Positions 1 through 64,000 of a stretch of 64,000 nucleotides of DNA are shown here, piece by piece. Positions within the stretch are counted from its first letter, which is position 1, and each line of letters opens with the position of its first letter. A program made the position numbers and the translations under genes. This stretch comes from Sphingomonas sp. CROZ-RG-20F-R02-07. GTDB lineage: Bacteria > Pseudomonadota > Alphaproteobacteria > Sphingomonadales > Sphingomonadaceae. Under the pieces are notes generated by a model. The model ran no database searches. It was not told the origin of the DNA and saw only the letters and a program-made list of their open reading frames with translations. The stretch is taken from NCBI RefSeq assembly GCF_022662335.1, contig NZ_JAKNQJ010000007.1:1-64000 (forward strand), in the 5' to 3' direction.

Positions 1-66
1 GGGCTCCAAAGCCCGAAGCTCCAACGGCGTCGGAATCGTGTCGAGTAGGGGGGTGGATGGCGGCAT
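1..66 (-). CDS. dxs: 1-deoxy-D-xylulose-5-phosphate synthase, N-terminal fragment (runs off window)
   Basis: Reading the minus strand from 66 to 1 gives ATG followed by 21 more codons. The peptide begins MPPSTPLLDTIPTP and continues LELRALEP, which is the typical start of alphaproteobacterial Dxs (a TPLLD..-TP.-LR.L pattern before the QLRQLADELR segment expected next). Dxs condenses pyruvate and glyceraldehyde-3-phosphate with thiamine diphosphate, the first step of the MEP isoprenoid pathway in the cytosol. Only the extreme N-terminus lies inside the window, so no catalytic residues can be checked. It follows the HpnL-like gene on the same strand by 65 bp. Pairing dxs with a hopanoid-type gene fits isoprenoid supply for hopanoids. 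The identification rests on a short N-terminal match and is an inference. Confidence 0.72.
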   Translation of the reverse strand, partial: MPPSTPLLDTIPTPLELRALEP

Positions 67-131
67 AAACGAACTCCTGCCCCGCTTCCTAAGCGCCGGA
101 TGCGCGAACACAAGCCGGAACCATCCCGGTG

Positions 132-1106
132 TTATGCGCTTGTCATCGAACCTTCATCCTTGGCGGACGCCTTCTCCATCCGCTGCCAGACCGCCAGCCC
201 CGGCAGGCCGAGCGCGAGCTCGCGGATGCGGCGGATGAGCGACAGCGCGAGCGCGGTGCCCGGCACGATCCCGAAAATTCCCCCGATCAGCACCAGCCCG
301 CCCTCCTGAACGCCGAGCGCGCCGGGGATCAGGAACCCCGCCGCGCGCACCGCCTGCCCCAGCGATTCGATGATCGCCGCCTCGCGCCAGCCCGGGTGGA
401 GACCGAGGATGCGCAGCGCCGCATAGGTTTCGAGGATGCCCGCGATCCACGATCCGAGGTGGAACAATGTCGACCAGCCGAGCCGCCGCGACTGCCGGTA
501 CAGCCCCACCACCGCATCGTTCAGCCCGGTGAGATCGCCGATCTGCCCGCCATGCTTCTCCGACCAGCGCCCGACGAGCCGCTCGACCAGCTTGAACAGC
601 CCGAAGCGCTGCGCGACGACGAAACCGATCGCGATCGCCGCCATCCCCGCCACCATGCCGAAGCCTATCTCCAGCGCATGCGCATCATGCGCGCCGCCCA
701 GCAGCAGCGCGGCGCCCATCAGTGTGAAGAGCGCCTGCGCCACCGTCTCCAGCGACAGATCGACCATGCACGAGGCGACCGCGTCCTTCAGCGCCACGCC
801 ACGCTGCCCGAGCAGCCGCGCACGCGCCAGATCGCCGCCGATCTGTGCGACGGGGAGGAGCGAATTGACCGATTCGCGCACCCAACGCAGCAGATACAGC
901 GTCCCGAACCGCGATTGCCCCGCGATCAGCGGCCGCCAGCCGAGCGCGGAGAAGACGGTCTGCGGCACGTGCAGCGCGATCACGATCAGGATGCCCCACC
1001 CCGCGCCCTTCAGCGCCGCCCAGATCGCGCCCAGATCGTTGGTGGCGAGCAACGTCGCGGCCAGCGCGAGCCCGATGACGATCGCGACGGTCGCGGTGCG
1101 GTTCAT
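132..1106 (-). CDS. hpnL: HpnL-like lysylphosphatidylglycerol synthase-type integral membrane protein
   Basis: This 324-residue polytopic membrane protein of the LPG_synthase_TM (UPF0104/AglD-like) superfamily matches the HpnL subgroup in length and layout. The N-terminal helix is followed by the signature region WVRESVNSLLPVAQIGGD (about residues 74-91), which is the family's conserved R-x-x-x-N-x-L-P-x-x-x-x-G-D motif. About seven to eight hydrophobic segments follow, including a glycine-rich FLIPGALGVQEGGL stretch near the C-terminus that is also typical. HpnL genes are associated with hopanoid clusters. The biochemical role is not established; a lipid flippase or transport role is inferred from the superfamily. 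It lies just upstream of dxs on the same strand, which supports the isoprenoid/hopanoid link. The adjacent glycosyltransferase operon is an alternative context, since LPG-TM proteins also occur in glycolipid loci. Confidence 0.72.
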   Translation of the reverse strand: MNRTATVAIVIGLALAATLLATNDLGAIWAALKGAGWGILIVIALHVPQTVFSALGWRPLIAGQSRFGTLYLLRWVRESVNSLLPVAQIGGDLARARLLGQRGVALKDAVASCMVDLSLETVAQALFTLMGAALLLGGAHDAHALEIGFGMVAGMAAIAIGFVVAQRFGLFKLVERLVGRWSEKHGGQIGDLTGLNDAVVGLYRQSRRLGWSTLFHLGSWIAGILETYAALRILGLHPGWREAAIIESLGQAVRAAGFLIPGALGVQEGGLVLIGGIFGIVPGTALALSLIRRIRELALGLPGLAVWQRMEKASAKDEGSMTSA

Positions 1107-1156
1107 GCCGGCGTGCGCGGTTGGTGATGGTGCATCGCCGGCCTATAGGCGGCGCG

Positions 1157-1420
1157 ATGGATTTCGACACGCTCCTCGTCCGCTATTTCGGCCAGGCCGA
1201 TCTCGGCGCGCTGGGCGCCGGTGCCTATGAGGCGGGCGTGGATCGGCTGCGCGTCGAGTTCGGGCTGGAGCGCGATCGCGGGCGGCGCTTCGCCTTGTGG
1301 TCGCTGATGCACCTGCTGGGCGTCGCGCCCGCGCTCGATGTGGCGTTCGCACATGCCGCCGACCGCGATGCCGCGCGCAACTTCATGGCGATGGCCGCGG
1401 CCGGCACGGACGACGACTGA
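1157..1420 (+). CDS. Small conserved hypothetical protein (87 aa)
   Basis: The protein begins MDFDTLLVRYFG. It is an acidic, helical protein with no signal peptide and no membrane segment. I recognise the style (a short cytosolic protein with a DLGALGAGAYEAGVDRLR helix and a C-terminal acidic tail ending TDDD) but cannot assign a function. The ATG at 1157 is chosen because the upstream in-frame ATGs at 1121 and 1127 would add only a low-complexity leader. It is divergent from the HpnL-like gene, with about 50 bp between the starts, and convergent with the glycosyltransferase operon, ending 7 bp before the latter's last stop codon. Confidence 0.6.
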   Translation: MDFDTLLVRYFGQADLGALGAGAYEAGVDRLRVEFGLERDRGRRFALWSLMHLLGVAPALDVAFAHAADRDAARNFMAMAAAGTDDD

Positions 1421-1426
1421 GCGCGT

Positions 1427-2437
1427 TCAGCCGCCGAGGATCTGCCGGTAGAGCGCCAGATATTCGTCCGCCATGCGATCGACCGAGAAACGCTCGATCG
1501 CGGCGCGGCGGCAGGCGGCACGGTCGATCGAGTCGACCCGCGCGATCGCCTCCACCGCCTCCTGGGGGCTGTCCACCAGGAAGCCGGTGACGCCGTGGTC
1601 GATCAGCTCGGACATCGACCCGCGGCGGTTGGCGATCACCGGCGTGCCGCAGGCGAACGCCTCGACCACCGAGAGGCCGAAGGGTTCGTCGAACGCGATC
1701 AGGTGGAGCAGCGCGCGCGCCGCACCCAGGGTGCGCACCCGCTCCTCGCCGCCGACCGCGCCCAGATACATGACCCGGTCGCCGTCGATCGCCGGCTCCA
1801 CCGCGCGTTCGAAAAAGCCGCGATCCTGCACGATCCCCGCCATTCGCAGGCGCCGCCCGCTGGCGGCGGCCGCGGCGATCGCCTGTTCGGGGCCCTTGTC
1901 GGGGTGGAAGCGGCCGAAGAACAGCAGGTCGTCGCTGCCCTGCGCATCGAAGGCGAAATCGTCCACGCGGATGCCGTGATGGATCGTCGCGGCATAGCGC
2001 AGCGCCGGATGCCGGTCCGCCGCGCTGATCGCGACATAGGCCACGTCATGCTGATATTCGCCGTACATCGGCAGGATGCGATCGGACGAGAAACCGTGGA
2101 TCGTGGTCACGACCGGCGTCCTCACCAGCCGGCTGAAGCCGAGCGGCACGAAATCGGCCTGGTTGTGGATCAGATCGAATTCGGCCGCGCGTTCGAAGAC
2201 ATGAGCGACGTGGCGCATCTCCCACACCTTGGCGTCGATCGCCGGATCTTCCTCATAGGGTGCGGGCACCGGGCCCGCCAGTGTGGCGCTCGTGAGACTG
2301 TCCTGCGTGGCGAACAGCGTGACCTCCACGCCGCGCGCGACGAGCGCTTCGGTCAAGAGGCTGGTCGTCAGCTCCCACGGCCCATAATGGCGCGGCGGGG
2401 TGCGCCACGCGATCGGCGCCAGCATCGCGACCTTCAT
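1427..2437 (-). CDS. GT4-family glycosyltransferase (last gene of sugar operon)
   Basis: This 336-residue GT-B glycosyltransferase starts MKVAMLAPIAWRTPP. The N-terminal domain carries the family-4 acceptor-side pattern ATIHHGIRVDDF (about residue 175). The C-terminal donor domain has LLFFGRFHPDKG and the E-x7-E motif EPFGLSVVEA, followed by GTPVIANRRGSMSELI. These features indicate a retaining transferase that uses a nucleotide-sugar donor in the cytosol. The ATG at 2437 forms an ATGA overlap with the preceding gene's stop, and this fixes the start; an upstream in-frame ATG at 2467 would overlap by 34 bp. It is the eighth gene of the minus-strand operon that begins at 10005. Donor and acceptor cannot be told from sequence. 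Confidence 0.85.
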   Translation of the reverse strand: MKVAMLAPIAWRTPPRHYGPWELTTSLLTEALVARGVEVTLFATQDSLTSATLAGPVPAPYEEDPAIDAKVWEMRHVAHVFERAAEFDLIHNQADFVPLGFSRLVRTPVVTTIHGFSSDRILPMYGEYQHDVAYVAISAADRHPALRYAATIHHGIRVDDFAFDAQGSDDLLFFGRFHPDKGPEQAIAAAAASGRRLRMAGIVQDRGFFERAVEPAIDGDRVMYLGAVGGEERVRTLGAARALLHLIAFDEPFGLSVVEAFACGTPVIANRRGSMSELIDHGVTGFLVDSPQEAVEAIARVDSIDRAACRRAAIERFSVDRMADEYLALYRQILGG

Positions 2438-3468
2438 GCGGCGTCGCGTTCCGGCTCGGGCCGCCACACCGGCGTCTCGCGCTTCAGCTCGTCGGCGAAC
2501 CAGGCGCAGGTCTGCACCAGCCCCTCCTCGATCGGCACGCGCGGCTGCCAGCCGAGCACCGCCTGCGCGCGCGCGATATCGGGCTTGCGGCGGCGCGGAT
2601 CGTCCTGGGGCAACGGGCGATAGACGACGTCGTTGGTGCTGCCCGTCAGCGCCACGACGCGATCGGCCAGATCGCGTACCGTCAGCTCCACTGGATTGCC
2701 CAGATTGACCGGCTCCAGCCCGTCAATCTCTGATTCCATCAACCGCATCAGCCCGTCGACCAGATCGGAGACGTAGCAAAAGCTCCGCGTCTGGCTGCCG
2801 TCGCCATAGATGGTGATCGGCCGGTCCGAAAGCGCCTGGCAGATCAGATTGGACACCACGCGCCCGTCATCGGGGTGCATCTGCGGCCCATAGGTGTTGA
2901 AGATCCGCGCGACGCGCACCGCGGCGCGACCGGCGCGCGCATAATCGAAGCTGAGCGTCTCGGCAGCACGCTTGCCTTCGTCGTAACAGGCGCGCGGCCC
3001 CGTGCAGTTGACGAACCCACGATAATCCTCGGTCTGCGGATGAACCTCGGGATCGCCATAGACCTCGCTCGTCGAGGTGAGCAGGAAACGCGCACCCGCC
3101 TGTTCGGCCAGCCGCAGCAGCCGATTGGTGCCGACCACGTTGGTGAGCATGGTATGCTCGGGATCGGCCTGATATTGCGGCGGCGAAGCGGCGCAGGCGA
3201 GATTGTAGATGCGGGTGATCCGCCCGGCCTGCGCCAGCACCGCCTCGGGCAGGGGCTCGACGATGTCGGTGCGGACGAAGGTGAAGCCGGGATGATCCTC
3301 CAGCGGCGCGAGGTTCGATTCGCGCGACGTCTGCAGATTGTCGATGCAGAGCACGCGGTGCCCTTCGTCGAGCAGGCGGCGGCACAGATGCGAGCCGATG
3401 AAGCCCGCCCCACCGGCCACGAGGATCAGGTCGCCATCGGCTGGGGTCATCATCGTCTCCAAGGTCAT
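2434..3468 (-). CDS. NAD-dependent SDR, UDP-glucuronate decarboxylase (UXS)-like
   Basis: This 344-residue extended SDR has the NAD motif GGAGFIGSHL near the N-terminus. The UXS-type signatures follow in order: NLACAASPPQYQ, TSTSEVYGDP, GPRACYDEGKRAAE (catalytic Tyr and Lys three residues apart), RIFNTYGPQM, DGRVVSN and YGDGSQTRSFCYVSDLVDG. The family converts UDP-glucuronate to UDP-xylose with retained NAD. The residue pattern fits UXS better than RmlB or GalE, but a related dehydratase or epimerase remains possible. The start at 3468 is fixed by the 4-nt ATGA overlap with the upstream gene. A long open frame continues upstream of this ATG but is the antisense shadow of the neighbouring gene. 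It probably supplies a pentose donor to the operon's glycosyltransferases (inference). Confidence 0.82.
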   Translation of the reverse strand: MTLETMMTPADGDLILVAGGAGFIGSHLCRRLLDEGHRVLCIDNLQTSRESNLAPLEDHPGFTFVRTDIVEPLPEAVLAQAGRITRIYNLACAASPPQYQADPEHTMLTNVVGTNRLLRLAEQAGARFLLTSTSEVYGDPEVHPQTEDYRGFVNCTGPRACYDEGKRAAETLSFDYARAGRAAVRVARIFNTYGPQMHPDDGRVVSNLICQALSDRPITIYGDGSQTRSFCYVSDLVDGLMRLMESEIDGLEPVNLGNPVELTVRDLADRVVALTGSTNDVVYRPLPQDDPRRRKPDIARAQAVLGWQPRVPIEEGLVQTCAWFADELKRETPVWRPEPERDAA

Positions 3469-4538
3469 GCGACGTCCGCCAGGGCACGCGCCTGCGCGAC
3501 CGCCTGAAGATACGTCTCGAGTTCGGCCGCGCGGTGCGCGGCGGTGTGGTGGTCGAGCGCGCGCGCCTGCGCCGCACGGCCGATCGAATCGGCATCCGCG
3601 CCGTCGAGCGCCGCCAGCACGTCGTCGGTGGTGCACGCGGGCACGATCTCGCGGCCGAACGCGAACAGCATGTCGAGCCCTTCCCAGAGATCGGAGATGA
3701 TCGGCGTGGCGCAGGCGGCGGCCTCGAACAGCCGGACCGAGGGCGACCAGCCCGCCGCGATCATGTCCGCGCGGGTGACGTTCAGCGTGAAGCGCGAGGC
3801 GGAATAGAAATCGGCATGCGCCGCCGGCGGCAGATGCGCGATCCGCTCGACATTGGCGGGCCAGTCGATCGTGTCGGGATATTGCGGGCCCGCCACGACG
3901 AAGCGCAGATCGGGCCGCGCGCGCGCCGGTGCCAGCAGCAGCCGGTCGAGCGTGGGCTGGCGATCCGCGCTGTAGGTGCCGAGATAGGAGAGATCCCAGC
4001 GCTTGGCCGCGCCGCTGGGCGCATAGAGCGCAGGGTCGACCGAGCAATAGAGCGCGCGGGCTGCCGGCGCGGCGTAGATCCGCTCGATCCGTTCCAGCGT
4101 CGGGCCGCCGGTAAACGACAGATAGAGGTCATAGCCGGGAATCACGGCGGGGTCGAGATATTCGAAATCGCCGCGTTCCAGCTTGGCGAGCGTCACCGGC
4201 GTGTCGATGTCGTAGAACGCCTTCACGCCGCCCGCTGTCGCCTGCACGAAATGCGAGACGGCGACGCCCTGCGGCACATAGGAGCCGACGATCACCGCAT
4301 CGGCTTCGGCGATCTCGGGCGTGAAGCGCGCCAGATCGTCGATATCGTCGTAGAAGCGCAGCCGGCAATAATCGGGATCGGTCACGTCGCGCTGGTCGCG
4401 ATACCAGGCCACGTCGCGTTCGAGGAACAGGATGTCGTGCCCGCGCGCGGCGAACGCCTTCAGCAGCGCGCGGAAGGTGGTCGCATGGCCGTTGCCCCAG
4501 GAAGAGGACAGGCTGAGGCCCAGGACGACGAGCCTCAT
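3465..4538 (-). CDS. CgeB-like glycosyltransferase, paralogue 3
   Basis: This 357-residue protein of the CgeB/Glyco_trans_1_2 type begins MRLVVLGLSLSSSWGNGHATTFRA. The N-terminal Rossmann domain has the G-x-S-x-x-S-S-W-x-N-G-x-A/H pattern shared by its two upstream neighbours, and the middle region has YLGTYSADRQPTLDRLLLAPA. The C-terminal domain carries RFTLNVTRADMIAAGWSPSVRLFEAAACATPIISD-WEGLD, the conserved F-E-A-A-A-C/G nucleotide-binding segment of the family (the run is described in parts). The role is transfer of a sugar in the cytosol to an unknown acceptor. It overlaps by 4 nt at both ends. It is the last of three tandem paralogues, a sign of duplication and divergence. Confidence 0.78.
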   Translation of the reverse strand: MRLVVLGLSLSSSWGNGHATTFRALLKAFAARGHDILFLERDVAWYRDQRDVTDPDYCRLRFYDDIDDLARFTPEIAEADAVIVGSYVPQGVAVSHFVQATAGGVKAFYDIDTPVTLAKLERGDFEYLDPAVIPGYDLYLSFTGGPTLERIERIYAAPAARALYCSVDPALYAPSGAAKRWDLSYLGTYSADRQPTLDRLLLAPARARPDLRFVVAGPQYPDTIDWPANVERIAHLPPAAHADFYSASRFTLNVTRADMIAAGWSPSVRLFEAAACATPIISDLWEGLDMLFAFGREIVPACTTDDVLAALDGADADSIGRAAQARALDHHTAAHRAAELETYLQAVAQARALADVA

Positions 4539-5623
4539 GCCGCCTCCACCGCGCGCGCGGCATGTTCGCGGAAGAGCGCATCGACCTGCGCACCGCGCAG
4601 CGCATAGGTGTGCTCGGCCAGCACGCGTTTCATCGCGGCATCGCCGATCGCCCTTGCGCGTTCGGGGGTGAGCGCGGTCAGATGCTCAGCCACGTCCTGC
4701 CCGTCGCGCGCGACCAGCACCTCGTGGTCGGGCTGGAGGAACTGCTCGATCCCCTCCCATGCGTCGGTGATGAGGCAGGCGGCGGCACCCGCGGCCTCGA
4801 ACACGCGCGTCGCGGGGGAAAAGCCGACATGCGCCATCGAATCGCGCGCGACGTTCAACACCGCGCGCGGGGTGGAGTTGAACGCGTTGTGCTCGGCGGT
4901 GTACACATGGCCGCGGTGGCGGACATTGGCGGGCATCGCCTTGCCGTCCCAGCCATTGCCGCCGATCAGGAAATCCTGCCCCGGCAGCGATGCCGCGGGC
5001 CGCAGGAAGAATTCCTCCACGCGCGCCTCTCGGTCGGGCAGGCGGTTGCCGAGGAAGGCGAGATCGCAGGCGAAGCGCGGATCGGGCGCGACCGGGTGGT
5101 GCGTCGTCGGATCGAGCGCATTGTACACCGGCACGCACTCCGCCGCGCCGAAGCTGCGATAGGCGTCGATCACCGGCGGGCCGCCGCCATAGGTGAGCAC
5201 CATGTCGAGATCGGGCAGCGCCTTCAGCACCGGATGATCGGAATTGGCGCGCATCTCGTCCAGCGTGGCCGCGGCATCGACGTCCCAGAAGATGCGCAGC
5301 GCGTGCGGCGCGCTCTGGCGCACCACGCCTTCGAGCAATTCGGTATCGAACACGCCGACGCCGTTCGCCTTCACGACGATGTCGGCCGCGCCCGCCTCCG
5401 CCAGCACGCCGCGCAGCCCCGCTTCGGTGGCGGGATACACCACGGAGCGTGCCCATTCAGGCGGATCGATGTCACGGTGCTGCTGACGATCGAACGCATC
5501 GGGCTCGTAGAAGGTGATGGCATAGCCGCGCGCGGCCAGATCGCGCAGGATGCCGCGATAATAGGTCGCGGCGCCGTTCCAGTAGGACGACACCAGGCTG
5601 GAGCCGTAAAAGGCGATCTTCAT
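4535..5623 (-). CDS. CgeB-like glycosyltransferase, paralogue 2
   Basis: This 362-residue GT-B-like protein begins MKIAFYGSSLVSSYWNGAAT and is homologous to both flanking genes. An N-terminal domain contains VVKANGVGVFD and the LRIFWDVDAAATLDEM segment. A GDP/UDP-type donor half contains DLAFLGNRLPDREARVEEFF, VGFSPATRVFEAAGAAACLI and TDAWEGIEQF. The order (species-typical G-N-R-L-P-D-R-x-x-R-V-E-x-F-F, then the E-A-A-G-A-A motif) is characteristic of CgeB-type transferases. It overlaps both neighbours by 4 nt, so translation is probably coupled. The substrate is unknown; three successive paralogues suggest consecutive additions to one glycan. Confidence 0.78.
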   Translation of the reverse strand: MKIAFYGSSLVSSYWNGAATYYRGILRDLAARGYAITFYEPDAFDRQQHRDIDPPEWARSVVYPATEAGLRGVLAEAGAADIVVKANGVGVFDTELLEGVVRQSAPHALRIFWDVDAAATLDEMRANSDHPVLKALPDLDMVLTYGGGPPVIDAYRSFGAAECVPVYNALDPTTHHPVAPDPRFACDLAFLGNRLPDREARVEEFFLRPAASLPGQDFLIGGNGWDGKAMPANVRHRGHVYTAEHNAFNSTPRAVLNVARDSMAHVGFSPATRVFEAAGAAACLITDAWEGIEQFLQPDHEVLVARDGQDVAEHLTALTPERARAIGDAAMKRVLAEHTYALRGAQVDALFREHAARAVEAA

Positions 5624-6729
5624 GGGCGGGTCTCTTTCGGGCTCGCGCCGAGCGTGGCGAGGATCGCCAGCAATTCGTCGACGCGGTGGGCGCAGCTATG
5701 CCGCGTGCGGATCGTCTCGAGGCCGGACGCCACGATCGCGGCACGGAGCGCCCCATCTTCGGCGAGCGTCCGCAACTGGGTCGTCATCTCGCAACCATCG
5801 GCGGCGCGCAGATAATCCTGCCCGTCGCGGAACAGCCCCTCGCTGTCCTCCCAGGGCGCGGACACCAGCGGGATACCGCAGGCGAGCGCCTCGAACATCC
5901 GGATCGTCGGGATGCCCGGCAGGATCGTGGAATAATAACGCCGCGGCACATGGACGGTCGCGAAATGCCGCGCGAAGATCGCAGGCGCCTCGGCATTGGG
6001 CGCCCAGCCATGATAATGCGCGCCATGCCGCGCCAGCATCGCGCGCGCTTCGTCGGGATAGCGGACGCCGTAGATGTCGAGCGGCAGCCCGAGCGTCGCG
6101 GCGGGGGCGAAGAGATATTCCTCCAGCTCCGCCGTCCGCTCGCCATCGCCCCAATTGCCGATCCAGACCAGCCCGTCGCGCGCGCCCTCCTCGGCGGGCG
6201 GGTGGAACAGGCGGGTGTCGGCGGCCTCGTGCCAGGTCCACACCCGGTCGCCCCAGCCCCAGCGGCGATACACCGCCGAAAGCGTGTCGCCGAACGCCAG
6301 CACACCGTCATAGCCCGACAGATCGAAGGCCCGAATCGCGTCGGGATCGCTCACCGCCCGGTGGTGCGTATCGTGGAACAGCAGCGTGAACCGGCCACCC
6401 GCAGCGCGTAGCGCGCCGATCGCGGCGACGAGCGCAGGGTCGTTCCACTCATGGACGATCACCACGTCCGCTCCGTCGACGAGCGCGTCGTGCGGCGCAG
6501 CGGGATCGAAGACGATCGGTTGCAGCTCGGGATAATGGCGGCGGAACGGCTCCAGCCCGGCATCGCCCGCATCCGCGATCAGGTTGGTGAGGCTCCACGA
6601 CCCCTCGGGTTCGAACGCGCACACGTCGTGGCCGCGCGCGATCAGTTCGCGCAGCACGCCGCGCAGGAAATGCGCGTTGCCGTGATTCCAGCACGAGCGC
6701 AGCGAATGGGTGAGATAGGCGATCCTCAT
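5620..6729 (-). CDS. CgeB-like glycosyltransferase, paralogue 1
   Basis: This 369-residue protein begins MRIAYLTHSLRSCWNHGNAHF. The W-N-H-G-N-A-H segment is the counterpart of WGNGHATT and YWNGAATY in the next two genes. LVWIGNWGDGERTAELEEYLF and IRMFEALACGIPLVSAPWEDSEGLF mark the donor-binding half of the CgeB/Glyco_trans_1_2 family. The ATG at 6729 makes an ATGA overlap with the upstream stop, and a much longer open frame upstream of it is an antisense-type shadow. It is probably a cytosolic glycosyltransferase acting in sequence with its two paralogues. Sugar and acceptor cannot be predicted. Confidence 0.78.
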   Translation of the reverse strand: MRIAYLTHSLRSCWNHGNAHFLRGVLRELIARGHDVCAFEPEGSWSLTNLIADAGDAGLEPFRRHYPELQPIVFDPAAPHDALVDGADVVIVHEWNDPALVAAIGALRAAGGRFTLLFHDTHHRAVSDPDAIRAFDLSGYDGVLAFGDTLSAVYRRWGWGDRVWTWHEAADTRLFHPPAEEGARDGLVWIGNWGDGERTAELEEYLFAPAATLGLPLDIYGVRYPDEARAMLARHGAHYHGWAPNAEAPAIFARHFATVHVPRRYYSTILPGIPTIRMFEALACGIPLVSAPWEDSEGLFRDGQDYLRAADGCEMTTQLRTLAEDGALRAAIVASGLETIRTRHSCAHRVDELLAILATLGASPKETRP

Positions 6730-7826
6730 GCCGCCGCCCTGCGCCGCGCATCGGCCAGGCTCTCGTAGAGCCCCGCCATGCTCGCCGCCATCGCCGCCGG
6801 GATGTACAAGCGCGCACGCTCGGCGGCGGCCTGCTCCAGATCGCGGCGCAACAGCGCGTCGTGCAGCACGCGGCGGATCGCGGTCGCGTAGCCCTCCGCA
6901 TCGTCCGCAGCGACGAACAGCGCCGCATCGCTCCAGAGCTCGCGGAACGTGCCGATGTCCGACAGCACCAGCGCGCAGCCCATCGCCGCCGCTTCCAGCA
7001 CCGCCAGCCCGAAAGGCTCGAACGTCGCCGCCGACACGAAGACCGGCCGCTGCGCCAGCTCGCCCGCCAGGGTCGCCGCGTCGAGGCGGCCAAGCGCGAC
7101 CAGATGATCGATCGTCACCGTCTCGCCATGCGGCCCCGTCACCGGCCCGGCGGCGCGGAACGGCGCCGCGATCGCGCCGGCGACGCGGTCGAGCAGGCCG
7201 GTGTTCTTCACCCCGTCCCACAAACGCCCTGCGGTAAAGGCGTGCGGCGCGGACGGCCCCTCCCCCGCCGCGCCCAGCGGCCGGCGGCCATTGTGCACCG
7301 CGACCGGCAGCCGGCGCAGGCCGTAATGCCGCGCGACCGTCGCGGCATAGGCGATGCTGGGCGCCACGACGGCGTCCGCCGCCTGCAGTCCCTCGCGCAT
7401 CAGCGCGCGCTGCCAGCGATAATCGGCGCCGAGCGGTTCCTGCCGCGCCGCCTCCCACCAAGTGGCGACGCAACCATGAGTCACCGCGACGACCGGCACG
7501 CCGAACCGCGTCCGCGCGCCGAGCGTCGGCATGTTGAGCTGGACGCAATCGACCCGAAGCCTGGCAGCCAGCGCCGCCAGCCGCTCGCCCGCCGCGAGCA
7601 CGGGCGCGGGCGCGTCGCACAGCCAGTCGAGCGGCAGTTCGGCATCGACCAACGTCGCCACCGCTTCGGCCTCGGCCCGCTGGCCCGCATCGGGCGCGGG
7701 GCCGGTGATCGCCAGCAGGGTCTCGATCCCGTGGCGCCGCAGCCCATCCGCCAGATCGAGCGAATATTGCCACACGCCGCCGATCGTGTCGGTGGTCATC
7801 AACAATCGGGTGACGGCACCTTTCAC
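6726..7826 (-). CDS. GT4-family glycosyltransferase (GTG start)
   Basis: This 366-residue GT-B enzyme begins VKGAVTRLLMTTDTIGGVWQ, where T-D-T-I-G-G-V-W is the glycine-rich acceptor-side loop common in GT4 enzymes. Further on come VPVVAVTHGCVATWW, APSIAYAATVARHYGL, VAVHNGRRPL, FTAGRLWDGVKNTGLLDRVA and the E-x7-E motif TFEPFGLAVLEAAAMGCALV. The GTG at 7826 gives a GTGA overlap with the preceding stop; the first in-frame ATG, at MTTDTIGG, would leave a gap and trim the first beta strand. It resembles transferases of EPS loci that use nucleotide sugars. It is the third gene of the operon. Confidence 0.82.
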   Translation of the reverse strand: MKGAVTRLLMTTDTIGGVWQYSLDLADGLRRHGIETLLAITGPAPDAGQRAEAEAVATLVDAELPLDWLCDAPAPVLAAGERLAALAARLRVDCVQLNMPTLGARTRFGVPVVAVTHGCVATWWEAARQEPLGADYRWQRALMREGLQAADAVVAPSIAYAATVARHYGLRRLPVAVHNGRRPLGAAGEGPSAPHAFTAGRLWDGVKNTGLLDRVAGAIAAPFRAAGPVTGPHGETVTIDHLVALGRLDAATLAGELAQRPVFVSAATFEPFGLAVLEAAAMGCALVLSDIGTFRELWSDAALFVAADDAEGYATAIRRVLHDALLRRDLEQAAAERARLYIPAAMAASMAGLYESLADARRRAAA

Positions 7827-8893
7827 GAGGCGGAGGTTTCCATGGCCTGCCCCACCGGGAGGTTGAGCTGGCGCTCGGTCGCGAGCCAGCGCGCGAGGTT
7901 GGCCACGCCGTCGGTCCACGCCACCTTGGGCGCGAGGCCCAGCGCGGCTTCGGCCTTGCGCGTGTCGGCGACGAAATAGCGCTGGTCGCCCGCGCGCCAG
8001 TCGGACGTGGCGATCTCCACCTCGCGGCCGATCAGATCGCCGATATGGCCGAGCAACTGGCGCAGGCTCACCGCATTGGCGGGGCCGCCACCGAGGTTGA
8101 ACGCCTGGCCCTCCACCGCATCGATGCGCCGCCATGCCCGGACATAGGCGTCGACCGCGTTGGACACGTCGAGGATATCGCGCACCTGCTGCCCGTCGCC
8201 ATAGAGCGTGATCGGCTTGCCTTCGAGCGCGCGGATCAGGAAATGCGCCACCCAGCCCTGATCCTCGGTGCCCATCTGGCGCTGACCATAGATGCAGCTC
8301 ATCCGCAGCACCGCCGCCGGAACGCCGAAGCTGCGCGCGTAATCGAGCACATATTGGTCCGCCGCGCCCTTCGACACGCCATAGGGCGTGTGGAAATCGA
8401 GCGGCCGCGCCTCGCCGATGCCGTGATCGCGGATTGCGGGATCGCGCGGGACATAGCCGTGATCGCCGGTGTCGAATTCGAGGTCGATCAGGTCGCCATA
8501 GACCTTGTTGGTCGAGGCGAAGATCAAAGGCACCCGCTCGCCGCGCGCGCGCAGCGCCTCCAGCAGGTTGAGCGTGCCGAGGATGTTGATCTCGAAATCG
8601 GCGCGCGGATCCACCATGCTCGTCGTCACCGCCACTTGCGCGGCGAGGTGGAACACCGCCTGCACGTCCGATGCCGCGCGGGCCAGCGCATCCGCATCGC
8701 GGATATCGGCGATCACCGCCTCGATCCGGTCGCCGTAACGGGCCTTCAGCCAGACGAGGTTGGCGTCCACGCCGGCGCGCGCCAGCACGTCATAGACACG
8801 CACCCGATAGCCCTCGCCGGCCAGGCGATCGGCGAGGTTCGATCCGATGAAGCCGGCGCCGCCGGTGACGAGGATCGGCCGCGGGTCGATCAA
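7823..8893 (-). CDS. NAD-dependent epimerase, CDP-paratose 2-epimerase (tyvelose epimerase)-like
   Basis: This 356-residue extended SDR has the NAD motif TGGAGFIGSNLADRL. Signature blocks closely follow CDP-paratose/CDP-tyvelose 2-epimerases: FHLAAQVAVTTSMVDP, FASTNKVYGDL, PLDFHTPYGVSKGAADQYVL (catalytic Y-x-x-x-K), RMSCIYGQRQMGTEDQGWVA and ITLYGDGQQVRDILDV. The T-N-K-V-Y-G and T-E-D-Q-G-W motifs separate this group from GalE and RmlB. Family members invert C2 of a nucleotide-linked sugar. No CDP-sugar synthesis genes are in the window, so the true donor could differ. It is the second gene of the operon, with ATGA and GTGA overlaps at its ends. Confidence 0.8.
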   Translation of the reverse strand: MIDPRPILVTGGAGFIGSNLADRLAGEGYRVRVYDVLARAGVDANLVWLKARYGDRIEAVIADIRDADALARAASDVQAVFHLAAQVAVTTSMVDPRADFEINILGTLNLLEALRARGERVPLIFASTNKVYGDLIDLEFDTGDHGYVPRDPAIRDHGIGEARPLDFHTPYGVSKGAADQYVLDYARSFGVPAAVLRMSCIYGQRQMGTEDQGWVAHFLIRALEGKPITLYGDGQQVRDILDVSNAVDAYVRAWRRIDAVEGQAFNLGGGPANAVSLRQLLGHIGDLIGREVEIATSDWRAGDQRYFVADTRKAEAALGLAPKVAWTDGVANLARWLATERQLNLPVGQAMETSAS

Positions 8894-10005
8894 GCGACCA
8901 GCCCCTTGGCTTCAAGCTCGGCGCGCATCTGGTCGACGCGGTCGTGCGCGGTCTGCTGCGCCACCCATTCGGCGAGTTCGGCCAGACCTTCGCCGAAATC
9001 GGCACGCGCCTGGAAATCGAGCCGTTCGGCGGACAGCCGCGTGTCGCAGAAGCAATGCCGGATGTCGCCCACCCGCGCCTTGCCGACGATGATCGGGGTC
9101 AAGTCGTTCTTGCCCATGGCCTTCGCCAATTCGGTGGCCACCTCGCTCACCGAACGGTCGCGGCCCGATCCGATGTTGAACGTGCCGCCCTTCGCCTGCG
9201 GCAGTACCAGCGCATCGGCGAACGCCCGCGCCACATCCGACACGTGGACGAAATCGCGGCGCTGCTCGCCATCTTCGAAGATCATCGGCTGCTGGCCGTT
9301 GAGCAGCCGCGAGGCGAAGATCGCCAGCACGCCGGTATAGGGATTGGAAAGCGCCTGCCCCGGTCCATACACGTTGAACAGCCGCAGGCACACGCCCTCC
9401 ATGCCATAGGGCGCGGCCATGATATGCGTGGTGCGCTCCTGCACATATTTGTTGAGCGCATAGATCGACGACAGGTTGGGCCGCTTCCATTCGGGCGTCG
9501 GCACCGGGCTCAGCGGGCGATCCTGCGCGTCGACCGGCTCCCAGTTGGCCAGCCCGTCCCTCAGCCCGTGCCGTTCCGCATCCTCGACCAGCGCGCCATC
9601 GGCATCGCGGTAGAGCCCCTCGCCATAGATACTCATCGACGAGGCGGTGACGACGCGGCGCACCGGATGGTCGATCAGCTTTTCGAACAGCACCGCAGTG
9701 CCGACATCGTTGGTCGAGGTGTAACGCTCCACCTCGTACATCGACTGGCCGACGCCCACCTCGGCGGCGAGATGCACCACGCTGTCGACGCCCTTGAGTG
9801 CCCGCGTCACCGCATCGCCGTCGCGCACGTCGCCGCGGATCAACTCGATCTCGCCGTCGAGCATCTTGGAGCCGTCGACGACCCCGTGTACCTGCTCGAT
9901 CAGGCTGTCGAGCACCCGTACCCGGTTGCCGCGCGCGAGCAGTTCGTTGCCCACCGCCCGGCCGATGAAGCCGGCGCCGCCGGTGATGAGGATCGTTTCG
10001 CTCAT
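8890..10005 (-). CDS. NAD-dependent epimerase/dehydratase (first gene of sugar operon)
   Basis: This 371-residue extended SDR has ITGGAGFIGRAVGNEL at the N-terminus, then VVHLAAEVGVGQSMYEVERY, TASSMSIYGEG, SSIYALNKYVQERTT (Tyr and Lys of the active site), LRLFNVYGPGQALSNPYTGV and EDGEQRRDFVHVSDVA. The Q-A-L-S-N-P-Y-T-G-V segment is typical of GalE-like UDP-sugar 4-epimerases. An insertion near residues 140-165 carries SPVPTPEWKRPNL. The product is a cytosolic nucleotide-sugar epimerase of unresolved specificity. It leads the eight-gene minus-strand operon and is divergent from the phosphatase-led operon across about 210 bp. Confidence 0.8.
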   Translation of the reverse strand: MSETILITGGAGFIGRAVGNELLARGNRVRVLDSLIEQVHGVVDGSKMLDGEIELIRGDVRDGDAVTRALKGVDSVVHLAAEVGVGQSMYEVERYTSTNDVGTAVLFEKLIDHPVRRVVTASSMSIYGEGLYRDADGALVEDAERHGLRDGLANWEPVDAQDRPLSPVPTPEWKRPNLSSIYALNKYVQERTTHIMAAPYGMEGVCLRLFNVYGPGQALSNPYTGVLAIFASRLLNGQQPMIFEDGEQRRDFVHVSDVARAFADALVLPQAKGGTFNIGSGRDRSVSEVATELAKAMGKNDLTPIIVGKARVGDIRHCFCDTRLSAERLDFQARADFGEGLAELAEWVAQQTAHDRVDQMRAELEAKGLVA

Positions 10006-10216
10006 GCGGCGCGGATCGCGAAGGGCGTTGACAAGATCATGCGAATGGCGTGCTTTCTGGTTTGCGACGAACGAACCCTTCGAACGGCATCTTGTTCATC
10101 TTTGTTCCAGACATTCCAGCATCATGCACTGATTTGCATCAAGGAACTTAGCTGGGTTGTCGGGTGTATGGCCCCTGGCGCCGGTTCGCGGTTGCCCAAG
10201 GGAGGACCTGGCCCGC
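10006..10216. promoter_or_regulatory. Divergent intergenic region between the two sugar operons
   Basis: This 211-bp gap separates the start of the minus-strand glycosyltransferase operon from the plus-strand phosphatase-led operon, so promoters for both must lie here. It is less GC-rich than the flanking genes. A TTGACA hexamer at 10028-10033 on the plus strand resembles a -35 element, but a convincing -10 is not visible. GGGAGGA near 10199-10205 is the likely ribosome-binding site for the GTG at 10217. No clear operator palindrome was seen. Confidence 0.4.
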
Positions 10217-10816
10217 GTGGCGACGTTTCTGTTGATCCGCCATGCGGCCCATAATGACGTGGGGCAGCGGCTGTCCGGTCGGTTGCCGGGGCTCGAACTG
10301 AGCGCGGCCGGCCGCGCGCAGGCGGACGACCTGACACAACGGCTGCGCGCCGAACCGCTGGCGGCGGTGCGATCGAGCCCTCGCGAACGCACGGTCGCGA
10401 CGGCGCAGGCGATCGCCGTGCCGCACGGCCTGACCGTCACGACCGAGGACGCGCTCGACGAGATCGATTTCGGCGACTGGGCCGGGCGGAGCTTCGCGTC
10501 GCTGGCCGGAGATCCCGTATGGGACGACTGGAACGGCGCGCGCGCCACGGGCACGGCGCCCGGCGGCGAGCGCATGGCGGACGCGCAGGTCCGGATCGTC
10601 CACCACCTGGCGGCGATCGCCGCGCACGAACCGCTAGGCTGCACCGCGATCGTCACGCATTGCGACATGATCCGTGCGATCGTGTGCCATCTGCTCGGCC
10701 TGTCGCTCGATCGCCTGCTGCGCCTCGCGGTGGAGCCGGCATCGGTGACGCGTATCGCCATGGATGGCGACGGCAGTGGCCAGCTATTGAGCCTGAACGA
10801 AGGGGGTTATCGATGA
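10217..10816 (+). CDS. Histidine phosphatase (phosphoglycerate mutase-like) family protein
   Basis: This 199-residue protein begins at GTG (VATFLLIRHAAHNDVG). The catalytic phosphate-binding motif is R-H-A rather than the usual R-H-G. It continues with LSAAGRAQADDLTQRL, SSPRERTVATAQAI (second Arg), EIDFGDWAGRSFASL and the C-terminal VTHCDMIRAIVCHLL with the second catalytic His. This is the core of small branch-1 histidine phosphatases such as alpha-ribazole or sugar phosphatases. The GTG is chosen because a GGGAGGA box lies upstream and the 20 preceding in-frame residues are unlike the family. It is the first gene of a six-gene operon and may remove a phosphate from a pathway intermediate (inference). 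Confidence 0.8.
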   Translation: MATFLLIRHAAHNDVGQRLSGRLPGLELSAAGRAQADDLTQRLRAEPLAAVRSSPRERTVATAQAIAVPHGLTVTTEDALDEIDFGDWAGRSFASLAGDPVWDDWNGARATGTAPGGERMADAQVRIVHHLAAIAAHEPLGCTAIVTHCDMIRAIVCHLLGLSLDRLLRLAVEPASVTRIAMDGDGSGQLLSLNEGGYR

Positions 10817-11595
10817 CGACCGATTTGGCCACGAAGGTCGCGGCACTCGCGCCGTGGTTCCACAATATCGATCTGGGCGACGGCATCGCCACCGCGCCCG
10901 ACCATTTCCTCGGCGATTATCCTCGCTCCAAGTTCCGCCGCTTCGCCGATGCGCTCCCGGCGGACATGAGCGGCAAGACGGTGCTCGACATCGGCTGCAA
11001 CGCCGGCTTCTATTCGGTCGAGATGAAGCGCCGCGGCGCCGCGCGCGTGCTCGGGATCGACAGCGACGATCGCTATCTGGCACAGGCGCGGCTGGCGAGC
11101 GCGGCTTTGGGCTTCGAGGGGATCGAGTTCGCCAAGCTTTCGGTCTATGACGTGGCGGCGCTTCGCGAGCGGTTCGATCTCGTGATCTTCATGGGCGTGC
11201 TCTATCATTTGCGCCATCCGTTGCTCGCGCTCGACCTGATCCGCGAGCATGTCGTGGGCGACATGCTGTTGTTCCAGACGATGCAGCGCGGCAGCAACGC
11301 CGTGATCGACGTGCCCGAGGACCACCCCTTCCACGCCCCCGGCAGCTTCAAGCCGCCCGCGATCTTCGACGATCCGGCCTATCCGCGGATGCACTTCATC
11401 GAGCGCGAATATGCGCATGACTGGACCAACTGGTGGGCGCCGAATCGCGCGGGCAGCGAGGCGATGCTGCGCGCGGCGGGCTTCGCGATCGAGGCCCATC
11501 CCGAAGAGGAAGTCTATATCTGCCGCGTCGCCCCCGTTCCCTATGTGGAGTTCGGGCCGGCCGCGGTGTACCCGGCCCGTGGAGATGCCGCATGA
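10813..11595 (+). CDS. CmoB-like SAM-dependent methyltransferase
   Basis: This 260-residue class I methyltransferase opens with VAALAPWFHNIDLGDGIAT, close to the CmoB-type start (W-F-H-x-I-D). It then has DYPRSKFRRFADALP, the SAM motif GKTVLDIGCNAGFYSVEM, acidic loop VLGIDSDDRYLAQAR and LVIFMGVLYHLRHPLLALDL. CmoB modifies wobble uridine in tRNA, but this gene sits in a sugar operon, so a carbohydrate or lipid acceptor is more likely (inference). The ATG at 10813 gives an ATGA overlap with the upstream phosphatase. The C-terminal half includes W-T-N-W-W-A-P-N-R and a FAIEAHPEEEVYICRV strand. Confidence 0.8.
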   Translation: MTTDLATKVAALAPWFHNIDLGDGIATAPDHFLGDYPRSKFRRFADALPADMSGKTVLDIGCNAGFYSVEMKRRGAARVLGIDSDDRYLAQARLASAALGFEGIEFAKLSVYDVAALRERFDLVIFMGVLYHLRHPLLALDLIREHVVGDMLLFQTMQRGSNAVIDVPEDHPFHAPGSFKPPAIFDDPAYPRMHFIEREYAHDWTNWWAPNRAGSEAMLRAAGFAIEAHPEEEVYICRVAPVPYVEFGPAAVYPARGDAA

Positions 11596-12518
11596 TCGAA
11601 GCCGCGATGATCTGGAACGAGCCCAACAACAAATCGCATTGGGACCCCGAGATCGACCCCGACTGGGCGATCTTTTCCGACACGGTGGTGCGCGCCGGCC
11701 GCGCGATCCATGCCGCCAACCCCGCGATCACGCGCGTGCTGGGCGGCATGTCACCGATCGACCCCGAATGGGTGAAGCGGCTGGAACGGCACGGCGCGCT
11801 GGACGCGGTCGACGCGGTCGCGGTGCACGGCTTTCCGCTCGACTGGAATCTGTGGCCGATCCACGCCTGGCCCGACAAGGTCGCCGAGATCGAGGCGGTG
11901 ACGGACAAGCCGGTCTGGGTCACCGAGGTGGGCGTGGGCTCGTTCGGCGCGGAAGAGGTGCAGGTGTTCGGCATCCGGCGCACCGCCGAGCTGCTGCTCG
12001 GCCGCGTGCCGCGCGTCTATTGGTATTCGCTCTACGACCTGCCGCAAAGCTGGGGCGCGACGACGCGCCACCGCGAGGCGGAGGGATCGTCCTACTACCG
12101 GCATTTCTACATGGGCCTGATCCGCGAGGACGGCACCCCCAAGCCCGCGCTCGACGATTATGCGAAGGTCGCGGGCGAGATGGGGCTGATGCAGTGGTTC
12201 CATTACGAGGATCCGCGGCTGGACGAGGCAGTCGCCTGGATGAAGCGGCTCGGCACGCGCAAGCTGCGCACCGGCCTCAGCTGGGCCGACAGTTTCCGCC
12301 CGAACGCGACCGACTGGTTCGACCGGCAGATGGAGGCGCTCACCGATTTCGACGTGACCGTCACCTTCTGCTTCACGCCCGAGCATCTGGGCGTCGCGCC
12401 GCACCATACGAGCCCGCCGCGCGAGCCGCAGGCCTTTGCCGATTTCTGCGCGTGGATGATCGACCGCTACGCCCCCGCCCTCTCCGCCCAGACCCTCTCC
12501 GTACAGGCGGCCGGCTGA
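11592..12518 (+). CDS. Clan GH-A-like glycosidase with apparently circularly permuted TIM barrel
   Basis: This 308-residue protein starts MIEAAMIWNEPNNKSHWD. Glu10 sits in the W-N-E-P-N motif that carries the acid/base residue at the end of beta-4 in clan GH-A enzymes. Glu112 in PVWVTEVGVGS matches the beta-7 nucleophile. YWYSLYDLPQSWG and the terminal GLIREDGTPKPALDDYA follow as beta-8 and the family C-term. A further 100 residues then resemble the N-terminal half of such enzymes: LDEAVAWMKRLGTRKLRTGLSW (in two parts), FDVTVTFCFTPEHLG and PQAFADFCAWMIDRYAP. Beta-1 to beta-3 would therefore come after beta-8. The ATG at 11592 makes an ATGA overlap. It is probably a glycosidase or transglycosidase acting on the operon's product. 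Confidence 0.7.
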   Translation: MIEAAMIWNEPNNKSHWDPEIDPDWAIFSDTVVRAGRAIHAANPAITRVLGGMSPIDPEWVKRLERHGALDAVDAVAVHGFPLDWNLWPIHAWPDKVAEIEAVTDKPVWVTEVGVGSFGAEEVQVFGIRRTAELLLGRVPRVYWYSLYDLPQSWGATTRHREAEGSSYYRHFYMGLIREDGTPKPALDDYAKVAGEMGLMQWFHYEDPRLDEAVAWMKRLGTRKLRTGLSWADSFRPNATDWFDRQMEALTDFDVTVTFCFTPEHLGVAPHHTSPPREPQAFADFCAWMIDRYAPALSAQTLSVQAAG

Positions 12519-13474
12519 TGCGCGCGGCGATCCTCACCGGCCCGGCCACGCTCGCGATCGAACATGTCGCCACGCCCGAGCCGGGCGCGGGGCAGGTACG
12601 GGTGAAGCTCGAAGGCTGCGGCGTGTGCGCGTCCAACGTCGAGCCCTATGCCGGCCAGCCCTGGTCCAGCTTCCCCGGCGCGCCGGGCGGGCTCGGCCAT
12701 GAAGGCTGGGGCGTGATCGACGCGGTGGGCGCGGGCGTCGCCGATCGCGCGGTCGGCGAGCGGGTCGCGCTGCTGTCGGGCAACAGCTTTGCCGAATATG
12801 ACGTCGCCGATGCCGATGCGGTCGTGCCGCTGCCGCCCGAACTCGCCGGCCAGCCCTTTCCCGGCGAACCGCTCGGCTGCGCGATGAACATCTTCCGCCG
12901 CAGCGACATCCAGGCGGGGCAGACGGTGGCGATCGTCGGCATCGGCTTTCTCGGCGCGGTGCTGACGCGGCTCGCGACCGAGGCGGGCGCACGGGTGATC
13001 GCGATCTCGCGCCGCCCCGAATCGCTTGCGCTCGCACGGCATTACGGCGCGGCCGAGACGATCCCGATGGACGATCACTGGGCGATCATCGACGCGGTGA
13101 AGGCGCTGACCGGCGACGCGCTGTGCGCGCGCGTGATCGAGGCGGTGGGCAAGCAATGGCCGCTCGACCTCGCCTCGGCGCTGGTCGGCATCGGCGGCAA
13201 GCTGATCGTGGCGGGCTATCACCAGGATGGCCCCCGCCAGGTCAACATGCAGGACTGGAACTGGAAGGGCATCGACGTGGTGAACGCGCACGAACGCGAT
13301 CCGGCAGTGAATTTGCGCGGGCTGCGCGAGGCGGTCGCGGCGGTGGCGAGCGGGCGGCTCGACCCCGCGCCGCTCTACTCGCACCGTTACCCTATCGAGC
13401 GGCTCGGCGATGCGATCGACGCCACGCGCGACAAGCCCGAGGGCTTCGTGAAGGCGCTGGTGATGTTCGCATGA
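12518..13474 (+). CDS. Zinc-type alcohol dehydrogenase-like (MDR) oxidoreductase
   Basis: This 318-residue medium-chain dehydrogenase/reductase has KLEGCGVCASNVEPY, where the Cys of G-C-G-V-C-A-S-N is a catalytic-zinc ligand, and GLGHEGWGVIDAVGAGV, the G-H-E metal-site motif. The NAD(P) fold is at VAIVGIGFLGAVLTRLA, followed by VIEAVGKQWPLDLA and GGKLIVAGYH. The four-cysteine structural zinc lobe of classical ADH is absent and the chain is somewhat short, as in BchC-like or bi-domain oxidoreductase partners. The gene begins at ATG 12518, where TGATG fuses stop and start. With the following Gfo/Idh enzyme it forms a two-dehydrogenase module often found in sugar loci. Confidence 0.8.
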   Translation: MRAAILTGPATLAIEHVATPEPGAGQVRVKLEGCGVCASNVEPYAGQPWSSFPGAPGGLGHEGWGVIDAVGAGVADRAVGERVALLSGNSFAEYDVADADAVVPLPPELAGQPFPGEPLGCAMNIFRRSDIQAGQTVAIVGIGFLGAVLTRLATEAGARVIAISRRPESLALARHYGAAETIPMDDHWAIIDAVKALTGDALCARVIEAVGKQWPLDLASALVGIGGKLIVAGYHQDGPRQVNMQDWNWKGIDVVNAHERDPAVNLRGLREAVAAVASGRLDPAPLYSHRYPIERLGDAIDATRDKPEGFVKALVMFA

Positions 13475-14460
13475 GCCGGCCGCGGGTGGGGTTCCTCGGC
13501 GTCGGCTGGATCGGCCGCCACCGCATGCAGGCGATGCTCGACACCGGCGCGATCGAGGCGGTCGCGGTCGCCGATCCCGCGCCCGCGATGGTCGTCGAGG
13601 CGCAGGCGCTCGCCCCCGGCGTGATGGCGGTCGAGTCGCTGGACGCCATGCTCGCGCTCGGCGTCGATGGCGTCGTGATCGCCAGCCCCAGCGCACTCCA
13701 CGCCGATCAGGCGACCGCGGCCTTCGAAGCGGGCGTGGCCGTGTTCTGCCAAAAGCCGCTCGGCCGCGACGCCGCCGAGGCCGCGCGCGTCGTCGCCGCG
13801 GCCAAAGCGGCGGACCGGTTGCTGGGCGTCGATTTCTCCTACCGCCACACCGCGGGGATGGAAGCGATCGCTGCACTGGTGCGGGATGGCACGCTCGGGC
13901 CGATCCATGCGGTCGATCTGACGTTCCACAACGCCTACGGCCCTGACAAGCCGTGGTTCTACGATCGCGCGCAATCGGGCGGCGGGTGCGTGATGGATCT
14001 GGGCGTCCATCTCGTCGATCTCGCGCTCTGGACGCTGGGCTTCCCCGCGGCCGACGGGCCGGTCTGCGCACAGCTCTTCGCCGATGGCCGGCCGCTTACG
14101 GGCGTCGCGGTCGAAGATTTCGCGCTTGCCAGCATCGTGCTCGCGACCGGCACGGTGGTGCGGCTCGCCTGTTCGTGGCGGCTCCATGCCGGGCAGGATG
14201 CGGTCATCGAGGCGGCCTTTTACGGGCGCGACGGCGGGGCGGCGCTTCGCAACGTCGGCGGCTCGTTCTACGATTTCACCGCCGAACGCTTCGCCGGCAC
14301 CACGCGCGAGACGCTGGCGACGCCGCCCGACGCCTGGGGCGGTCGCGCCGCCGCGGCCTGGGCGAGGCGGTTGGCGCAATCACCACGCTTCGATCCGGAC
14401 AGCGAGACGGTCGTCGCGGTGTCGCGCGTGCTCGACCGGATCTACGCCGCCGCGCGCTGA
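13471..14460 (+). CDS. Gfo/Idh/MocA family oxidoreductase
   Basis: This 329-residue protein has the N-terminal Rossmann motif VGFLGVGWIGRHRMQAML. GVDGVVIASPSALHADQA follows, then GVAVFCQKPLGRDAAEA with the family's Lys in C-Q-K-P. SGGGCVMDLGVHLVDLALW is the substrate-side G-G-G-x-x-x-D-x-G-x-H motif of the C-terminal domain. The enzyme is expected to oxidise or reduce a hydroxyl on a sugar or cyclitol with NAD(P). Cys-Gln instead of the usual C/E-E-K-P is a small variation. ATGA overlap upstream and TGATG downstream indicate tight coupling. Its position after the MDR dehydrogenase suggests they act on one intermediate. Confidence 0.82.
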   Translation: MSRPRVGFLGVGWIGRHRMQAMLDTGAIEAVAVADPAPAMVVEAQALAPGVMAVESLDAMLALGVDGVVIASPSALHADQATAAFEAGVAVFCQKPLGRDAAEAARVVAAAKAADRLLGVDFSYRHTAGMEAIAALVRDGTLGPIHAVDLTFHNAYGPDKPWFYDRAQSGGGCVMDLGVHLVDLALWTLGFPAADGPVCAQLFADGRPLTGVAVEDFALASIVLATGTVVRLACSWRLHAGQDAVIEAAFYGRDGGAALRNVGGSFYDFTAERFAGTTRETLATPPDAWGGRAAAAWARRLAQSPRFDPDSETVVAVSRVLDRIYAAAR

Positions 14461-16085
14461 TGCTCGTCTATGGCGACCATGAACGCGTGGTCGATCCGCG
14501 CACGGAATGGGCGTCCTGCATCGCGCGCGGACAGGCGTTGCACGGCGGAAAGGCGGCCATCGAGCGGCACCAGCGACTCGTCCGGCTATTCGTCGCGATG
14601 TCGGGGGTCGTCCAGGGGCTCGCCGATGCCGCCTTCGCCACCACCGGCGCCGACGCGCACGGCCCGCTCGCCGCGGCCGGCCTGGACGCGCTGCGTGCGA
14701 TGGCGCGGGCGATCGAGCGATCCTGGTCGAGCGGCCATGCCGACCAGCCCTGCCCCGCGCTGCCGACGCTCGACGCGTACGCGCTGCCCGATCGGGTAAC
14801 GATCCGGCGGTGCGAGGGCTATGCCTATTACGCGCTCTATCCCGAGCTCTACCTCGCCGCGGCAGCGGCGCTGCCCAAGGGTGCGGTGGTGATCGGGCTG
14901 CGCAGCATCGGCACCGGGCTCGCGGCGCTGGCCGCGACGGTCTGCAACGCGGCGTTCGTCTGCACGGTACGGCCGGTGGGCGACGTGTTCGCGCGCACGC
15001 TGGCGATCGACCCCGCGCTCGCCGCGACGCTCACCGCGCTGCGCGATCGGCCGTTCGTGCTGGTGGACGAAGGACCGGGCCTGTCTGGCAGTTCGCTCGG
15101 TGGCGCGGCGGATTGGCTGGCCGGCATCGGCGTCACGGATATCCGCTTCCTGCCGAGCCATGACGGGCCGCTCGGGCCCCAGGCCTCGCCCGCGCACCGG
15201 ACGCGGTGGGACGGCGCCGACCCCCCCGTGGCGCGGTTCGAGGATGTCGTGCTGCCGCGTCTTTCCGGCTGGTTCGCGGACGTGACGGGCGCGCCTCCCG
15301 CGCCGCTGCGTGACGTCTCAGGCGGTGGCTGGCGCGCGCCCGGCAGCGACGCGCCGGTCGATCCGAACCGCGAGGCACGCAAATATCGGCTGACGACCGC
15401 GCGTGGCGACTATCTGCTGAAGTTCGTCGGGCTGGACGACGAGGCCGCCGCCAAGTTCGATCGTGCCCGCGCGCTCCACGCCGCCGGCTTCGCCGCCGAG
15501 CCGCTGGCGCTGCGCCACGGTTTCCTGCTCGAACGCTGGATCGACGGCGCCGCACCGGCCGGCGACGCGGCGATCATCGCCGCGCTGCCCGCCTATCTGG
15601 CGTTTCGCGCAGCCGCGTTTCCCGCCCCTCCCGGCGCATCGCTGGCGGCGCTGGTGGCGGTGGCACGGCACAATCTGGCGGACGTGGCCGGCATCGGCGC
15701 GCTACTCGACGGCGTCGACCCCACCGCGCTCCAGCATCATGTCCGCGCCGTCCACGGCGATGCGCGGCTTCACCGCTGGGAATGGATCACGGGGCCGGAC
15801 GGCCTGCGCAAGACCGACGCGATTGATCATTCGCAGGCGCATGATCTGGTCGGGCCGCAGGATATTGCGTGGGACCTGGCGGGCGCGATCGCCGAATATC
15901 CGTCGCTCGATCGCGCGACACTGATCGCCGCCGTCATGCCCGATCGCCCCGAGGCCGAGGCGCTCGTCGCCTGTCTACTGCCCTGCTATCTCGGCTTCCA
16001 GCGCGGCTGGTGGCGCTACGCCCCCGATGCCGCCGCACAAAGCGACTCCTATGCCGCGAAGGCGGCGGCGCTGGTCGCGGGGTAG
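14460..16085 (+). CDS. Predicted PRTase-like / aminoglycoside phosphotransferase-like fusion protein
   Basis: This 541-residue cytosolic protein has no family I can name. The N-terminal third is helical. Residues about 130-240 look like a phosphoribosyltransferase fold, with KGAVVIGLRSIGTGLAALAA, then FVCTVRPVGDVFAR, then FVLVDEGPGLSGSSLGGAA, which resembles the PRPP-binding loop (Asp203, Glu204). Residues about 300-530 look like an APH/choline-kinase fold: YLLKFVGLDDEAAAKFDRA (Lys on a beta strand), AVHGDARLHRWEWI (His432, Asp434 catalytic loop), DAIDHSQAHDLVGPQDIAWD (metal-binding Asp and downstream DLA-like segment). The operon also contains a phosphatase. Both enzymatic activities are inferences. 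The start at 14460 comes from the TGATG junction. Confidence 0.62.
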   Translation: MLVYGDHERVVDPRTEWASCIARGQALHGGKAAIERHQRLVRLFVAMSGVVQGLADAAFATTGADAHGPLAAAGLDALRAMARAIERSWSSGHADQPCPALPTLDAYALPDRVTIRRCEGYAYYALYPELYLAAAAALPKGAVVIGLRSIGTGLAALAATVCNAAFVCTVRPVGDVFARTLAIDPALAATLTALRDRPFVLVDEGPGLSGSSLGGAADWLAGIGVTDIRFLPSHDGPLGPQASPAHRTRWDGADPPVARFEDVVLPRLSGWFADVTGAPPAPLRDVSGGGWRAPGSDAPVDPNREARKYRLTTARGDYLLKFVGLDDEAAAKFDRARALHAAGFAAEPLALRHGFLLERWIDGAAPAGDAAIIAALPAYLAFRAAAFPAPPGASLAALVAVARHNLADVAGIGALLDGVDPTALQHHVRAVHGDARLHRWEWITGPDGLRKTDAIDHSQAHDLVGPQDIAWDLAGAIAEYPSLDRATLIAAVMPDRPEAEALVACLLPCYLGFQRGWWRYAPDAAAQSDSYAAKAAALVAG

Positions 16086-16092
16086 AGCGAAC

Positions 16093-16207
16093 GACGTGAG
16101 TCGATCCATTCTTCTACTCCGTTCGTGCTGAGCCTGTCCAAGCACGCGCTCCACAGGCGAACCTTCGTGTGTGGCACAGGCCCTTCGACAGGCTTAGGGC
16201 GAACGGG
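16093..16207. repeat. Intergenic inverted-repeat element, copy 1
   Basis: A segment of about 115 bp contains two imperfect arms, CCGTTCGTGCTGAGCCTGTC near 16119-16138 and its counterpart CTTCGACAGGCTTAGGGCG near 16183-16201, separated by about 45 bp. The arms can pair to form a long stem. The same element, including the leading GACGTxxxGTCGATCC segment, occurs at 42031-42144. It is a REP/palindromic-type intergenic repeat of the kind frequent in sphingomonad genomes. It lies between convergent genes, where it could also act as a bidirectional transcription terminator. Confidence 0.7.
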
Positions 16208-16228
16208 GTTAGGTTACATCGCTAGCTG

Positions 16229-18160
16229 CTAACCTGCCGGCGCGGGCACCACTGGCAGCCACAGCGCGCTGGCGCTCGCGCCGCCATGTTCGACGCTCAC
16301 CGTCGCCTTTTTGTAATCGCCGGGCTTGGCGAAGAAGATGTTCGGCACGAAGGTCTGCGGGTTGCGGTCGTAGAGCGGGAACAGGCTCGACTGGACCTGC
16401 ACCATGATCCGGTGGCCGGGCAGGAAAACGTGGTTCACCGCGGGCAGCCGGAATTTATACTCCTGCACCTTGCCCGCCGGGATCGCGCTTGGCTTCGAAA
16501 AGCTGTCGCGATAGCGGCCCCGGAAGATGTCGAGGCTGATCGCGAGCTGATAGCCGCCCATCGCCTTGTTGCTGGCGATCTCGTCGGGATAGACGTCGAT
16601 CAGCTTGACGACCACGTCGCCGTCCGTTCCCGTCGTCCTGGCGAAGATGTCCGCCCAGGGCACGCCCGACACCGCGACGGGCGTGGCGAGCACGGGGGTC
16701 CGATAGCTCAGCACGTCGGTGCGTCCGTCGACCGAGCGCTGGTCGCTCACCAGCCAGGTCGGCCAGCGGCCGTCGCCGAAATTCACCGGGCGCGGCAGGT
16801 GCGGCACCGGATCGGCCGGATCGGAGACATAGCTGTCCTCACCGCGCGCGGGCTTCGCGAAGCCCAGCGCCTTGTTTGCGCCGAGATAGATCGGCGTCAG
16901 CGGGCCCGCGCATCCCGCCTCGCACACGCTCGGCCAGGCGGCGAAACGATCCCAGCGGTTCGCGCCGGTGTTGTAGATCGTGGCAGCGGGTGGATCATAG
17001 GCGGGCGCGCCGTCCTTCAAATAATGGTTGAAGAAGGGCAGCAGGATGTCGCGCCGCGCCTGGAGCGCGGTGTCGCCGTCGAACTCGAGCGGCCCGAGCG
17101 ACGATCCGTTGTAATTGAACCCGCTATGCCGCCACGGCCCCATTAGCAGATGGTTGTTGCCCAGGTGCCCGGCCTTTTTCAGCGCCTCCCAGCTATGGAT
17201 CGCGCCCCACATGTCCTCCTGGTCCCACAGCCCCTGTTCCCACAGCGTCGGCACGTTGGACGGGTTCGCGGCGAGCAGCGTGTCGAGCGCCTGCCCCTGC
17301 CAGAAGGCGTCATAGGCGGGATGCTGCGACATCCGGTTCCAGAAGGGCAGTTGGTCATATCCCGATTTCTTTGCCCAGTCCCCCGCCGAGATGTTCCGGA
17401 AATTCTCGTAATCGTCATAGCCGCCCGACGGCGGCGCCTTGCCCGCGCCCTTGTAGCCGGTCTGGCTGCCGAGCCAGCCGATATTGGTCAGCCGGAACGC
17501 GCCGTAATGGAACCAGTCGTCGCCCATCCACCCGTCGACCATCGGGCTTTCGGGCGCGGCGACCTTCAGCGCCGGGTGCGGCGCGAGCAGCGCCATCACC
17601 ACGGTGAAGCCCTCGTAGCTCGATCCGAGCATCCCGACGCGGCCGTTCGATTCGGGCAGGTTCTGGTGCTTCACCAGCCAGTCGATCGTGTCATAGGCGT
17701 CGGTGACGTGATCGACCTTGGTGGGGTTGAGCGGGCCGATCACCGGGCGCGTGACGACGTAATCGCCCTCCGACCCGTATTTGCCGCGGATATCCTGGAA
17801 CACGCGGATATAGCCAGCCTTCACGAACAGCTCGTCGCCCTCGGCGAGCGCGTTGACCATCTGCGGGCTGTCGGTGCGCGCGACCCGGCCCGAGGCGTTG
17901 TAGGGCGTCCGCGTCAGCAGGATCGGCGCGTGCGCGGCGCCCGTCGGCACGATGATGACGGTGTGAAGCCGCACCCCATCGCGCATCGGGATCATCACCT
18001 CGCGCTTGTCGAAATCGGCGACGACGGGCGGCGTGAACTTCGCCGGGATATCGCCCGCGGCGGCCTCGGTGCGGACGGACGCGTCCTTGGCCGCGGTCTG
18101 CGCCTGTGCGCCCGAAGCGAGCAACGTGGAGGCGAGAAGCAGAGACAGAGCGAGCCGCAT
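16229..18160 (-). CDS. Secreted CocE/NonD-family hydrolase (alpha-amino acid ester hydrolase/acylase type)
   Basis: This 643-residue protein starts MRLALSLLLASTLLASGAQA, a signal peptide, so it is periplasmic or secreted. The start at 18160 is preceded by a GAAAGGA box; an upstream ATG at 18217 would bury the signal. The alpha/beta-hydrolase domain has VMIPMRDGVRLHTVI, LLTRTPYNASG, the nucleophile elbow GRVGMLGSSYEGF (Ser181) and DGWMGDDWFHYGAFR. The C-terminal X-Pro dipeptidyl-peptidase-type jelly roll includes HVFLPGHRIMVQVQSSLFP. These features fit alpha-amino-acid ester hydrolases and glutaryl-7-ACA-type acylases, which cut esters or amides of small acids. It is monocistronic and the substrate is not known. 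Confidence 0.85.
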   Translation of the reverse strand: MRLALSLLLASTLLASGAQAQTAAKDASVRTEAAAGDIPAKFTPPVVADFDKREVMIPMRDGVRLHTVIIVPTGAAHAPILLTRTPYNASGRVARTDSPQMVNALAEGDELFVKAGYIRVFQDIRGKYGSEGDYVVTRPVIGPLNPTKVDHVTDAYDTIDWLVKHQNLPESNGRVGMLGSSYEGFTVVMALLAPHPALKVAAPESPMVDGWMGDDWFHYGAFRLTNIGWLGSQTGYKGAGKAPPSGGYDDYENFRNISAGDWAKKSGYDQLPFWNRMSQHPAYDAFWQGQALDTLLAANPSNVPTLWEQGLWDQEDMWGAIHSWEALKKAGHLGNNHLLMGPWRHSGFNYNGSSLGPLEFDGDTALQARRDILLPFFNHYLKDGAPAYDPPAATIYNTGANRWDRFAAWPSVCEAGCAGPLTPIYLGANKALGFAKPARGEDSYVSDPADPVPHLPRPVNFGDGRWPTWLVSDQRSVDGRTDVLSYRTPVLATPVAVSGVPWADIFARTTGTDGDVVVKLIDVYPDEIASNKAMGGYQLAISLDIFRGRYRDSFSKPSAIPAGKVQEYKFRLPAVNHVFLPGHRIMVQVQSSLFPLYDRNPQTFVPNIFFAKPGDYKKATVSVEHGGASASALWLPVVPAPAG

Positions 18161-18282
18161 CGATATCCTTTCGGGGTCGGCACCGCCGGACTGTCGCACG
18201 AACCTCCGGCCGGGCATGATGTTCAGGGAGTAAGCCGCTGGAATGGCGGTGGCAACCGATCCGACATGGCAAGCCGCCGCGG

Positions 18283-18876
18283 CTACCGCGCGGCGGAAAG
18301 CCGGGGCAGTTCGCCACGCATGATCGCGCCGTCACCATTGCGATCCAGCACCCCAAAACGCTGCTCAGCGGCATGGACGAACTCGGCACGATCGATCCCC
18401 CGATTGCCGTTGCCGTCGGCCGCCGCCACCGGCTCGGGCAGGTCTAGATACCCGTAGCGCGCGGCACCTTCGCTAACTTTCACCTTGGGCTTGGGGCTGC
18501 CGCCATTGCCGAAATGCATGCCCTGCCCGCCACCGCCGCCGCGCTCGTGCCGCATCGGTGCCTCGCCCTCGCTCTCGCGGCGTTCGCCCACGCGGATCTC
18601 GGGGGCGATGACGGTCTCGTAACGGTCGATCTCGGCCGGATCGATCTCGCCGTCATGGTTCGCATCGAGCACCGCGAAGAAGCGCAGCGCATCCGCCGCG
18701 AACTCGGCGCGCGTGATGTGGCCGTCATGATCGGCATCCGCGCCGTCGAACCAGATCCGCTCCGGGCCATGCGCCGCGCGGAACGGCTCGCCCATCGGGC
18801 TGATGAACAGCGGCTCGCGCGCCGCGGCCGGCGCGGCGCCCAGCAGCATCGCCGCCGCCGCCATCGCCCGTCTCAC
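18283..18876 (-). CDS. Periplasmic EF-hand protein with four calcium-binding loops
   Basis: This 197-residue protein begins MRRAMAAAAMLLGAAPAAA, a signal peptide. Four EF-hand loops are visible: DADHDGHITRAEF (about residue 47), DANHDGEIDPAEI (about 70), DGNGNRGIDRAEF (about 153) and DRNGDGAIMRGEL (about 177), arranged as two pairs. A glycine-rich linker with ERGGGGGQGMHFGNGGS lies between the pairs. Loops 1, 2 and 4 keep the canonical acidic positions, while loop 3 has N-R in place of D-G and may bind weakly. The gene is the last of an operon with an RND efflux pump, sharing an ATGA overlap with the outer-membrane factor gene. Calcium sensing or buffering linked to efflux is a guess. Confidence 0.85.
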   Translation of the reverse strand: MRRAMAAAAMLLGAAPAAAREPLFISPMGEPFRAAHGPERIWFDGADADHDGHITRAEFAADALRFFAVLDANHDGEIDPAEIDRYETVIAPEIRVGERRESEGEAPMRHERGGGGGQGMHFGNGGSPKPKVKVSEGAARYGYLDLPEPVAAADGNGNRGIDRAEFVHAAEQRFGVLDRNGDGAIMRGELPRLSAAR

Positions 18877-20297
18877 GCCCCGCCGCCGATCGCGCGCGCG
18901 GTATCCACCGCAAGCCGCAGCCGGTTGGTGCGGATCTGCAGCAACGCGCGCTCCGCATCCAGTGCGGCGGTCTGCGCGGTCACCACGTCGAGATAATCCG
19001 ACGCGCCGTCGCGGTAGCGGATCAGCGCGAGATCGCGCGTGCGCTCGGCGGCGCGGGTGGCGGCCTGTTGCTCGCCCTCCTGCTCGGTCGCGGCGCGGGT
19101 GCGCGCCAGATCGTCCTCCACCTCGCGGAAGGCGGTCAGCACGGTGCTGCGGTAATTGGCCGCGGCCTCGTCATATTGCCCGCGGCTGATCCTGACGCGT
19201 GACCGCCGAGCGCCGCCGTCGAAGATCGACAGCGCCGCGGTCAGCGGGCCTAGCGCCCAGAAGCCGGTGGAGGCGCCGATCACCGCGGAGCCGGCCGTCT
19301 CGAACCCGCCGCCTACGCCGAGCGTGAGCGCGGGATAGAGGGCCGCGCGCGCCACGCCGATCCGCGCATTGGCGGCGGCGATCCGCCGCTCCGCCGCGGC
19401 GATGTCGGGCCGGCGCTCCAGCAGCGTCGACGGGATGCCCACCGGAATGGCGGGCGGCGGCGCCTGCCCATCGACGACGGGAATGGCGAAGCTCGAGGGG
19501 CTTTGCCCGATCAGCACCGCGATCGCATGTTCGAACGCCGCCCGGTCGCCCGACACGGCCGACAACTCCGCCCGCGCGCTCTGCAACAGGCTGGCGGAGC
19601 GGCTGACGTCGATCCCGGAAGCGATGCCGCCCGCATGGCGCGTGTCGGTCAGGTCGGACGCGCGCTGGAACGCGGCGACCGTCTGGCGCAGCAGCACGAT
19701 CCGCGCATCGAGCCCGCGCATCTGGAAATAATCGTCCGCGAGGCTCGCCTGTAGCCCCAGCCGCACGCCGGCGACATCGGCCGCGCTCGCCTGCGCATCG
19801 GCGGTACTGGCGCGCACCGAATTGCGGACGCGGCCGAACAGATCGAGTTCGTAGCTGAGCGACGGGCCGACGCGGATATCGTTATAGGTCTGCGCGCCGG
19901 TGGCGCCGAGCGGCCGTTCGGCGGAAACGCGTGCGCGCTCCGCGGCGACGGCCAGATCGACGCTCGGCACCCGCGCCGCGCGCGCTACGCCCAGCGCGCC
20001 GCGCGCCTCGTCATAGCGCGCCACCGCCGCGGCGAGCGAGGGATTGTCGCGCTCGATCCGGTCTTCCAGCCCGCTCAGCACCGGATCGCCAAACGCCTCC
20101 CACCAGCGGCCCGGTGGCACGATCGTGGCGGCCGCGGACTGCCATGGACCGCCTTCCTTGTACGCGGGTGCGGCTTGGCTCGGCGGCACGTCATAGGCCG
20201 GCGCGAGCGAGCACCCCGCAAGCAAGGCGGAAATCGCGAGCCCCAGCCCGGCCCTAGCGCGCACGCTTCGCCCCGCCCGCCGCGATCCGCACCGCAT
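18873..20297 (-). CDS. RND efflux outer-membrane factor lipoprotein (NodT/OprM type)
   Basis: This protein of up to 474 residues has a lipobox at LAISALLAGCSLAP, so the mature protein starts at a lipidated Cys. Two OEP repeats follow, with the hallmark WWEAFGDPVLSGLEDR, SYELDLFGRVRNSVRAS, GIPSTLLERRPDIAAAERR and ALYPALTLGVGGGFE segments. It forms the outer-membrane channel of a tripartite pump with the adaptor and permease upstream. The start is uncertain. ATG 20297 overlaps the adaptor gene by 44 bp, while GTG 20264 would overlap by only 11 bp and leave a shorter signal peptide, so the GTG may be the true start. Confidence 0.85.
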   Translation of the reverse strand: MRCGSRRAGRSVRARAGLGLAISALLAGCSLAPAYDVPPSQAAPAYKEGGPWQSAAATIVPPGRWWEAFGDPVLSGLEDRIERDNPSLAAAVARYDEARGALGVARAARVPSVDLAVAAERARVSAERPLGATGAQTYNDIRVGPSLSYELDLFGRVRNSVRASTADAQASAADVAGVRLGLQASLADDYFQMRGLDARIVLLRQTVAAFQRASDLTDTRHAGGIASGIDVSRSASLLQSARAELSAVSGDRAAFEHAIAVLIGQSPSSFAIPVVDGQAPPPAIPVGIPSTLLERRPDIAAAERRIAAANARIGVARAALYPALTLGVGGGFETAGSAVIGASTGFWALGPLTAALSIFDGGARRSRVRISRGQYDEAAANYRSTVLTAFREVEDDLARTRAATEQEGEQQAATRAAERTRDLALIRYRDGASDYLDVVTAQTAALDAERALLQIRTNRLRLAVDTARAIGGGA

Positions 20298-21408
20298 CGC
20301 CGGTCTGAAGCGAATCGGGCGGATTGTCGATCACCCGGTCCGCCGCGGTCAGCCCGGCGCTGATCTCGACGCTGTCGCCATCGTCGCGGCCGATCGTGAT
20401 CGTCTTGAGCAGCGCGCGGCCGTTCGGCCCCACCACCGCGACCTGCGTGCCCTTGGCGCCGATCACCAGCGCGCTGGACGGCAGGCGCACGCCCGATCCG
20501 CCGCCGGCGCCGACCGGGAACTTCACCTGCGCATAGGCGCCGGGCTTCAAGGCGCGATCGCCGTTCGCGGCCTGCAATTCCACCAACACCGTGCCCGATG
20601 CCGGATCGACCGCGCCGGCGGTGCGGGTCAGCGTCACGTCGAAGTCGCGGCCCGGATATTCGGGCACCGTCAGCACCGCATGAATCCCGGGATGAACGTC
20701 GCCCGAATAGGCCTGTGGCACGCGGACATAGACGCGCACCCGGCTGAAATCGGCGACCGTGAAGAGCGGCGCCGCGGCCGCATTGCCCGCGGTAACCAGC
20801 GCGCCGATCTGCGCCGAACGGCTGGTGACGGTGCCGTCGAACGGCGCGTCGATCCGGGTGAAGCCCTGAAGCGCACCGAGCCGGCGGACGTTCGCCTGCG
20901 CGGCGCTGGCGATCGCGGATTTCGCCGCAAGATCGCCGATCTTCTCGTCCGTCTCCTGCTTCGACACCGCGTCCTTCGCCAGCAGATCCTTCCAGCGCGT
21001 GGCGGTCGAGGCAGCGAGGCTGCGGTTGGCGGCGGCGGTGGCCAGATCGGCGCGCGCGGCGAGCACCTGCTGATCGACCTCGGGCGCATCGAGGATCGCG
21101 AGCGTCTGACCGCTGCGGACGTGATCGCCGATATCCACCAGCCAGCGCCGGACATAGCCGGTGGTCCGCGCGAAGATCGCTGCGCTGTTGAACGCCTGGA
21201 CGTTGCCCGGCAACGTCAGCGCATCGGCGCTGCCTTCCGCGGCGGGGTGGATGACGCTGACCACGGGCGTGTCCTGCGCGCTCGTCCAGGTCGCGAGCTG
21301 GCGGTCGGACCGGCTGCGGCTGACGATGCCCCAGGCGACGAGCGCCAGCGCGACGATGGCGGCAACGATGCCGACGGTCTTGAGGGAGCCGCGGCGGGGC
21401 TCAGACAT
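20254..21408 (-). CDS. RND efflux periplasmic adaptor (membrane fusion protein)
   Basis: This 384-residue protein has an N-terminal hydrophobic anchor (TVGIVAAIVALALVAWGIV). The biotinyl-lipoyl half motif is IFARTTGYVRRWLVDIGDHV, with the hairpin region rich in Ala and Lys (LAARADLATAAANRSL, KDLLAKDAVSKQETDEKIGD). The second lipoyl half is FTRIDAPFDGTVTSRSAQIG. Beta-barrel and membrane-proximal domains follow (VRVYVRVPQAYSGDV, SGVRLPSSALVIGAKGTQVA). It links the inner-membrane permease to the outer-membrane factor. Its start lies eight bases inside the end of the permease gene, consistent with one transcript from 24601 to 18283. Confidence 0.88.
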   Translation of the reverse strand: MSEPRRGSLKTVGIVAAIVALALVAWGIVSRSRSDRQLATWTSAQDTPVVSVIHPAAEGSADALTLPGNVQAFNSAAIFARTTGYVRRWLVDIGDHVRSGQTLAILDAPEVDQQVLAARADLATAAANRSLAASTATRWKDLLAKDAVSKQETDEKIGDLAAKSAIASAAQANVRRLGALQGFTRIDAPFDGTVTSRSAQIGALVTAGNAAAAPLFTVADFSRVRVYVRVPQAYSGDVHPGIHAVLTVPEYPGRDFDVTLTRTAGAVDPASGTVLVELQAANGDRALKPGAYAQVKFPVGAGGGSGVRLPSSALVIGAKGTQVAVVGPNGRALLKTITIGRDDGDSVEISAGLTAADRVIDNPPDSLQTGDAVRIAAGGAKRAR

Positions 21409-24400
21409 GGACGGGCTCCAGATTCGGTTCGGCGAGCCGGGTGCGGTCGCGGCGACGGTGGACGAGGCTGAAGATCACCGGCACGAACATCAGCGTGGCG
21501 ATGGTCGCGACGATCAGCCCGCCGATCACGGCACGGCCGAGCGGCGCGTTCTGCTCGCCGCCTTCGCCGAGCCCCAGCGCCATCGGCAGCATGCCGATGA
21601 TCATCGCGAGCGCGGTCATCAGCACGGGGCGGAAACGCGTCATCCCCGCCTCCATCGCCGCTTGGGTCGCGTTCCCCAGTTCGGCGAGCCGCTCGCGCGC
21701 GAAGCTGACGACGAGGATCGAGTTGGCGGTCGCGACGCCCATGCACATGATCGCGCCGGTGAGCGCGGGGACGGACAGCGTCGTGCCGGTCAGGAACAGC
21801 ATCCACACGATGCCGGCGACCGCACCCGGCAGCGCGGTGATGATGACGAACGGATCGAGCCAGTTCTGGAAGTTCACCACGATCAGCAGATAGATCAGCA
21901 CGATCGCCGCGATCAGGCCGAAGAACAGCCCCGAGAAGGCGGTCGTCATCGTCGCATATTGGCCGCGCAGCGTCACCGTCACGCCCTTGGGCGCCTGCGC
22001 CTTCATGCTGTCGATCGCATGCTGGATGTCGCCCGCCACGGCGCCCAGATCCCGCCCGTTGGGCGTCGCGAAGATATCGACCTCGGGCGCGATGTTATAG
22101 TGCGAGACGACCGCGTCCGACGTGGCACGCGTGATCCCGCCGATGCCGCCCAGCACCTGCGCGGGCCCGGGGCCCGTGCCGGTGATGGGAATGTTCGACA
22201 GGTCGCTGATCGAGCCTTCGCGATATTCTGGCGTCTGCGCGACGACCGAATAGGACACGCCGTTCTGCGGGTTGAGATAATAGACCGGTGCGGTCTGGCC
22301 GGTGCCGGCCAGCGACGAGGCGACGCTCGACGTCACGTCGCGCTCGGTCAGGCCCAATTGGCTCATCCGGCTGCGATCGACCGCGACGCGCAGTTCGGGA
22401 TAGCGCGCCGATTGCTGGATGCGCGCATCGGCCACGCCGGGGATCGCCGCCATGCGGCGCATGATGGCCCGCGCATAGGCATAATTGGCCGCCTGATCCT
22501 TGCCCGACACCTGGACGTCGATCGGCGCCGGCGCACCGAAGTTCAGGATTTGGCTGGTGATGTCGGCGGGCAGGAACGAAAAGGTGCTGCCCGGGAACGC
22601 ACCCGGCAACGTCTCGCGCATTCGGCGGACATAATCCGCGGTGGGCGCATGCCCCTCGGCGAGCTGGATCAGGATGTCGCCGTCCTGCGGGCCGATCGTG
22701 CCGGAGTTGTTGTAGGCGGTGTTGAGCGAGCTGACCGGCAGCCCGATATTGTCGACCAGCGAGACGAGTTCGTTCGCCGGAATGATCTGGCGCACGCGTT
22801 GCGCGATCCGGTCGAACTCGGCCGACGTACCCTCGATCCGCGACCCGATCGGCGCGCGGACGTGCATCGTGATCTGCCCCGCATCGACCGCCGGGAAGAA
22901 ATTCCGCCCGAGGAACGGCACCAGCAGGAACGACAGCAGCACCACGGCGAGGAAGCCGAAGACGAACGGCTTGCCCGTGCCCAGCGCGCGTTCGAGCAGG
23001 CCCCCATAGCCGCGACGCAGCCGTTCGAAGCGATCCTCGAACCCGCGCTGGAACCGCACCAGCGGGTTGCGGGACCCCGGCGTACCCGCCGCGTGCTGGT
23101 CGTGATCGCTGCCGTCGCCATGCGGGCGCAGCAGGTACATCGCCATCGTGGGCACCAGCGTGCGCGACAGGACGAAGCTGGCGATCATGGCGAAGACGAC
23201 GGCGAGGGCCAGCGGCACGAACAGGAACCCCGCGACGCCGGGCAGGAAGAACATCGGCACGAACACGATGCAGATGCACAGCAGCGAGACGAAGGCCGGC
23301 GTCACGATCTGCGCCGCGCCGTCGAGGATCGCCTCCGTCACGCCTTTGCCCTGCTCGAGATGCCAGTTGATGTTCTCGATCGTGACGGTCGCATCGTCGA
23401 CGAGAATGCCGACCGCGAGGCTGAGGCCGCCCAGCGTCATGATGTTGAGCGTCTGCCCGGTGGCGGACAGCGCGATGATCGCCGCCAGAATGGCGAGCGG
23501 AATCGAGATCGCGATGATGACGGTGGAGCGCCACGATCCCAGGAACAGCAGGATCATCAGGCTGGTCAGCGCCGCGGCGATCGCGCCTTCCTTCACCACG
23601 CCCGAAACGGCAGCCTTCACGAAGAGCGACTGATCGCCGATCGGCACGATCTTGAGCGTGGAGGGCAGCGTCTCCTGGATCTTGGGCAGCGCGTCCTTGA
23701 TCCCCTGGACGATCGCCAGCGTCGAGGTCGAGCCGTTCTTCAGGATCGTCATCAGCACCGAACGCGATCCGTCGACATGGACGACGTTGGTCTGCGGCGC
23801 GGATCCGTCGCGCACATGCGCTACGTCGCGCATATAGATCGTCGCGCCGTTCACCACCTTTACCGGCAGGTCGTTCAACTCGTCGATCGAATTGGGCGCG
23901 TTGTTGAGACGGACATTATACTGGAGACCGCCGATCTTGGCGAAGCCGGCGGGGTTGATCTGGTTCTGCGCGGCGATCGCGTTGCCCACGTCCTGCGCGG
24001 ACAGACCCTTGGATTGGAGCGCCTGCGGATCGAGGTCGATCTGCACCTGGCGCTGGCGTCCGCCCGAGGGATAGGGGATCGCGGCGCCGGGCACGGTGAC
24101 GAGGCCCGGGCGGATCTGGTTCTGCGCCAGATCGAACAGCTTGCCTTCGCTCAGCCCCTTGCCCGACAAAGCGAGCTGGACGATCGGCACCGTCGCCGCG
24201 CTGTAGTTCAGGATCAGCGGCGGCGTGATGCCGGGTGGCAATTGCTTCAGGATCGTCTGTGACACGCTCGTCACCTGCGCGGTCGCGGTGCGGATGTCGG
24301 CCTTGGGCTGGAAATAGATCTTCACCACACCGATGCCGGGCATCGACTGGCTCTCGACGTGATCGATATCGTTGACCGTCGTCGTCAGCGTCCGCTCAAA

Positions 24401-24601
24401 CGGCGTCATGATCCGGCCGGCCATGTCCGCCGGCGCCAGGCCGCTATATTGCCACGCGACCGCGATCACGGGCACGCGGATGTCGGGAAAAATATCGACG
24501 GGCGTGCGGATCGCCGCCAACACCCCGCCGATCGCGATCAGGATCGCCATGACGATGAAGGTGAGCGGCCGCGACAGCGCGACCCGAACGATGCCGATCA
24601 T
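21401..24601 (-). CDS. RND-family efflux permease
   Basis: This 1066-residue inner-membrane proton antiporter has the normal HAE-type length. The first helix is LSRPLTFIVMAILIAIGGVL. The pump core shows TPVDIFPDI, GLSLAVGILVDDATVTIENI with the paired Asp of TM4, and ALPGAVAGIVWMLF and MCMGVATANSILVVSFARER in the second half. Two large periplasmic loops separate TM1-2 and TM7-8. The sequence between the two halves, around HGDGSDHDQHAAG, is a hydrophilic linker. The substrate cannot be assigned; heavy-metal-type CzcA motifs were not obvious. It is the first gene of the permease, adaptor, outer-membrane factor and EF-hand operon, with its promoter probably in 24602-24790. Confidence 0.9.
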   Translation of the reverse strand: MIGIVRVALSRPLTFIVMAILIAIGGVLAAIRTPVDIFPDIRVPVIAVAWQYSGLAPADMAGRIMTPFERTLTTTVNDIDHVESQSMPGIGVVKIYFQPKADIRTATAQVTSVSQTILKQLPPGITPPLILNYSAATVPIVQLALSGKGLSEGKLFDLAQNQIRPGLVTVPGAAIPYPSGGRQRQVQIDLDPQALQSKGLSAQDVGNAIAAQNQINPAGFAKIGGLQYNVRLNNAPNSIDELNDLPVKVVNGATIYMRDVAHVRDGSAPQTNVVHVDGSRSVLMTILKNGSTSTLAIVQGIKDALPKIQETLPSTLKIVPIGDQSLFVKAAVSGVVKEGAIAAALTSLMILLFLGSWRSTVIIAISIPLAILAAIIALSATGQTLNIMTLGGLSLAVGILVDDATVTIENINWHLEQGKGVTEAILDGAAQIVTPAFVSLLCICIVFVPMFFLPGVAGFLFVPLALAVVFAMIASFVLSRTLVPTMAMYLLRPHGDGSDHDQHAAGTPGSRNPLVRFQRGFEDRFERLRRGYGGLLERALGTGKPFVFGFLAVVLLSFLLVPFLGRNFFPAVDAGQITMHVRAPIGSRIEGTSAEFDRIAQRVRQIIPANELVSLVDNIGLPVSSLNTAYNNSGTIGPQDGDILIQLAEGHAPTADYVRRMRETLPGAFPGSTFSFLPADITSQILNFGAPAPIDVQVSGKDQAANYAYARAIMRRMAAIPGVADARIQQSARYPELRVAVDRSRMSQLGLTERDVTSSVASSLAGTGQTAPVYYLNPQNGVSYSVVAQTPEYREGSISDLSNIPITGTGPGPAQVLGGIGGITRATSDAVVSHYNIAPEVDIFATPNGRDLGAVAGDIQHAIDSMKAQAPKGVTVTLRGQYATMTTAFSGLFFGLIAAIVLIYLLIVVNFQNWLDPFVIITALPGAVAGIVWMLFLTGTTLSVPALTGAIMCMGVATANSILVVSFARERLAELGNATQAAMEAGMTRFRPVLMTALAMIIGMLPMALGLGEGGEQNAPLGRAVIGGLIVATIATLMFVPVIFSLVHRRRDRTRLAEPNLEPVHV

Positions 24602-24791
24602 CGCGCGACACCCGATGCGCCGCCGGCGCAGCGCCGTACGATGGCGCAGTGCAGCGTAAGACCGGAAAGTGGTTCTGGGATTATCAAGACGAGACCTGAA
24701 TCGATGAACGCTCCGTTTCTACCGCAAATGCTGCATTGCGAAAGCCAAAATCGACATCAAGGCTGCCCTATTTCATCGACCTGTCATGTTA

Positions 24792-24815
24792 GGGGTTCCG
24801 GCCGGCCGGAACCCC
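24792..24815. terminator. Perfect 24-bp palindrome after the TonB receptor gene
   Basis: A perfect 12+12 inverted repeat with left arm GGGGTTCCGGCC lies 8 bp downstream of the stop codon of the minus-strand TonB receptor. It would form a strong GC hairpin. No long U-tract follows on the minus strand, so intrinsic termination is plausible but not certain. The rest of 24602-24791 is untranslated sequence upstream of the RND operon, where its promoter must lie. No gene was seen there. Confidence 0.55.
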
Positions 24816-24822
24816 CTTTGGT

Positions 24823-27144
24823 TCAGCGAAAGCGGCCGGCGAGCGAGACGCCGATCACGCGCGGGTCGTTGTACACGGCGGCCAGGTAATTCTCGATCAC
24901 GCCCTTCAGGTTGCGCGCGTTGGTGATGTTGCGCGCGAAGGCCGCGATCTCGTAGCGGCCATTGTCGATGCTGTAGCCAATCCGCGCGCCACCCTCGAAA
25001 TTGCCGTTCGAGGAAAATTCGGCCGAACGGTAGAGGACGAACTGGGTGTAGCCCTGCAGGTTCCAGTCGGTCGCGAGGAACAGCTTGCCGTTCGCGGTCA
25101 CGGGAATATCGTAACGCGCCGTCGCGTTGAAATTATAGGTGGGGGCGTTCGGCAGCGGGCTGTTGTTGATCTGCGCGAAGGTGTTCGCGCCCACCTTGAT
25201 CGTGGGCTGGAGCACGGTGCACACCACTTGCCCGTTGAGCGCACACACCTGTGCATAGACGTTCTTGTCGCGGATTTCCGTGCTGAGCGCGCTATAGCCG
25301 AGCGTCAGCGTCAGGTTGCGCATCAGGCGCAGTTCGGCATCGCCTTCCACGCCATAGCCGTTGGCGTGATCGGCGTTGAACAGCACGCCGTTGCCGTTCA
25401 CGTCATTGCCGTTCAACTGGATGTTGCGCACCGTATAGGCGAAGGCGGTGGCGTTGAGGCGCAGCTTGCCATCGAACATCACGCTCTTGAAACCGCCTTC
25501 GAACGAGGTGTTCGTTTCCGAATTCGCCGTCGTGAAATCGGAATTGAACACCGCCGAGCGGCCCTGGATGGTGGGGCCGCGGAACCCGCGCGCGGCGCGT
25601 AGATACAGGCTGAGATCCGGCGTTGCCTGATAGAGCAGGCTCGCATCCCAACTCGGCTGCGTGTCGGACAGGCGGACGTAGCGGCGCCCCGTATAGGTGG
25701 AGACGCCCGCGACCGTGTTCGCCGTCTGGAGCAGCGCGGTGCGCTTGGTATCCTTGGTCTCGCGGCCGCCGACCGTCAGCGTGAGATCGGGCAGGATCTT
25801 GTAGCTGGCTTGGCCGAAGAACGCCCAGGAGGTGTTCACGTCGCGCAGCAGCACATAGTTGTTAGGATTGCGCGCCGCGGTCGTCAGGAAATAGGCGCGC
25901 TGGTCGAATTCGGTCAGATCGACGTTGCTGAAATAGATGCCGCCGACCTGCCAGGTGAAGGGCCGATCGGACGCGCTCGCCAGCCGCAGTTCTTCGGTCC
26001 ACTGGTCGAGATAGCGGATCTGGCCCTGGCTCTGGCCATAGCCGTTCGCCACGCCGTTGACCGGGAAGTTGGCCGCCGCGCCGCCATCGGTGTCGCCGCG
26101 GCTATAGCCGTGCGTCGTTTCATAGGCGGTGATCGAGGTGAGCGTCGGCCCGCCGAAATCATAGGCGACTTTCACCGAGCCGCCATAGGTGTGATAGGCC
26201 TGAGGATTGTCGTCACCTTCGTCGAACGCGACCTGGGTGCGCGAGGCACTGGACTGGTTGCTGCCCTTGGTCAGCGCGCCGCGCAGGAACAGCGTCGAGG
26301 TGCCGTTATAGTCGCGCGCATGGCCCGAGCCGAGGATCGACAGGCTGTCGGTGGGCGTCAGCAGCAATTGCAGACGGATATCGCGGTCGTTGAAGCCGCC
26401 CATCGCGTCCTTGCGCGGCACCGGGGTGCTGTCCGCACTCGGGCCCGAATAGACGTTGTCGACGTAATTGTCGCGGTGCTGGTAGAGGCCGGACAGGCGG
26501 AACGCGATCTTGTCCGCCACGATCGGGCCGCCGATGCCGCCGTCGAACGTCACCGTGTTGAAGCTGCCATAGGAGGCCGAGGCGCGGCCCTCGAAATCCT
26601 GCGTCGGGCGCAGCGTGTCGAACTTGATGATGCCCGCGGTGGTGTTGCGGCCGAACAGCGATCCCTGTGGCCCGCGCAGCACCTCGACCTGGCTCACGTC
26701 GAACACCGGATTGGATTTCAGCACGACATGTTCGAGGACGACATCGTCCTGGATGATCGTCACCGGCTGCGAGGCGCCGAGATAGAAATCGATATTGCCG
26801 AGCCCGCGAATGTAGAAGCGCGGAAAGATGCGGCCGGTCGTCGTCTCGGCGTAAAGGCTCGGCACGCGGCCCGACAGCGACAGCAGCGTGTCGTCGCCGC
26901 TGGCCTGGAACGCGCGCAGGTCCGCCCCGCTCACCACGCCCACCGACACCGGCACGCGCTGCAGATTTTCGGAACGCCGTTCTGCGGTGACCACCACGTC
27001 GGCGACGCCGTCGGCCGGCTGGTCGCCCTGCCCGCTGGCCGCCATGGGCGCACCGGCCGGCGCATCCTGCGCATAGGCGGGTGCGATCCCCACCAGTGCC
27101 CCTGCGGCCACGCCACACCACAGCATCGTTCCGAACGCACGCAT
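24823..27144 (-). CDS. TonB-dependent receptor, substrate unknown
   Basis: This 773-residue outer-membrane receptor has a signal peptide (WCGVAAGALVGIAPAYAQ) and a TonB-box-like DVVVTAERRSENLQRVPVSV. The plug domain follows with FPRFYIRGLGNIDFYLG, VEVLRGPQGSLFGRNTTAGI and IKFDTLRP. The 22-strand barrel ends in VSLAGRFR, with the C-terminal aromatic/Arg pattern seen in this family. It has no N-terminal secretin/STN extension, so it is not a FecA-type signalling receptor. No catabolic partner sits beside it, so no ligand is proposed. An AAGGGG box lies 9 nt before the ATG, and a 22-bp perfect inverted repeat precedes it at 27163-27184. Confidence 0.88.
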   Translation of the reverse strand: MRAFGTMLWCGVAAGALVGIAPAYAQDAPAGAPMAASGQGDQPADGVADVVVTAERRSENLQRVPVSVGVVSGADLRAFQASGDDTLLSLSGRVPSLYAETTTGRIFPRFYIRGLGNIDFYLGASQPVTIIQDDVVLEHVVLKSNPVFDVSQVEVLRGPQGSLFGRNTTAGIIKFDTLRPTQDFEGRASASYGSFNTVTFDGGIGGPIVADKIAFRLSGLYQHRDNYVDNVYSGPSADSTPVPRKDAMGGFNDRDIRLQLLLTPTDSLSILGSGHARDYNGTSTLFLRGALTKGSNQSSASRTQVAFDEGDDNPQAYHTYGGSVKVAYDFGGPTLTSITAYETTHGYSRGDTDGGAAANFPVNGVANGYGQSQGQIRYLDQWTEELRLASASDRPFTWQVGGIYFSNVDLTEFDQRAYFLTTAARNPNNYVLLRDVNTSWAFFGQASYKILPDLTLTVGGRETKDTKRTALLQTANTVAGVSTYTGRRYVRLSDTQPSWDASLLYQATPDLSLYLRAARGFRGPTIQGRSAVFNSDFTTANSETNTSFEGGFKSVMFDGKLRLNATAFAYTVRNIQLNGNDVNGNGVLFNADHANGYGVEGDAELRLMRNLTLTLGYSALSTEIRDKNVYAQVCALNGQVVCTVLQPTIKVGANTFAQINNSPLPNAPTYNFNATARYDIPVTANGKLFLATDWNLQGYTQFVLYRSAEFSSNGNFEGGARIGYSIDNGRYEIAAFARNITNARNLKGVIENYLAAVYNDPRVIGVSLAGRFR

Positions 27145-27162
27145 GTCTCTGTCCCCTTATGT

Positions 27163-27184
27163 CCGCCGATCCCCGGATCGGCGG
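27163..27184. promoter_or_regulatory. 22-bp inverted repeat in the TonB receptor leader
   Basis: Two 10-bp arms, CCGCCGATCC and GGATCGGCGG, are separated by 2 bp and lie about 19 bp upstream of the receptor ATG, just before its ribosome-binding site. The position allows either an operator or an mRNA hairpin that occludes translation. No regulator gene is adjacent. The rest of 27185-27388 holds no gene that I can support. Confidence 0.5.
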
Positions 27185-27388
27185 TGCCCGGTCGATCCCT
27201 GATCGTCCCGCGCCTGCCCTCGGGCGGCCTCTAGAGCGACGGCGTGGCGGTTTTGTGACAAGGTCGTTACCATCGTCCGTCGCCCACCCGCCGCAATCCC
27301 GCACTGGCGCAGGGCGGGGCGTCGCTCCATGGTGGCACCGCGGCGGCGCTTGCGTCGTTGCAGTCGCCATCGTTTCCGAAAGCCCGCG

Positions 27389-29161
27389 TTGACCACTCCG
27401 CAGATCCTTGCCTTCGCCCTCGTCGCCGGGACGGTCGCGACCTTCGCCTGGGGCCGGTTTCGCTATGACCTGGTGTCGCTCGTGGCGCTGGTGATCGGCA
27501 TGGCGATCGGGATCGTGCCCGTGAAGGCGGCGTTTTCAGGCTTCACCAGTGACGTGGTCGTCATCATCGCCTCCGCGCTCGTCATCAGCGCGGCGGTCGC
27601 ACGATCGGGGGTGGTGGAAACGGCGATCCGCCCGCTGCTCGCGCATCTGACCTCGCTGGCGATGCAAGTGCCCGCGCTCGCCGGGGCGACGGCGCTGCTG
27701 TCGGTGGTGACCAAGAATGTCGGCGCGCTCGCCATCCTGATGCCGACCGCGATCAAGCTCGGACGGACGGAGGGCAGCTCGGTTTCCGCCCTGCTGATGC
27801 CGATGGCGTTCATGTCGCTGCTCGGCGGCCTCGTCACGCTCGTCGGCACGTCGACCAACATCATCGTCAGCCAGGTGCGCGAGGAAACGCTGGGCAAGCC
27901 GTTCGCGATGTTCGATTTCGCACCGGTGGGGCTCGCGCTGACGCTGCTCGGCTTCGTCGTCGTGTCGATCGGCTGGCGGGTGCTGCCGCGCGACCGGCCG
28001 TCCGCGGCGGGCATCGCGGATCTGGCGGGGGACGCCGCCTATGCGACGGAGGCGACCGTGCCCGACGCGCTCGACCCGGCTTTCGCGACCATCGCCGATC
28101 TGGACTTCGGGCGCGACGGGGTGACGCTCGCCGCGATCGTGCGGGCCGGCGGCGTGCGGGTGGCGGCCGCCGCCGACGCGGCGTTGATGCCGGGCGACAT
28201 ATTGGTGCTGGAGGGCGAGGACGCGGGGCTGGCGCGCATGTTCGCACGCCTGCCGCTGCGCCCCGCGCGCGACGACCGCGACGTGGCGGAGGAGCCGAGC
28301 GAAGAGGTCCGCTCGATCGAGGTGACGATCCAGCCCGGATCCGAGCTAATCGGCCAGTCCGCCGCCCGCACGCGGATGCAGGATCGCTACGGCGTCAAGC
28401 TGCTTGCCGTGGGGCGGAGCGACGAACGCATCACGCAGCGACTACGCGAAGTGACGCTGAAGGCGGGCGACGTGCTGCTGATCCAGGGTGGCGAAAAGGC
28501 GTTTCCCGAATTCATGCGCACGCTGTCGCTGCTGCCGCTCGCCGAACGCGTCGTGAAGCTGGGCGATCGGCGGCAGCGGCTTGGCCCGATCGCCATCCTG
28601 GCGGCGGCGATCCTGCTGATCGGCACGGGCACGATTCCCGTCGTGGCGGGGTTCTTCGGCGCGGCGGTGATGATCGTGGCGATCGGCGCGCTGCCGATGC
28701 GCGAGGCCTATGGCGCGCTGGAGCCCGAAGTGCTCGTCCTGATCGGCGCGCTGACGCCGCTGAGCGAAGCAGTGCAGCATACCGGTGGCACCGCGCTGAT
28801 CGCCGCAGGGCTCGCGCATCTGCTGACGGGGATCGCGCCGCTGCTGGTGCTGGGCACGCTGATGGTCACCGCCATGGCCTGTTCGCCGTTCCTTCACAAC
28901 GCGCCGACCGTGCTGGTGCTGGGGCCGATCGCGGTCTCGGTCGCGCAGCGGCTCCACCTCAATCCCGATCCGTTCCTGATGGCGGTGGCGACGGGGGCTG
29001 GCTGCGATTTCCTCACCCCCGTCGGCCATCAGTGCAACACGCTCGTGATGGGCCCGGGCGGCTACCGGTTCGGCGATTACTGGAAGCTCGGGCTGCCCTT
29101 GTCGATCATGGTTATCCTGGTCGGCGTTCCGCTGATCGCCTGGGTCTGGCCGCTCACATGA
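27389..29161 (+). CDS. SLC13/DASS-family permease with RCK_C (TrkA-C) domains
   Basis: This protein of about 590 residues is an integral membrane anion/citrate-type transporter. N-terminal helices lead to VGTSTNIIVSQV, the SLC13 G-x-S-x-N hairpin motif. A cytosolic insert contains two RCK_C/TrkA-C modules (about residues 210-280, with MPGDILVLEGEDAG, and about 300-390, with LKAGDVLLIQGGEKA). The second transport half has ACSPFLHNAPTVLVLG and GAGCDFLTPVGHQCNTLVMG, the paired SLC13 motif. The likely start is TTG at 27389 (protein beginning LTTPQILAFALV). ATG 27329 would add an unlikely Arg-rich 20-residue leader. The ClC gene follows with an ATGA overlap. Confidence 0.83.
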   Translation: MTTPQILAFALVAGTVATFAWGRFRYDLVSLVALVIGMAIGIVPVKAAFSGFTSDVVVIIASALVISAAVARSGVVETAIRPLLAHLTSLAMQVPALAGATALLSVVTKNVGALAILMPTAIKLGRTEGSSVSALLMPMAFMSLLGGLVTLVGTSTNIIVSQVREETLGKPFAMFDFAPVGLALTLLGFVVVSIGWRVLPRDRPSAAGIADLAGDAAYATEATVPDALDPAFATIADLDFGRDGVTLAAIVRAGGVRVAAAADAALMPGDILVLEGEDAGLARMFARLPLRPARDDRDVAEEPSEEVRSIEVTIQPGSELIGQSAARTRMQDRYGVKLLAVGRSDERITQRLREVTLKAGDVLLIQGGEKAFPEFMRTLSLLPLAERVVKLGDRRQRLGPIAILAAAILLIGTGTIPVVAGFFGAAVMIVAIGALPMREAYGALEPEVLVLIGALTPLSEAVQHTGGTALIAAGLAHLLTGIAPLLVLGTLMVTAMACSPFLHNAPTVLVLGPIAVSVAQRLHLNPDPFLMAVATGAGCDFLTPVGHQCNTLVMGPGGYRFGDYWKLGLPLSIMVILVGVPLIAWVWPLT

Positions 29162-30927
29162 CCCGCCGGATGCCCGCCCCGCTGCGCACGCTGCTCCGCC
29201 AGGCCACCGCGTTCCGCCGCAGGCTGCGCCGCAGCGAGGCGACGTTCATCATCCTCGCGGTGGTGGTGGGATCGGTCACGGGCGGACTGTCGGTCGCGCT
29301 CGGCACGGCGGCGCACGCGCTGCAGGCGCTGCTGTTCGGGTTGCCGGGCGAGATGCGGCTGAGCGCGATGCCGCATCTGCCCTGGTCGCGGCTGCTGGCG
29401 CTGCCCGCCGGCGGCGCGGTGCTCGGTCTGCTGCAATATGCGCTGGAACGCTGGCGTCGCCGCACCCCGGTCGACGTGGTGGAAGCCAATGCGCTGCACG
29501 GCGGCGCGGTGCCGTGGCGCGACAGCCTGAGCGTCACCGCGCAGACCTTCGCATCCAACGGCTTCGGCGCGTCGGTGGGGCTGGAGGCCGCCTATGCGCA
29601 GGTCGGCGGCGGCCTCGCCTCGGTGATCGGGCGGCGGCTGAGCATCCGCCGGTCCGATCTGCGCATCCTGGTGGGCGCAGGCGCGGGCGCCGCCATCGGC
29701 GCGGCGTTCGGCGCACCGCTCACCGGCGCCTTCTATGCGTTCGAGATCGTGATCGGCGCCTATACCCCGGCGGCGATCGCGCCCGTCGCGGCCGCCGCGA
29801 TCGCCGGCGTGGCGACCGCGCGCAGTCTGGGCGGGGTGCCCTATCTCATCACCGTGTCGAGCGTGGGCGTCACCCGCAACATGGATTATCTGGCGTTCGT
29901 CGGCATCGGCCTCGCCTGCGCGTTCGTGGGAATCGCGCTGATGCGCTCGGTCAGCCTGGTGGAGGCGGGCGTGCGGCGGATCGGGCTGCCCGCCGCGGCC
30001 CGACCTTTCCTGGGCGGGCTGCTGCTGATGCCGATCGCCTTCCTCTCGCCCGAGGCGCTGTCGGCGGGCCATGGCGCCTTGCACCTGACGCTGGCGGGCG
30101 ATGCGCCGATCCTGATCCTGTGCGGCGTGCTCGCCCTCAAATGGCTCGCCTCCTCGGTGTCGCTCGGCTTCGGGTTTCGCGGCGGGCTATTCTTCGCCTC
30201 GCTGTTTCTCGGCGTCCTGGTCGGCCGGATCTATGCGGGCGCGACCGAAATCCTGCTGCCCGGCGCGCCGCATCTGTGGACGCAGGACGCGGCCTTGGTG
30301 GGCATGGCGGCGCTGGCGGTCGCGGTGATCGGCGGACCGATGACGATGACGTTCCTGGTGCTGGAGGCGACGCGCGACTTCCAGCTCGCCGCGATCGTCC
30401 TCACCGCATCCCTGGTGGCGAGCGCGGTGGTGCGCGAACTCTTCGGTTACAGCTTCTCCACCTGGCGGTTGCATCTGCGCGGCGAGGTGATCCGGTCGGC
30501 GCGCGACATCGGCTGGGTGCGCCAGTTGACCGCGCGGTCGATGATGCGCGCGGCCCCGGTGACCGCGCCTGCCGCCATCACCATCGCCGCGCTGCGCCGC
30601 CGCGTGCCGCTCGGCTCGACCGGCCGGATCATCCTGCTCGACGCGGAGGATCGTTATGCCGGCATCGTCGCCACCACCGATGCGTTCGCCGACGGCGTCG
30701 ACTGCGACGCGGCCGCCGCCACGCTCGCGCGGCGGCCCGACGAGACGATCGATCCCGCCCGCAACATCACCGAGGTCATGCAGGTGTTCGACCGGCTGGG
30801 CGTGGACGATCTGGCGGTGGTGGCGGCCGATGGCGCGCTGCTCGGCACGCTCACCGAGGCGCATGTGCGCAAGCGCTATGCCAACGAACTCGAACGCAGC
30901 CAGCGCGAACTGTTTGGCGAGGCCTGA
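29158..30927 (+). CDS. ClC-family chloride channel/antiporter with C-terminal CBS-like region
   Basis: This 589-residue ClC protein has NGFGASVGLEAAYAQVGGG at the position of the usual G-R-E-G-P-x-x-Q helix. The gating Glu is kept but the following Gly-Pro is Ala-Ala. LVGAGAGAAIGAAFGAPLTG and GFGFRGGLFFASLFLGVLVG, the G-x-F-x-P helix with Ala instead of Pro, come next. The last 130 residues carry two CBS-like segments (RSMMRAAPVTAPAAI and ITEVMQVFDRLGVDDLAVVA). Operon coupling with the SLC13 permease suggests a shared role in anion movement. The changed selectivity motifs mean chloride transport is not assured. Confidence 0.82.
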   Translation: MTRRMPAPLRTLLRQATAFRRRLRRSEATFIILAVVVGSVTGGLSVALGTAAHALQALLFGLPGEMRLSAMPHLPWSRLLALPAGGAVLGLLQYALERWRRRTPVDVVEANALHGGAVPWRDSLSVTAQTFASNGFGASVGLEAAYAQVGGGLASVIGRRLSIRRSDLRILVGAGAGAAIGAAFGAPLTGAFYAFEIVIGAYTPAAIAPVAAAAIAGVATARSLGGVPYLITVSSVGVTRNMDYLAFVGIGLACAFVGIALMRSVSLVEAGVRRIGLPAAARPFLGGLLLMPIAFLSPEALSAGHGALHLTLAGDAPILILCGVLALKWLASSVSLGFGFRGGLFFASLFLGVLVGRIYAGATEILLPGAPHLWTQDAALVGMAALAVAVIGGPMTMTFLVLEATRDFQLAAIVLTASLVASAVVRELFGYSFSTWRLHLRGEVIRSARDIGWVRQLTARSMMRAAPVTAPAAITIAALRRRVPLGSTGRIILLDAEDRYAGIVATTDAFADGVDCDAAAATLARRPDETIDPARNITEVMQVFDRLGVDDLAVVAADGALLGTLTEAHVRKRYANELERSQRELFGEA

Positions 30928-31023
30928 AAAAATTTGGCGGATGCGCGACGGAAATCGCGGATCGCTGCGTTCTACCCTGTACGGCGCCAAACGAAGCGCC
31001 CGAGCAAGACAGGAGTATGTCCC

Positions 31024-31272
31024 ATGAAGCGTATGATCGGATTGATCCTCGCGGCCGGCGTCGCCGTCGCAGCGGCCGGAACCGCGGACTCCCGCGAGGG
31101 CTGCGGCCCCGGCTTCCACCGCGGGCCCTATAATGGCTGCCGCCCCAATCGGGGGCCTGGCTTCGGTGGCCCGGTGGTCGTCGGCAACTACTATCATGGC
31201 CGCGGTTATTGGGATGGCCGCCGCTATTGGCAGCATCGCGACCGTTGGCATGGCGGCTGGCGCTATCGCTGA
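31024..31272 (+). CDS. GCG_CRPN-domain small secreted protein
   Basis: This 82-residue protein has a signal peptide (MKRMIGLILAAGVAVAAAG). It carries the short GCG...CRPN motif, here EGCGPGFHRGPYNGCRPNRG, followed by a Gly/Trp/Arg/Tyr/His-rich tail (NYYHGRGYWDGRRYWQHRDR). This matches the GCG_CRPN prefix domain known from alphaproteobacterial secreted small proteins of unknown function. A GGAG box lies 8 nt before the ATG. It is followed at 31281 by a hairpin that could end the transcript, so it is probably monocistronic. Confidence 0.8.
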   Translation: MKRMIGLILAAGVAVAAAGTADSREGCGPGFHRGPYNGCRPNRGPGFGGPVVVGNYYHGRGYWDGRRYWQHRDRWHGGWRYR

Positions 31273-31280
31273 ACCCCTTG

Positions 31281-31308
31281 TCGGGGGAGCCTGCCCCGGC
31301 TCCCCCGA
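31281..31308 (+). terminator. Hairpin terminator after the GCG_CRPN gene
   Basis: The arms TCGGGGGAGCC and GGCTCCCCCGA (11 bp, perfect) flank a 6-nt loop, 8 nt after the stop codon. It is very stable but not followed by a T-run, as is common in GC-rich genomes. Confidence 0.65.
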
Positions 31309-31377
31309 TCCGACGGGCCTTGCGGTTCGATGACGGGGAGCAGATCGTGGTGGTTCGACGGCCAGGAACGCTGAGGG

Positions 31378-31938
31378 TTGCACGACCACGATCCCGATTT
31401 CGAGCTGATCGCGCGCGTCGGCCGGGGCGACGGATCGGCGACGCGCATGCTGGTCGTGGCGAAATTGCCGCGCATCCTGGCGCTTGCGACGCGCGTGCTG
31501 CGCGACCGCGCCGAGGCCGAGGATGTCGCGCAAGATGCGTTCGTCCGTTCATGGCGGCAGGCGAAGACGTGGCGACGCGGCGATGCGCGGTTCGATACCT
31601 GGCTTCACACCGTGGTGCTCAACCTGTGCCGCGATCGGCTCCGTCGGCGCCGGGATGCGACCGGCGAGACGATGCCCGACCGGGCGGACCCATCGCCGGA
31701 TGCCGAAGCCGGCCTGATCGCGGCAGAGCGCGGCCATGCCGTGGCGGAGGCGATCGCCGCCTTGCCCGAACGGCAGCGCGAGGCCATCCTGCTGGTCCAT
31801 TATCAGGATCTTTCGGGTGTGCGGGCCGCCGCCGCGCTGGACGTGAGCGTGGAGGCGCTGGAATCGTTGCTGGCGCGTGGCCGACGCCGCTTGCGCGACC
31901 ATCTCGCCCCTGCGCAGGAACGCGACGTGCATGACTGA
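31378..31938 (+). CDS. ECF-type RNA polymerase sigma factor
   Basis: This 186-residue sigma-70-family protein has the region 2 helix RDRAEAEDVAQDAFVRSWRQ and FDTWLHTVVLNLCRDRLRRR. Region 4 has AIAALPERQREAILLVHYQD and VSVEALESLLARGRRRLRDH. The length and lack of regions 1.1 and 3 mark an extracytoplasmic function factor. TTG at 31378 begins the chain (LHDHDPDFELI). It runs into the next gene with an 8-nt overlap. Together with the membrane protein and the metal-sensor homologue that follow, it fits a sigma/anti-sigma/periplasmic sensor module responding to envelope or metal stress (inference). Confidence 0.85.
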   Translation: MHDHDPDFELIARVGRGDGSATRMLVVAKLPRILALATRVLRDRAEAEDVAQDAFVRSWRQAKTWRRGDARFDTWLHTVVLNLCRDRLRRRRDATGETMPDRADPSPDAEAGLIAAERGHAVAEAIAALPERQREAILLVHYQDLSGVRAAAALDVSVEALESLLARGRRRLRDHLAPAQERDVHD

Positions 31939-32329
31939 ACCGCTGTCCCTCGAACGCTTTCGCGCGCTCGCCGACGCCTATGGCGGCGTGATCGCGCGCT
32001 GGCCCGAGCGCGAACGCGACGCCGCGCTGCGATTTTCGGCGCATCCCGAAGCCGTCGCGATCCTGCGTGAAGCCGCGACACTCGATGCCACGCTCGACCG
32101 GTGGCGCGTGCCCGCGCCCAATGCGGCGTTGCGCGACCGGATCGTGCGCAGCGCGATGCTTCCGGGCGCGATCACGGCGCGCGCGCGGCTATGGTGGTCG
32201 GGTATCGGTGTCGCGGCGGCGCTGGCGGGCGCCGGAGCGGGTATCGCCACCGTGGCCGTGGCGGCGCCGATCGACATCGCCACTGATGGCAGTACGTCGT
32301 TCGGCGACGTCGCGGCGCAGGACGGCTGA
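31931..32329 (+). CDS. Putative anti-sigma factor / small membrane protein
   Basis: This 132-residue protein has a soluble N-terminal helical part (EPLSLERFRALADAYGGVIA, then RWPERERDAALRFSAHPEAV) followed by one transmembrane segment (SGIGVAAALAGAGAGIATVA, about residues 89-108) and a short periplasmic tail. This layout and its position right after an ECF sigma gene point to an anti-sigma factor that holds the sigma factor at the membrane. No classical zinc ZAS motif is present, and I infer the role from context only. The ATG at 31931 lies within the end of the sigma gene. Confidence 0.6.
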   Translation: MTEPLSLERFRALADAYGGVIARWPERERDAALRFSAHPEAVAILREAATLDATLDRWRVPAPNAALRDRIVRSAMLPGAITARARLWWSGIGVAAALAGAGAGIATVAVAAPIDIATDGSTSFGDVAAQDG

Positions 32330-32331
32330 GG

Positions 32332-32778
32332 ATGGGCAGGATCCGCACCGCGCTGGCATTGTCCGTCCTCCTCAACCTGTTCTTGGCGGCGGCGTTGATC
32401 GCGGGCGTCGTGTCGCTGCGCCGAGGGGGCGGCACGATCGCCGCGGGCGCCTTGCGCATCGCGGGAGTCGAATTGCCCCCGGCCGAACGCCAGTCGTTCC
32501 GCAAGGCGCTGCGCGACACGCGGCGGGCGATGCGCCCGACCATCCTCGACGGGCGCGACGCCCGCGCCGAAGCGGCAACGCTGTTGCGTGCGCCCACCCT
32601 CGACCCGAACGCCGTCGCCGGCGCGCTCGATCGCGCCCGGACGTCGGACATGGCGGTGCGCGCCGCGGTCGAACGGCGCGCCATCGCCTATGCCGCAACG
32701 CTGTCCCCCGCCAATCGCGCGAAGCTGGCCGATGCGATGGATCGCCGGGCCGAACGGGCCCGCCCGATCGGGCGATAA
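32332..32778 (+). CDS. Periplasmic heavy-metal-sensor (Metal_resist/CpxP-like) protein
   Basis: This 148-residue protein has an N-terminal signal anchor (ALALSVLLNLFLAAALIAGV) and a helical Spy/CpxP/Metal_resist-like domain with LPPAERQSFRKALRDTRRAM and AATLSPANRAKLADAM, the L-S/T-x-x-x-R helix-hairpin signature. The start is 2 nt after the previous stop, so it is co-transcribed with the sigma and putative anti-sigma genes. Related proteins sit in the periplasm and modulate sigma release on metal or misfolded-protein stress. Metal ligands cannot be identified from sequence. Confidence 0.7.
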   Translation: MGRIRTALALSVLLNLFLAAALIAGVVSLRRGGGTIAAGALRIAGVELPPAERQSFRKALRDTRRAMRPTILDGRDARAEAATLLRAPTLDPNAVAGALDRARTSDMAVRAAVERRAIAYAATLSPANRAKLADAMDRRAERARPIGR

Positions 32779-32887
32779 CGGCGTCGGCCCGAGGCCGAAG
32801 CATAGCATCGTCGGGCATCGCCCCGCCTCGATCGTGCGACGGCCGCGGCAAAGCGCTATTCCCCGGCCGCCCTGTCCTGCCTAGACC

Positions 32888-33925
32888 ATGGCGATGCTCG
32901 AACGCCCCGCCCGCCCCGTCACCCACCGGCCGACCATCCGCGATGTTTCGCGGCTGGCCGGCGTGTCGTTCAAGACGGTGTCGCGAGTCATCAACGATCA
33001 ACCCTATGTCAGCGCCGAGAAGCGCGAGCGGGTGAAGGCCGTGATGGCCGAGATCGGATTTCAGCCGAGCCAGGCCGCGCGCGCGCTGGCCGGACGTCGA
33101 TCTCACCAGATCGCGCTGATCTGCGACAATCCCAACCCCTGGTACGTGTATGAGGTGCAGGCCGGCGTGCGCGAACGGTGCGGACGCGACAAGGTGCGGA
33201 TGATCGCGCAGCCCTATGATCGATCGTCGCCCGCCCTGCTGGGCGACATCGTCGCGCTGATCGACCAGGCGCACCCCGACGGCCTCGTGCTGGCGCCGCC
33301 GGCTTGCGACGATCGCCAGGTGATCGAGGAACTGGAGCGACGCGCCATCCCCTTCGTCCGCCTGCAGCCCGGCGCGCGGATCGATCACGTTCCGGCGACG
33401 TCGATCGACAACGAACAGGCGGCGTTCGACATGACGGCGTACCTGATCGGGCTGGGTCATGCCCGGATCGGGTTCGTGACGGGCGAGCGAAGCTACGCCG
33501 CGTCGAGCCAGCGCCTGGCGGGTTATCTGCGGGCGTTGGCGGAGGCCGGCATCGCCGTCGATCTCGACTATATCCGCCAGGGCGAATTCGATTTCGCGTC
33601 CGGAAAGGCGGCGGCGGATGCGCTGCTGGACCTGCCCGCCCCGCCCAGCGCGATCTTCGCGGCCAGCGACGACATGGCGGCCGGCGTGCTCGTCGCCGCG
33701 CATCGCCGCGGGATCGCGGTGCCAGCGATGCTGTCGGTCGCGGGGTTCGACGACGCCCCCCTGGCCGAAATCGTCTGGCCACCGCTGACGACGATCCGCC
33801 AACCCGTCCGGCATCTCGCGGCGGCCGCTGCCGATCTGTTGCTCACCCCCGGCGGCGCCCGGGAACGGCGCCTCGATTACGAACTGGTCGTCCGGGAGTC
33901 GACCGCTGCGCCGCCTGCGGCTTGA
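32888..33925 (+). CDS. LacI-family transcriptional regulator (predicted sulfoquinovose-locus regulator)
   Basis: This 345-residue protein has an N-terminal helix-turn-helix (TIRDVSRLAGVSFKTVSRVI) and hinge (FQPSQAARALAGRRS). The periplasmic-binding-protein-like sensor domain contains PDGLVLAPPACDD, GLGHARIGFVTGERSY, FAASDDMAAGVLVAAHRRG and the C-terminal PLAEIVWPPLTTIRQPV. It is a DNA-binding dimer that responds to a sugar. The gene begins the sulfoquinovose locus, upstream of the MFS transporter. GACACCGTTGTC lies 18 bp past its stop, and the reverse complement lies at the aldo/keto reductase start, making these its probable operators (inference). The start might be the second Met, two codons later. 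Confidence 0.88.
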   Translation: MAMLERPARPVTHRPTIRDVSRLAGVSFKTVSRVINDQPYVSAEKRERVKAVMAEIGFQPSQAARALAGRRSHQIALICDNPNPWYVYEVQAGVRERCGRDKVRMIAQPYDRSSPALLGDIVALIDQAHPDGLVLAPPACDDRQVIEELERRAIPFVRLQPGARIDHVPATSIDNEQAAFDMTAYLIGLGHARIGFVTGERSYAASSQRLAGYLRALAEAGIAVDLDYIRQGEFDFASGKAAADALLDLPAPPSAIFAASDDMAAGVLVAAHRRGIAVPAMLSVAGFDDAPLAEIVWPPLTTIRQPVRHLAAAAADLLLTPGGARERRLDYELVVRESTAAPPAA

Positions 33926-33943
33926 CCGGCCGGTCGGTTAGAT

Positions 33944-33955
33944 GACACCGTTGTC
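33944..33955 (+). promoter_or_regulatory. Predicted LacI-type operator upstream of the MFS gene
   Basis: GACACCGTTGTC, a near-palindrome with a central CG and arms GACA/TGTC, sits between the regulator stop and the MFS ribosome-binding site (AGGAGAG), 20 bp before the ATG. The exact reverse complement occurs at 37862-37873. The shape (even length, central CG) fits LacI-family operators. Confidence 0.6.
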
Positions 33956-33975
33956 GATATAAAGGAGAGACCGGG

Positions 33976-35226
33976 ATGGAAGAGCGCGTCGATGCCAGGC
34001 GGTGGGCGATCGTCGCCCTCGCATTCGCGGCGATCATGCTGAACTACGTCGACCGGCAGGTCATCGCGCTGCTCAAACCGATGCTGCAGGCCGATTTCGC
34101 CTGGAGCGACCGCGATTACAGCCACATGGCGTCCGCCTTCCAATTCTGCGCCGCGGTGTCGTTTCTCGGCACAGGCTGGTTCATCGACCGGATCGGCCTG
34201 CGCAAGGGGTTCGCGATCGGCGTCGCGACGTGGAGCCTGGCGGGCATGGCGCATGCGCTGGTCGGCAGCGTCGCGGGGTTCGTCGGGGTGCGTGCGCTGC
34301 TGGGGGCCGCGGAGTCGATCGGCACCCCGGCGCAGGTGAAGACCGCCGGCATCTATTTCCCGCCCGAACGGCGATCGTTGATGCTGGGCATCGGCAACAT
34401 GGCCTCCAATTTCGGCGCGGTCGTCGCGCCGCTGTCGATCCCGCCGCTGGCGCTTTGGCTCGGCTGGCGCGCCGCGTTTCTGCTCACCGGCGGCCTCGGG
34501 CTGGTCTGGGTCGTGATCTGGTTGATCGTCACGTCGCGGGCCGGGCCGACCACCACACCCGCCGACGACGCGCCCGCCGACCGGGTGCCCTGGGGCGCGA
34601 TGCTGCGGGATCGGCGGCAATGGGCCATCATCGCCGCCAAGGCGCTCAGCGACCAATGCTGGTGGTTCCTGCTGTTCTTCATGCCCGATCTGTTCCACCG
34701 CCTGTTCAACCTGTCGCAAGGCGCGCTGGGGCTGCCGATCGCCTTCATCTATCTGCTTGCCGCGCTGGGATCGCTCAGCGGCGGATTGCTGCCGACATGG
34801 CTGCTGGCGCGCGGGATCGGCATGGATCGCGCGCGCAAGGGATCGATGCTCGTCTATGCCGTGCTGATCCTGCCGGTGCCGCTGGTGCTGCTGACGGACA
34901 ATGCCTGGGTCGCCGCGTCGCTGCTCGGCCTGGCCCTGTTCGCGCATCAGGGATTCTCGACCAACGTGTTCGGCATGACGGCGGATATCTTCCCGTCGCG
35001 GATGATCGGCACCGCCATCGGGATCGGCGCCTTTGCCGGCAATCTGACAGGCATGGCGATGCTCGAGGCCGCCGGTTTCTCGCTCGACAACGGCTATGGC
35101 TATGCGCCGCTGCTGATCCTGTGCGGCGGTTCGTATCTGGTCGGCCTCGCGCTGGTCCAATTGCTGGTGCCGCACTTGACGCTGGCCGAACCCGGCGCCG
35201 CGCGCGTCATGCCGGTGAGCCACTGA
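33976..35226 (+). CDS. MFS transporter (ACS/hexuronate-type), predicted sulfoquinovose(-side) importer
   Basis: This 416-residue protein has 12 predicted membrane helices. The family motif near helix 1 is AIMLNYVDRQVIALLKP, as in ACS (anion:cation symporter) hexuronate/glucarate transporters. GLRKGFAIGVATWSLAGMAH is the loop 2-3 motif and LLGAAESIGTPAQVKTAGIYFP the helix 4 segment. An AGGAGAG box sits before the ATG. It lies between the LacI gene and the sulfoquinovose genes, and no ABC importer is present, so it may carry sulfoquinovose or its glycoside into the cytosol, where the GH31 enzyme acts. The substrate is inferred from context, not from motifs. Confidence 0.8.
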   Translation: MEERVDARRWAIVALAFAAIMLNYVDRQVIALLKPMLQADFAWSDRDYSHMASAFQFCAAVSFLGTGWFIDRIGLRKGFAIGVATWSLAGMAHALVGSVAGFVGVRALLGAAESIGTPAQVKTAGIYFPPERRSLMLGIGNMASNFGAVVAPLSIPPLALWLGWRAAFLLTGGLGLVWVVIWLIVTSRAGPTTTPADDAPADRVPWGAMLRDRRQWAIIAAKALSDQCWWFLLFFMPDLFHRLFNLSQGALGLPIAFIYLLAALGSLSGGLLPTWLLARGIGMDRARKGSMLVYAVLILPVPLVLLTDNAWVAASLLGLALFAHQGFSTNVFGMTADIFPSRMIGTAIGIGAFAGNLTGMAMLEAAGFSLDNGYGYAPLLILCGGSYLVGLALVQLLVPHLTLAEPGAARVMPVSH

Positions 35227-35234
35227 CAGCGAAA

Positions 35235-35258
35235 CGGCCCCGGGATCGCCCGGGGCCG
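35235..35258. terminator. Hairpin between convergent MFS and TonB receptor genes
   Basis: The arms CGGCCCCGGG and CCCGGGGCCG, 10 bp and perfect, around a 4-nt loop (ATCG) lie 8 nt after the MFS stop and about 26 nt before the receptor stop. A bidirectional terminator is likely from the tail-to-tail arrangement. Confidence 0.75.
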
Positions 35259-35284
35259 CCTCGATCCCTCGGGGGCAGGAACGA

Positions 35285-37720
35285 TCAGAAGTTCACGCGC
35301 CCGGTCACCCCGTAATAGCGGTCCGCGTCGCGCGGGATCTGGTAACGGTACGAGCCCGATGGGCCGCCGTTCTGGATCGCCGCCGCGAAGCTCTGGTCGA
35401 GCAGGTTGCGGACCTGGAAGGTCAGGCGAACGCGATCCTTCGCATCGCCGATTCCGGCCGACAGATTGACAAGGCCATAGGAGTGGATCGTGCCGAGCTG
35501 GCGCTGCACCGGGTCGGGCGAAAACAGCGCGAGTTGCTTGGACTGGTAATTGCCCTGAGCCCCCAGGAACAGGTCGATCGCCCGACCCGTGCGCCAACGG
35601 TAATCGGCGCCGAGCGAACCCTTCACCTTGGGTGCGAACGGCAGCGACGTACCGGCAGGGATCACCGCCGTCGCCGCCGCACCGGGCGCCTGGAGGAACT
35701 GGTCGACATGCGCATCGGTGTAGGCGATGCCGCCCGAGAGCGACAGATCGGCGACCGGGCGGAACACGATGTCCGCTTCGCCGCCCCGCGTCGAGACCTT
35801 GCCGGCGTTGGTGAAGCGCGTGACGACGACACCGGCGACCAGATCGGGGTTGTTCGCCTGGAAATTATCGTACTTGGCATAAAAGGCATCGATGTTGAGC
35901 ACCAGCTTGCCGCCGAACAGCGTGTTCTTCAGCCCCACCTCGTAACTGTTGGAGGTTTCCGGCGCGATCACGTTCGTGCCGGTCGCCGTCAGGTTGAAGA
36001 AGACGTTGAACGCCGGCCCCTTATAGCCGCGCGTATAGCCGCCATAGGCCGTCACATTGTGAGTCACGTCGAACTGCAGCGCCGCCTTGCCCGACAGGTT
36101 GGTGTTCGTCGTCTTGTTGGTGAACGCACTCGCCGGCGTGCCGGTGCCGGTCGCCGTTATGGGGAAGCTCGGCTGGATGCCGGGACCCGCCAGCGCCGTC
36201 GTGCGGGTGAGAAACACATTCAGTTGATCCGCCGTCCAGCGCATCCCGCCGATGAAGCGGAACCGATCGGTGAAATTGGCGGTGGCCTGGCCGAAGGCGG
36301 CGATGTTCTTGAACACCGAGCCGTAATCGGACTGGCCGAAGGGCGTGGTCGTCGCCGGCGCACCGGCCGTGCCGCAGGGGATCAGAACCGTCGGCGTGGC
36401 GGCGCCGTTGCAGGCGATGTCGGCGCGCGAATAGATCCGCTCCGATTCCGCCCGCGAATAATAGAGCCCGACGACATAGGAGAGGAACTGGTGCGCCGGC
36501 GACGTGAGGCGCAGTTCCTGGCTGAACGTGTTGCCGGTCTGCGGCCCGACGTCATGAAGCTGGTTGAAGCCGACATACGCCTGCGGCAGGAAATCGCCGT
36601 CGCGGATCTCGGTGTTCCGGTAATCGCGATAGGCGGTGATGCTGGTCACCGTCTGCGTGCCCAGTTCGGTGTCGAGCTGGAGCGAGACGCCATAGCCCTC
36701 CTCCTTCGTGCGGGTGACCAGATTCTGGTTCACCGCGCGCGTGCGGTCGCCGAGCGGCGTCGGCAGCACCGCGAACGCCGGGCTGGTGATCGCCGCGCCG
36801 GCCGCGTTCAGCGCGCCCGTGCCGATCACCTCGGCGCAGCAATTGTCGTCGTCGCGGTGATAGTCGCCGATCAGCGCCACCGTCGTGCGGTCGCTCGGCA
36901 TCCATTTCACCTGCGCGCGGGCACCGTAATGCTCGTAACCGTTCACGCGGTCGCCGGTCGCGACGTTGCGGATGTTGCCGTCGTACCGGCCGTAGAAGCC
37001 GGTGAAGCGCGTCAGCAGCGTGTCGCTCACCGGGAGATTGAGCGCGCCGCGAATGCGCGCCTCGTTGCCGTTCGTGAAATAGCCACCCTCGACATAGCCG
37101 CCCAGATCGCGCGTGGGCTGTACCGACACGATGTTGATGACGCCGGCCGAGGCGTTCTTGCCGAACAGCGTGCCCTGGGGCCCACGGAGCACCTCGAGCC
37201 GTTCGATATCGACCAGATCGCCGAACGCCTCGCCCGATCGCGCATAGACCACGCCGTCGACCACGGTCGAGACGGACGGCTCGCCGGCGATCGAAAACGT
37301 CGTCGTGCCGACGCCGCGCAGGAACAGCGACTGGTTCAGCGTCGTCCCCGATTTCTGGAAATTGAGCGCGGGCACCAGCGTGACCGCGCCCTCGAGCCCC
37401 GGCTTGCCCAGCGCCGAAAGCGCCGCGCCGCTGACGACGGACACCGCGATCGGCACCTCCTGCAACCGCTCGCTGCGCTTCTGCGCGGTCACGACGATAT
37501 CGCCGGTGGGAGCGGCCTCCGGTTGGGACTCGGCCGGCTGCGCCGCGACGCCGGGGGGCGGCGGGCTCTCGGCGGCGGCTTGCGGTGCCGGACTGGAAGC
37601 GACGCCGCCGGAGACGGACGCCTGCGCGTCCTGCGCATCGGCCGGCCGAGCGGCCAGCAACGCCGGAGCGGCGACCCCCAGCAGCATCAGGATTCGCGTC
37701 GTTGCAACCTTCATCATCAT
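35285..37720 (-). CDS. TonB-dependent receptor of the predicted sulfoquinovose locus
   Basis: This 811-residue outer-membrane protein has a signal peptide (LMLLGVAAPALLAARPADAQ) and a Pro/Ala-rich linker, then DIVVTAQKRSERLQEVPIAV, a TonB-box-like strand. The plug has NQSLFLRGVGTTTFSIAGEP, RLEVLRGPQGTLFGKNASAG and VINIVSVQPTRDLGGYVEGG. The barrel ends RYYGVTGRVNF with the terminal Phe signal. The start is one of three consecutive Met codons, preceded by AGGAGAGGA; ATG 37720 is given. It is divergent from the catabolic operon and convergent with the MFS gene. Uptake of a sulfoquinovosyl glycoside such as SQ-glycerol through the outer membrane is inferred from context. Confidence 0.86.
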   Translation of the reverse strand: MMMKVATTRILMLLGVAAPALLAARPADAQDAQASVSGGVASSPAPQAAAESPPPPGVAAQPAESQPEAAPTGDIVVTAQKRSERLQEVPIAVSVVSGAALSALGKPGLEGAVTLVPALNFQKSGTTLNQSLFLRGVGTTTFSIAGEPSVSTVVDGVVYARSGEAFGDLVDIERLEVLRGPQGTLFGKNASAGVINIVSVQPTRDLGGYVEGGYFTNGNEARIRGALNLPVSDTLLTRFTGFYGRYDGNIRNVATGDRVNGYEHYGARAQVKWMPSDRTTVALIGDYHRDDDNCCAEVIGTGALNAAGAAITSPAFAVLPTPLGDRTRAVNQNLVTRTKEEGYGVSLQLDTELGTQTVTSITAYRDYRNTEIRDGDFLPQAYVGFNQLHDVGPQTGNTFSQELRLTSPAHQFLSYVVGLYYSRAESERIYSRADIACNGAATPTVLIPCGTAGAPATTTPFGQSDYGSVFKNIAAFGQATANFTDRFRFIGGMRWTADQLNVFLTRTTALAGPGIQPSFPITATGTGTPASAFTNKTTNTNLSGKAALQFDVTHNVTAYGGYTRGYKGPAFNVFFNLTATGTNVIAPETSNSYEVGLKNTLFGGKLVLNIDAFYAKYDNFQANNPDLVAGVVVTRFTNAGKVSTRGGEADIVFRPVADLSLSGGIAYTDAHVDQFLQAPGAAATAVIPAGTSLPFAPKVKGSLGADYRWRTGRAIDLFLGAQGNYQSKQLALFSPDPVQRQLGTIHSYGLVNLSAGIGDAKDRVRLTFQVRNLLDQSFAAAIQNGGPSGSYRYQIPRDADRYYGVTGRVNF

Positions 37721-37861
37721 TCCTCTCCTGAACGCACCACTGGTTTTCCAGCGAATCCAATGTCTTGCCATGACGCCCACACCCTTTGGCATGTCCGCAT
37801 GCTGCATTGGCGATCATCACGCCGCCATTTAGCTTTTCTTTAGGCCGATTTTGCGCCATCA

Positions 37862-37873
37862 GACAACGGTGTC
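37862..37873 (-). promoter_or_regulatory. Predicted LacI-type operator at the start of the catabolic operon
   Basis: GACAACGGTGTC on the plus strand is the exact reverse complement of the 33944-33955 site. It is flanked as AGACAacggTGTCT, a palindromic extension. It overlaps the GTG start at 37869, so a bound repressor could block both transcription start and translation of a leaderless or short-leader mRNA. It also lies 142 bp upstream of the divergent receptor. Confidence 0.6.
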
Positions 37874-38777
37874 TTACATCGCTCCTCCCGATCGCACTGT
37901 TGCCCTTGGCGACACCGGCCTCACCATCAGCACCATCGCCTGGGGCATGTGGCGGTTCGGCGGCGACGACGTCGGCGAGGCGCGCATCCTCGTCGAAGCG
38001 GCGCTCGACGCCGGCGTCACGCTGCTCGACACCGCCGACATCTACGGCCCCGACAATGGCGAGTCGTTCGGTGCGGCCGAGACGCTGCTCGGGCGGGTGC
38101 TGGCCGAGGCGCCGGCCCTGCGCGACCGCATGGTGCTGGCGACGAAGGGCGGCATCAGCATGGGCGTGCCCTATGACTCGCGCGCCTCGTACCTGGCCGA
38201 GGCGATCGACGCGTCGCTGTCGCGGCTCGGCTGCGAGCGGATCGATCTCTATCAGATCCACCGTCCCGATCTCCTGACGCATCCGCAGGAGGTCGCGCGG
38301 GCGCTGGACGATGCGCGCGCCGCGGGCAAGATCGCGGCAATCGGTGTCTCCAACCACACCCCGGCGCAGACGGCGGCGCTGGCCTCGTTCCTGACGGCGC
38401 CGCTGGTCAGCCATCAGCCCGAATTCTCCGCGCTGGCCGTCACGCCGCTGTTCGACGGGCTGTTCGACCAGGCGATGGAGCGGGGGATGGCGGTGCTCGC
38501 CTGGTCCCCGCTCGGCGGCGGACGGCTCGCCGATCCGCAGGACGCGCGCGCCCAGGCGGTCGCGGCATTGCTCGACGCGAAGGCCGACGAGGCCGGCGTC
38601 GATCGCGCAGCCGCGGCCTATAGCTGGATCATGGCGCATCCGGCGCGCCCCATCCCGATCGTCGGAACCCAGAACGCATCCAGGATCGCGAAGATACCGG
38701 ACGCCTATACGCCACGATGGACCCGGGCCGAATGGTATGCGGTTCTCGAGGCGAGCCTGGGCGAGAAACTGCCATGA
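37869..38777 (+). CDS. Aldo/keto reductase, predicted 6-oxo-glucose reductase (SmoB-like)
   Basis: This 302-residue (beta/alpha)8 reductase begins V/M-SYIAPPDRTVALGDTGLT. The AKR tetrad is visible: Asp in LLDTADIYGPDNG, its Tyr four residues later, Lys in LATKGGISMGVP and His in LYQIHRPDLLTHP. The C-terminal NADP-side segment is PIPIVGTQNASRI. In the sulfo-SMO pathway an AKR reduces 6-dehydro-D-glucose to glucose, and the gene's ATGA overlap with the monooxygenase supports that role. The GTG at 37869 is chosen as the family-like N-terminus; TTG 37851 is an alternative. It could otherwise be a general YdhF-type AKR. Confidence 0.78.
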   Translation: MSYIAPPDRTVALGDTGLTISTIAWGMWRFGGDDVGEARILVEAALDAGVTLLDTADIYGPDNGESFGAAETLLGRVLAEAPALRDRMVLATKGGISMGVPYDSRASYLAEAIDASLSRLGCERIDLYQIHRPDLLTHPQEVARALDDARAAGKIAAIGVSNHTPAQTAALASFLTAPLVSHQPEFSALAVTPLFDGLFDQAMERGMAVLAWSPLGGGRLADPQDARAQAVAALLDAKADEAGVDRAAAAYSWIMAHPARPIPIVGTQNASRIAKIPDAYTPRWTRAEWYAVLEASLGEKLP

Positions 38778-39841
38778 CGGCCGCGTGCGAAGTGAGCTGG
38801 TTTTCGGCGCTCTGCGACGATGACTACGAGTTCCTCGGCGTTTCCGATCCGCAGCTGAAATCGACCTGGGAGCATTGCCGCGACATCGTGCTTCAGGCTG
38901 AAACCGGCGGCTTCGACAATATCCTGCTGCCGTCGGGCTATGCGCTTGGCATCGACACCACCGCCTTCGCCGCCGCGATCGCGACCATGGTGCGCCGCAT
39001 CCGGCTGCTGATGGCGGTGCGTATCGGCGAAAGCTGGCCGCCCCAGCTTGCGCGCCAGATCGCCACCATCGACCGCATCCTGGGCGGACGGCTGACCGTC
39101 AACATCATCTCGTCCGATCTCCCCGGCGAGAAACTCGCCTCCGCGCCCCGCTATGCGCGGACGCTGGAGGCGATGCAGATCCTGAAGACGCTGCTCAACG
39201 GCGGACCGCTCGATCATCAGGGCGAATTCTGGCAGCTCAAGCTCGACGCTCCCGCCGTCTCGACGGTATCCGGCAAATGCCCGCCCCTCTATTTCGGCGG
39301 CCTGTCGCCCGATGCGCGCGAGGCCGCGGCACAGGGTTGCGACGTCTATCTGATGTGGCCCGACAAGCAGGAGGCCGTCCGGGCGATCATGGACGACATG
39401 ATCGCGCGCGCGGCCAGGCACGGCCGCACGCTGAAATTCGGCTATCGCGCGCATGTCGTCGTCCGCGACACCGAGGCGGAGGCGCGCGCCGCCGCGGACC
39501 GCCTGCTGTCGAAGCTGGATGCGGCCGAGGGCGAAGCCATCCGCAACAAGTCGCTCGACACCACCTCCATGGGGGTAGCCGCCCAATCGGCGCTGCGCGA
39601 GAATGCGAGCGAAAGCGGCTATGCCGAAGAGAATCTATGGACCGGGGTCGGCCGCGCCCGGTCGGGCTGCGGCGCAGCGATCGTCGGCGATCCCGATCAG
39701 GTCCTCGCCAAGCTGCGGATGTATCAGGACATGGGGATCGAAGCGTTCATCCTGTCGGGCTATCCGCATGCCGCCGAGGCCGATCTGTTCGCCCGCCACG
39801 TTCTGCCCAAGCTGCGGCACGGCCCACTGACGCTGGACTGA
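38774..39841 (+). CDS. FMN-dependent SsuD-like monooxygenase, predicted sulfoquinovose monooxygenase (SmoC-like)
   Basis: This 355-residue LLM-class (luciferase-like) flavin monooxygenase shows EVSWFSALCDDDYEFLGVSD, GGFDNILLPSGYALGIDTTA, MAVRIGESWPPQLARQIATI, DRILGGRLTVNIISSDLPGE and PLYFGGLSPDAREAAAQGCD, all in the order of alkanesulfonate monooxygenases. In the oxidative sulfoquinovose (sulfo-SMO) pathway such an enzyme uses reduced FMN and O2 to release sulfite and yield 6-oxo-glucose. Coupling to an AKR and a sulfoquinovosidase is the basis for this assignment. A partner flavin reductase (SmoA) is not in the window. The ATG at 38774 gives an ATGA overlap. Confidence 0.78.
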   Translation: MTAACEVSWFSALCDDDYEFLGVSDPQLKSTWEHCRDIVLQAETGGFDNILLPSGYALGIDTTAFAAAIATMVRRIRLLMAVRIGESWPPQLARQIATIDRILGGRLTVNIISSDLPGEKLASAPRYARTLEAMQILKTLLNGGPLDHQGEFWQLKLDAPAVSTVSGKCPPLYFGGLSPDAREAAAQGCDVYLMWPDKQEAVRAIMDDMIARAARHGRTLKFGYRAHVVVRDTEAEARAAADRLLSKLDAAEGEAIRNKSLDTTSMGVAAQSALRENASESGYAEENLWTGVGRARSGCGAAIVGDPDQVLAKLRMYQDMGIEAFILSGYPHAAEADLFARHVLPKLRHGPLTLD

Positions 39842-39900
39842 GGAACGGCGCCGTACCGCGCGCCGACGAAGCCGCGGCAGGCGCCAAGGGAGAGTTGTCG

Positions 39901-41955
39901 ATGGTTGCCAGCGCTTCCTCTCCGCTCGTTGCTGGTATGAGCGGCACGACGCGGCTCCGGCTGATCGCGGTCGACGGGGGCTTCGATCTGTTCGTCGGGG
40001 ACATGCCGGTGGTGAGCCACCGCCCCGCCCGCCCGGCCGTCTTCGTCGGGATCGGCCGTCCGGACATCGACATGTACCGCGGCAACTATGTCCTTTCCGA
40101 CCGGCTCGATGCGCGCGTGCCGCTCGCCCACGCAGCGGTCGACGGAGACACGGTGACGCTGGCGGCGACGGCCACCGGCGCCCCGCTCCTGCGCGTCACC
40201 GTGACCGATGCCGGGCTGGCGATCGCCGCGCTCGATCCCGCGCTCAACCGCTTCTGGCTGCGCTGCGTCGCCGAGCCGGGCGAGCGGCTATGGGGCGGTG
40301 GCGAACAGCTATCCTATTTCGACATGGCCGGTCGCCGCTTCCCGCTCTGGACCTCGGAGCCGGGCGTAGGGCGCGACAAGTCCACGCTGATGACCTTCCA
40401 GTGCGATCGCGATAGCCGGTCCGGCGGCGACTATTGGAACACCAACTATCCGCAGCCGACCTATGTCTCGTCACGCCATTATGCGCTGCACCTCGATACG
40501 ACCGCCTATAGCTGTTTCGACTTTCGCGACCCCGCGTTCCACGAGATCGAATCATGGGCGATCCCCGCCGGGATCGAGCTCTTCGCGGCGGAGCGCTTCG
40601 CCGGCATCGTCACCCAGCTATCCAGCCGCTTCGGCCGCCAGCCCCGCCTTCCCGGCTGGGCCTATGAAGGCGCGATCCTCGGCTTGAAGCAGGGGGCGGA
40701 AAGCTTCGCGCGCATGGAGACGATGATCGCAGCCGGCGCGGTCGTCACCGGGCTCTGGTGCGAGGACTGGGTGGGCCTGCGCGTCACCAGCTTCGGCAAG
40801 CGGCTGTTCTGGGACTGGAAGGCGAACGAGACCCGCTATCCGGGGCTGCGCGCGCACATCGCGGCGCTGGCCGAGCGGGGCATCCGCTTCCTCGGCTACG
40901 TCAATCCCTATCTCGCCATCGACGGCTCGCTCTATGCCGAAGCGGTCGCTGCCGGCTATCTGGTGCTGCGCCGCGACGCGGACGCGCCCTATATCGTGGA
41001 CTTCGGCGAATTCGATTGCGGCATCGTCGATTTCACCAATCCCGCCGCAGCGGACTGGTTCGCCGACCGCGTGATCGGCCGCGAGATGCTCGATTACGGG
41101 CTGTCGGGCTGGATGGCGGATTTCGGCGAGTATCTGCCGACCGACATCCGCCTTCACGACGGCACCGACGGCATGCTGGCGCATAACGCATGGCCGACGA
41201 TCTGGGCGGAGGTGAACGCCCGCGCGATCGCCGCGCGCGGGCGCACCGGCGACGCGCTGTTCTTCATGCGCGCCGGGTTCACCGGCGTGGGGCGCCACTG
41301 CCCGCTGCTGTGGGCAGGCGATCAGTGCGTCGATTTCTCGCGCCATGACGGGATCGGCACCGTCATCCGCGCGGCACTGTCGTCCGGCATGCTCGGCAAC
41401 GCCTATCACCACAGCGATCTCGGCGGTTATACCAGCCTCTACGGCAACGTCCGCACGCCCGAACTGCTGATGCGCTGGAGCGAGCTCTGCGCCTTTTCGC
41501 CGGTGATGCGCAGCCATGAGGGCAATCGTCCCGACGACAATCTCCAGCTCGACGGCGATCCGGCGGTGCTCGCGCATTTCGTGGCGATGACGCGCGTCCA
41601 CGCCGCGCTCGCGCCCTATGTGGGGGCGCTGTGCGATGAGGCCGCGGAAACCGGCCTGCCGCTCCAGCGCGCGCTGCTGCTCGATTGGGAAGAGGATCCC
41701 GGCTGCTGGGGGATCGAAACCCAGTTCGGCTATGGCCGCGACCTGATCGTCGCACCCGTGATCGCGCCCGACCGCGACCGCTGGGCCGCCTATCTTCCTG
41801 CCGGCGCGCATTGGGTGCATCTCTGGTCGGGCGAGCGGTTCGCGGGCGGCCAGACGGTAGAGGTCGCAGCCCCGCTCGGCCGGCCGCCGGTCTTCTGGCG
41901 CGAGGGCAGCGACCACGCCGCGCTGTTCACCGCGCTCGCCGCCGAGGCACCATGA
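39901..41955 (+). CDS. GH31 sulfoquinovosidase (YihQ/SmoI-like)
   Basis: This 684-residue family 31 glycoside hydrolase has the subfamily signatures of sulfoquinovosidases. Residues Arg301 and Trp304 in SFGKRLFWDWKANE match the sulfonate-binding Arg and Trp of E. coli YihQ. Asp407 in WMADFGEYLPTD is the nucleophile, Asp474 in WAGDQCVDFSR the acid/base, and Tyr510 in HHSDLGGYTSLY the third sulfonate contact. The N-terminal half has RLWGGGEQLSYFDMAGRRFP and SGGDYWNTNYPQPTYVSSRH. No signal peptide is present, so it acts in the cytosol on imported sulfoquinovosides such as SQ-glycerol. A GGGAGAG box precedes the ATG. It is the last gene of the operon, 60 bp after the monooxygenase. Confidence 0.9.
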   Translation: MVASASSPLVAGMSGTTRLRLIAVDGGFDLFVGDMPVVSHRPARPAVFVGIGRPDIDMYRGNYVLSDRLDARVPLAHAAVDGDTVTLAATATGAPLLRVTVTDAGLAIAALDPALNRFWLRCVAEPGERLWGGGEQLSYFDMAGRRFPLWTSEPGVGRDKSTLMTFQCDRDSRSGGDYWNTNYPQPTYVSSRHYALHLDTTAYSCFDFRDPAFHEIESWAIPAGIELFAAERFAGIVTQLSSRFGRQPRLPGWAYEGAILGLKQGAESFARMETMIAAGAVVTGLWCEDWVGLRVTSFGKRLFWDWKANETRYPGLRAHIAALAERGIRFLGYVNPYLAIDGSLYAEAVAAGYLVLRRDADAPYIVDFGEFDCGIVDFTNPAAADWFADRVIGREMLDYGLSGWMADFGEYLPTDIRLHDGTDGMLAHNAWPTIWAEVNARAIAARGRTGDALFFMRAGFTGVGRHCPLLWAGDQCVDFSRHDGIGTVIRAALSSGMLGNAYHHSDLGGYTSLYGNVRTPELLMRWSELCAFSPVMRSHEGNRPDDNLQLDGDPAVLAHFVAMTRVHAALAPYVGALCDEAAETGLPLQRALLLDWEEDPGCWGIETQFGYGRDLIVAPVIAPDRDRWAAYLPAGAHWVHLWSGERFAGGQTVEVAAPLGRPPVFWREGSDHAALFTALAAEAP

Positions 41956-42030
41956 TGACGGCGGCGTGCGGCGTCGGGCGGGCGCTGTTTCAGACCGTCA
42001 CCGAACATCGCAGCATTTCTGGGGTCGGAT

Positions 42031-42144
42031 GACGTTAGGTCGATCCAGTCTCTCTACCGTTCGTGCGAGCTTGTCGAAGCACGCTCTCCGCAGTCCAACG
42101 TTGGCATGCGGCGCACGCCCTTCGACAAGCTCAGGGCGAACGGG
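42031..42144. repeat. Intergenic inverted-repeat element, copy 2
   Basis: This is the counterpart of the 16093-16207 element, with arms CCGTTCGTGCGAGCTTGTCG near 42057-42077 and CCTTCGACAAGCTCAGGGCG near 42119-42138. Both copies share the leading GACGTxxxGTCGATCC text and a central GCACGCxCTCC patch. It lies between the sulfoquinovosidase stop and the convergent MFS gene. No gene lies in 41956-42164, apart from this repeat. Confidence 0.7.
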
Positions 42145-42164
42145 TTAATTAACGTCGTCAAACT

Positions 42165-43349
42165 CTAGACCGCGCCCCGGCGTTCGGTCGAGAACAGGAC
42201 GAGTGCGGCCGTGACCAGCGCGGCGCCGACCGAGGCCGTCGCCGTCCAGCCGCCCCGCTCGAAACTCAATGTCGCGAGCATCGAACCCATTGCGCCGGCC
42301 AGGAACACCATGGTCATGTACACCGCGTTGATGCGGCCGCGCGCCTCGGCCGCGATCGAGAAGAGCACGCGCTGGCCGAGCACCTGGTTCAATTGGGTCG
42401 CCCCGTCGAGCAGCACGGCCGCGGCGGCGAGGAGGATCAGCGCATGCGCCGCCGCGGCCCAGCCGGCGAGGAGAAAGGCACCGATCGCGGCCCTCAGCGC
42501 CACCGCCGTGCCCGCTCGAACATGGCCCCGGTCGCCGAGCCGCCCGGCGATCGGGGCCGCCAGCGCGCCGCCGGCACCGGCCAGCGCGAACAGCGCGATA
42601 CCGCCCTGGCCCAGACCGAAGCGCCGCGCGAGCAGCAGCGGCACCGCCGTCCAGAACAGGTTGAACGCGGCGAACATCGTCGCCTGATAGGCCGTGCGCC
42701 GCCGGATCGCCGGGGTATTCACCAACAGCCGAACGCTCGATCGCAGAAGCTGACCGTATCGCAGATCGGGCTGCGGGCGGCGTTCCGGAACGGTGCGACT
42801 GACGAGCAGCGCAAGCGCCGCCATCCCGATCGCGGCAAGCCCGAAGATCGTGCGCCAGCAGGCCACCGCGGCGACCCCGTTCGCCAGCGGGCGCGCCAGC
42901 ATGATCCCGGCGATCAGCCCGCCCATGATGTTGCCGACGATCCGGCCGCGCCGGCTCTCGGGCGCCAGATGGGCGGCGAGCGGCACCATGATCTGTGCGC
43001 CGACCGAGCAGAACCCGGTGAGAAAGGAAAACAACAGGAAGCTCACCGCGCCCGTCGCCAGCCACGTGCCGAGCAACCCGAAACAGGCGCCGCCCGTCAG
43101 CGCCAGGATGAGCCGCTTGTTCTCGACCCGGTCCGCGAGCGAGACGACGAAGAACAAGCCCGCCCCATAGCCGAGCTGGGTCGCGGTGACGACCAGACCG
43201 GCGACGGCGCCGTGCAGGCCCAGCGCCGGCGCGATCTCGCCGATCAACGCCTGCGCATAATAGAGGTTCGCGACCATCAGGCCGCAGGCGATGGAGAAGA
43301 CGGCGGTCAGGCCCGGCCCGATGCCCGGTGCGGGCGCTTCGCCGCTCAT
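42165..43349 (-). CDS. MFS transporter (arabinose-efflux/YgaY-like)
   Basis: This 394-residue protein has about 12 helices and starts MSGEAPAPGIGPGLTAVFSI. SIACGLMVANLYYAQALIGE, the loop 2-3 segment FVVSLADRVENKRLIL, VGAQIMVPLAAHLAPESRRG and GRINAVYMTMVFLAGAMGSM are typical of drug/sugar efflux MFS proteins. The ATG at 43349 makes an ATGA overlap with the upstream Gfo/Idh gene; ATG 43355 is two codons longer. Whether it belongs to the sulfoquinovose locus is unclear, since it runs in the opposite direction and no shared operator was seen. Confidence 0.8.
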   Translation of the reverse strand: MSGEAPAPGIGPGLTAVFSIACGLMVANLYYAQALIGEIAPALGLHGAVAGLVVTATQLGYGAGLFFVVSLADRVENKRLILALTGGACFGLLGTWLATGAVSFLLFSFLTGFCSVGAQIMVPLAAHLAPESRRGRIVGNIMGGLIAGIMLARPLANGVAAVACWRTIFGLAAIGMAALALLVSRTVPERRPQPDLRYGQLLRSSVRLLVNTPAIRRRTAYQATMFAAFNLFWTAVPLLLARRFGLGQGGIALFALAGAGGALAAPIAGRLGDRGHVRAGTAVALRAAIGAFLLAGWAAAAHALILLAAAAVLLDGATQLNQVLGQRVLFSIAAEARGRINAVYMTMVFLAGAMGSMLATLSFERGGWTATASVGAALVTAALVLFSTERRGAV

Positions 43350-44404
43350 CGCCATGCCGCGCGCTCCTCGGCGGTGAGTGGCAATTCCACGGCGCGGCGT
43401 TCGCGGGACGACAGGCTTGCGGCTTCCACCACGGCCATGACCGCGAGCGCCTCGATCGGCGGCACGGGCGCGGCCCCCGCTCCTCGAAGCGAAGCGGCAA
43501 GCCTATCGTAGAAGCGGCGCTGATCGCCAAGGGTCGCCGGGATCGTGCGTTCCGTCCCGTGCCGGTAGATGGTGAGGCCGTCGGGATCCGCACCCCAGCC
43601 TTCCGCGCCCGGCTTCGTGCCACCGAGCAACAACGCTTCCTGCCGATCCGGCAGGCGCTTCACGAAACTGCCCTCCGTACCATGGGCGACGAAGCGATGC
43701 GTTCCCCCCGCGACGAGCATGCCGGCGTGCAGGATGACGCGCCGTTGCCCATAGAACAGGATGACATGAGCCCAATCGTCGGTCACCGCGCCGGGCCGCT
43801 GGCACGCAAGGCTCGCCTGTATCAGATCGGGCAAGCCGAAGAGTTGCAGCGCTTGGTCGACGAGATGCGGCCCGAGGTCGAACCAGACGCCGCTGCCCGG
43901 CCCCGCGCGTTCGCGCCAGCGATCCCGGACCTCGGGGCGGAAACGATCGAGATGCGATTCGAAATGCACGATGTCGCCGACCACGCCAGCGGCGATCGCG
44001 TCGCGGACGGTGAGGAAGTCGCTGTCCCAGCGCCGATTGTGAAACACCGAAAGCTGCCGGTCGGCGCGCGTCGCCGCGGCGAGGACGCTTCGTGCTTCGG
44101 CCAGGTCGAGCGCGAACGGCTTGTCGATCACCACATGCTTGCCGGCCTCGATCGCGGCAAGCGCGAGCGGCGCATGCGCTTCGTTGGGCGTGGCGATCAC
44201 GATCAGATCGATGTCGGGCGAGCGAATGATGGCGAGCGGATCGGCATCGACCCGGATGCCCGGCAGGTCGGCATGCACCTTTGCGGCATCGCGCGATGCG
44301 ACGGCGCACAGCGTCAGACCGTCCGAGGCGGCGATCAGCGGCGCGTGGAAAGTTTTGCCCGAAAAGCCATAGCCCAGCAGGCCGACGCGCAGAGGATCGT
44401 TCAT
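43346..44404 (-). CDS. Gfo/Idh/MocA family oxidoreductase (YdgJ-like)
   Basis: This 352-residue protein has LRVGLLGYGFSGKTFHAPLI, the NAD-binding fold with the S-G-K-T-F-H-A-P motif of the YdgJ/IolW scyllo-inositol dehydrogenase subgroup. It also has IDLIVIATPNEAHAPLAL, KHVVIDKPFALDLAEAR (catalytic Lys in D-K-P) and SGVWFDLGPHLVDQALQLFG in the substrate half. The ATG at 44404 is preceded by AAGGAAG and is preferred over the in-frame ATG at 44446. It is probably a sugar or inositol dehydrogenase with NAD(P). It forms a two-gene operon with the MFS transporter downstream, so perhaps a sugar derivative is handled and transported. Confidence 0.82.
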   Translation of the reverse strand: MNDPLRVGLLGYGFSGKTFHAPLIAASDGLTLCAVASRDAAKVHADLPGIRVDADPLAIIRSPDIDLIVIATPNEAHAPLALAAIEAGKHVVIDKPFALDLAEARSVLAAATRADRQLSVFHNRRWDSDFLTVRDAIAAGVVGDIVHFESHLDRFRPEVRDRWRERAGPGSGVWFDLGPHLVDQALQLFGLPDLIQASLACQRPGAVTDDWAHVILFYGQRRVILHAGMLVAGGTHRFVAHGTEGSFVKRLPDRQEALLLGGTKPGAEGWGADPDGLTIYRHGTERTIPATLGDQRRFYDRLAASLRGAGAAPVPPIEALAVMAVVEAASLSSRERRAVELPLTAEERAAWR

Positions 44405-44603
44405 CGCATTCGCTTCCTTGGTCTGCCGCCGGGGCGTGATGGCCACAGGGTAGAGTCACCGCCGCGAACAGCGGAGTCTCGCCAACGTTCCACTCCGCCG
44501 TCCGACACGATTATTCCGAGCCATGCAGCGCTCGCTCGAAAAACTTTGGCTCCAGCGACCCGCCCGGACGTTCCAGTCGCACGTCCTTATCCGAGGTTCT
44601 TCC

Positions 44604-45458
44604 ATGACGATTCCCACCGATCCCGTTTGGTTCATCACCGGTTGCTCGACCGGCTTCGGTCGCGAACTGGCCAAGCTCGTGCTCGCCCGTGGATGGAGGG
44701 TCGTGGCGACCGCCCGCTCCGCCGACCGCGTCGAGGATCTGGCCGCAGCGAGCGACGGCCGCGCACTGGCGGTGGCGCTCGACGTCACGGACGCCGACCA
44801 GATCGCCGCCGCCGTCGCGCAGGCCAAGGCGCGGTTCGGCCGCATCGACGTGCTCGTGAACAACGCCGGCTATGGCTATCAGTCCAGCGTGGAGGAAGGC
44901 GAGGAGGCCCAAATCCGCGCCCAGTTCGATGCCAATGTGTTCGGCCTGTTCGCCATGACCCGCGCCGTGCTGCCGCTCATGCGGGAACAGGGAGGCGGCG
45001 CCATCCTGAACGTCACGTCGGTCGGCGGCATCACGGGCTTTGCAGCCAGCGGCTATTACAGCGCCACCAAGCATGCGGTGGAGGGCTGGTCCTCGTCGCT
45101 CGCGTCCGAAGTGGAACCGCTCGGGATCAGCGTGACCTGCATCGAGCCCGGCCCGTTCCGCACCGATTGGGCCGGCCGCTCCCTGATCCAGACCGAGAGC
45201 CGGATCGATGCCTATGCAGAAACGGCAGCGGCGCGGATGGGCACGACCAGCGGCTATAGCGGCCAGCAGCCCGGCGATCCGGTACGCGCCGGCGAGGCCA
45301 TGATCGAGGCGGTGTTGCGCGACGTGCCGCCGCAACACCTCGTGCTGGGCAAGTTCGCCTATGACACGGCCGTGGATGTTTTCCGAAAACGCCTGGAAGA
45401 GGTGGAAGCCGATCGCGCGTTGGCGCTCAGCGCCGACTATCCGGACGCCCGGGGCTGA
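44604..45458 (+). CDS. Short-chain dehydrogenase/reductase (classical SDR)
   Basis: This 284-residue oxidoreductase has FITGCSTGFGRELAKLVLAR (the T-G-x3-G-x-G motif), LDVTDADQIAAAV, IDVLVNNAGYGYQSSVEEGE (N-N-A-G), NVTSVGGITGF (Ser), YYSATKHAVEGWSSSLASEV (Tyr-x-x-x-Lys) and CIEPGPFRTDWAG. The enzyme uses NAD(P)H on an unknown alcohol or ketone. The in-frame Met at 44523 would add a long basic leader, so ATG 44604 is chosen. It is a single gene divergent from the Gfo/Idh operon, across about 199 bp without other genes. Confidence 0.85.
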   Translation: MTIPTDPVWFITGCSTGFGRELAKLVLARGWRVVATARSADRVEDLAAASDGRALAVALDVTDADQIAAAVAQAKARFGRIDVLVNNAGYGYQSSVEEGEEAQIRAQFDANVFGLFAMTRAVLPLMREQGGGAILNVTSVGGITGFAASGYYSATKHAVEGWSSSLASEVEPLGISVTCIEPGPFRTDWAGRSLIQTESRIDAYAETAAARMGTTSGYSGQQPGDPVRAGEAMIEAVLRDVPPQHLVLGKFAYDTAVDVFRKRLEEVEADRALALSADYPDARG

Positions 45459-45482
45459 CGGACCGGCTTAGGCGCCGGATGG

Positions 45483-46100
45483 TCAGTGCCGCTTCGTGAG
45501 GCGAACGAGCGTGGGCAGCAGCCGTCGTACGATGACGTCCACGCCGCCCGCATCGGGATGCAGCCCATCGGCCTGTATCAGACGCGGGTGGCCCGCCACG
45601 CCGTCGAGGAAGAACGGGTAGAGCGGCACGCCATGCGTCTTGGCGAGCGCGGGGTACATGGCGTCGAACGCACGGACATAGTCCCGCCCCAGGTTCGGCG
45701 CCGCACGCATGCCGATCAGCAGCACGGGAATGCGGCGGGCGTGCAACTCGGCAAGGATCATGTCGAGATTGGCCTTGGTCTGCGCGGTCGGGAGGCCGCG
45801 CAGCATGTCGTTGGCGCCGAGTTCGACGAGAACCAGATCGGGCGCCCCGCCGAGGCCGCGCAATCCCCAGCGCAGCCGCGCCCGCCCTTGCGCCGCGGTA
45901 TCGCCGGCGACGCCGCCATTGCGCACCGTCGCCGGAACGCCGGCATCGCGCAGCGCGGCTTGCAGCCTTGCCGTGAACCCCTGATCCGGCGCGAGGCCGT
46001 AACCGGCCGTCAGGCTGTCGCCGAACGCCCAGATCAGCGGCGCGGGCGCCGCCGCGACCGCAGCCGGAGCGCCCGACAGGATCGCGACCAAAGTGAGCAT
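45483..46100 (-). CDS. TesA-like SGNH arylesterase/lysophospholipase
   Basis: This 205-residue GDSL hydrolase has IWAFGDSLTAGYGLAPDQGF (block I Ser), RNGGVAGDTAAQGRARLRWG (Gly), LVLVELGANDMLRGLP (Asn in G-A-N-D) and IQADGLHPDAGGV (D-x-x-H with catalytic Asp/His). A hydrophobic N-terminus, MLTLVAILSGAPAAVAAAPA, suggests a signal peptide and periplasmic action. The start is uncertain. ATG 46100 is given, but ATG 46160 would add a basic leader and overlap the divergent ABC gene by 10 bp. The arrangement divergent to a YbbA/YbbP-like ABC system matches the E. coli tesA-ybbA-ybbP order. Confidence 0.8.
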   Translation of the reverse strand: MLTLVAILSGAPAAVAAAPAPLIWAFGDSLTAGYGLAPDQGFTARLQAALRDAGVPATVRNGGVAGDTAAQGRARLRWGLRGLGGAPDLVLVELGANDMLRGLPTAQTKANLDMILAELHARRIPVLLIGMRAAPNLGRDYVRAFDAMYPALAKTHGVPLYPFFLDGVAGHPRLIQADGLHPDAGGVDVIVRRLLPTLVRLTKRH

Positions 46101-46150
46101 CGCGGCATGCCGCAATTGCCGTCGAACCCCGGATCGACCAAGACGGAACG

Positions 46151-46852
46151 ATGGTTTCATCTCCCACCGATAGCGCGCTGATCGTCGCACGCAACGTGTC
46201 GCTGTCGCTCGGCCGTGCGCCGGCGCGGGTGGACATCCTCCGCGGAATCGATCTGCGGGTCGCATCGGGCGAAAGCGTCGCGCTGCTGGGTCCGTCGGGA
46301 TCGGGCAAATCCTCGCTGATGGCGGTGCTCGCCGGATTGGAGCGGCCGAGCGGCGGCAGCATCGCCGTGGCGGGGCTCGACTTCGGCGCGCTCGATGAAG
46401 ACCGGCTCGCGGTCGCGCGGCGCGGGCGGATCGGCATCGTCCTTCAGGCCTTCCACCTGTTGCCGACGATGACTGCGCTGGAAAACGTCGCGGTGCCGCT
46501 CGAGCTGGCGGGGCAAAGCGACGCCTTCGCCCGCGCCGAGGCGGAACTCGCCACGGTCGGGCTCGGTCATCGTACCCGCCATTATCCGGCGCAATTGTCG
46601 GGCGGCGAGCAGCAGCGCGTCGCCATCGCCCGCGCGCTCGTCGCCCGCCCGCCGCTGATCTTCGCCGACGAGCCGACGGGCAATCTCGACACCGCGACCG
46701 GCGCCGCGATCATGGACCTGCTGTTCGCCCGCCATGCGGCAAGCGGGGCGACGCTGTTCATCATCACCCACGATCCCGTGCTGGCGGCGCGGTGCGCGCG
46801 CGTGATCCAGCTCGCCGACGGCCATATCGTCGCGGATAGGAGCAACGGGTGA
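46151..46852 (+). CDS. ABC transporter ATP-binding protein (YbbA/LolD-like)
   Basis: This 233-residue ATPase has Walker A GPSGSGKSS, the Q-loop region GIVLQAFHLLPTMTALENV, the signature LSGGEQQRVAIARAL, Walker B PLIFADEPTGNLD and the H-loop IITHDPVLAARC. Family members of the LolD/YbbA/MacB group energise FtsX-like permeases in the inner membrane. The following permease gene starts with GTG in a GTGA overlap, so the two form one transporter. Divergent tesA-like gene. Confidence 0.88.
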   Translation: MVSSPTDSALIVARNVSLSLGRAPARVDILRGIDLRVASGESVALLGPSGSGKSSLMAVLAGLERPSGGSIAVAGLDFGALDEDRLAVARRGRIGIVLQAFHLLPTMTALENVAVPLELAGQSDAFARAEAELATVGLGHRTRHYPAQLSGGEQQRVAIARALVARPPLIFADEPTGNLDTATGAAIMDLLFARHAASGATLFIITHDPVLAARCARVIQLADGHIVADRSNG

Positions 46853-49338
46853 GCCTTGCCTGGCGCCTGGCGCTGCGCGATCTGCGGCGCGGCGGGCGCG
46901 GGCTCGTGCTGCTGGCGGTGTGCCTGTTCCTGGGCACCGCGGCGCTGGCCGGCATCGGCAGCCTTGCGGCCAGCATGATCGCCGCGCTCGACGGAAACGG
47001 CCGGCAGATGCTGGGCGGCGACATCGAGTTCAGCGTCTCGCAGCGGCGCGCGACCGTGGAAGAGCTGGCGGCGTTCGGCCGGATCGGGCGCGTATCGGAG
47101 GTCGTCGGGTTGCGCGCGATGGCCGATGCGGGCGGCGCGGCGGCGCTGGTCGATCTGCGCAGCGCGGATGCGGCATGGCCGCTGGTCGGGCGATTCCGGC
47201 TCGCACCGGGCGCTCTGGCCGCTCGACCGCACGGACGCGAGGTCGCGATCGCACCGGCGCTGGCCGATCGGCTGAACGTCCGGCCGGGCGACACGCTGCG
47301 GATCGGCTCCGCCCCGCTGCGCGTGATCGGCCTGATCGCCGACGAGCCCGATCGCCTCGGCGCGGGCTTCACGCTGGGGCCGCCGGCTCTGGTCGATCCG
47401 GTGGGTCTCGACGCGACCGCGCTGCTCCAGCCCGGGAGCCTCTATGAAAGCCATTACCGCATCGCCCTCACCCATCCCGAGGCGGCGGCGGCCGTGCGGG
47501 ATCGGCTGTTGCGCCGCTTCCAGGGCGCGGGGTGGTCGGCCAAGCTCAGCGACCAATCCGCTGGCGGGCTGCGCCGCGGCATCGACCAACTCGGGCAGTT
47601 CCTGCTCATCGTCGGCCTGGCCGCGCTGGCGATCGCGGGCGTCGGCGTGGGCAGCGGTGTGGCGGCCTATCTGGCAGGCAAGACGCAGATCATCGCCACG
47701 CTGAAGGTTCTGGGCCTGCGATCGCAGACCATCGCCACCATCTTCCTGATCCAGCTCGGGCTAGTGGCAGCGATCGGCGTAGGCGGCGGCCTGGTGGCCG
47801 GCGCGGCGGTGCCGTGGATCGTGACGGCGATCGCCGGAACGGCGCTGCCGGTGCTGCCGCGGCTGACGCTGTATCCGCTGCCGCTGACGACGGCCGCGAT
47901 CCTGGCGTTGCTGGTCGCGTTGCTCTTCGCGCTGCCGGCACTCGCCCGTGCGCGCGCCGTGCCCGCCGCATCGCTGTTGCGCGATGCGCTCGTCACCCGC
48001 CGCCTGCCGTCGGTTCGCATAACGGCCATCATGGCGCTGCTCGTTGCCGCGTTGGTCGCGCTCGCGGTGCTGACGGCGTCGGACCGGCTGCTCGCGCTCG
48101 GCTTCATCGGCGCGGTCCTCGCGGTCATCATGCTCTTATGGGCCATCGGGGCGGCGATCCGCGTCGTGGCCGCCAGGCTGCCGCGCCCGCGCCGTCCGCT
48201 GCTCCGGCTCGCCGTCGCCAACCTCCACCGGCCGGGTGCACAGACCGATCGGCTCGTCGTGGCGCTCGGCCTCGGTTTGTCGCTGTTCGTGGCGCTCGCG
48301 GTCATCGATTCGAGCCTGGCGTTCGAGCTGCGCAACGCCGCACCCGCCAAGGCGCCGCGCTTCTTCGCCATCGACCTCCAACCCGAGGATGCGACGACCT
48401 TGGCCCGCGCCGTCAAGTCCGCGGCGCCCGACGCCAGGATCGAGGCCGTGCCGTCGCTACGCGGATCGATCGTCGCCTTTCACGGCATGCGCGTCGTCGA
48501 CATGAAGACGCTGCCGGAAGGCGCATGGGTGCTGCGCGGCGACCGGACGATCACCTGGTCGGCGACCTTGCCGCCGCGCAACACCGTCGTCGCGGGCCGA
48601 TGGTGGCCGGCGGACTATCACGGTGCGCCGCTGGTATCGATCGAGGACAGGGCGGCGACCGCGCTCGGCCTCAAGGTGGGTGACACCATCACCATATCGA
48701 TCCTGGGCGTCGACGTTCCCGCGCGGATCGCGGCCCTCCGCAAGATCGACTGGGGCGGTCTGGGACTGAACTTCGCGATCGTCTTTTCGCCCGGCTATAT
48801 CGAGGAAGCGCCGCACGGCCTGTTGGCGAGCGTCTATGCGCCGCCGGCCTGCGACGGCGCGATCGCCCGCCGCGTCGCCGCCGCGCTGCCCTCGGTGACG
48901 ATGATCCGCGTCGGCGACGTGATCGCGCAACTGGGCACGGCCCTCGCCCAGATCGCGCTCGCCGTCCGGGTGGCGGCGGCGGTCACGGTCGCGGCCGGAA
49001 TTGCGGTGTTGATCGGTGCGATCGCCGCATCGGGCCGCAGCCGGCGCTATGATTCGGTCATCCTGAAACTGCTCGGTGGCAGCCGTCGCCAAGTGCTCGG
49101 TGCACAGGCGATCGAATATGCCATTCTATCCCTGGTGCTGGCCTCGGTCGCGCTGTTTCTGGGCTCTGCCGCCGGCTGGTATGTGGTCACGCAGACGTTC
49201 GGCATGGTCTGGGCGCCGCGGTGGGATACCGTGGCGGCCACGCTTGCGGGCGCGCTGGCGATGATCCTCGCAACCGGACTCGTGGGGAGCCTGCCGGCCC
49301 TCAGAGCACGGCCGTCCGCCGCGTTGCGGGACGGGTAG
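46849..49338 (+). CDS. FtsX-like ABC transporter permease (YbbP-like)
   Basis: This 829-residue inner-membrane protein starts at GTG (VSLAWRLALRDLRRGG), preceded by an AGGAG box. The first helix is GRGLVLLAVCLFLGTAALAG. A first periplasmic region and then an FtsX domain follow (QFLLIVGLAALAIAGVGVGS; ATLKVLGLRSQTIATIFLIQ), and a second FtsX domain with VILKLLGGSRRQVLGAQAIE. The L-K-x-L-G-x-x-x-x motif occurs twice, matching the doubled-domain YbbP architecture of about 800 residues. Together with the ATPase it may extract a lipid-anchored substrate from the membrane; the substrate is not known. Confidence 0.85.
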   Translation: MSLAWRLALRDLRRGGRGLVLLAVCLFLGTAALAGIGSLAASMIAALDGNGRQMLGGDIEFSVSQRRATVEELAAFGRIGRVSEVVGLRAMADAGGAAALVDLRSADAAWPLVGRFRLAPGALAARPHGREVAIAPALADRLNVRPGDTLRIGSAPLRVIGLIADEPDRLGAGFTLGPPALVDPVGLDATALLQPGSLYESHYRIALTHPEAAAAVRDRLLRRFQGAGWSAKLSDQSAGGLRRGIDQLGQFLLIVGLAALAIAGVGVGSGVAAYLAGKTQIIATLKVLGLRSQTIATIFLIQLGLVAAIGVGGGLVAGAAVPWIVTAIAGTALPVLPRLTLYPLPLTTAAILALLVALLFALPALARARAVPAASLLRDALVTRRLPSVRITAIMALLVAALVALAVLTASDRLLALGFIGAVLAVIMLLWAIGAAIRVVAARLPRPRRPLLRLAVANLHRPGAQTDRLVVALGLGLSLFVALAVIDSSLAFELRNAAPAKAPRFFAIDLQPEDATTLARAVKSAAPDARIEAVPSLRGSIVAFHGMRVVDMKTLPEGAWVLRGDRTITWSATLPPRNTVVAGRWWPADYHGAPLVSIEDRAATALGLKVGDTITISILGVDVPARIAALRKIDWGGLGLNFAIVFSPGYIEEAPHGLLASVYAPPACDGAIARRVAAALPSVTMIRVGDVIAQLGTALAQIALAVRVAAAVTVAAGIAVLIGAIAASGRSRRYDSVILKLLGGSRRQVLGAQAIEYAILSLVLASVALFLGSAAGWYVVTQTFGMVWAPRWDTVAATLAGALAMILATGLVGSLPALRARPSAALRDG

Positions 49339-49343
49339 CGGCA

Positions 49344-49847
49344 TCAGCCGTCCGATTGCAGACGGTATCCGACGCCGAGCTCGTTCGCGATCACGCTTCC
49401 GACCTGGCCTGCAGGCTCGAGTTTCTGGCGCAGGTTGCGCACGACGATCCGCAGACATTCGATGCACGGGTCCTCCTCGCCCGCCTGGGCGGCAGCGATG
49501 ATGCGCTCGTGCGTGACCACGCGGCCGATATGGCGGGCGAGGATGGCGAGCACGTCGTGCTCCTTGCGCGTGAGCGCCGCCACCTTCTCTTCAATGGCGT
49601 CGCGCGCGGAGACGACGAGGATGACCGCGTCGCCGCCCTCGCGCAGCAGCGGAATTAGGCTGAGGCCGTCCCGGTCCGGCAGGCCGGGATCGAGCAGGAT
49701 GGCATCGGGCCGATCGGCACCGGCGCGCGCCAGCGCTTCCTTGCCGTTGATCGCCTCGACGACGGCGTAGCCAGCCCGCTCGAGCGTGTTGGGCAGCAAA
49801 CGGCGGATCGCCGCTTCGTCATCAACCACGAGGATTTTGGACGCCAT
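49344..49847 (-). pseudogene. kdpE: Truncated KdpE-like response regulator remnant
   Basis: This 167-codon frame begins KILVVDDEAAIRRLLPNTLE, a receiver domain with the phospho-Asp (AILLDPGLPDRDGLS). It jumps from VILVVSARDAIEEKVAAL straight to TRKEHDVLAILARHIGRVVT, inside the winged-helix domain. About 60 residues normally in between, including the conserved receiver Lys, are missing, compared with about 225 residues in intact KdpE. The winged-helix ends IRRLRQ-type with VIANELGVGYRLQ. The deletion keeps the reading frame, so a product could be made, but it is unlikely to be a working regulator. It follows kdpD remnants on the same strand. Confidence 0.7.
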
Positions 49848-50274
49848 CAGAGCAAGGCTCCCCCGGCCGGCTCGCGCCCGAGCAGCGCGGGCGGAAAGAC
49901 GAGCGTGAAGGCAGCGCCCCCGGCATCGTCGCTATTGGCGCCTCCACGCTCATGCCCATAGCCTCGGCAAACGCCTTGACGATGGCAAGGCCGAGGCCGG
50001 TGCCCCCGGAGCGCGATCGAACCCTTCCAGGCGCCGGAACGTCTCGAACACCTCCCCTTCCCGGCCGATCGGCAGACCGGGCCCGCGGTCGAGCAGGACG
50101 AGCCGCAGCTCGCCATAGCGATGCAGCCCTTCGATCATGATCGCGGCCCGGATCGGCATAGCGCCCGGCATTGTCGAACAGGTTTAGAAGGCAGTGGTGA
50201 AGAAGCTGCGGATCGACCTTCACGAGCGGCAGGTCGGGCGGCAGGTCGAGGCGGATTTCGTGCAAATCGGTCAT
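49847..50274 (-). pseudogene. kdpD: KdpD sensor-kinase C-terminal remnant with frameshifts
   Basis: The ATPase-domain remnant of a KdpD-like histidine kinase is split between frames. The N-box text LLHHCLLNLFDNAGRYA is in one frame. The next piece, LRLVLLDRGPGLPIGREGEV and FETFRRLEGFDR, is in a second. GGTGLGLAIVKAFAEAMGMSV returns to the first, and the tail GGAAFTLVFPPALLG is in a third. At least three indels within 430 bp have destroyed the gene, and the N-terminal 700 residues of a normal KdpD are absent. The ancestral stop overlaps the kdpE start as TGATG. No kdpFABC genes are nearby. Confidence 0.75.
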
Positions 50275-50317
50275 ACAGCGCGCGCTTGAGTTAGCCGGCG
50301 ACGGATATCACACGAAG

Positions 50318-50485
50318 ATGTTTCAGATAAAAAGAACGCTCCGCCGCAACGGATACGACAGCGTCCACGCCAACCTTGTCGGTGCGAGCATCAAACGCCA
50401 ATTGGCGGCTCGCATAGCAGCGACGAAAAAGGGTCGCGTGATGGTCGAGGGCGCTGGTGGCGCTACTAAGACTGGACCGGCTTAA
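50318..50485 (+). CDS. Possible small protein (55 aa), low support
   Basis: An ATG frame gives MFQIKRTLRRNGYDSVHANL and ends KKGRVMVEGAGGATKTGPA. It is basic and has no recognisable domain. Its ribosome-binding site is weak (CGAAG). It overlaps the 3' end of the minus-strand gene 50466-50663 by 20 bp. It could be a spurious frame in a gene-poor patch. Confidence 0.25.
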   Translation: MFQIKRTLRRNGYDSVHANLVGASIKRQLAARIAATKKGRVMVEGAGGATKTGPA

Positions 50486-50663
50486 GTTTGAGCGGAGCAC
50501 CAATCGCCTCAATCTCGTAAATCATTGCTGAGTAATGGCCTGCGAGTTCAAGGTGTATCTTCGTGATGTTTTGATCCAATGATGACGCCGCCATCTTTTG
50601 GCACTGCTCATGGCGGCGATAATAGTAAGACAAATCGTTACGTTCACCAGTAACAGCTATCAT
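50466..50663 (-). CDS. Small hypothetical protein (65 aa)
   Basis: The protein begins MIAVTGERNDLSYYYRRHEQ and continues CQKMAASSLDQNITKIHLEL. The Y-Y-x-R-R-x-x-Q-x-x-x-x-A pattern followed by a helix with A-x-x-Y-x-x-x-x resembles short helical proteins that are numerous in sphingomonads. The function is not known. A GGAGC box lies about 8 nt before the ATG, which supports real expression. The base composition is less GC-rich than the neighbouring metabolic genes, which hints at recent acquisition. Confidence 0.6.
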   Translation of the reverse strand: MIAVTGERNDLSYYYRRHEQCQKMAASSLDQNITKIHLELAGHYSAMIYEIEAIGAPLKLKPVQS

Positions 50664-50707
50664 CGGGGTGCTCCTCGATTTACATTCACGTTGTCTACAG
50701 GCTTGCC

Positions 50708-50899
50708 CTAACTTGTGCGGCTTACGCTGGCGTCGATGTTTGTGACGATGCCTTTTTGCTCCGCATCATAAGCAAGCGCGCCAAAGTGCTCCGCTGATTT
50801 AAGCCGCAAAATTTGGATCGATCGTGTCGCCGCATGATCCGCTTGGTTACGGGCTTCCGCCTCGCGTTCGCGAAAGTATTTCGCACCATATTCGTCCAT
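50708..50899 (-). CDS. Small hypothetical protein (63 aa), helical
   Basis: The ATG at 50899 gives MDEYGAKYFREREAEARNQA followed by DHAATRSIQILRLKSAEHFG and a tail ending in ASVSRTS. It resembles 50466-50663 in style (Y-F-x-x-R-x-x-E-A, then an A-x-x-Y-like helix), so the two may be distant relatives. An AAAGGTGG box lies upstream. An in-frame Met at 51097 would add 66 unrelated residues, so the shorter form is preferred. The function is unknown. Confidence 0.5.
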   Translation of the reverse strand: MDEYGAKYFREREAEARNQADHAATRSIQILRLKSAEHFGALAYDAEQKGIVTNIDASVSRTS

Positions 50900-51037
50900 C
50901 GCCGCCACCACCTTTATTGAGCTCAAAGGGCCGTGGAGGAAACCTGTGTAACCATCGAGGGGGTCGCTCAATAACATGAGTGAGCGTCGCCTGCTGACTT
51001 GGTTGTCAAATGAGGGTCGAAATACGGGAGCGGCAAC

Positions 51038-51172
51038 GTGATCGAACAAGACCTCGCAGCGATCGGTGACCACGATTTGATCGCGCTTTATCAGCAATCC
51101 GGCAGGGAGGCCGGCGACCCGATAGCGGACGCGATCGGGGCCGAGATTGAACGGCGTGGCCTTGATATCTGA
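51038..51172 (+). CDS. Very small hypothetical protein (44 aa, GTG start)
   Basis: The GTG at 51038 opens a frame beginning V/M-IEQDLAAIGDHDLIALY, followed by QQSGREAGDPIADAIG and ending AEIERRGLDI. A GGGAG box is 8 nt upstream. The pattern of D-L-I-A-x-Y, then G-x-P-x-A-D-A and I-E-R-R is coherent and protein-like for so short a frame. The function is unknown. Confidence 0.5.
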   Translation: MIEQDLAAIGDHDLIALYQQSGREAGDPIADAIGAEIERRGLDI

Positions 51173-51579
51173 TGTCTAGCGGCTTTCGGCAGGCCATCAG
51201 CGCCCCAACCAAGCGGTTCAGCGCGCAATAATGCTTACGCACGGCCCAAATGGTCGATCGCGATACACACAACTCGTTGCCTCTCCCCGCTGAGCGGGAT
51301 GGAGGCCGAGGGTCAGACCTATGATGCCGGATCAACGACCCGGCAACCCTTGCCAATAGGCTTTGAAGGCCGGGGAACCCGGCAACGATATTGTGTGATC
51401 GTCTGCGCGTTTTCTACACCGCTCGTTGGACGGATGGCCGTGCACGCCTGCCCGTCAGAAAGCTGTCCGTTCCGGCGCTTGTCAGTCGATTGTCATAAAA
51501 CCAACCCGCTTGCGCTTCGCCCGATTGTCGACCACATTGGTGAAACCCAAGGATTTCTGCGGGTCTTGGCGGTGAAGGT
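51173..51579. other. Intergenic stretch without recognisable gene
   Basis: About 400 bp between the 44-aa frame and the tRNA. It contains several short direct and inverted words such as CCCCGCTGAGCGGG near 51286-51299, but no ORF with a ribosome-binding site and no clear promoter or attachment-site duplication. I see nothing further to annotate. Confidence 0.4.
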
Positions 51580-51656
51580 TGGTGTCCCCGAGTGGATTCG
51601 AACCACCGGCCTGCGGTTTAGGAAACCGACGCTCTATCCGACTGAGCTACGGGGAC
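51580..51656 (-). tRNA. tRNA-Arg (anticodon CCT)
   Basis: The minus strand folds into a standard cloverleaf. The acceptor GTCCCCG (51656-51650) pairs with CGGGGAC (51590-51584), with discriminator A and an encoded CCA at 51582-51580. The D arm is in GCTCAGTCGGATAGAGC, the anticodon stem CGGTTTCCTAAACCG has CCT at 51622-51620, and the T arm is GGTTCGAATCC. The arginine AGG codon is decoded. It flanks a small-gene region on one side and an MlaA gene on the other. Confidence 0.95.
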
Positions 51657-51715
51657 GCGCGCCTGCAAATAGCGCAGGGGCCGCAAGGGGGCAATCTAGA
51701 TGTGGTCGGTGCCCC

Positions 51716-52699
51716 CTAGGGCGAGGGCGTCGCACTCTCGGGCGGGCGGGCCTCCGGGGCCGGGGATGGCGGGGTCGCCGGATGAACGCCGCGCATCCGG
51801 ATCGGGGCGGTCGGCGCTTCCGACATGGGGCTGGAATTGCGATCGCTGCGGCCACGCAGGTGATCGATCTCGCCCTGACGCCGCTGCAGATAGAAGGCGC
51901 GGGTGTTCTCATAAGGGTCAGGCACGCCGTCGTGCAGTGTATGCAGCGTCTCATCGAATTCGGCACGGTGATCGAGCACGCCCAGAACGGCAGCGGGCAC
52001 CGCATAGCTCGGCCGGGTGATGCGGCTGCCGAAGGTGAGCGGCAGAACGAGCCGGTCGACCGCACCGCCGAACAGGTCGCGCACCGTCGTCGGCCCGACG
52101 ATCGGCAGGAACATGAACGGCCCGTTCGGCACACCGTAGAAGCCGAGCGTATCCGCAAAGCCGTTGCCGCGCCGCGGAAGCTTGAACGCGCGGCGCTTCG
52201 CCATATCGAACACACCGGCCACGCCGACCGTCGTGTTGATCGCGAAACGGGCGACCGTCTCGGCCGCCTTGCCGATCTTGTGCTGGAACACGAAGTTCAC
52301 GAACACCACCGGCTCGCGCATATTGTAGAGGAAATTGTGGACGCCGCTGCGAAAGGGGCTGGGCACATGCTTCTTGTAGGCAATCGACACGGGGCCGATC
52401 AGCGCCTTGTCCACCGCCTCGGTCGCGGCAAACGACTGGGCATTGAGCGCGCGCAGCGGATCGGGCGCGTCGGACACATCGCGCGCGCGCACGATGATAT
52501 CCGCGTTCCCCGCCGGATCGTGAGTCGGCCGCTGGGCCTGATCCGGCAGGGGCGGTTCGCTCGGGTTCGCGATGTGGAGCGGCGCGGCCGGGGGCGATGC
52601 CGCGCCCGTGGCTGCCTGGGGAACATCGGCTTGCGGCGTGGGATCGCCCGCCTGAACGGGCGCGGCGGTCACGAACATCGCCATGGTCAGCAGGTACAA
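51716..52699 (-). CDS. mlaA: MlaA (VacJ)-family lipid-asymmetry protein
   Basis: This protein of up to 327 residues has a signal peptide ([17 protein letters not shown]) and a Pro/Ala-rich linker. The MlaA domain follows ([80 protein letters not shown]). It removes mislocalised phospholipids from the outer leaflet of the outer membrane in the Mla pathway. No lipobox cysteine is visible, which is unusual because E. coli MlaA is a lipoprotein. The tail is long, hydrophilic and Pro-rich. MlaBCDEF genes are not in the window. Confidence 0.85.
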
Positions 52700-52869
52700 A
52701 ACGCAATCCCCCCGATCCCGCCGCGACCTCGCAACGCCGGTCTGCCGGTCCGGCCCCGTCGATGACTGGCGATCACGGTCCGTCTGCCGTGATGCCGGTC
52801 ACCGAACTGAATGCCGGCCGCGTGCGCCTTCCCTCGCATCTGCTCATCCCCGCCGCAAGGCCGCGCGGA

Positions 52870-53289
52870 TCAGTTCAGCGCCTTGGGCGGCACCACCGGC
52901 AGCGGCAGGGGTGCAACGGGCACGCCCTCGTCGACCAACGCCTTCGCCTCCGCCAGGCTCGCCTGGCCGTGGATCGGGGCGTGTTTCTCCTCGCCGAGAT
53001 GCATTGCGCGAGCCCGAGTCGCGAAGTCGGCACCGACCCAGGAGGACGAAGCGAGCGCCTTGGCCTGTGCCGCCGCCAGGGCGCTGATCGCCGCCTTGGC
53101 TTCGGCATGCGACACGCGGTTGCCCTTGGCGGCGACGTTGGGCGCCATCACGGCCTTCGTCACGTCGGGATCGTCGCACAATGGGCAGCGGACCTGCCCT
53201 GCCCCAGCCTGCTCTTCATAAGCGGTGGTGGAGGCGAACCACGCCTCGAAGACATGCGCGTTCGCACAGCGAAGATCGAAGACGATCAC
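52870..53289 (-). CDS. DUF1178-family protein
   Basis: This 139-residue cytosolic protein has IVFDLRCANAHVFEAWFAST, RCPLCDDPDVTKAVMAPNV and TRARAMHLGEEKHAPIHGQA, the hallmark features of DUF1178 (an N-terminal C-x3-H, the paired cysteines of a zinc-ribbon-like C-P-x-C, and the G-E-x-x-x-x-I-x-G-x-A motif). GTG at 53289 makes a GTGA overlap with the preceding nitrilase gene. The function is not known; metal binding by the cysteines is inferred. Confidence 0.82.
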   Translation of the reverse strand: MIVFDLRCANAHVFEAWFASTTAYEEQAGAGQVRCPLCDDPDVTKAVMAPNVAAKGNRVSHAEAKAAISALAAAQAKALASSSWVGADFATRARAMHLGEEKHAPIHGQASLAEAKALVDEGVPVAPLPLPVVPPKALN

Positions 53290-54110
53290 CGGACCCGCGT
53301 CACGGTCGGGATCGGGCGGCGGTGCGCACGCACGGGAATGCGCGCGCCCACGTCGGCCACGCGTGCGGGATCGATCGGCGCAAAGCCCAGTCCCGCCGCC
53401 TCGCCCATGTCGAGCAGCACGTCGCCCCAGGGATCGATCACCAGCGAATGGCCATAGGTGGTGCGGCCATCGGCATGGAGCCCGGTCTGCGCCGCGGCGA
53501 CCACGAAGGCGCCCGCCTCGATCGCACGCGCGCGCAGCAGGACGTGCCAATGCGCCGCGCCCGTCGGCCGGGTGAAGGCGGCGGGCACCGACAGGATATC
53601 TGCGCCCGCATCGCTCAAGGCGCGAAACAGGTCGGGGAAGCGCAGGTCGTAACAGATCGTAGGCCCGAGCATCCCGAGCGGCGTGTCGATCACGACGGCG
53701 ACGGCGCCCGGCGCGTAAGCCGCCGATTCACGCCAGCTTTCGCCGCTCGGAAGATTCACATCGAACAGGTGGAGCTTGTCGTAGCGCGCCCGGATCGCAC
53801 CGCTCGCGTCGATCACGAAGCCGCGATTGGCGAACAGCCCGTCCTCCGCGCGCACCGCCAGCGAACCGAGATGCACCCACAGGCCCGCGCGCGCCGCGGC
53901 GGAACGAACCGCATCCAGCACCGGATCGTCCGCCTCCGCCACGATCGCCGCGGCGGCACGCGCGCGATCCCGGTCGATCAGGCCCGACATTTCGGGCGTG
54001 AAAACCATCGTCGCTCCGGCATCGGCTGCCCGTTCGATCGCATCGACGATCGTGGCGGCATTGGCGGCGGGGTCGATCCCGCTCGTCATCTGGAGGACGG
54101 CGATCTTCAT
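53286..54110 (-). CDS. Nitrilase-superfamily carbon-nitrogen hydrolase (Nit-type amidase)
   Basis: This 274-residue hydrolase has the catalytic triad Glu in MVFTPEMSGLIDRD, Lys in RYDKLHLFDVNLPSGESWRE and Cys in TICYDLRFPDLF. The later ARAIEAGAFVVAAAQTGLH segment is characteristic of Nit2-like omega-amidase and deaminated-glutathione amidase enzymes. It cleaves a small amide in the cytosol. Overlaps of 4 nt occur with both the upstream glutaredoxin gene and the downstream DUF1178 gene, an arrangement common in alphaproteobacteria and consistent with glutathione repair. Confidence 0.86.
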   Translation of the reverse strand: MKIAVLQMTSGIDPAANAATIVDAIERAADAGATMVFTPEMSGLIDRDRARAAAAIVAEADDPVLDAVRSAAARAGLWVHLGSLAVRAEDGLFANRGFVIDASGAIRARYDKLHLFDVNLPSGESWRESAAYAPGAVAVVIDTPLGMLGPTICYDLRFPDLFRALSDAGADILSVPAAFTRPTGAAHWHVLLRARAIEAGAFVVAAAQTGLHADGRTTYGHSLVIDPWGDVLLDMGEAAGLGFAPIDPARVADVGARIPVRAHRRPIPTVTRVR

Positions 54111-54364
54111 CCGCCGAGCAGCGGATCGAGCTTTCCTTCGCGCTCCAGCAGGGCGAGATCGTCCGATCCGCCGACATGGGTGCCGTCGATGAAAATCTGC
54201 GGCACGGTCGTGCGGCCGGGTGCGCGCGCCAGCATCTCGGCATGCTTGGGTCCGCCGAGGCTGATATCATATTCCTGGGGAACGACGCCCTTGGCCGCCA
54301 GCAGCTTCATCGCGCGCGAGCAATAGGGGCAGAACGCCTTGGTGTAGATTTCGACCTTTGCCAT
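54107..54364 (-). CDS. grxC: Glutaredoxin 3 (GrxC)
   Basis: This 85-residue protein has KVEIYTKAFCPYCSRAMKLL, where C-P-Y-C is the redox motif. RTTVPQIFIDGTHVGGSDDL provides the cis-Pro of V-P-Q and the G-G-S/C-D-D motif. The length and motif order match GrxC/Grx3. It reduces disulfides with glutathione in the cytosol. The first gene of the grxC-nit-DUF1178 operon. Confidence 0.92.
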   Translation of the reverse strand: MAKVEIYTKAFCPYCSRAMKLLAAKGVVPQEYDISLGGPKHAEMLARAPGRTTVPQIFIDGTHVGGSDDLALLEREGKLDPLLGG

Positions 54365-54395
54365 CGGCCCGAGATGTGGCGGCGGGGCCGTCTTG

Positions 54396-55124
54396 TCAAT
54401 CGACCGCGGTCTCGTCCAGCACGCGCGCCCAGCACAGGATCGTCACCGACCGCGCCCCCGCCGCCAGCAGCACGCGCGTGCAGGCCGCCGCGGTCGCGCC
54501 GCTGGTATGGACGTCGTCCACCAGCACCACCGCCCGACCCACGATCCGCGCGCGGTCCGTCACGCGGAACGCGCCCGCCACGGCGCCTGCGCGTGCCTTG
54601 CCGCTCAGGCCGCGCAACATCGGGGTGCGCTTCACGCGCCGCAGCACCGACGGATCATGCGCGACACCCGAGCGTCGCCCCACCGCGCCCGCGATCAGCG
54701 CGGCCTGGTTGAACCCCCGGGACCAGATCCGCCAGCGGTGGAGCGGCACCGGCACCAGCAGATCGGCATCCCCCGGCATCACTCGCACCATCTGCCGCGC
54801 CATCGTTTCGGCGAACGCGGTCCGGCCGCCATATTTCAGCCGCAGCGCCAGCGCGCGGGCGACATCGCCATACGCGACGGCGGCGCGAACCCCGGCGTGG
54901 CGTGGCGGATCGGCGAGGCAGGTAGCGCAACGGGCGTCGTCGCCGCGATCATAGGCGAAGGGGCGATTGCAGCCCGCGCACCAGGGGGGCCCCAGAAACC
55001 TGAGGCTGGCCCAGCAGGTCGCGCAGAACCGGTGATCGTCGCCGACGGGCGCCCCGCACCCCGCGCAGCGGGGCGGCAGCGCGAGGCGGATGATCGCCTC
55101 CACCGGATCGAGCCAACGCGCCAT
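54396..55124 (-). CDS. ComF-family phosphoribosyltransferase-like protein
   Basis: This 242-residue protein has zinc-ribbon-like Cys pairs (PPRCAGCGAPVGDDHRFCATC and PWCAGCNRPF) and GFNQAALIAGAVGRRSGV. VGRAVVLVDDVHTSGATAAA is the PRPP-binding loop (V-D-D-V-x-T-S-G-A-T). It is related to ComFC, which helps DNA uptake and transformation in other bacteria; the biochemical role here is uncertain. It lies 30 bp upstream of the glutaredoxin gene. The start at 55124 leaves a gap to the divergent methyltransferase gene at 55167. Confidence 0.85.
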   Translation of the reverse strand: MARWLDPVEAIIRLALPPRCAGCGAPVGDDHRFCATCWASLRFLGPPWCAGCNRPFAYDRGDDARCATCLADPPRHAGVRAAVAYGDVARALALRLKYGGRTAFAETMARQMVRVMPGDADLLVPVPLHRWRIWSRGFNQAALIAGAVGRRSGVAHDPSVLRRVKRTPMLRGLSGKARAGAVAGAFRVTDRARIVGRAVVLVDDVHTSGATAAACTRVLLAAGARSVTILCWARVLDETAVD

Positions 55125-55166
55125 GCCCGCTTGTCGCTGGCCCTGCGACGCGGCACAAGCGCTCCG

Positions 55167-56003
55167 GTGAGCAGCCCCGACATCTTCGATCGCACCGCGC
55201 GCCGCTTGCGCCGCGACCGCGCCGTCCGCGGCTTTGCGGCGCACGATTTCCTGCGCGCCGCCATGATCGAGGGGATCGCAGACCGACTGGATACGGTGAA
55301 GCGCGATTTTGCCGATGTGCTCGATTGCGGCTGCTTCGACGGCGCCTTCGCCCCGCCGCCGGGCGCGCGCGTGGCGCGGGTGGATTCCGGCTTCCTCTTC
55401 GCGTCGCACGCGGGTGGCGTTCAGGCGGACGAGGACCGGCTGCCCTTCGCCGATGCCTCCTTCGATCTGGTGGTAAGCGCCGGAGTGCTCGATCAGGTCG
55501 GCGACCTGCCGGGCGCGCTGAGCCTGATCCGCCGCGTGCTGCGCCCGGACGGGCTGTTTCTCGGCGCCTTCGTCGGCGGCAACAGCCTACCCCGGCTGCG
55601 CGCCGCGCTGCGCACGGCGGAGGCCGATCGGCCCGTCGCGCGGCTCCACCCAATGGTCGACGTGCGCTCCGCCGGCGATCTGCTGATGCGCGCGGGGTTC
55701 GCGCTGCCGGTCGCCGATGTCGAGGCGCTCGAGGTGGGCTATGGCGACATGCTTCGGCTGCTGGGAGATCTTCGCGGGATGGCGGCGAGCAACCTGCTCA
55801 TGGAACGCCGGCCGCTCACCCGCGGCGCGCTCGCCGCAGCCGCGCACGCGTTTTCCGCCGCGGCGGATGCCGACGGGCGGACGCGCGAACATTTCGACCT
55901 GATATTCCTCACCGGCTGGGCGCCCGATCCGTCGCAGCCCAAACCCGCGCGTCGCGGCAGCGCCACCGCGTCGCTGGGCGCAGCGCTCGGGCGCCCCGGC
56001 TAA
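55167..56003 (+). CDS. SAM-dependent methyltransferase-like protein (NDUFAF5/BioC type)
   Basis: This 278-residue protein begins with GTG (VSSPDIFDRTARRLRRDRAV). DVLDCGCFDGAFAPPPGARV is in the place of motif I, with C-G-C rather than G-C-G. DEDRLPFADASFDLVVSAGV and PGALSLIRRVLRPDGLFLGA follow in motifs III and post-III. The pattern fits the C20orf7/NDUFAF5 and BioC group. The degenerate glycine motif may weaken SAM binding. Divergent from comF and convergent with the response-regulator gene, overlapping by 4 bp. Confidence 0.8.
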   Translation: MSSPDIFDRTARRLRRDRAVRGFAAHDFLRAAMIEGIADRLDTVKRDFADVLDCGCFDGAFAPPPGARVARVDSGFLFASHAGGVQADEDRLPFADASFDLVVSAGVLDQVGDLPGALSLIRRVLRPDGLFLGAFVGGNSLPRLRAALRTAEADRPVARLHPMVDVRSAGDLLMRAGFALPVADVEALEVGYGDMLRLLGDLRGMAASNLLMERRPLTRGALAAAAHAFSAAADADGRTREHFDLIFLTGWAPDPSQPKPARRGSATASLGAALGRPG

Positions 56004-56392
56004 GCGATCATCCCGCCGCCCTCGGCACCGCGCGCGAGGATGCGGCCCATCGCATCGAACAGCGCGTCCATCGCCACCGGCTTGAACAGCACCTCGTCCG
56101 CGCCCGCTTCCAGGCAGCGCGCGCGCAGATCGGCGGCGGCATCGGCGGTGACGACGATCACGGGAAGCTTCGCCTTGGCGTCGGTTCGGGCACGGATGTG
56201 GCGGATCGCGGTGATACCGTCCATGCCGGGCATCCGCAGATCGACCAGCACGATGGCATAATCATTCGCGTCGATCAGCGCGAGACCCTCCTCGGCGCTT
56301 TCCGCCTCGGCCATGGTCGCGCCGGCGACGTTCAGCATATCGTGGACGACGCGCCGGTTCATCCGATCGTCCTCGATGAAAAGTACGTTCAT
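56000..56392 (-). CDS. Single-domain response regulator (CheY-like receiver)
   Basis: This 130-residue receiver has NVLFIEDDRMNRRVVHDMLN (acidic pair), AIVLVDLRMPGMDGITAIRH (phospho-acceptor Asp in V-D-L-R-M-P), VIVVTADAAADLRARC and DEVLFKPVAMDALFDAMGR (conserved Lys). No output domain. It lies 66 bp downstream of the large histidine kinase on the same strand, so it is its probable partner. The ATG at 56392 has a weak CGGAA box; an upstream in-frame ATG at 56422 is less likely. Confidence 0.88.
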   Translation of the reverse strand: MNVLFIEDDRMNRRVVHDMLNVAGATMAEAESAEEGLALIDANDYAIVLVDLRMPGMDGITAIRHIRARTDAKAKLPVIVVTADAAADLRARCLEAGADEVLFKPVAMDALFDAMGRILARGAEGGGMIA

Positions 56393-56458
56393 TTCCGGTC
56401 TAATTCCGGGCTGACAATGCATGGGCTTAAATGTATCATATTGGCGCTTCTTATCTGC

Positions 56459-58936
56459 CTACGCCGCATGCGACACAAGCGACTCCGTTACGTTCGACGT
56501 CGTTTTCGGGCCGAATATCGCCGCGGCCAGTGCGCCGCCGCCGATCGGTTTGGCGATTACATGGGCGATGCCGGTTTGCGCCAGATGCCGGCAGCCTTCT
56601 TCGTCCGCTCCCTGCCACAACAATGCGACGCCGGTGCCATGAGGCCGGGCCGCGGCAGCGATCGCCGACACCGTTTCGACCGGATCGCCCGCATCGCGCA
56701 CCGTGGCTTCGTCGAGCAACACCTGCGCGATGCCCCCCGCCGCGATGCACCCGACGGCCTCGTCCATGCTCGCCGCGCATCGCACCAAGCCGACATGCGG
56801 CGCCAGCAGCGTGCGGAACATGCTCCGCCCGATCGGACTGCGATCGACGACCAGCAGCACCGGCCCGTCGCCCTGCGACGCCGCCGCGCACGGCGGCACG
56901 ATGGGCTCGGCGTGCACCAGCGGCAGGGTGACGGTGAAGGTCGCGCCCTCACCCTCCCGACTTGCAACGGCGATATCGCCGCTCATCGCCCGTGCGAGAT
57001 TGCGGCAGATCGCCAGACCGAGCCCCGTGCCGCCGAACCGCCGCGTCGTTCCGGCATCCGCCTGACGGAAGGATTCGAAGATCACCTCCTGCTGCGCCGC
57101 GGCGATGCCGATCCCCGAATCGGATATCGCGATCGCATAATCCTGCGGGCTCACGGCGGCGACCCGCAACCGCACCGCGCCCGACGGGGTGAACTTCAAC
57201 GCATTCGACAACAGGTTGAACATGATCTGCCGCACCCGCGCCGGATCGCCCATGATCCGTCCGGGGCAGTCCGCGAGATCGACCGTGAAGCCCACGCCCT
57301 TGGCCCGCGCCTGATCCTCCCACATCCGAGTCGCGCCCGCGATGGTCTCGGCGAGATCGAAGGCGATATGCTCCAGCGTCAGTTTGCCCGTCTCCATCTT
57401 CGCGACGTCGAGAATATCGTCCACCAGCGTGCGCATCGTCGTGCCGGCGCCATGCACGATCCCGATCCGATCGCGGATGTCCGGCGACAGCCGCGGATCG
57501 GCCAGCATCACCTGAGTCATGCCCAGGATGCCGTTCAGCGGCGTGCGGATCTCGTGGCTGGTCGTGGCGAGGAACTCGGTCTTGGCGGCCAGCGCACGGG
57601 CGAGCGAGGCGTTGGTCACCGCCAGATCGGCGTTAGCGGCATCCACCTTGCGCCTGGCGCGCCGGCCGGTGACCAACGCGAACACAAGCAGCCCGATCAC
57701 GACCACGCTGCTGCCGGCGGCCCCCAGGAAGATCGTGCGCTGCGACTGCGCCCGCGCCCGCTGGAATGCGACGCTGCGACGCAGATCCTCGGCCTGAAGC
57801 TTGGCGATCTTCAGCGCCTGGTTCGCGAAATCGAACCGCGCCGCCATCAGTGCGGTGTTGCTTGACGTGGCGAGCGCGGTCGCCTTGTCGTCCAGCCGCT
57901 TCAGCGCGGCGAGATGGACGAGCGCGTGCTCGGTATCGCCGACAGCGCGATAGGCTTCGTACGCCGTCTGGTGCGCCTCGCGAAAGGTGAGCGTGGTGGT
58001 GTCCGGATCGACGCCCTCGAACCGTTCGCCGATCAGCGTCGCCGCGCGCGCATAGGCATGGTGCTGCAGCGCCGCCTGCGCCGCCAGCCCCACGAACTGC
58101 GACCGCCACACCGCCGCCTCGCCATCGCCGGTGAGCGCATAGCCCCGGCGGATGACGGCATCGGCACCCCCGACATCCCCCGCCTTCAGCCGGACGCGCG
58201 CGATATTGCCGAGAATCCGGGCCCGCAGGAGCGCGCTGCCCATGCGGTCTGCGAGGGCGAGGGCTTTGGCGTATTGGATCTCGGAGTCGCGGAAGCGACC
58301 AAGATCCTGCATGATGAGTCCACGGTTGTTGAAGATGGAGACAGACAAAGCCGCATCCGAGCTATAAATATCTTGCGCTTGATCGAGATACTTCAGCGCT
58401 GAATTGAGATCCTTGGCATCATAATATAGCAACCCCATCGTAACCCGTGTGACAGCCTGTTGCCGGGTATCACCGATGCTGCTGTATACGCGATGAGCGC
58501 CTTGATAATCGGCAAGAGCAAGCGCGGGCTCGCCGCGACTTTGATGGATGCCCCCGCTAGACAGCAGAATATCACCATATAGCCTTCCGGATGGCTTTAA
58601 CTGGAGGGCCAGCTTTTTCGCTCTACTAATCGACAAAGCGGCATTTTTGATATCGTCTACGCGGAGATACGCCTCACCGCGCAGCCAGTCCGCGTTGGCC
58701 ATCACAATGCCGCGTGCTCTGGTATCGGCGATCTTCAGTGCGCAACGGCGAGCATTGACCGCGATCCGACCGGCGGCCCCTGAGTCGGTCTGCATATGCG
58801 CCTTGGCATCGGCAATTACGGCATCGCATGCCGACACTGTTTCTGTCGCTTTACTCTGGCTGAGCAATGCAGCGGGGACGGATAGAAGCGATAGCAGCAC
58901 AGATAGCGCGCTGATGATCCTCACCCGATCAGCCAC
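56459..58936 (-). CDS. TPR-containing membrane histidine kinase with C-terminal receiver-like domain
   Basis: This 825-residue sensor kinase starts at GTG 58936 with a signal peptide (RIISALSVLLSLLSVPAALL). Residues about 40-390 hold helical TPR-like repeats (e.g. ALADYQGAHRVYSSIGDTRQ, SALKYLDQAQDIYSSDAALS). TIFLGAAGSSVVVIGLLVFA is a transmembrane segment around residues 405-430. The HisKA box has His461 (FLATTSHEIRTPLNGIL), then the HATPase N/G boxes (FNLLSNALKF, FGGTGLGLAICRNL). The last 120 residues resemble a receiver, but with ambiguous acidic residues and VIAKPIGG. ATG 59008 would overlap the EAL gene by 80 bp. Periplasmic TPR sensing is inferred. Confidence 0.85.
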   Translation of the reverse strand: MADRVRIISALSVLLSLLSVPAALLSQSKATETVSACDAVIADAKAHMQTDSGAAGRIAVNARRCALKIADTRARGIVMANADWLRGEAYLRVDDIKNAALSISRAKKLALQLKPSGRLYGDILLSSGGIHQSRGEPALALADYQGAHRVYSSIGDTRQQAVTRVTMGLLYYDAKDLNSALKYLDQAQDIYSSDAALSVSIFNNRGLIMQDLGRFRDSEIQYAKALALADRMGSALLRARILGNIARVRLKAGDVGGADAVIRRGYALTGDGEAAVWRSQFVGLAAQAALQHHAYARAATLIGERFEGVDPDTTTLTFREAHQTAYEAYRAVGDTEHALVHLAALKRLDDKATALATSSNTALMAARFDFANQALKIAKLQAEDLRRSVAFQRARAQSQRTIFLGAAGSSVVVIGLLVFALVTGRRARRKVDAANADLAVTNASLARALAAKTEFLATTSHEIRTPLNGILGMTQVMLADPRLSPDIRDRIGIVHGAGTTMRTLVDDILDVAKMETGKLTLEHIAFDLAETIAGATRMWEDQARAKGVGFTVDLADCPGRIMGDPARVRQIMFNLLSNALKFTPSGAVRLRVAAVSPQDYAIAISDSGIGIAAAQQEVIFESFRQADAGTTRRFGGTGLGLAICRNLARAMSGDIAVASREGEGATFTVTLPLVHAEPIVPPCAAASQGDGPVLLVVDRSPIGRSMFRTLLAPHVGLVRCAASMDEAVGCIAAGGIAQVLLDEATVRDAGDPVETVSAIAAAARPHGTGVALLWQGADEEGCRHLAQTGIAHVIAKPIGGGALAAAIFGPKTTSNVTESLVSHAA

Positions 58937-60263
58937 GCGTTCGAACGCTCGACGGCTTGGCGAAGGAAAGTGGAAAATTGGTGACGGATTGAAACGTGCG
59001 ATCCGCATCCAAAAATTGGATAAGAGCCTCTAAACCGATCGGCCGACTGATGAGGAAGCCCTGAATGAGGTCGCAGCCCATCACCGACAACAGCGCCATG
59101 GCCGCGGCGGTTTCGACGCCCTCGGCCACCACTTCCATTTCCATCGCGTGCGCCAGATCGATGGTCGAGCGAACGATCAGTGGGTCGCGGTGGGAACTGG
59201 TAAGCTGCGTGATGAACAGCTTGTCGATCTTCAATTCACGCGCCGGCAATTGCTTGAGATAGGCCAGCGACGACAACCCGGCGCCGTAATCATCGATCGC
59301 GATGACCACCCCGATCTCCGCGAAGATCTTGAGGTGACGGATGGCGCTTTCCGGATCGCGGATCACCGAAGTCTCGGTGATTTCGAAACCCAGCTTCGCA
59401 CCGCTGGTCTTCACCAACGCACAGGCCTCGCGCACGAACGCGCGATCGGCCAGCAACTTGCCGGCGATGTTGATGAAGATCGTGAGATCGTGTCCGTTCG
59501 CCGCCAGAATGGCTTGATCGGTGATGGCCTGGTTGATCGTCCACAGCGTGAGCGGCAGAATGTCGGCGGTCTCTTCCGCCATCGGAATGAAATCGCCTGG
59601 CAGGACCAGGCCGCGGACGGGATGGTTCCAGCGGACCAGCGCCTCGATACTGGCGACCTCCTGACGGCGCAGGTGAACCTTGGGCTGATATTGCAGGAAC
59701 AGCTCGCCCGCCACGATCGCGCCCGACAGATCGCGGGCCAACGCGATCCGGTCGATCGCCGCGGTCACCTCCGCAATGTCGCGCGCGATCGTCGTTCGCT
59801 CGACACGGGCTTCGCGCAACGCGGCTTCCGCCTCTTCTACCAGCCGAACCTCGTCGCATTCATGCGCCATGGCGGCGCTGGCACCCAGCGCGAGATCGAC
59901 GTGATGCGGCTCGCCGTCGATGTCGAGCGGCTTGGCGAAGCCATCGTGGACACGGTTCAGCACCACGTCCAGATCACCACGCGACTCACCCGTGAAGCTG
60001 ATCTCCACGGTATCGCGTGCAGCGATCGCGACACGGCTTTCCGGCAGAATCCGTGCGATCACCTCGGCGACATCCTTCGCCAGCAGGTTCGCGCGGGGCT
60101 GCCCCATGTGGCGCCGCAAAAAGGCGAAATTCGCGATTTCGGCAAAGACGATGAAGCACCAATCATGCCCCCGGAACGCCGAAGCCGTTTGGTCCGGCCC
60201 CGCGATGCCACCCTCTCGGGAACGACCGGTCTTCGTGTCACGATCTGGCCGCGGATCACTCAT
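58929..60263 (-). CDS. EAL-domain cyclic-di-GMP phosphodiesterase with degenerate GGDEF-like region
   Basis: This 444-residue protein carries a weak N-terminal GGDEF-like part (residues about 30-170, without the G-G-D/E-E-F active site). A full EAL domain has IEALVRWNHPVRGLVLPGDF (E-A-L), FINIAGKLLADRAF (Asn), GFEITETSVIRD (Glu), IAIDDYGAGLSSLAYLKQLP (D-D), LKIDKLFITQL (Lys), EVVAEGVETAAAMALL (Glu) and DLIQGFLISRP. All metal and catalytic residues are present, so hydrolysis of c-di-GMP is expected. It begins the operon upstream of the histidine kinase and response regulator, linking a two-component system to c-di-GMP turnover. Confidence 0.88.
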   Translation of the reverse strand: MSDPRPDRDTKTGRSREGGIAGPDQTASAFRGHDWCFIVFAEIANFAFLRRHMGQPRANLLAKDVAEVIARILPESRVAIAARDTVEISFTGESRGDLDVVLNRVHDGFAKPLDIDGEPHHVDLALGASAAMAHECDEVRLVEEAEAALREARVERTTIARDIAEVTAAIDRIALARDLSGAIVAGELFLQYQPKVHLRRQEVASIEALVRWNHPVRGLVLPGDFIPMAEETADILPLTLWTINQAITDQAILAANGHDLTIFINIAGKLLADRAFVREACALVKTSGAKLGFEITETSVIRDPESAIRHLKIFAEIGVVIAIDDYGAGLSSLAYLKQLPARELKIDKLFITQLTSSHRDPLIVRSTIDLAHAMEMEVVAEGVETAAAMALLSVMGCDLIQGFLISRPIGLEALIQFLDADRTFQSVTNFPLSFAKPSSVRTRG

Positions 60264-60418
60264 GCTCCCGGCCTATCGGGTCGGACTGAAGATATCCTTA
60301 ATTTCGGATCGGCGGATCCGGCAACACTATTGCCCCATCGTTACGGGGATTGTTTAAGGTTTCGTTATCCATTATTGTGCGGATGCATCCGAAAGGGTGT
60401 AGAACAAGGGAGACTGGC

Positions 60419-60472
60419 ATGTTGGCATTTCTCATTTCGCTCGTTTACGGCGACGGCCTTCGTCCCTGGTAA
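60419..60472 (+). CDS. Possible 17-residue leader-like peptide, low support
   Basis: ATG at 60419 preceded by AAGGGAG gives MLAFLISLVYGDGLRPW and stop. A good ribosome-binding site sits 8 nt before a tiny hydrophobic peptide in a 370-bp gap. It is short enough to arise by chance. No attenuator run of repeated amino acids is visible. Confidence 0.25.
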   Translation: MLAFLISLVYGDGLRPW

Positions 60473-60483
60473 AGGGATGACTT

Positions 60484-60542
60484 TCGGCCCGAAGGATCGA
60501 GAATCCTTGAATATTCAAGGTTTGAGGTCGTTCGGGCCGGAA
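60484..60542. promoter_or_regulatory. Nested inverted repeats in the EAL/efflux intergenic region
   Basis: The inner perfect palindrome CCTTGAATATTCAAGG lies at 60505-60520. Outside it, TTCGGCCCGAAGGATC (60484-60499) can pair with GGTCGTTCGGGCCGGA (60527-60542). The 370-bp gap (60264-60635) holds no clear gene other than the tiny frame at 60419. The structure could be an operator, a terminator for the plus strand, or a small structured RNA. Confidence 0.45.
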
Positions 60543-60610
60543 TTGCCGCAACATGTTCGAGCCGACTCGCGCGACACCGACATCGAATAGCGATCCGGCG
60601 AATAACGATC

Positions 60611-60627
60611 CGTCTCGGATCGAGACG
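60611..60627 (-). terminator. Hairpin after the efflux operon
   Basis: The arms CGTCTCG and CGAGACG (7 bp) around a 3-nt loop lie 9 nt beyond the stop of the outer-membrane factor gene on the minus strand. There is no U-tract. Possible terminator of the efflux operon. Confidence 0.4.
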
Positions 60628-60635
60628 CTACGCCC

Positions 60636-62126
60636 TCAGCGAGAGGGCCGCGCCGGAACGGGCGTCGTGTCCCAGCCCCCACCCAGCGCCTTGAACAACG
60701 CCGCGGTCTGCTGACGCAGATCGGCATCGCTGGTCGCCAGTTGCTCGCGCGCGCTCAGCACTTGGGCTTCGGCGTTCAGCAGACTGTCCTGCGCCACGAA
60801 ACCCGTGCGATATTGTGCCAGAGTCGCGTTCGCACTGGTCTGCTGATCCGCCAGCGCGCGCTCGAGGGCGGCATGCCGCCGCCGTTCCGCTTCGAGTCGC
60901 GCCAACGCGTCCTCCACGTCCCGAAGCGCCACCAGCACGGTCGAGCGGTAGCGTAGATAGGCTTGTTCGCGGTCTTCGCGCCGGCTCTCGACCGTCGCGC
61001 GCCGCCGTCCGAAATCGACGAGCGGAAACGTCACCGCGCCGGACCCCGTCAGTTGGAGGCTGTCGCGCTCGAACAGGGTGGCGAGCGACGTGGAGATCAG
61101 CTCCGCCACACCCGTCAACGAGAAGCGCGGATAGAGATCCGCCACCGCCACGCCGATATCGGCGTTGGCGGCGGCCAATTGCCGCTCGGCCGCGCGGATA
61201 TCCGGCCGGCGGCGAAGCAGGTCCGACGGCAGGCCCGCGGGAACGACGGGCAGCCCCGCCGCGACGGCGGACGGCGCCGACAGCTCGGTCGCCAGCGCTT
61301 CGGGCGTCGCACCCAGCAGCACGGCCAGGGCATGAACGCGAACGGCCGCATCGCCCTGCACCGGCGCCAGTCGCGCCTCGGCATCGGTGATCCGCCCGCG
61401 CTGGCGGGTCACGTCGATCGGCGGCACGAGGCCGGCCCGCGCGATCTCGCCCGAGATGCCAAGGGCACGGCGCTGCCGATCGATCTCCTGCGCGATCACC
61501 GCGGCCTGCACCTGATCGAGCCGCAGCGCGAAATATCCCTGCGCCACTTCGGCGGCCAGCGTCACCGCCGCGTCGCGCCGCGACCATTCCGCGGCTTCGG
61601 TGCGCGCGCGGGCTGCCTCCACTCCGCGGCGTACGCCACCGAAGATGTCGATTTCCCAGCTCGCGTCGAAGCCCGCGGAGAAGGTGGTGATCCCGCTGCC
61701 CGGCAGCGCGATGCCGGTGTTCGACGCGCCGCCCGACGTACCGCCGCCGCTCGCGCCCGAGAAGAGCTGGGCGAGCGAGGCGAAGCCCGCATTCTTGCTG
61801 AATTCGACATGGCTTGCGCCGCCGGTCGCGCCGAGGGTCGGCAGCCCCTGCGCGCGCGCGGCGATCTCGCCCAGCCGCGCCTGGCGAACGCGCGAGGCGG
61901 CCGCCGCCATGTCGGGATTGCCCGCCAGCGCGCGCGTGACGAGGCCGTCGAGCACCGGATCGCCGAACGCGCGCCACCATGTCGCCGGGTCCACCGCCGC
62001 ACCCGGCGCGGGCTGAGGTTCGACGAACGCCGCTGGCGCATCGACGGCGGGGGGCCGATAGTTCGGCCCGACCGTGCAGCCCGAAAGCGCGACCGCCGCC
62101 AGCAGAACAGCCTTGCGGATCGTCAA
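60636..62126 (-). CDS. Outer-membrane factor lipoprotein of the EmrAB-type efflux system
   Basis: This 496-residue OEP protein starts at TTG 62126 (LTIRKAVLLAAVALSGCTVG), with the lipobox AVALSGC. Two repeats follow, with WWRAFGDPVLDGLVTRALAG, SWEIDIFGGVRRGVEAARAR, GLPSDLLRRRPDIRAAERQL and DLYPRFSLTGVAELI. The TTG start makes a TTGA overlap with the MFS stop, so translation is coupled. A longer open frame extends upstream but is a shadow of the MFS gene. It is the channel for the DHA2 transporter and adaptor upstream, forming a tripartite pump. Confidence 0.85.
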   Translation of the reverse strand: MTIRKAVLLAAVALSGCTVGPNYRPPAVDAPAAFVEPQPAPGAAVDPATWWRAFGDPVLDGLVTRALAGNPDMAAAASRVRQARLGEIAARAQGLPTLGATGGASHVEFSKNAGFASLAQLFSGASGGGTSGGASNTGIALPGSGITTFSAGFDASWEIDIFGGVRRGVEAARARTEAAEWSRRDAAVTLAAEVAQGYFALRLDQVQAAVIAQEIDRQRRALGISGEIARAGLVPPIDVTRQRGRITDAEARLAPVQGDAAVRVHALAVLLGATPEALATELSAPSAVAAGLPVVPAGLPSDLLRRRPDIRAAERQLAAANADIGVAVADLYPRFSLTGVAELISTSLATLFERDSLQLTGSGAVTFPLVDFGRRRATVESRREDREQAYLRYRSTVLVALRDVEDALARLEAERRRHAALERALADQQTSANATLAQYRTGFVAQDSLLNAEAQVLSAREQLATSDADLRQQTAALFKALGGGWDTTPVPARPSR

Positions 62127-63730
62127 TGTCCCATCCCCCCGCCGGCCGGCTTGCCGCCCGATCGATCCACTTTCAAGAACAAGGCGAGCGGCGACAGCAC
62201 GAGCGTCACCACCATGAGCGTACGGAATACGTCGAGAAAGGCGAGCATGTTCGCCTGACGCTGAAGCTGCTGGTACAGCACCGCCATCGGCGTCGTCACC
62301 GCATCGCCCGCGCTGCCCAACACCCGCGTCGCATCGCTCAACCAATTGTTGTAATTGGGATTGAGCGGGTTGGTCACATAGGTAAGGTTCGCCTGCTCGA
62401 CCTGCTGCCGGTTGGCGAACAGCGACTGGGCAAACGCGATGCCGATCGTGCCGCCCAGATTGCGGAAGACGTTCAACAGGCTCGACGCCTGCGCGGTCTG
62501 ATTCTGCCGCAATCCCACATAAGCCACCGCGTTGATCGGAACGAACAGGAACGGCAGCGCCATCGATTGATAGAGGCGCGCGATCGCCGCGTCGGAAAAG
62601 CTGATATCGGCGGTGAAATGCGACAGGTTCCACAGCGCCGCCGCCTGCACCAGCAAGGCCGGGAACAGCATCAGCCGCACATCGACCGATCCCGCCAGCC
62701 GCCCCGCGATCGGCACTGCGACCAGCGTGGCGAAACCGCCGGCGGTCAACGCCAGCCCCGCGTCGAGCGCGCTGTAGCCGAGCACCTGCTGGAGCATCTG
62801 CGGGATCAACTGCGTCGTCCCGAACAAGATCAGGCCCGTCAGCCCCATCAGTGACACGGTGATCGCGAAGTTGCGGTTGCCGAGCAGTTTCAGATCGACG
62901 ACGGGATCGTCCACCGTCAGTTCGCGGATGACGAGCGCGATCAGCGCCAATCCCGCCGTCACGGCGGAGGCGACGATCAGCGGGCTGGCGAACCAATCCT
63001 CGCGCTCGCCGCGATCGAGCGTGATCTCCAGGAAACCGAGCCCCAGCGCCACCAGGATCACGCCCCAATAGTCGATCCGCAGCCCCTTCTTCATGCGCGC
63101 CTGGCGGTCTTCCTCCATCGCCTTGGGCTCGTCGACGAACGTCTCGGCGAGAAAGAACGCCGCGATGCCGATCGGCACGTTGATGAGAAACACCCAGTGC
63201 CAACTGGCATTTTCGGTGATGTAGCCGCCCAGCGACGGGCCGAGCACCGGCCCCACCACCACCACGATGGCGAACGCGGCGAATGCCATGCCGCGTTGCT
63301 TGGGCGGAAACGTATCCGCCAGGATCGACTGTTCGACGGGTGCGAGGCCGCCGCCGCCGATCCCCTGAAGCACGCGCGCGATGACGAGCGTCTGGAGATT
63401 GGGTGCCACGCCGCACAGGAACGAGGCGAGCGTAAAGAGCGCGATCGACAGGAGGAAATAGCGTTTCCGTCCGATCGCGTCGCTCAACCAGCCCGAGATC
63501 GGGATGATGATCGCGTTGGCGACCAGATAGCTCGTCAGCACCCACGTCGCCTGATCGGTCGAGATCGACAGGCCGCCGGCGATATGATCGAGGCTGACAT
63601 TGGCGATCGATGTGTCGAGCACCTCCATGAACGTCGGGATCGAGATGATCGTGACGATCAGCCACGGGCTATAGGGCCCCGCCGCCGAACGCGCGGGGCT
63701 CCAGCCACCGGACGCGGCGGCGCCCGCCAT
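62123..63730 (-). CDS. emrB: DHA2-family MFS multidrug transporter (EmrB-like)
   Basis: This 535-residue inner-membrane protein has about 14 helices, matching EmrB length. TIISIPTFMEVLDTSIANVS carries the D-T-S-I-x-N-V helix 1 motif. TSYLVANAIIIPISGWLSDA and GRKRYFLLSIALFTLASFLC, LQGIGGGGLAPVEQSILADT, and VVGPVLGPSLGGYITENASW (motif C region) follow. It exports drugs or small acids with the proton gradient. The adaptor gene ends 3 bp upstream of its start and the outer-membrane factor overlaps its end. Confidence 0.9.
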   Translation of the reverse strand: MAGAAASGGWSPARSAAGPYSPWLIVTIISIPTFMEVLDTSIANVSLDHIAGGLSISTDQATWVLTSYLVANAIIIPISGWLSDAIGRKRYFLLSIALFTLASFLCGVAPNLQTLVIARVLQGIGGGGLAPVEQSILADTFPPKQRGMAFAAFAIVVVVGPVLGPSLGGYITENASWHWVFLINVPIGIAAFFLAETFVDEPKAMEEDRQARMKKGLRIDYWGVILVALGLGFLEITLDRGEREDWFASPLIVASAVTAGLALIALVIRELTVDDPVVDLKLLGNRNFAITVSLMGLTGLILFGTTQLIPQMLQQVLGYSALDAGLALTAGGFATLVAVPIAGRLAGSVDVRLMLFPALLVQAAALWNLSHFTADISFSDAAIARLYQSMALPFLFVPINAVAYVGLRQNQTAQASSLLNVFRNLGGTIGIAFAQSLFANRQQVEQANLTYVTNPLNPNYNNWLSDATRVLGSAGDAVTTPMAVLYQQLQRQANMLAFLDVFRTLMVVTLVLSPLALFLKVDRSGGKPAGGGMGH

Positions 63731-63732
63731 GC

Positions 63733-64000
63733 TCAGCGCACCTTGACGGTGGGAACGACCGACATGCCCGGCCCGATCGCATAGCGGCGCGGATCGGCGC
63801 CGTTCTTGACGTCGAAGAGGATGCGCACCGGTACGCGCTGCACCACCTTCACGTAATTGCCCGTGGCATTCTGCGGCGGCAGCAGCGCGAACGCCTGCCC
63901 CGCGCCGCGCTGGATCGAATCGACATGCCCGACGAAATCGACCCCGGGATAGGCATCGACATGGATCGCCACGCCCTGCCCGATCTGCATATGGGTGAGC
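63733..64000 (-). CDS. emrA: EmrA-like HlyD-family adaptor, C-terminal part (runs off window)
   Basis: Only the last part is inside the window. It reads LTHMQIGQGVAIHVDAYPGV, DFVGHVDSIQRGAGQAFALL and PVRILFDVKNGADP, ending SVVPTVKVR. These are the beta-barrel and membrane-proximal signatures of EmrA-type membrane fusion proteins (Q-x-V-x-I-x-V-D-A-Y-P-G; G-x-V-x-x-I-x-x-G-x-G-x-x-F-A-L-L-P-P-x-N-A-T-G). It joins EmrB to the outer-membrane factor. The first 270 residues or so lie beyond the window. Confidence 0.88.
   Translation of the reverse strand, partial: LTHMQIGQGVAIHVDAYPGVDFVGHVDSIQRGAGQAFALLPPQNATGNYVKVVQRVPVRILFDVKNGADPRRYAIGPGMSVVPTVKVR

Follow-up and report, generated by a model that had tools for sequence, protein, structure and literature searches.

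Two questions are raised by the six-gene cluster of Sphingomonas sp. CROZ-RG-20F-R02-07: whether it serves the oxidative breakdown of sulfoquinovose (SQ), and how the substrate would enter the cell. SQ is among the most abundant organic sulfur compounds according to a review (PMC12890257), and a mangrove incubation study names Novosphingobium as dominant among the labelled SQ consumers (PMC13372026). The import of SQ by sphingomonads was not described in the papers that could be searched. The window analysed (the whole stretch of 64,000 nt) contains the genes and predicted operators listed below. The LacI regulator, MFS transporter, TonB-dependent receptor, aldo/keto reductase, monooxygenase and GH31 enzyme named by an earlier sequence-only reading were all present (6/6), in the order it gave, and the Pfam domains agreed.

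32888..33925, plus strand: LacI-family regulator (Pfam LacI, Peripla_BP_3), likely repressor of the cluster
33944..33955, no strand: predicted operator GACACCGTTGTC, with the MFS start codon 20 bases downstream
33976..35226, plus strand: MFS transporter of the D-galactonate/anion-symporter type (Pfam MFS_1), proposed inner-membrane importer
35285..~37717, minus strand: TonB-dependent receptor (TBDT; Pfam Plug, TonB_dep_Rec_b-barrel), proposed outer-membrane importer of sulfoquinovosyl glycerol (SQGro) or SQ
37862..37873, no strand: predicted operator GACAACGGTGTC, part of the divergent TBDT/AKR promoter and overlapping the likely GTG start of AKR
37869..38777, plus strand: aldo/keto reductase (AKR; Pfam Aldo_ket_red), candidate 6-dehydroglucose reductase of the SquF/SmoB kind; its frame is listed from TTG 37851
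38774..39841, plus strand: FMNH2-dependent SQ monooxygenase (SMO; Pfam Bac_luciferase), SquD/SmoC-like
39901..41955, plus strand: GH31 sulfoquinovosidase (SQase) of the YihQ/SmoI type (Pfam Glyco_hydro_31)

From its gene content, the cluster is assigned to the SQ monooxygenase type (sulfo-SMO/sulfo-ASMO). It is very likely a cluster for growth on SQGro or SQ, with proposed import by the TBDT and the MFS transporter and proposed control by LacI; the sulfolipid sugar is probably taken up, its sulfur removed and the remainder used as glucose. In the proposed pathway, SQGro or SQ would cross the outer membrane via the TBDT, and the anion-type MFS transporter would bring it into the cytoplasm. The GH31 enzyme would split the glycoside into SQ and glycerol. 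SMO, using FMNH2 from an unlinked reductase, would then oxidize C6 and release sulfite, yielding 6-dehydroglucose, which AKR would convert into glucose. LacI would repress MFS, TBDT and the AKR-SMO-GH31 operon via GACANCGNTGTC operators.

SMO was found in 105 of 397 sampled genomes of the bacterial family. Its neighbourhood was inspected in 104 of these (all but the window's own), with cut-offs of 200 bits for TBDT, 150 for MFS, LacI and GH188, 180 for AKR and 300 for GH31; 76 of the 104 neighbourhoods were full. Within these 76, AKR was present in 74, TBDT in 72, MFS in 57 and LacI in 54. The gene grouping is thus not due to chance, since the same set recurs across the family. GlpD and GlpK occurred in 27 and 13 of the 76, respectively (raw counts with no base rate), as expected if SQGro releases glycerol. 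A second set, the named loci, comprised the best 80 of at least 584 and therefore leans to close relatives; 54 of those 80 were full, with AKR in 47, TBDT in 44, MFS in 33 and LacI in 29. The arrangement of the cluster is lineage-wide.

Any nearby TBDT would by itself be weak evidence, since the genome of the window encodes 48 TBDT barrels. The open frame of the cluster's TBDT extends to 37807, with a signal peptide that, by eye, begins near 37717. A search for its subfamily at E<=1e-150 in the 397 genomes, scoring the two best candidates per genome, identified it in 97; 94 of these also contained SMO, which lay within 10 kb in 84. Both genes were thus present in 94 genomes, SMO only in 11, TBDT only in three and neither in 289 (Fisher p = 3e-74, a descriptive value, as genomes were treated as independent and relatedness was not corrected for). 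There was a single match per genome at this threshold, except for two pieces in one genome (G206). Seven of the 11 SMO genomes without a TBDT at E<=1e-150 do have a linked TBDT, with 395-479 bits, below the cut-off. The TBDT subfamily tied to SMO is specific.

The MFS transporter, whose nearest solved structure is the D-galactonate transporter (103 bits), is less specific. It was detected at E<=1e-100 in 83 of the 397 genomes, 78 of them SMO-positive; it was missing from 27 of the 105 SMO genomes and lay within 12 kb of SMO in only 52 of the 78 shared ones. The cluster contains no ABC importer, and none of the genome's six BPD_transp_1 matches, which correspond to four places, is on the window's contig. 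An ABC importer for sulfonates or sugars, acting as a hidden partner, was considered and rejected, all four permease places being off that contig. Reading of the frames suggested phosphate, molybdate, osmolyte and sugar types; the sugar-type importer adjoins a GH43-like gene (by reading) and a TBDT, away from the cluster. The earlier claim that TonB and MFS stand in for an ABC importer therefore holds for the cluster, although the genome has one sugar-type ABC importer elsewhere.

Import via the TBDT and MFS, as proposed earlier, is favoured by the genome-wide co-occurrence and the shared promoter palindrome rather than by biochemistry; the route and the substrates of both proteins are inferred. 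Alternatively, the catabolic enzymes might form a sulfo-SMO pathway while the TBDT and MFS serve some other purpose, or the TBDT might be dispensable, SQ and SQGro passing through porins. The many TBDT barrels of the genome and the frequent lack of linkage of MFS would fit this, and neither E. coli nor Agrobacterium is known to need a TBDT. However, it is one TBDT subfamily that accompanies SMO, and palindromes lie at both the MFS promoter and the TBDT/AKR promoter, making this alternative rather unlikely.

Turning to the enzymes of the sulfo-SMO reading, the GH31 protein scored 961 bits against the Agrobacterium SQase, its nearest solved match, 657 bits against E. coli YihQ, and 871 bits against the NCBIfam model PRK10426 (cut-off 553). 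As had been noted from the letters, R301, W304, D407, D474 and Y510 align with positions 301, 304, 405, 472 and 508 of YihQ (chain 5aed), so the sulfonate site (R, W, Y), the Asp nucleophile and the acid/base are all found in the sequence. In addition, K263 and E288, which we take to be members of the KERWY set, are shared with the Agrobacterium enzyme. No signal peptide was seen by eye in GH31. The 76 full family neighbourhoods contained GH31 in 47 cases, a GH188 SQase in 27 and neither in two; both were never found together, in these or in any of the 104 family loci. For the 54 full loci among the best 80 of at least 584, the counts were GH31 22, GH188 25, both 0 and neither 7. On a quick tree, GH31 and GH188 exchanged with at least seven changes, a rough count from 97 labelled rows with 39 of 109 inner branches open. 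That the monooxygenase and glycosidase act on some other sulfonated or anionic glycoside is highly improbable: their substrates are inferred and AKR shares just 38% identity with one of the SmoB type, but the SQase residue set is complete, SMO has SmoC-level similarity, and relatives swap GH31 for another SQase.

Among solved structures, SMO scored 386 bits against SmoC (chain 7oh2) and 186 bits against SsuD, and was 53 and 54% identical to the SmoC chains. Its W195, R225, H227 and H332 align with positions 206, 236, 238 and 343 of chain 7oh2, presumably SQ contacts. By sequence, SMO is of the SmoC/SquD type. SsuD-like sulfur scavenging in place of carbon catabolism is very unlikely, for although SMO and SsuD share a superfamily, SMO reached 250 bits against the SsuD family model, far below its cut-off of 518, resembles SmoC more closely than SsuD by 200 bits, and is linked to AKR and an SQase and, in part of the family, to GlpD/GlpK. 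AKR had SmoB as its best solved match (171 bits), with YdhF close behind (137 bits), and had 61% identity with its counterpart in the N. pentaromativorans cluster. These nearest matches of SMO, GH31 and AKR agree with the sulfo-SMO pathway of the sequence-only reading. AKR probably starts at GTG 37869 rather than TTG 37851, because the conserved palindrome overlaps the preceding stretch and V/M-S-Y, read from the GTG onward, recurs in several relatives.

The sulfo-SMO cluster of Agrobacterium tumefaciens includes a linked flavin reductase and a GntR regulator, whereas in the window the regulator is of the LacI family and no reductase is linked. Different again is a rhizobial cluster of the SmoC type, with a Gfo/Idh/MocA gene matching GH188, GntR, a flavin reductase and a TRAP importer. 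As reviews describe it, the A. tumefaciens cluster (Sharma 2022) shares the GH31 SQase, SMO and AKR but has, according to a review, an ABC importer in contrast to the TBDT and MFS of the window. Also close is the pathway (sulfo-ASMO; SquD, SquF; Liu 2021) of Novosphingobium aromaticivorans DSM 12444, a member of the same bacterial family; two reviews (PMC9594981, PMC12890257) state that it was found via linkage to YihQ and that SsuE is not linked. Both systems combine an SQ monooxygenase with an AKR. Another Novosphingobium (pLA3) has a gene order, TBDT-GH31-LacI-AKR-SMO-GlpD-GlpK, unlike that of the window. As the sequence-only reading suspected, a flavin reductase is not linked to the window's cluster: the genome's one PF01613 and four PF03358 matches are on other contigs. 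A linked FMN reductase (SmoA/SsuE) is not required, because N. aromaticivorans, according to a review, does without SsuE too; the neighbourhoods of the relatives were also searched for a SmoA-type flavin reductase.

The enzymology is not new, since the pathway has already been published for the sphingomonad N. aromaticivorans. A Sphingomonas sp. Leaf17 GH188 cluster also appears, with the pathway unnamed, in the legend to figure 5 of Kaur 2023 (PMC10755693), in whose accessible text no mention of TonB was found; the window has GH31 where relatives carry GH188. The novelty seen by the sequence-only reading was to this extent overstated. A search of open papers, the primary Novosphingobium paper not among them, turned up none that names a TonB receptor for SQ, and the outer-membrane receptor and the genetic switch look undescribed. 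On balance, we favour a dedicated sphingomonad outer-membrane receptor subfamily for SQGro, co-inherited with SMO, around which the module supplying the SQase, either GH31 or the NAD-dependent GH188, would be exchanged; some of the lineage would also have a LacI regulon whose GACANCGNTGTC operator joins receptor, MFS and catabolic operon. If true, this would be a first TonB-dependent route for the plant sulfolipid head group. A TBDT marker tracking SMO would aid the annotation of uptake and offer a test on a single gene, and from the operator one could predict the regulon in the window's group.

The regulator has an HTH and a periplasmic-binding-like domain, and is predicted to act, in response to a presumed inducer, by binding the palindrome GACANCGNTGTC. 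The window has two copies of this palindrome, one at the MFS promoter and one at the AKR/TBDT promoter; the 3.9 Mb genome has eight in all. A first inverted-repeat scan, which used a 6-base seed, missed it because of its shorter arms. The 104 family loci contained 26 sites; seven control palindromes gave 0, 1, 1, 2, 4, 5 and 8. The sites are not lineage-wide, being present in 19 of the 104 loci and near the 5′ end of a cluster gene in 14, including two of the 50 GH31-type loci. In 195 loci, which include repeats of the same genomes, 70 sites were found (44/195 loci), compared with five in one single-base shuffle; some of the 70 are TonB-box coding. In a blind search upstream of TBDTs, perfect 10-base palindromes were no commoner than in shuffles. 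The operator word ranked third of the near-palindromic 14-mers (4 of 145 regions; at most two in shuffles); the two words ahead of it occurred in 15 and nine regions. Six of the genomic copies are not part of the cluster. Judged by eye, a single adhesin-like repeat gene holds two of them, a ribosomal protein S1-like gene, the TonB-box coding stretch of another TBDT and an SDR gene hold one each, and the sixth (contig C23) lies between nitrate-assimilation-like genes.

The six genes of the cluster, which code for a LacI regulator, an MFS transporter, a TonB-dependent receptor (TBDT), an aldo/keto reductase (AKR), a SmoC-like monooxygenase (SMO) and a GH31 sulfoquinovosidase (SQase), are present as the sequence-only reading had described them, each family being confirmed by Pfam. 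The AKR and SMO genes overlap by 4 bases and a gap of 59 bases separates SMO from GH31; AKR-SMO-GH31 therefore reads as an operon. The TBDT gene is divergent from these three, with the LacI and MFS genes lying beyond it on the + strand. The AKR open frame begins at a TTG (37851); the GTG at 37869, inside a palindrome common to relatives, is the likelier start.

The GH31 protein scored 961 and 959 bits against Agrobacterium SQase chains, and 657 against E. coli YihQ. Chains 8r56 and 6pnr, labelled just GH31 or alpha-glucosidase, gave 760 and 724 bits, and the next GH31 enzyme 153. The residues previously proposed for sulfonate binding and catalysis (R301, W304, D407, D474 and Y510) did align with YihQ positions 301, 304, 405, 472 and 508. 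SMO matched SmoC chains with 386 and 382 bits (53 and 54% identity), compared with 221 for another alkanesulfonate monooxygenase and 186 for SsuD. Judged on sequence alone, the AKR is the weakest assignment of the three enzymes (171 bits against SmoB, 137 against YdhF); it was 61% identical to the AKR of the N. pentaromativorans cluster and 38% identical to the SmoB-type AKR of Rhizobium sp. SL42. According to the available text of PMC9594981, both Agrobacterium and N. aromaticivorans DSM 12444 have had their sulfo-ASMO pathway characterised; the latter has SquD and SquF and lacks SsuE. The accessible part of PMC12890257 names the same two organisms, and mentions neither TonB, LacI nor the outer membrane. 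Novosphingobium are reported as labelled consumers of sulfoquinovose (SQ), with sulfo-SMO predicted there (PMC13372026, in the part available). In its enzymology, the cluster is an ordinary representative of a known pathway, one that this bacterial family was already known to possess.

At a cut-off of E<=1e-60, SMO was detected in 105 of the 397 Sphingomonadaceae genomes sampled (37 of 96 genera). Neighbourhoods were taken from 104 of these, 76 of them full, extending at least 9 kb upstream and at least 8.5 kb downstream of SMO. The full neighbourhoods contained AKR in 74 cases, TBDT in 72, MFS in 57 and LacI in 54, all four being present in 42. GH31 was found in 47 and the alternative SQase GH188 in 27, with both in none and neither in two; for all 104 neighbourhoods the figures were 50, 46, 0 and 8. 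The GH188 assignment is based on the member at one relative's locus, L046, which scored 365, 362 and 334 bits against chains 8qc3, 8qc2 and 8zn9 (next protein, 81), the other GH188 genes being found by similarity to it; 8QC2 is the GH188 structure given in the available text of PMC11465081. The complementarity of the two types agrees with the description by Kaur 2023 (PMC10755693), the accessible portion of which places GH188 within sulfo-SMO clusters and lists Sphingomonas sp. Leaf17 among the GH188 clusters. A quick SMO tree with 97 labelled rows requires at least seven changes between GH31 and GH188, which argues for the SQase being an exchangeable module.

A SmoA-type reductase was present in one of the 76 full neighbourhoods. 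The genome-wide search for a linked flavin reductase suggested by the sequence-only reading returned one PF01613 and four PF03358 matches, all on other contigs, and any of these proteins could supply FMNH2. None of the ABC permeases in the genome falls on the contig of the window; elsewhere the genome has a single sugar-type ABC set, accompanied by a gene that reads as GH43-like and a TBDT of its own.

Since the window's genome encodes 48 TBDT barrels, the specificity of the TBDT was examined. Its subfamily (E<=1e-150, the best two candidates in each genome being scored) was found in 97 of the 397 genomes: 94 had both TBDT and SMO, three TBDT only, 11 SMO only and 289 neither. Receptor and SMO lay within 10 kb in 84 of the 94, farther apart on the same contig in four and on different contigs in six, including genome G301. 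Seven of the 11 genomes with SMO only had a linked TBDT below the cut-off (395-479 bits); the remaining four had none within the stretch examined. In two of the three TBDT genomes lacking SMO (G267 and G327), the MFS gene adjoins that of the TBDT. Of the 83 genomes in which the MFS was detected (E<=1e-100), 78 had SMO and five did not; the link of the MFS to SMO is looser, since the two lay within 12 kb in just 52 of the 78. Its closest solved relative is the D-galactonate transporter (103 bits), an anion carrier, a kinship that would suit a sulfonated sugar. The solved relatives of the TBDT (pesticin receptor, 92 bits; the rest weaker, mostly siderophore receptors) say nothing about its substrate.

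Two copies of the palindrome GACANCGNTGTC lie within the 64 kb window:
33944-33955, palindrome at MFS, 20 bases before the MFS start
37862-37873, palindrome in the TBDT/AKR promoter, at the AKR start

The whole genome contains eight copies, against three of the reversed pattern. Among the eight, the core GACACCGTTGTC or its complement is limited to the window's two palindromes, and the longer form AGACANCGNTGTCT was found at the AKR site alone. The AKR palindrome was kept in seven of the eight loci, window included, in which a script found the divergent arrangement (three as ATAAGACAACGGTGTCTTAT); it was absent from L130. The MFS palindrome also occurs in L036, L037, L038, L039 and L115. The 104 family loci contained 26 sites, compared with 0 to 8 for seven control palindromes, and 20 of the 26 lay near the 5' end of cluster frames (AKR 8, LacI 4, MFS 3, GH188 3, TBDT 2). 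As the sites are confined to 19 loci, the palindrome belongs to just part of the lineage; it was near a cluster gene in two of 50 GH31-type and 10 of 46 GH188-type loci. The window's palindromes likely place MFS under a common regulator with the TBDT/AKR promoter, and LacI would be the protein that binds them. Among 145 regions upstream of relatives' TBDTs, the near-palindromic GGCTTCATGAACCC was seen in 15 and GCGGAAATTGCCGC in nine; these words may serve as operators in other sub-lineages or may lie in coding sequence.

A literature search, with most subscription papers and all supplements outside its reach, gave no match for sulfoquinovose monooxygenase with TonB or for sulfoglycolysis with TonB, and the available passages containing both sulfoquinovose and TonB-dependent draw no link between them. 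Judged by title, matches to sulfoquinovose with outer membrane and sulfoquinovosidase, or with Sphingomonas and transporter, were unrelated, and none to sulfoquinovose with LacI concerned a sphingomonad cluster. The text of a LacI regulon survey (PMC4052901) contains neither Sphingomonadales nor a sulfo term. As far as this search reached, both the receptor subfamily and the operator appear to be new details; they are well supported as associations, and are easily tested.

Of the 76 full family neighbourhoods, 27 contained GlpD and 13 GlpK; on N. pentaromativorans pLA3, for instance, these genes follow SMO directly. Since hydrolysis of sulfoquinovosyl glycerol (SQGro) frees glycerol, this linkage would fit SQGro as the imported glycoside. 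The window's own cluster contains neither gene.

Just before the cluster, 31378-32329 contains an ECF sigma factor gene (255 bits against PRK05602) and, downstream of it, a small frame that had no Pfam match and may encode the anti-sigma partner. Downstream of the cluster, 42165-44446 on the - strand encodes a second MFS (weak family matches) and a Gfo/Idh/MocA oxidoreductase (PRK11579, 411 bits). The latter scored just 41-50 bits against relatives' GH188 genes; closer relatives lie near SMO in L052 and L059 (295 and 308 bits). In some Sphingomonas, SMO is followed by a putative molybdopterin sulfite dehydrogenase, recognised by eye (L046, 11509-12927), which would oxidise sulfite; its relatives were found in nine of the 54 full neighbourhoods among the best 80 of at least 584 loci, versus one of the 76 family ones. 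In Sphingomonas paeninsulae (L225, 11505-18966), a second luciferase-like monooxygenase, a TauD-type dioxygenase, an MFS and a TonB receptor downstream of the SMO cluster are possibly a second organosulfur island.

A monooxygenase with 72-76% identity to the SMO of the window occurs in rhizobia (L227, 651-10059; L065, L067, L068, L230), and none of the 11 rhizobial loci examined encoded an AKR or an SQase scoring above 60 bits. Its neighbours in five of the 11 are a LacI gene that diverges from a sugar ABC importer, an arabinonate-type dehydratase and an HpcH-type aldolase; given these genes, the dehydro sugar may be processed along an Entner-Doudoroff-like route, or their proximity may be accidental. 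On a Spirosoma oryzicola plasmid (L234, 9953-18235), the genes after an SMO relative (49% identical) are a sigma factor/FecR pair and an outer-membrane pair of the SusC/SusD kind, a layout that suggests a TonB-linked route in Bacteroidota too.
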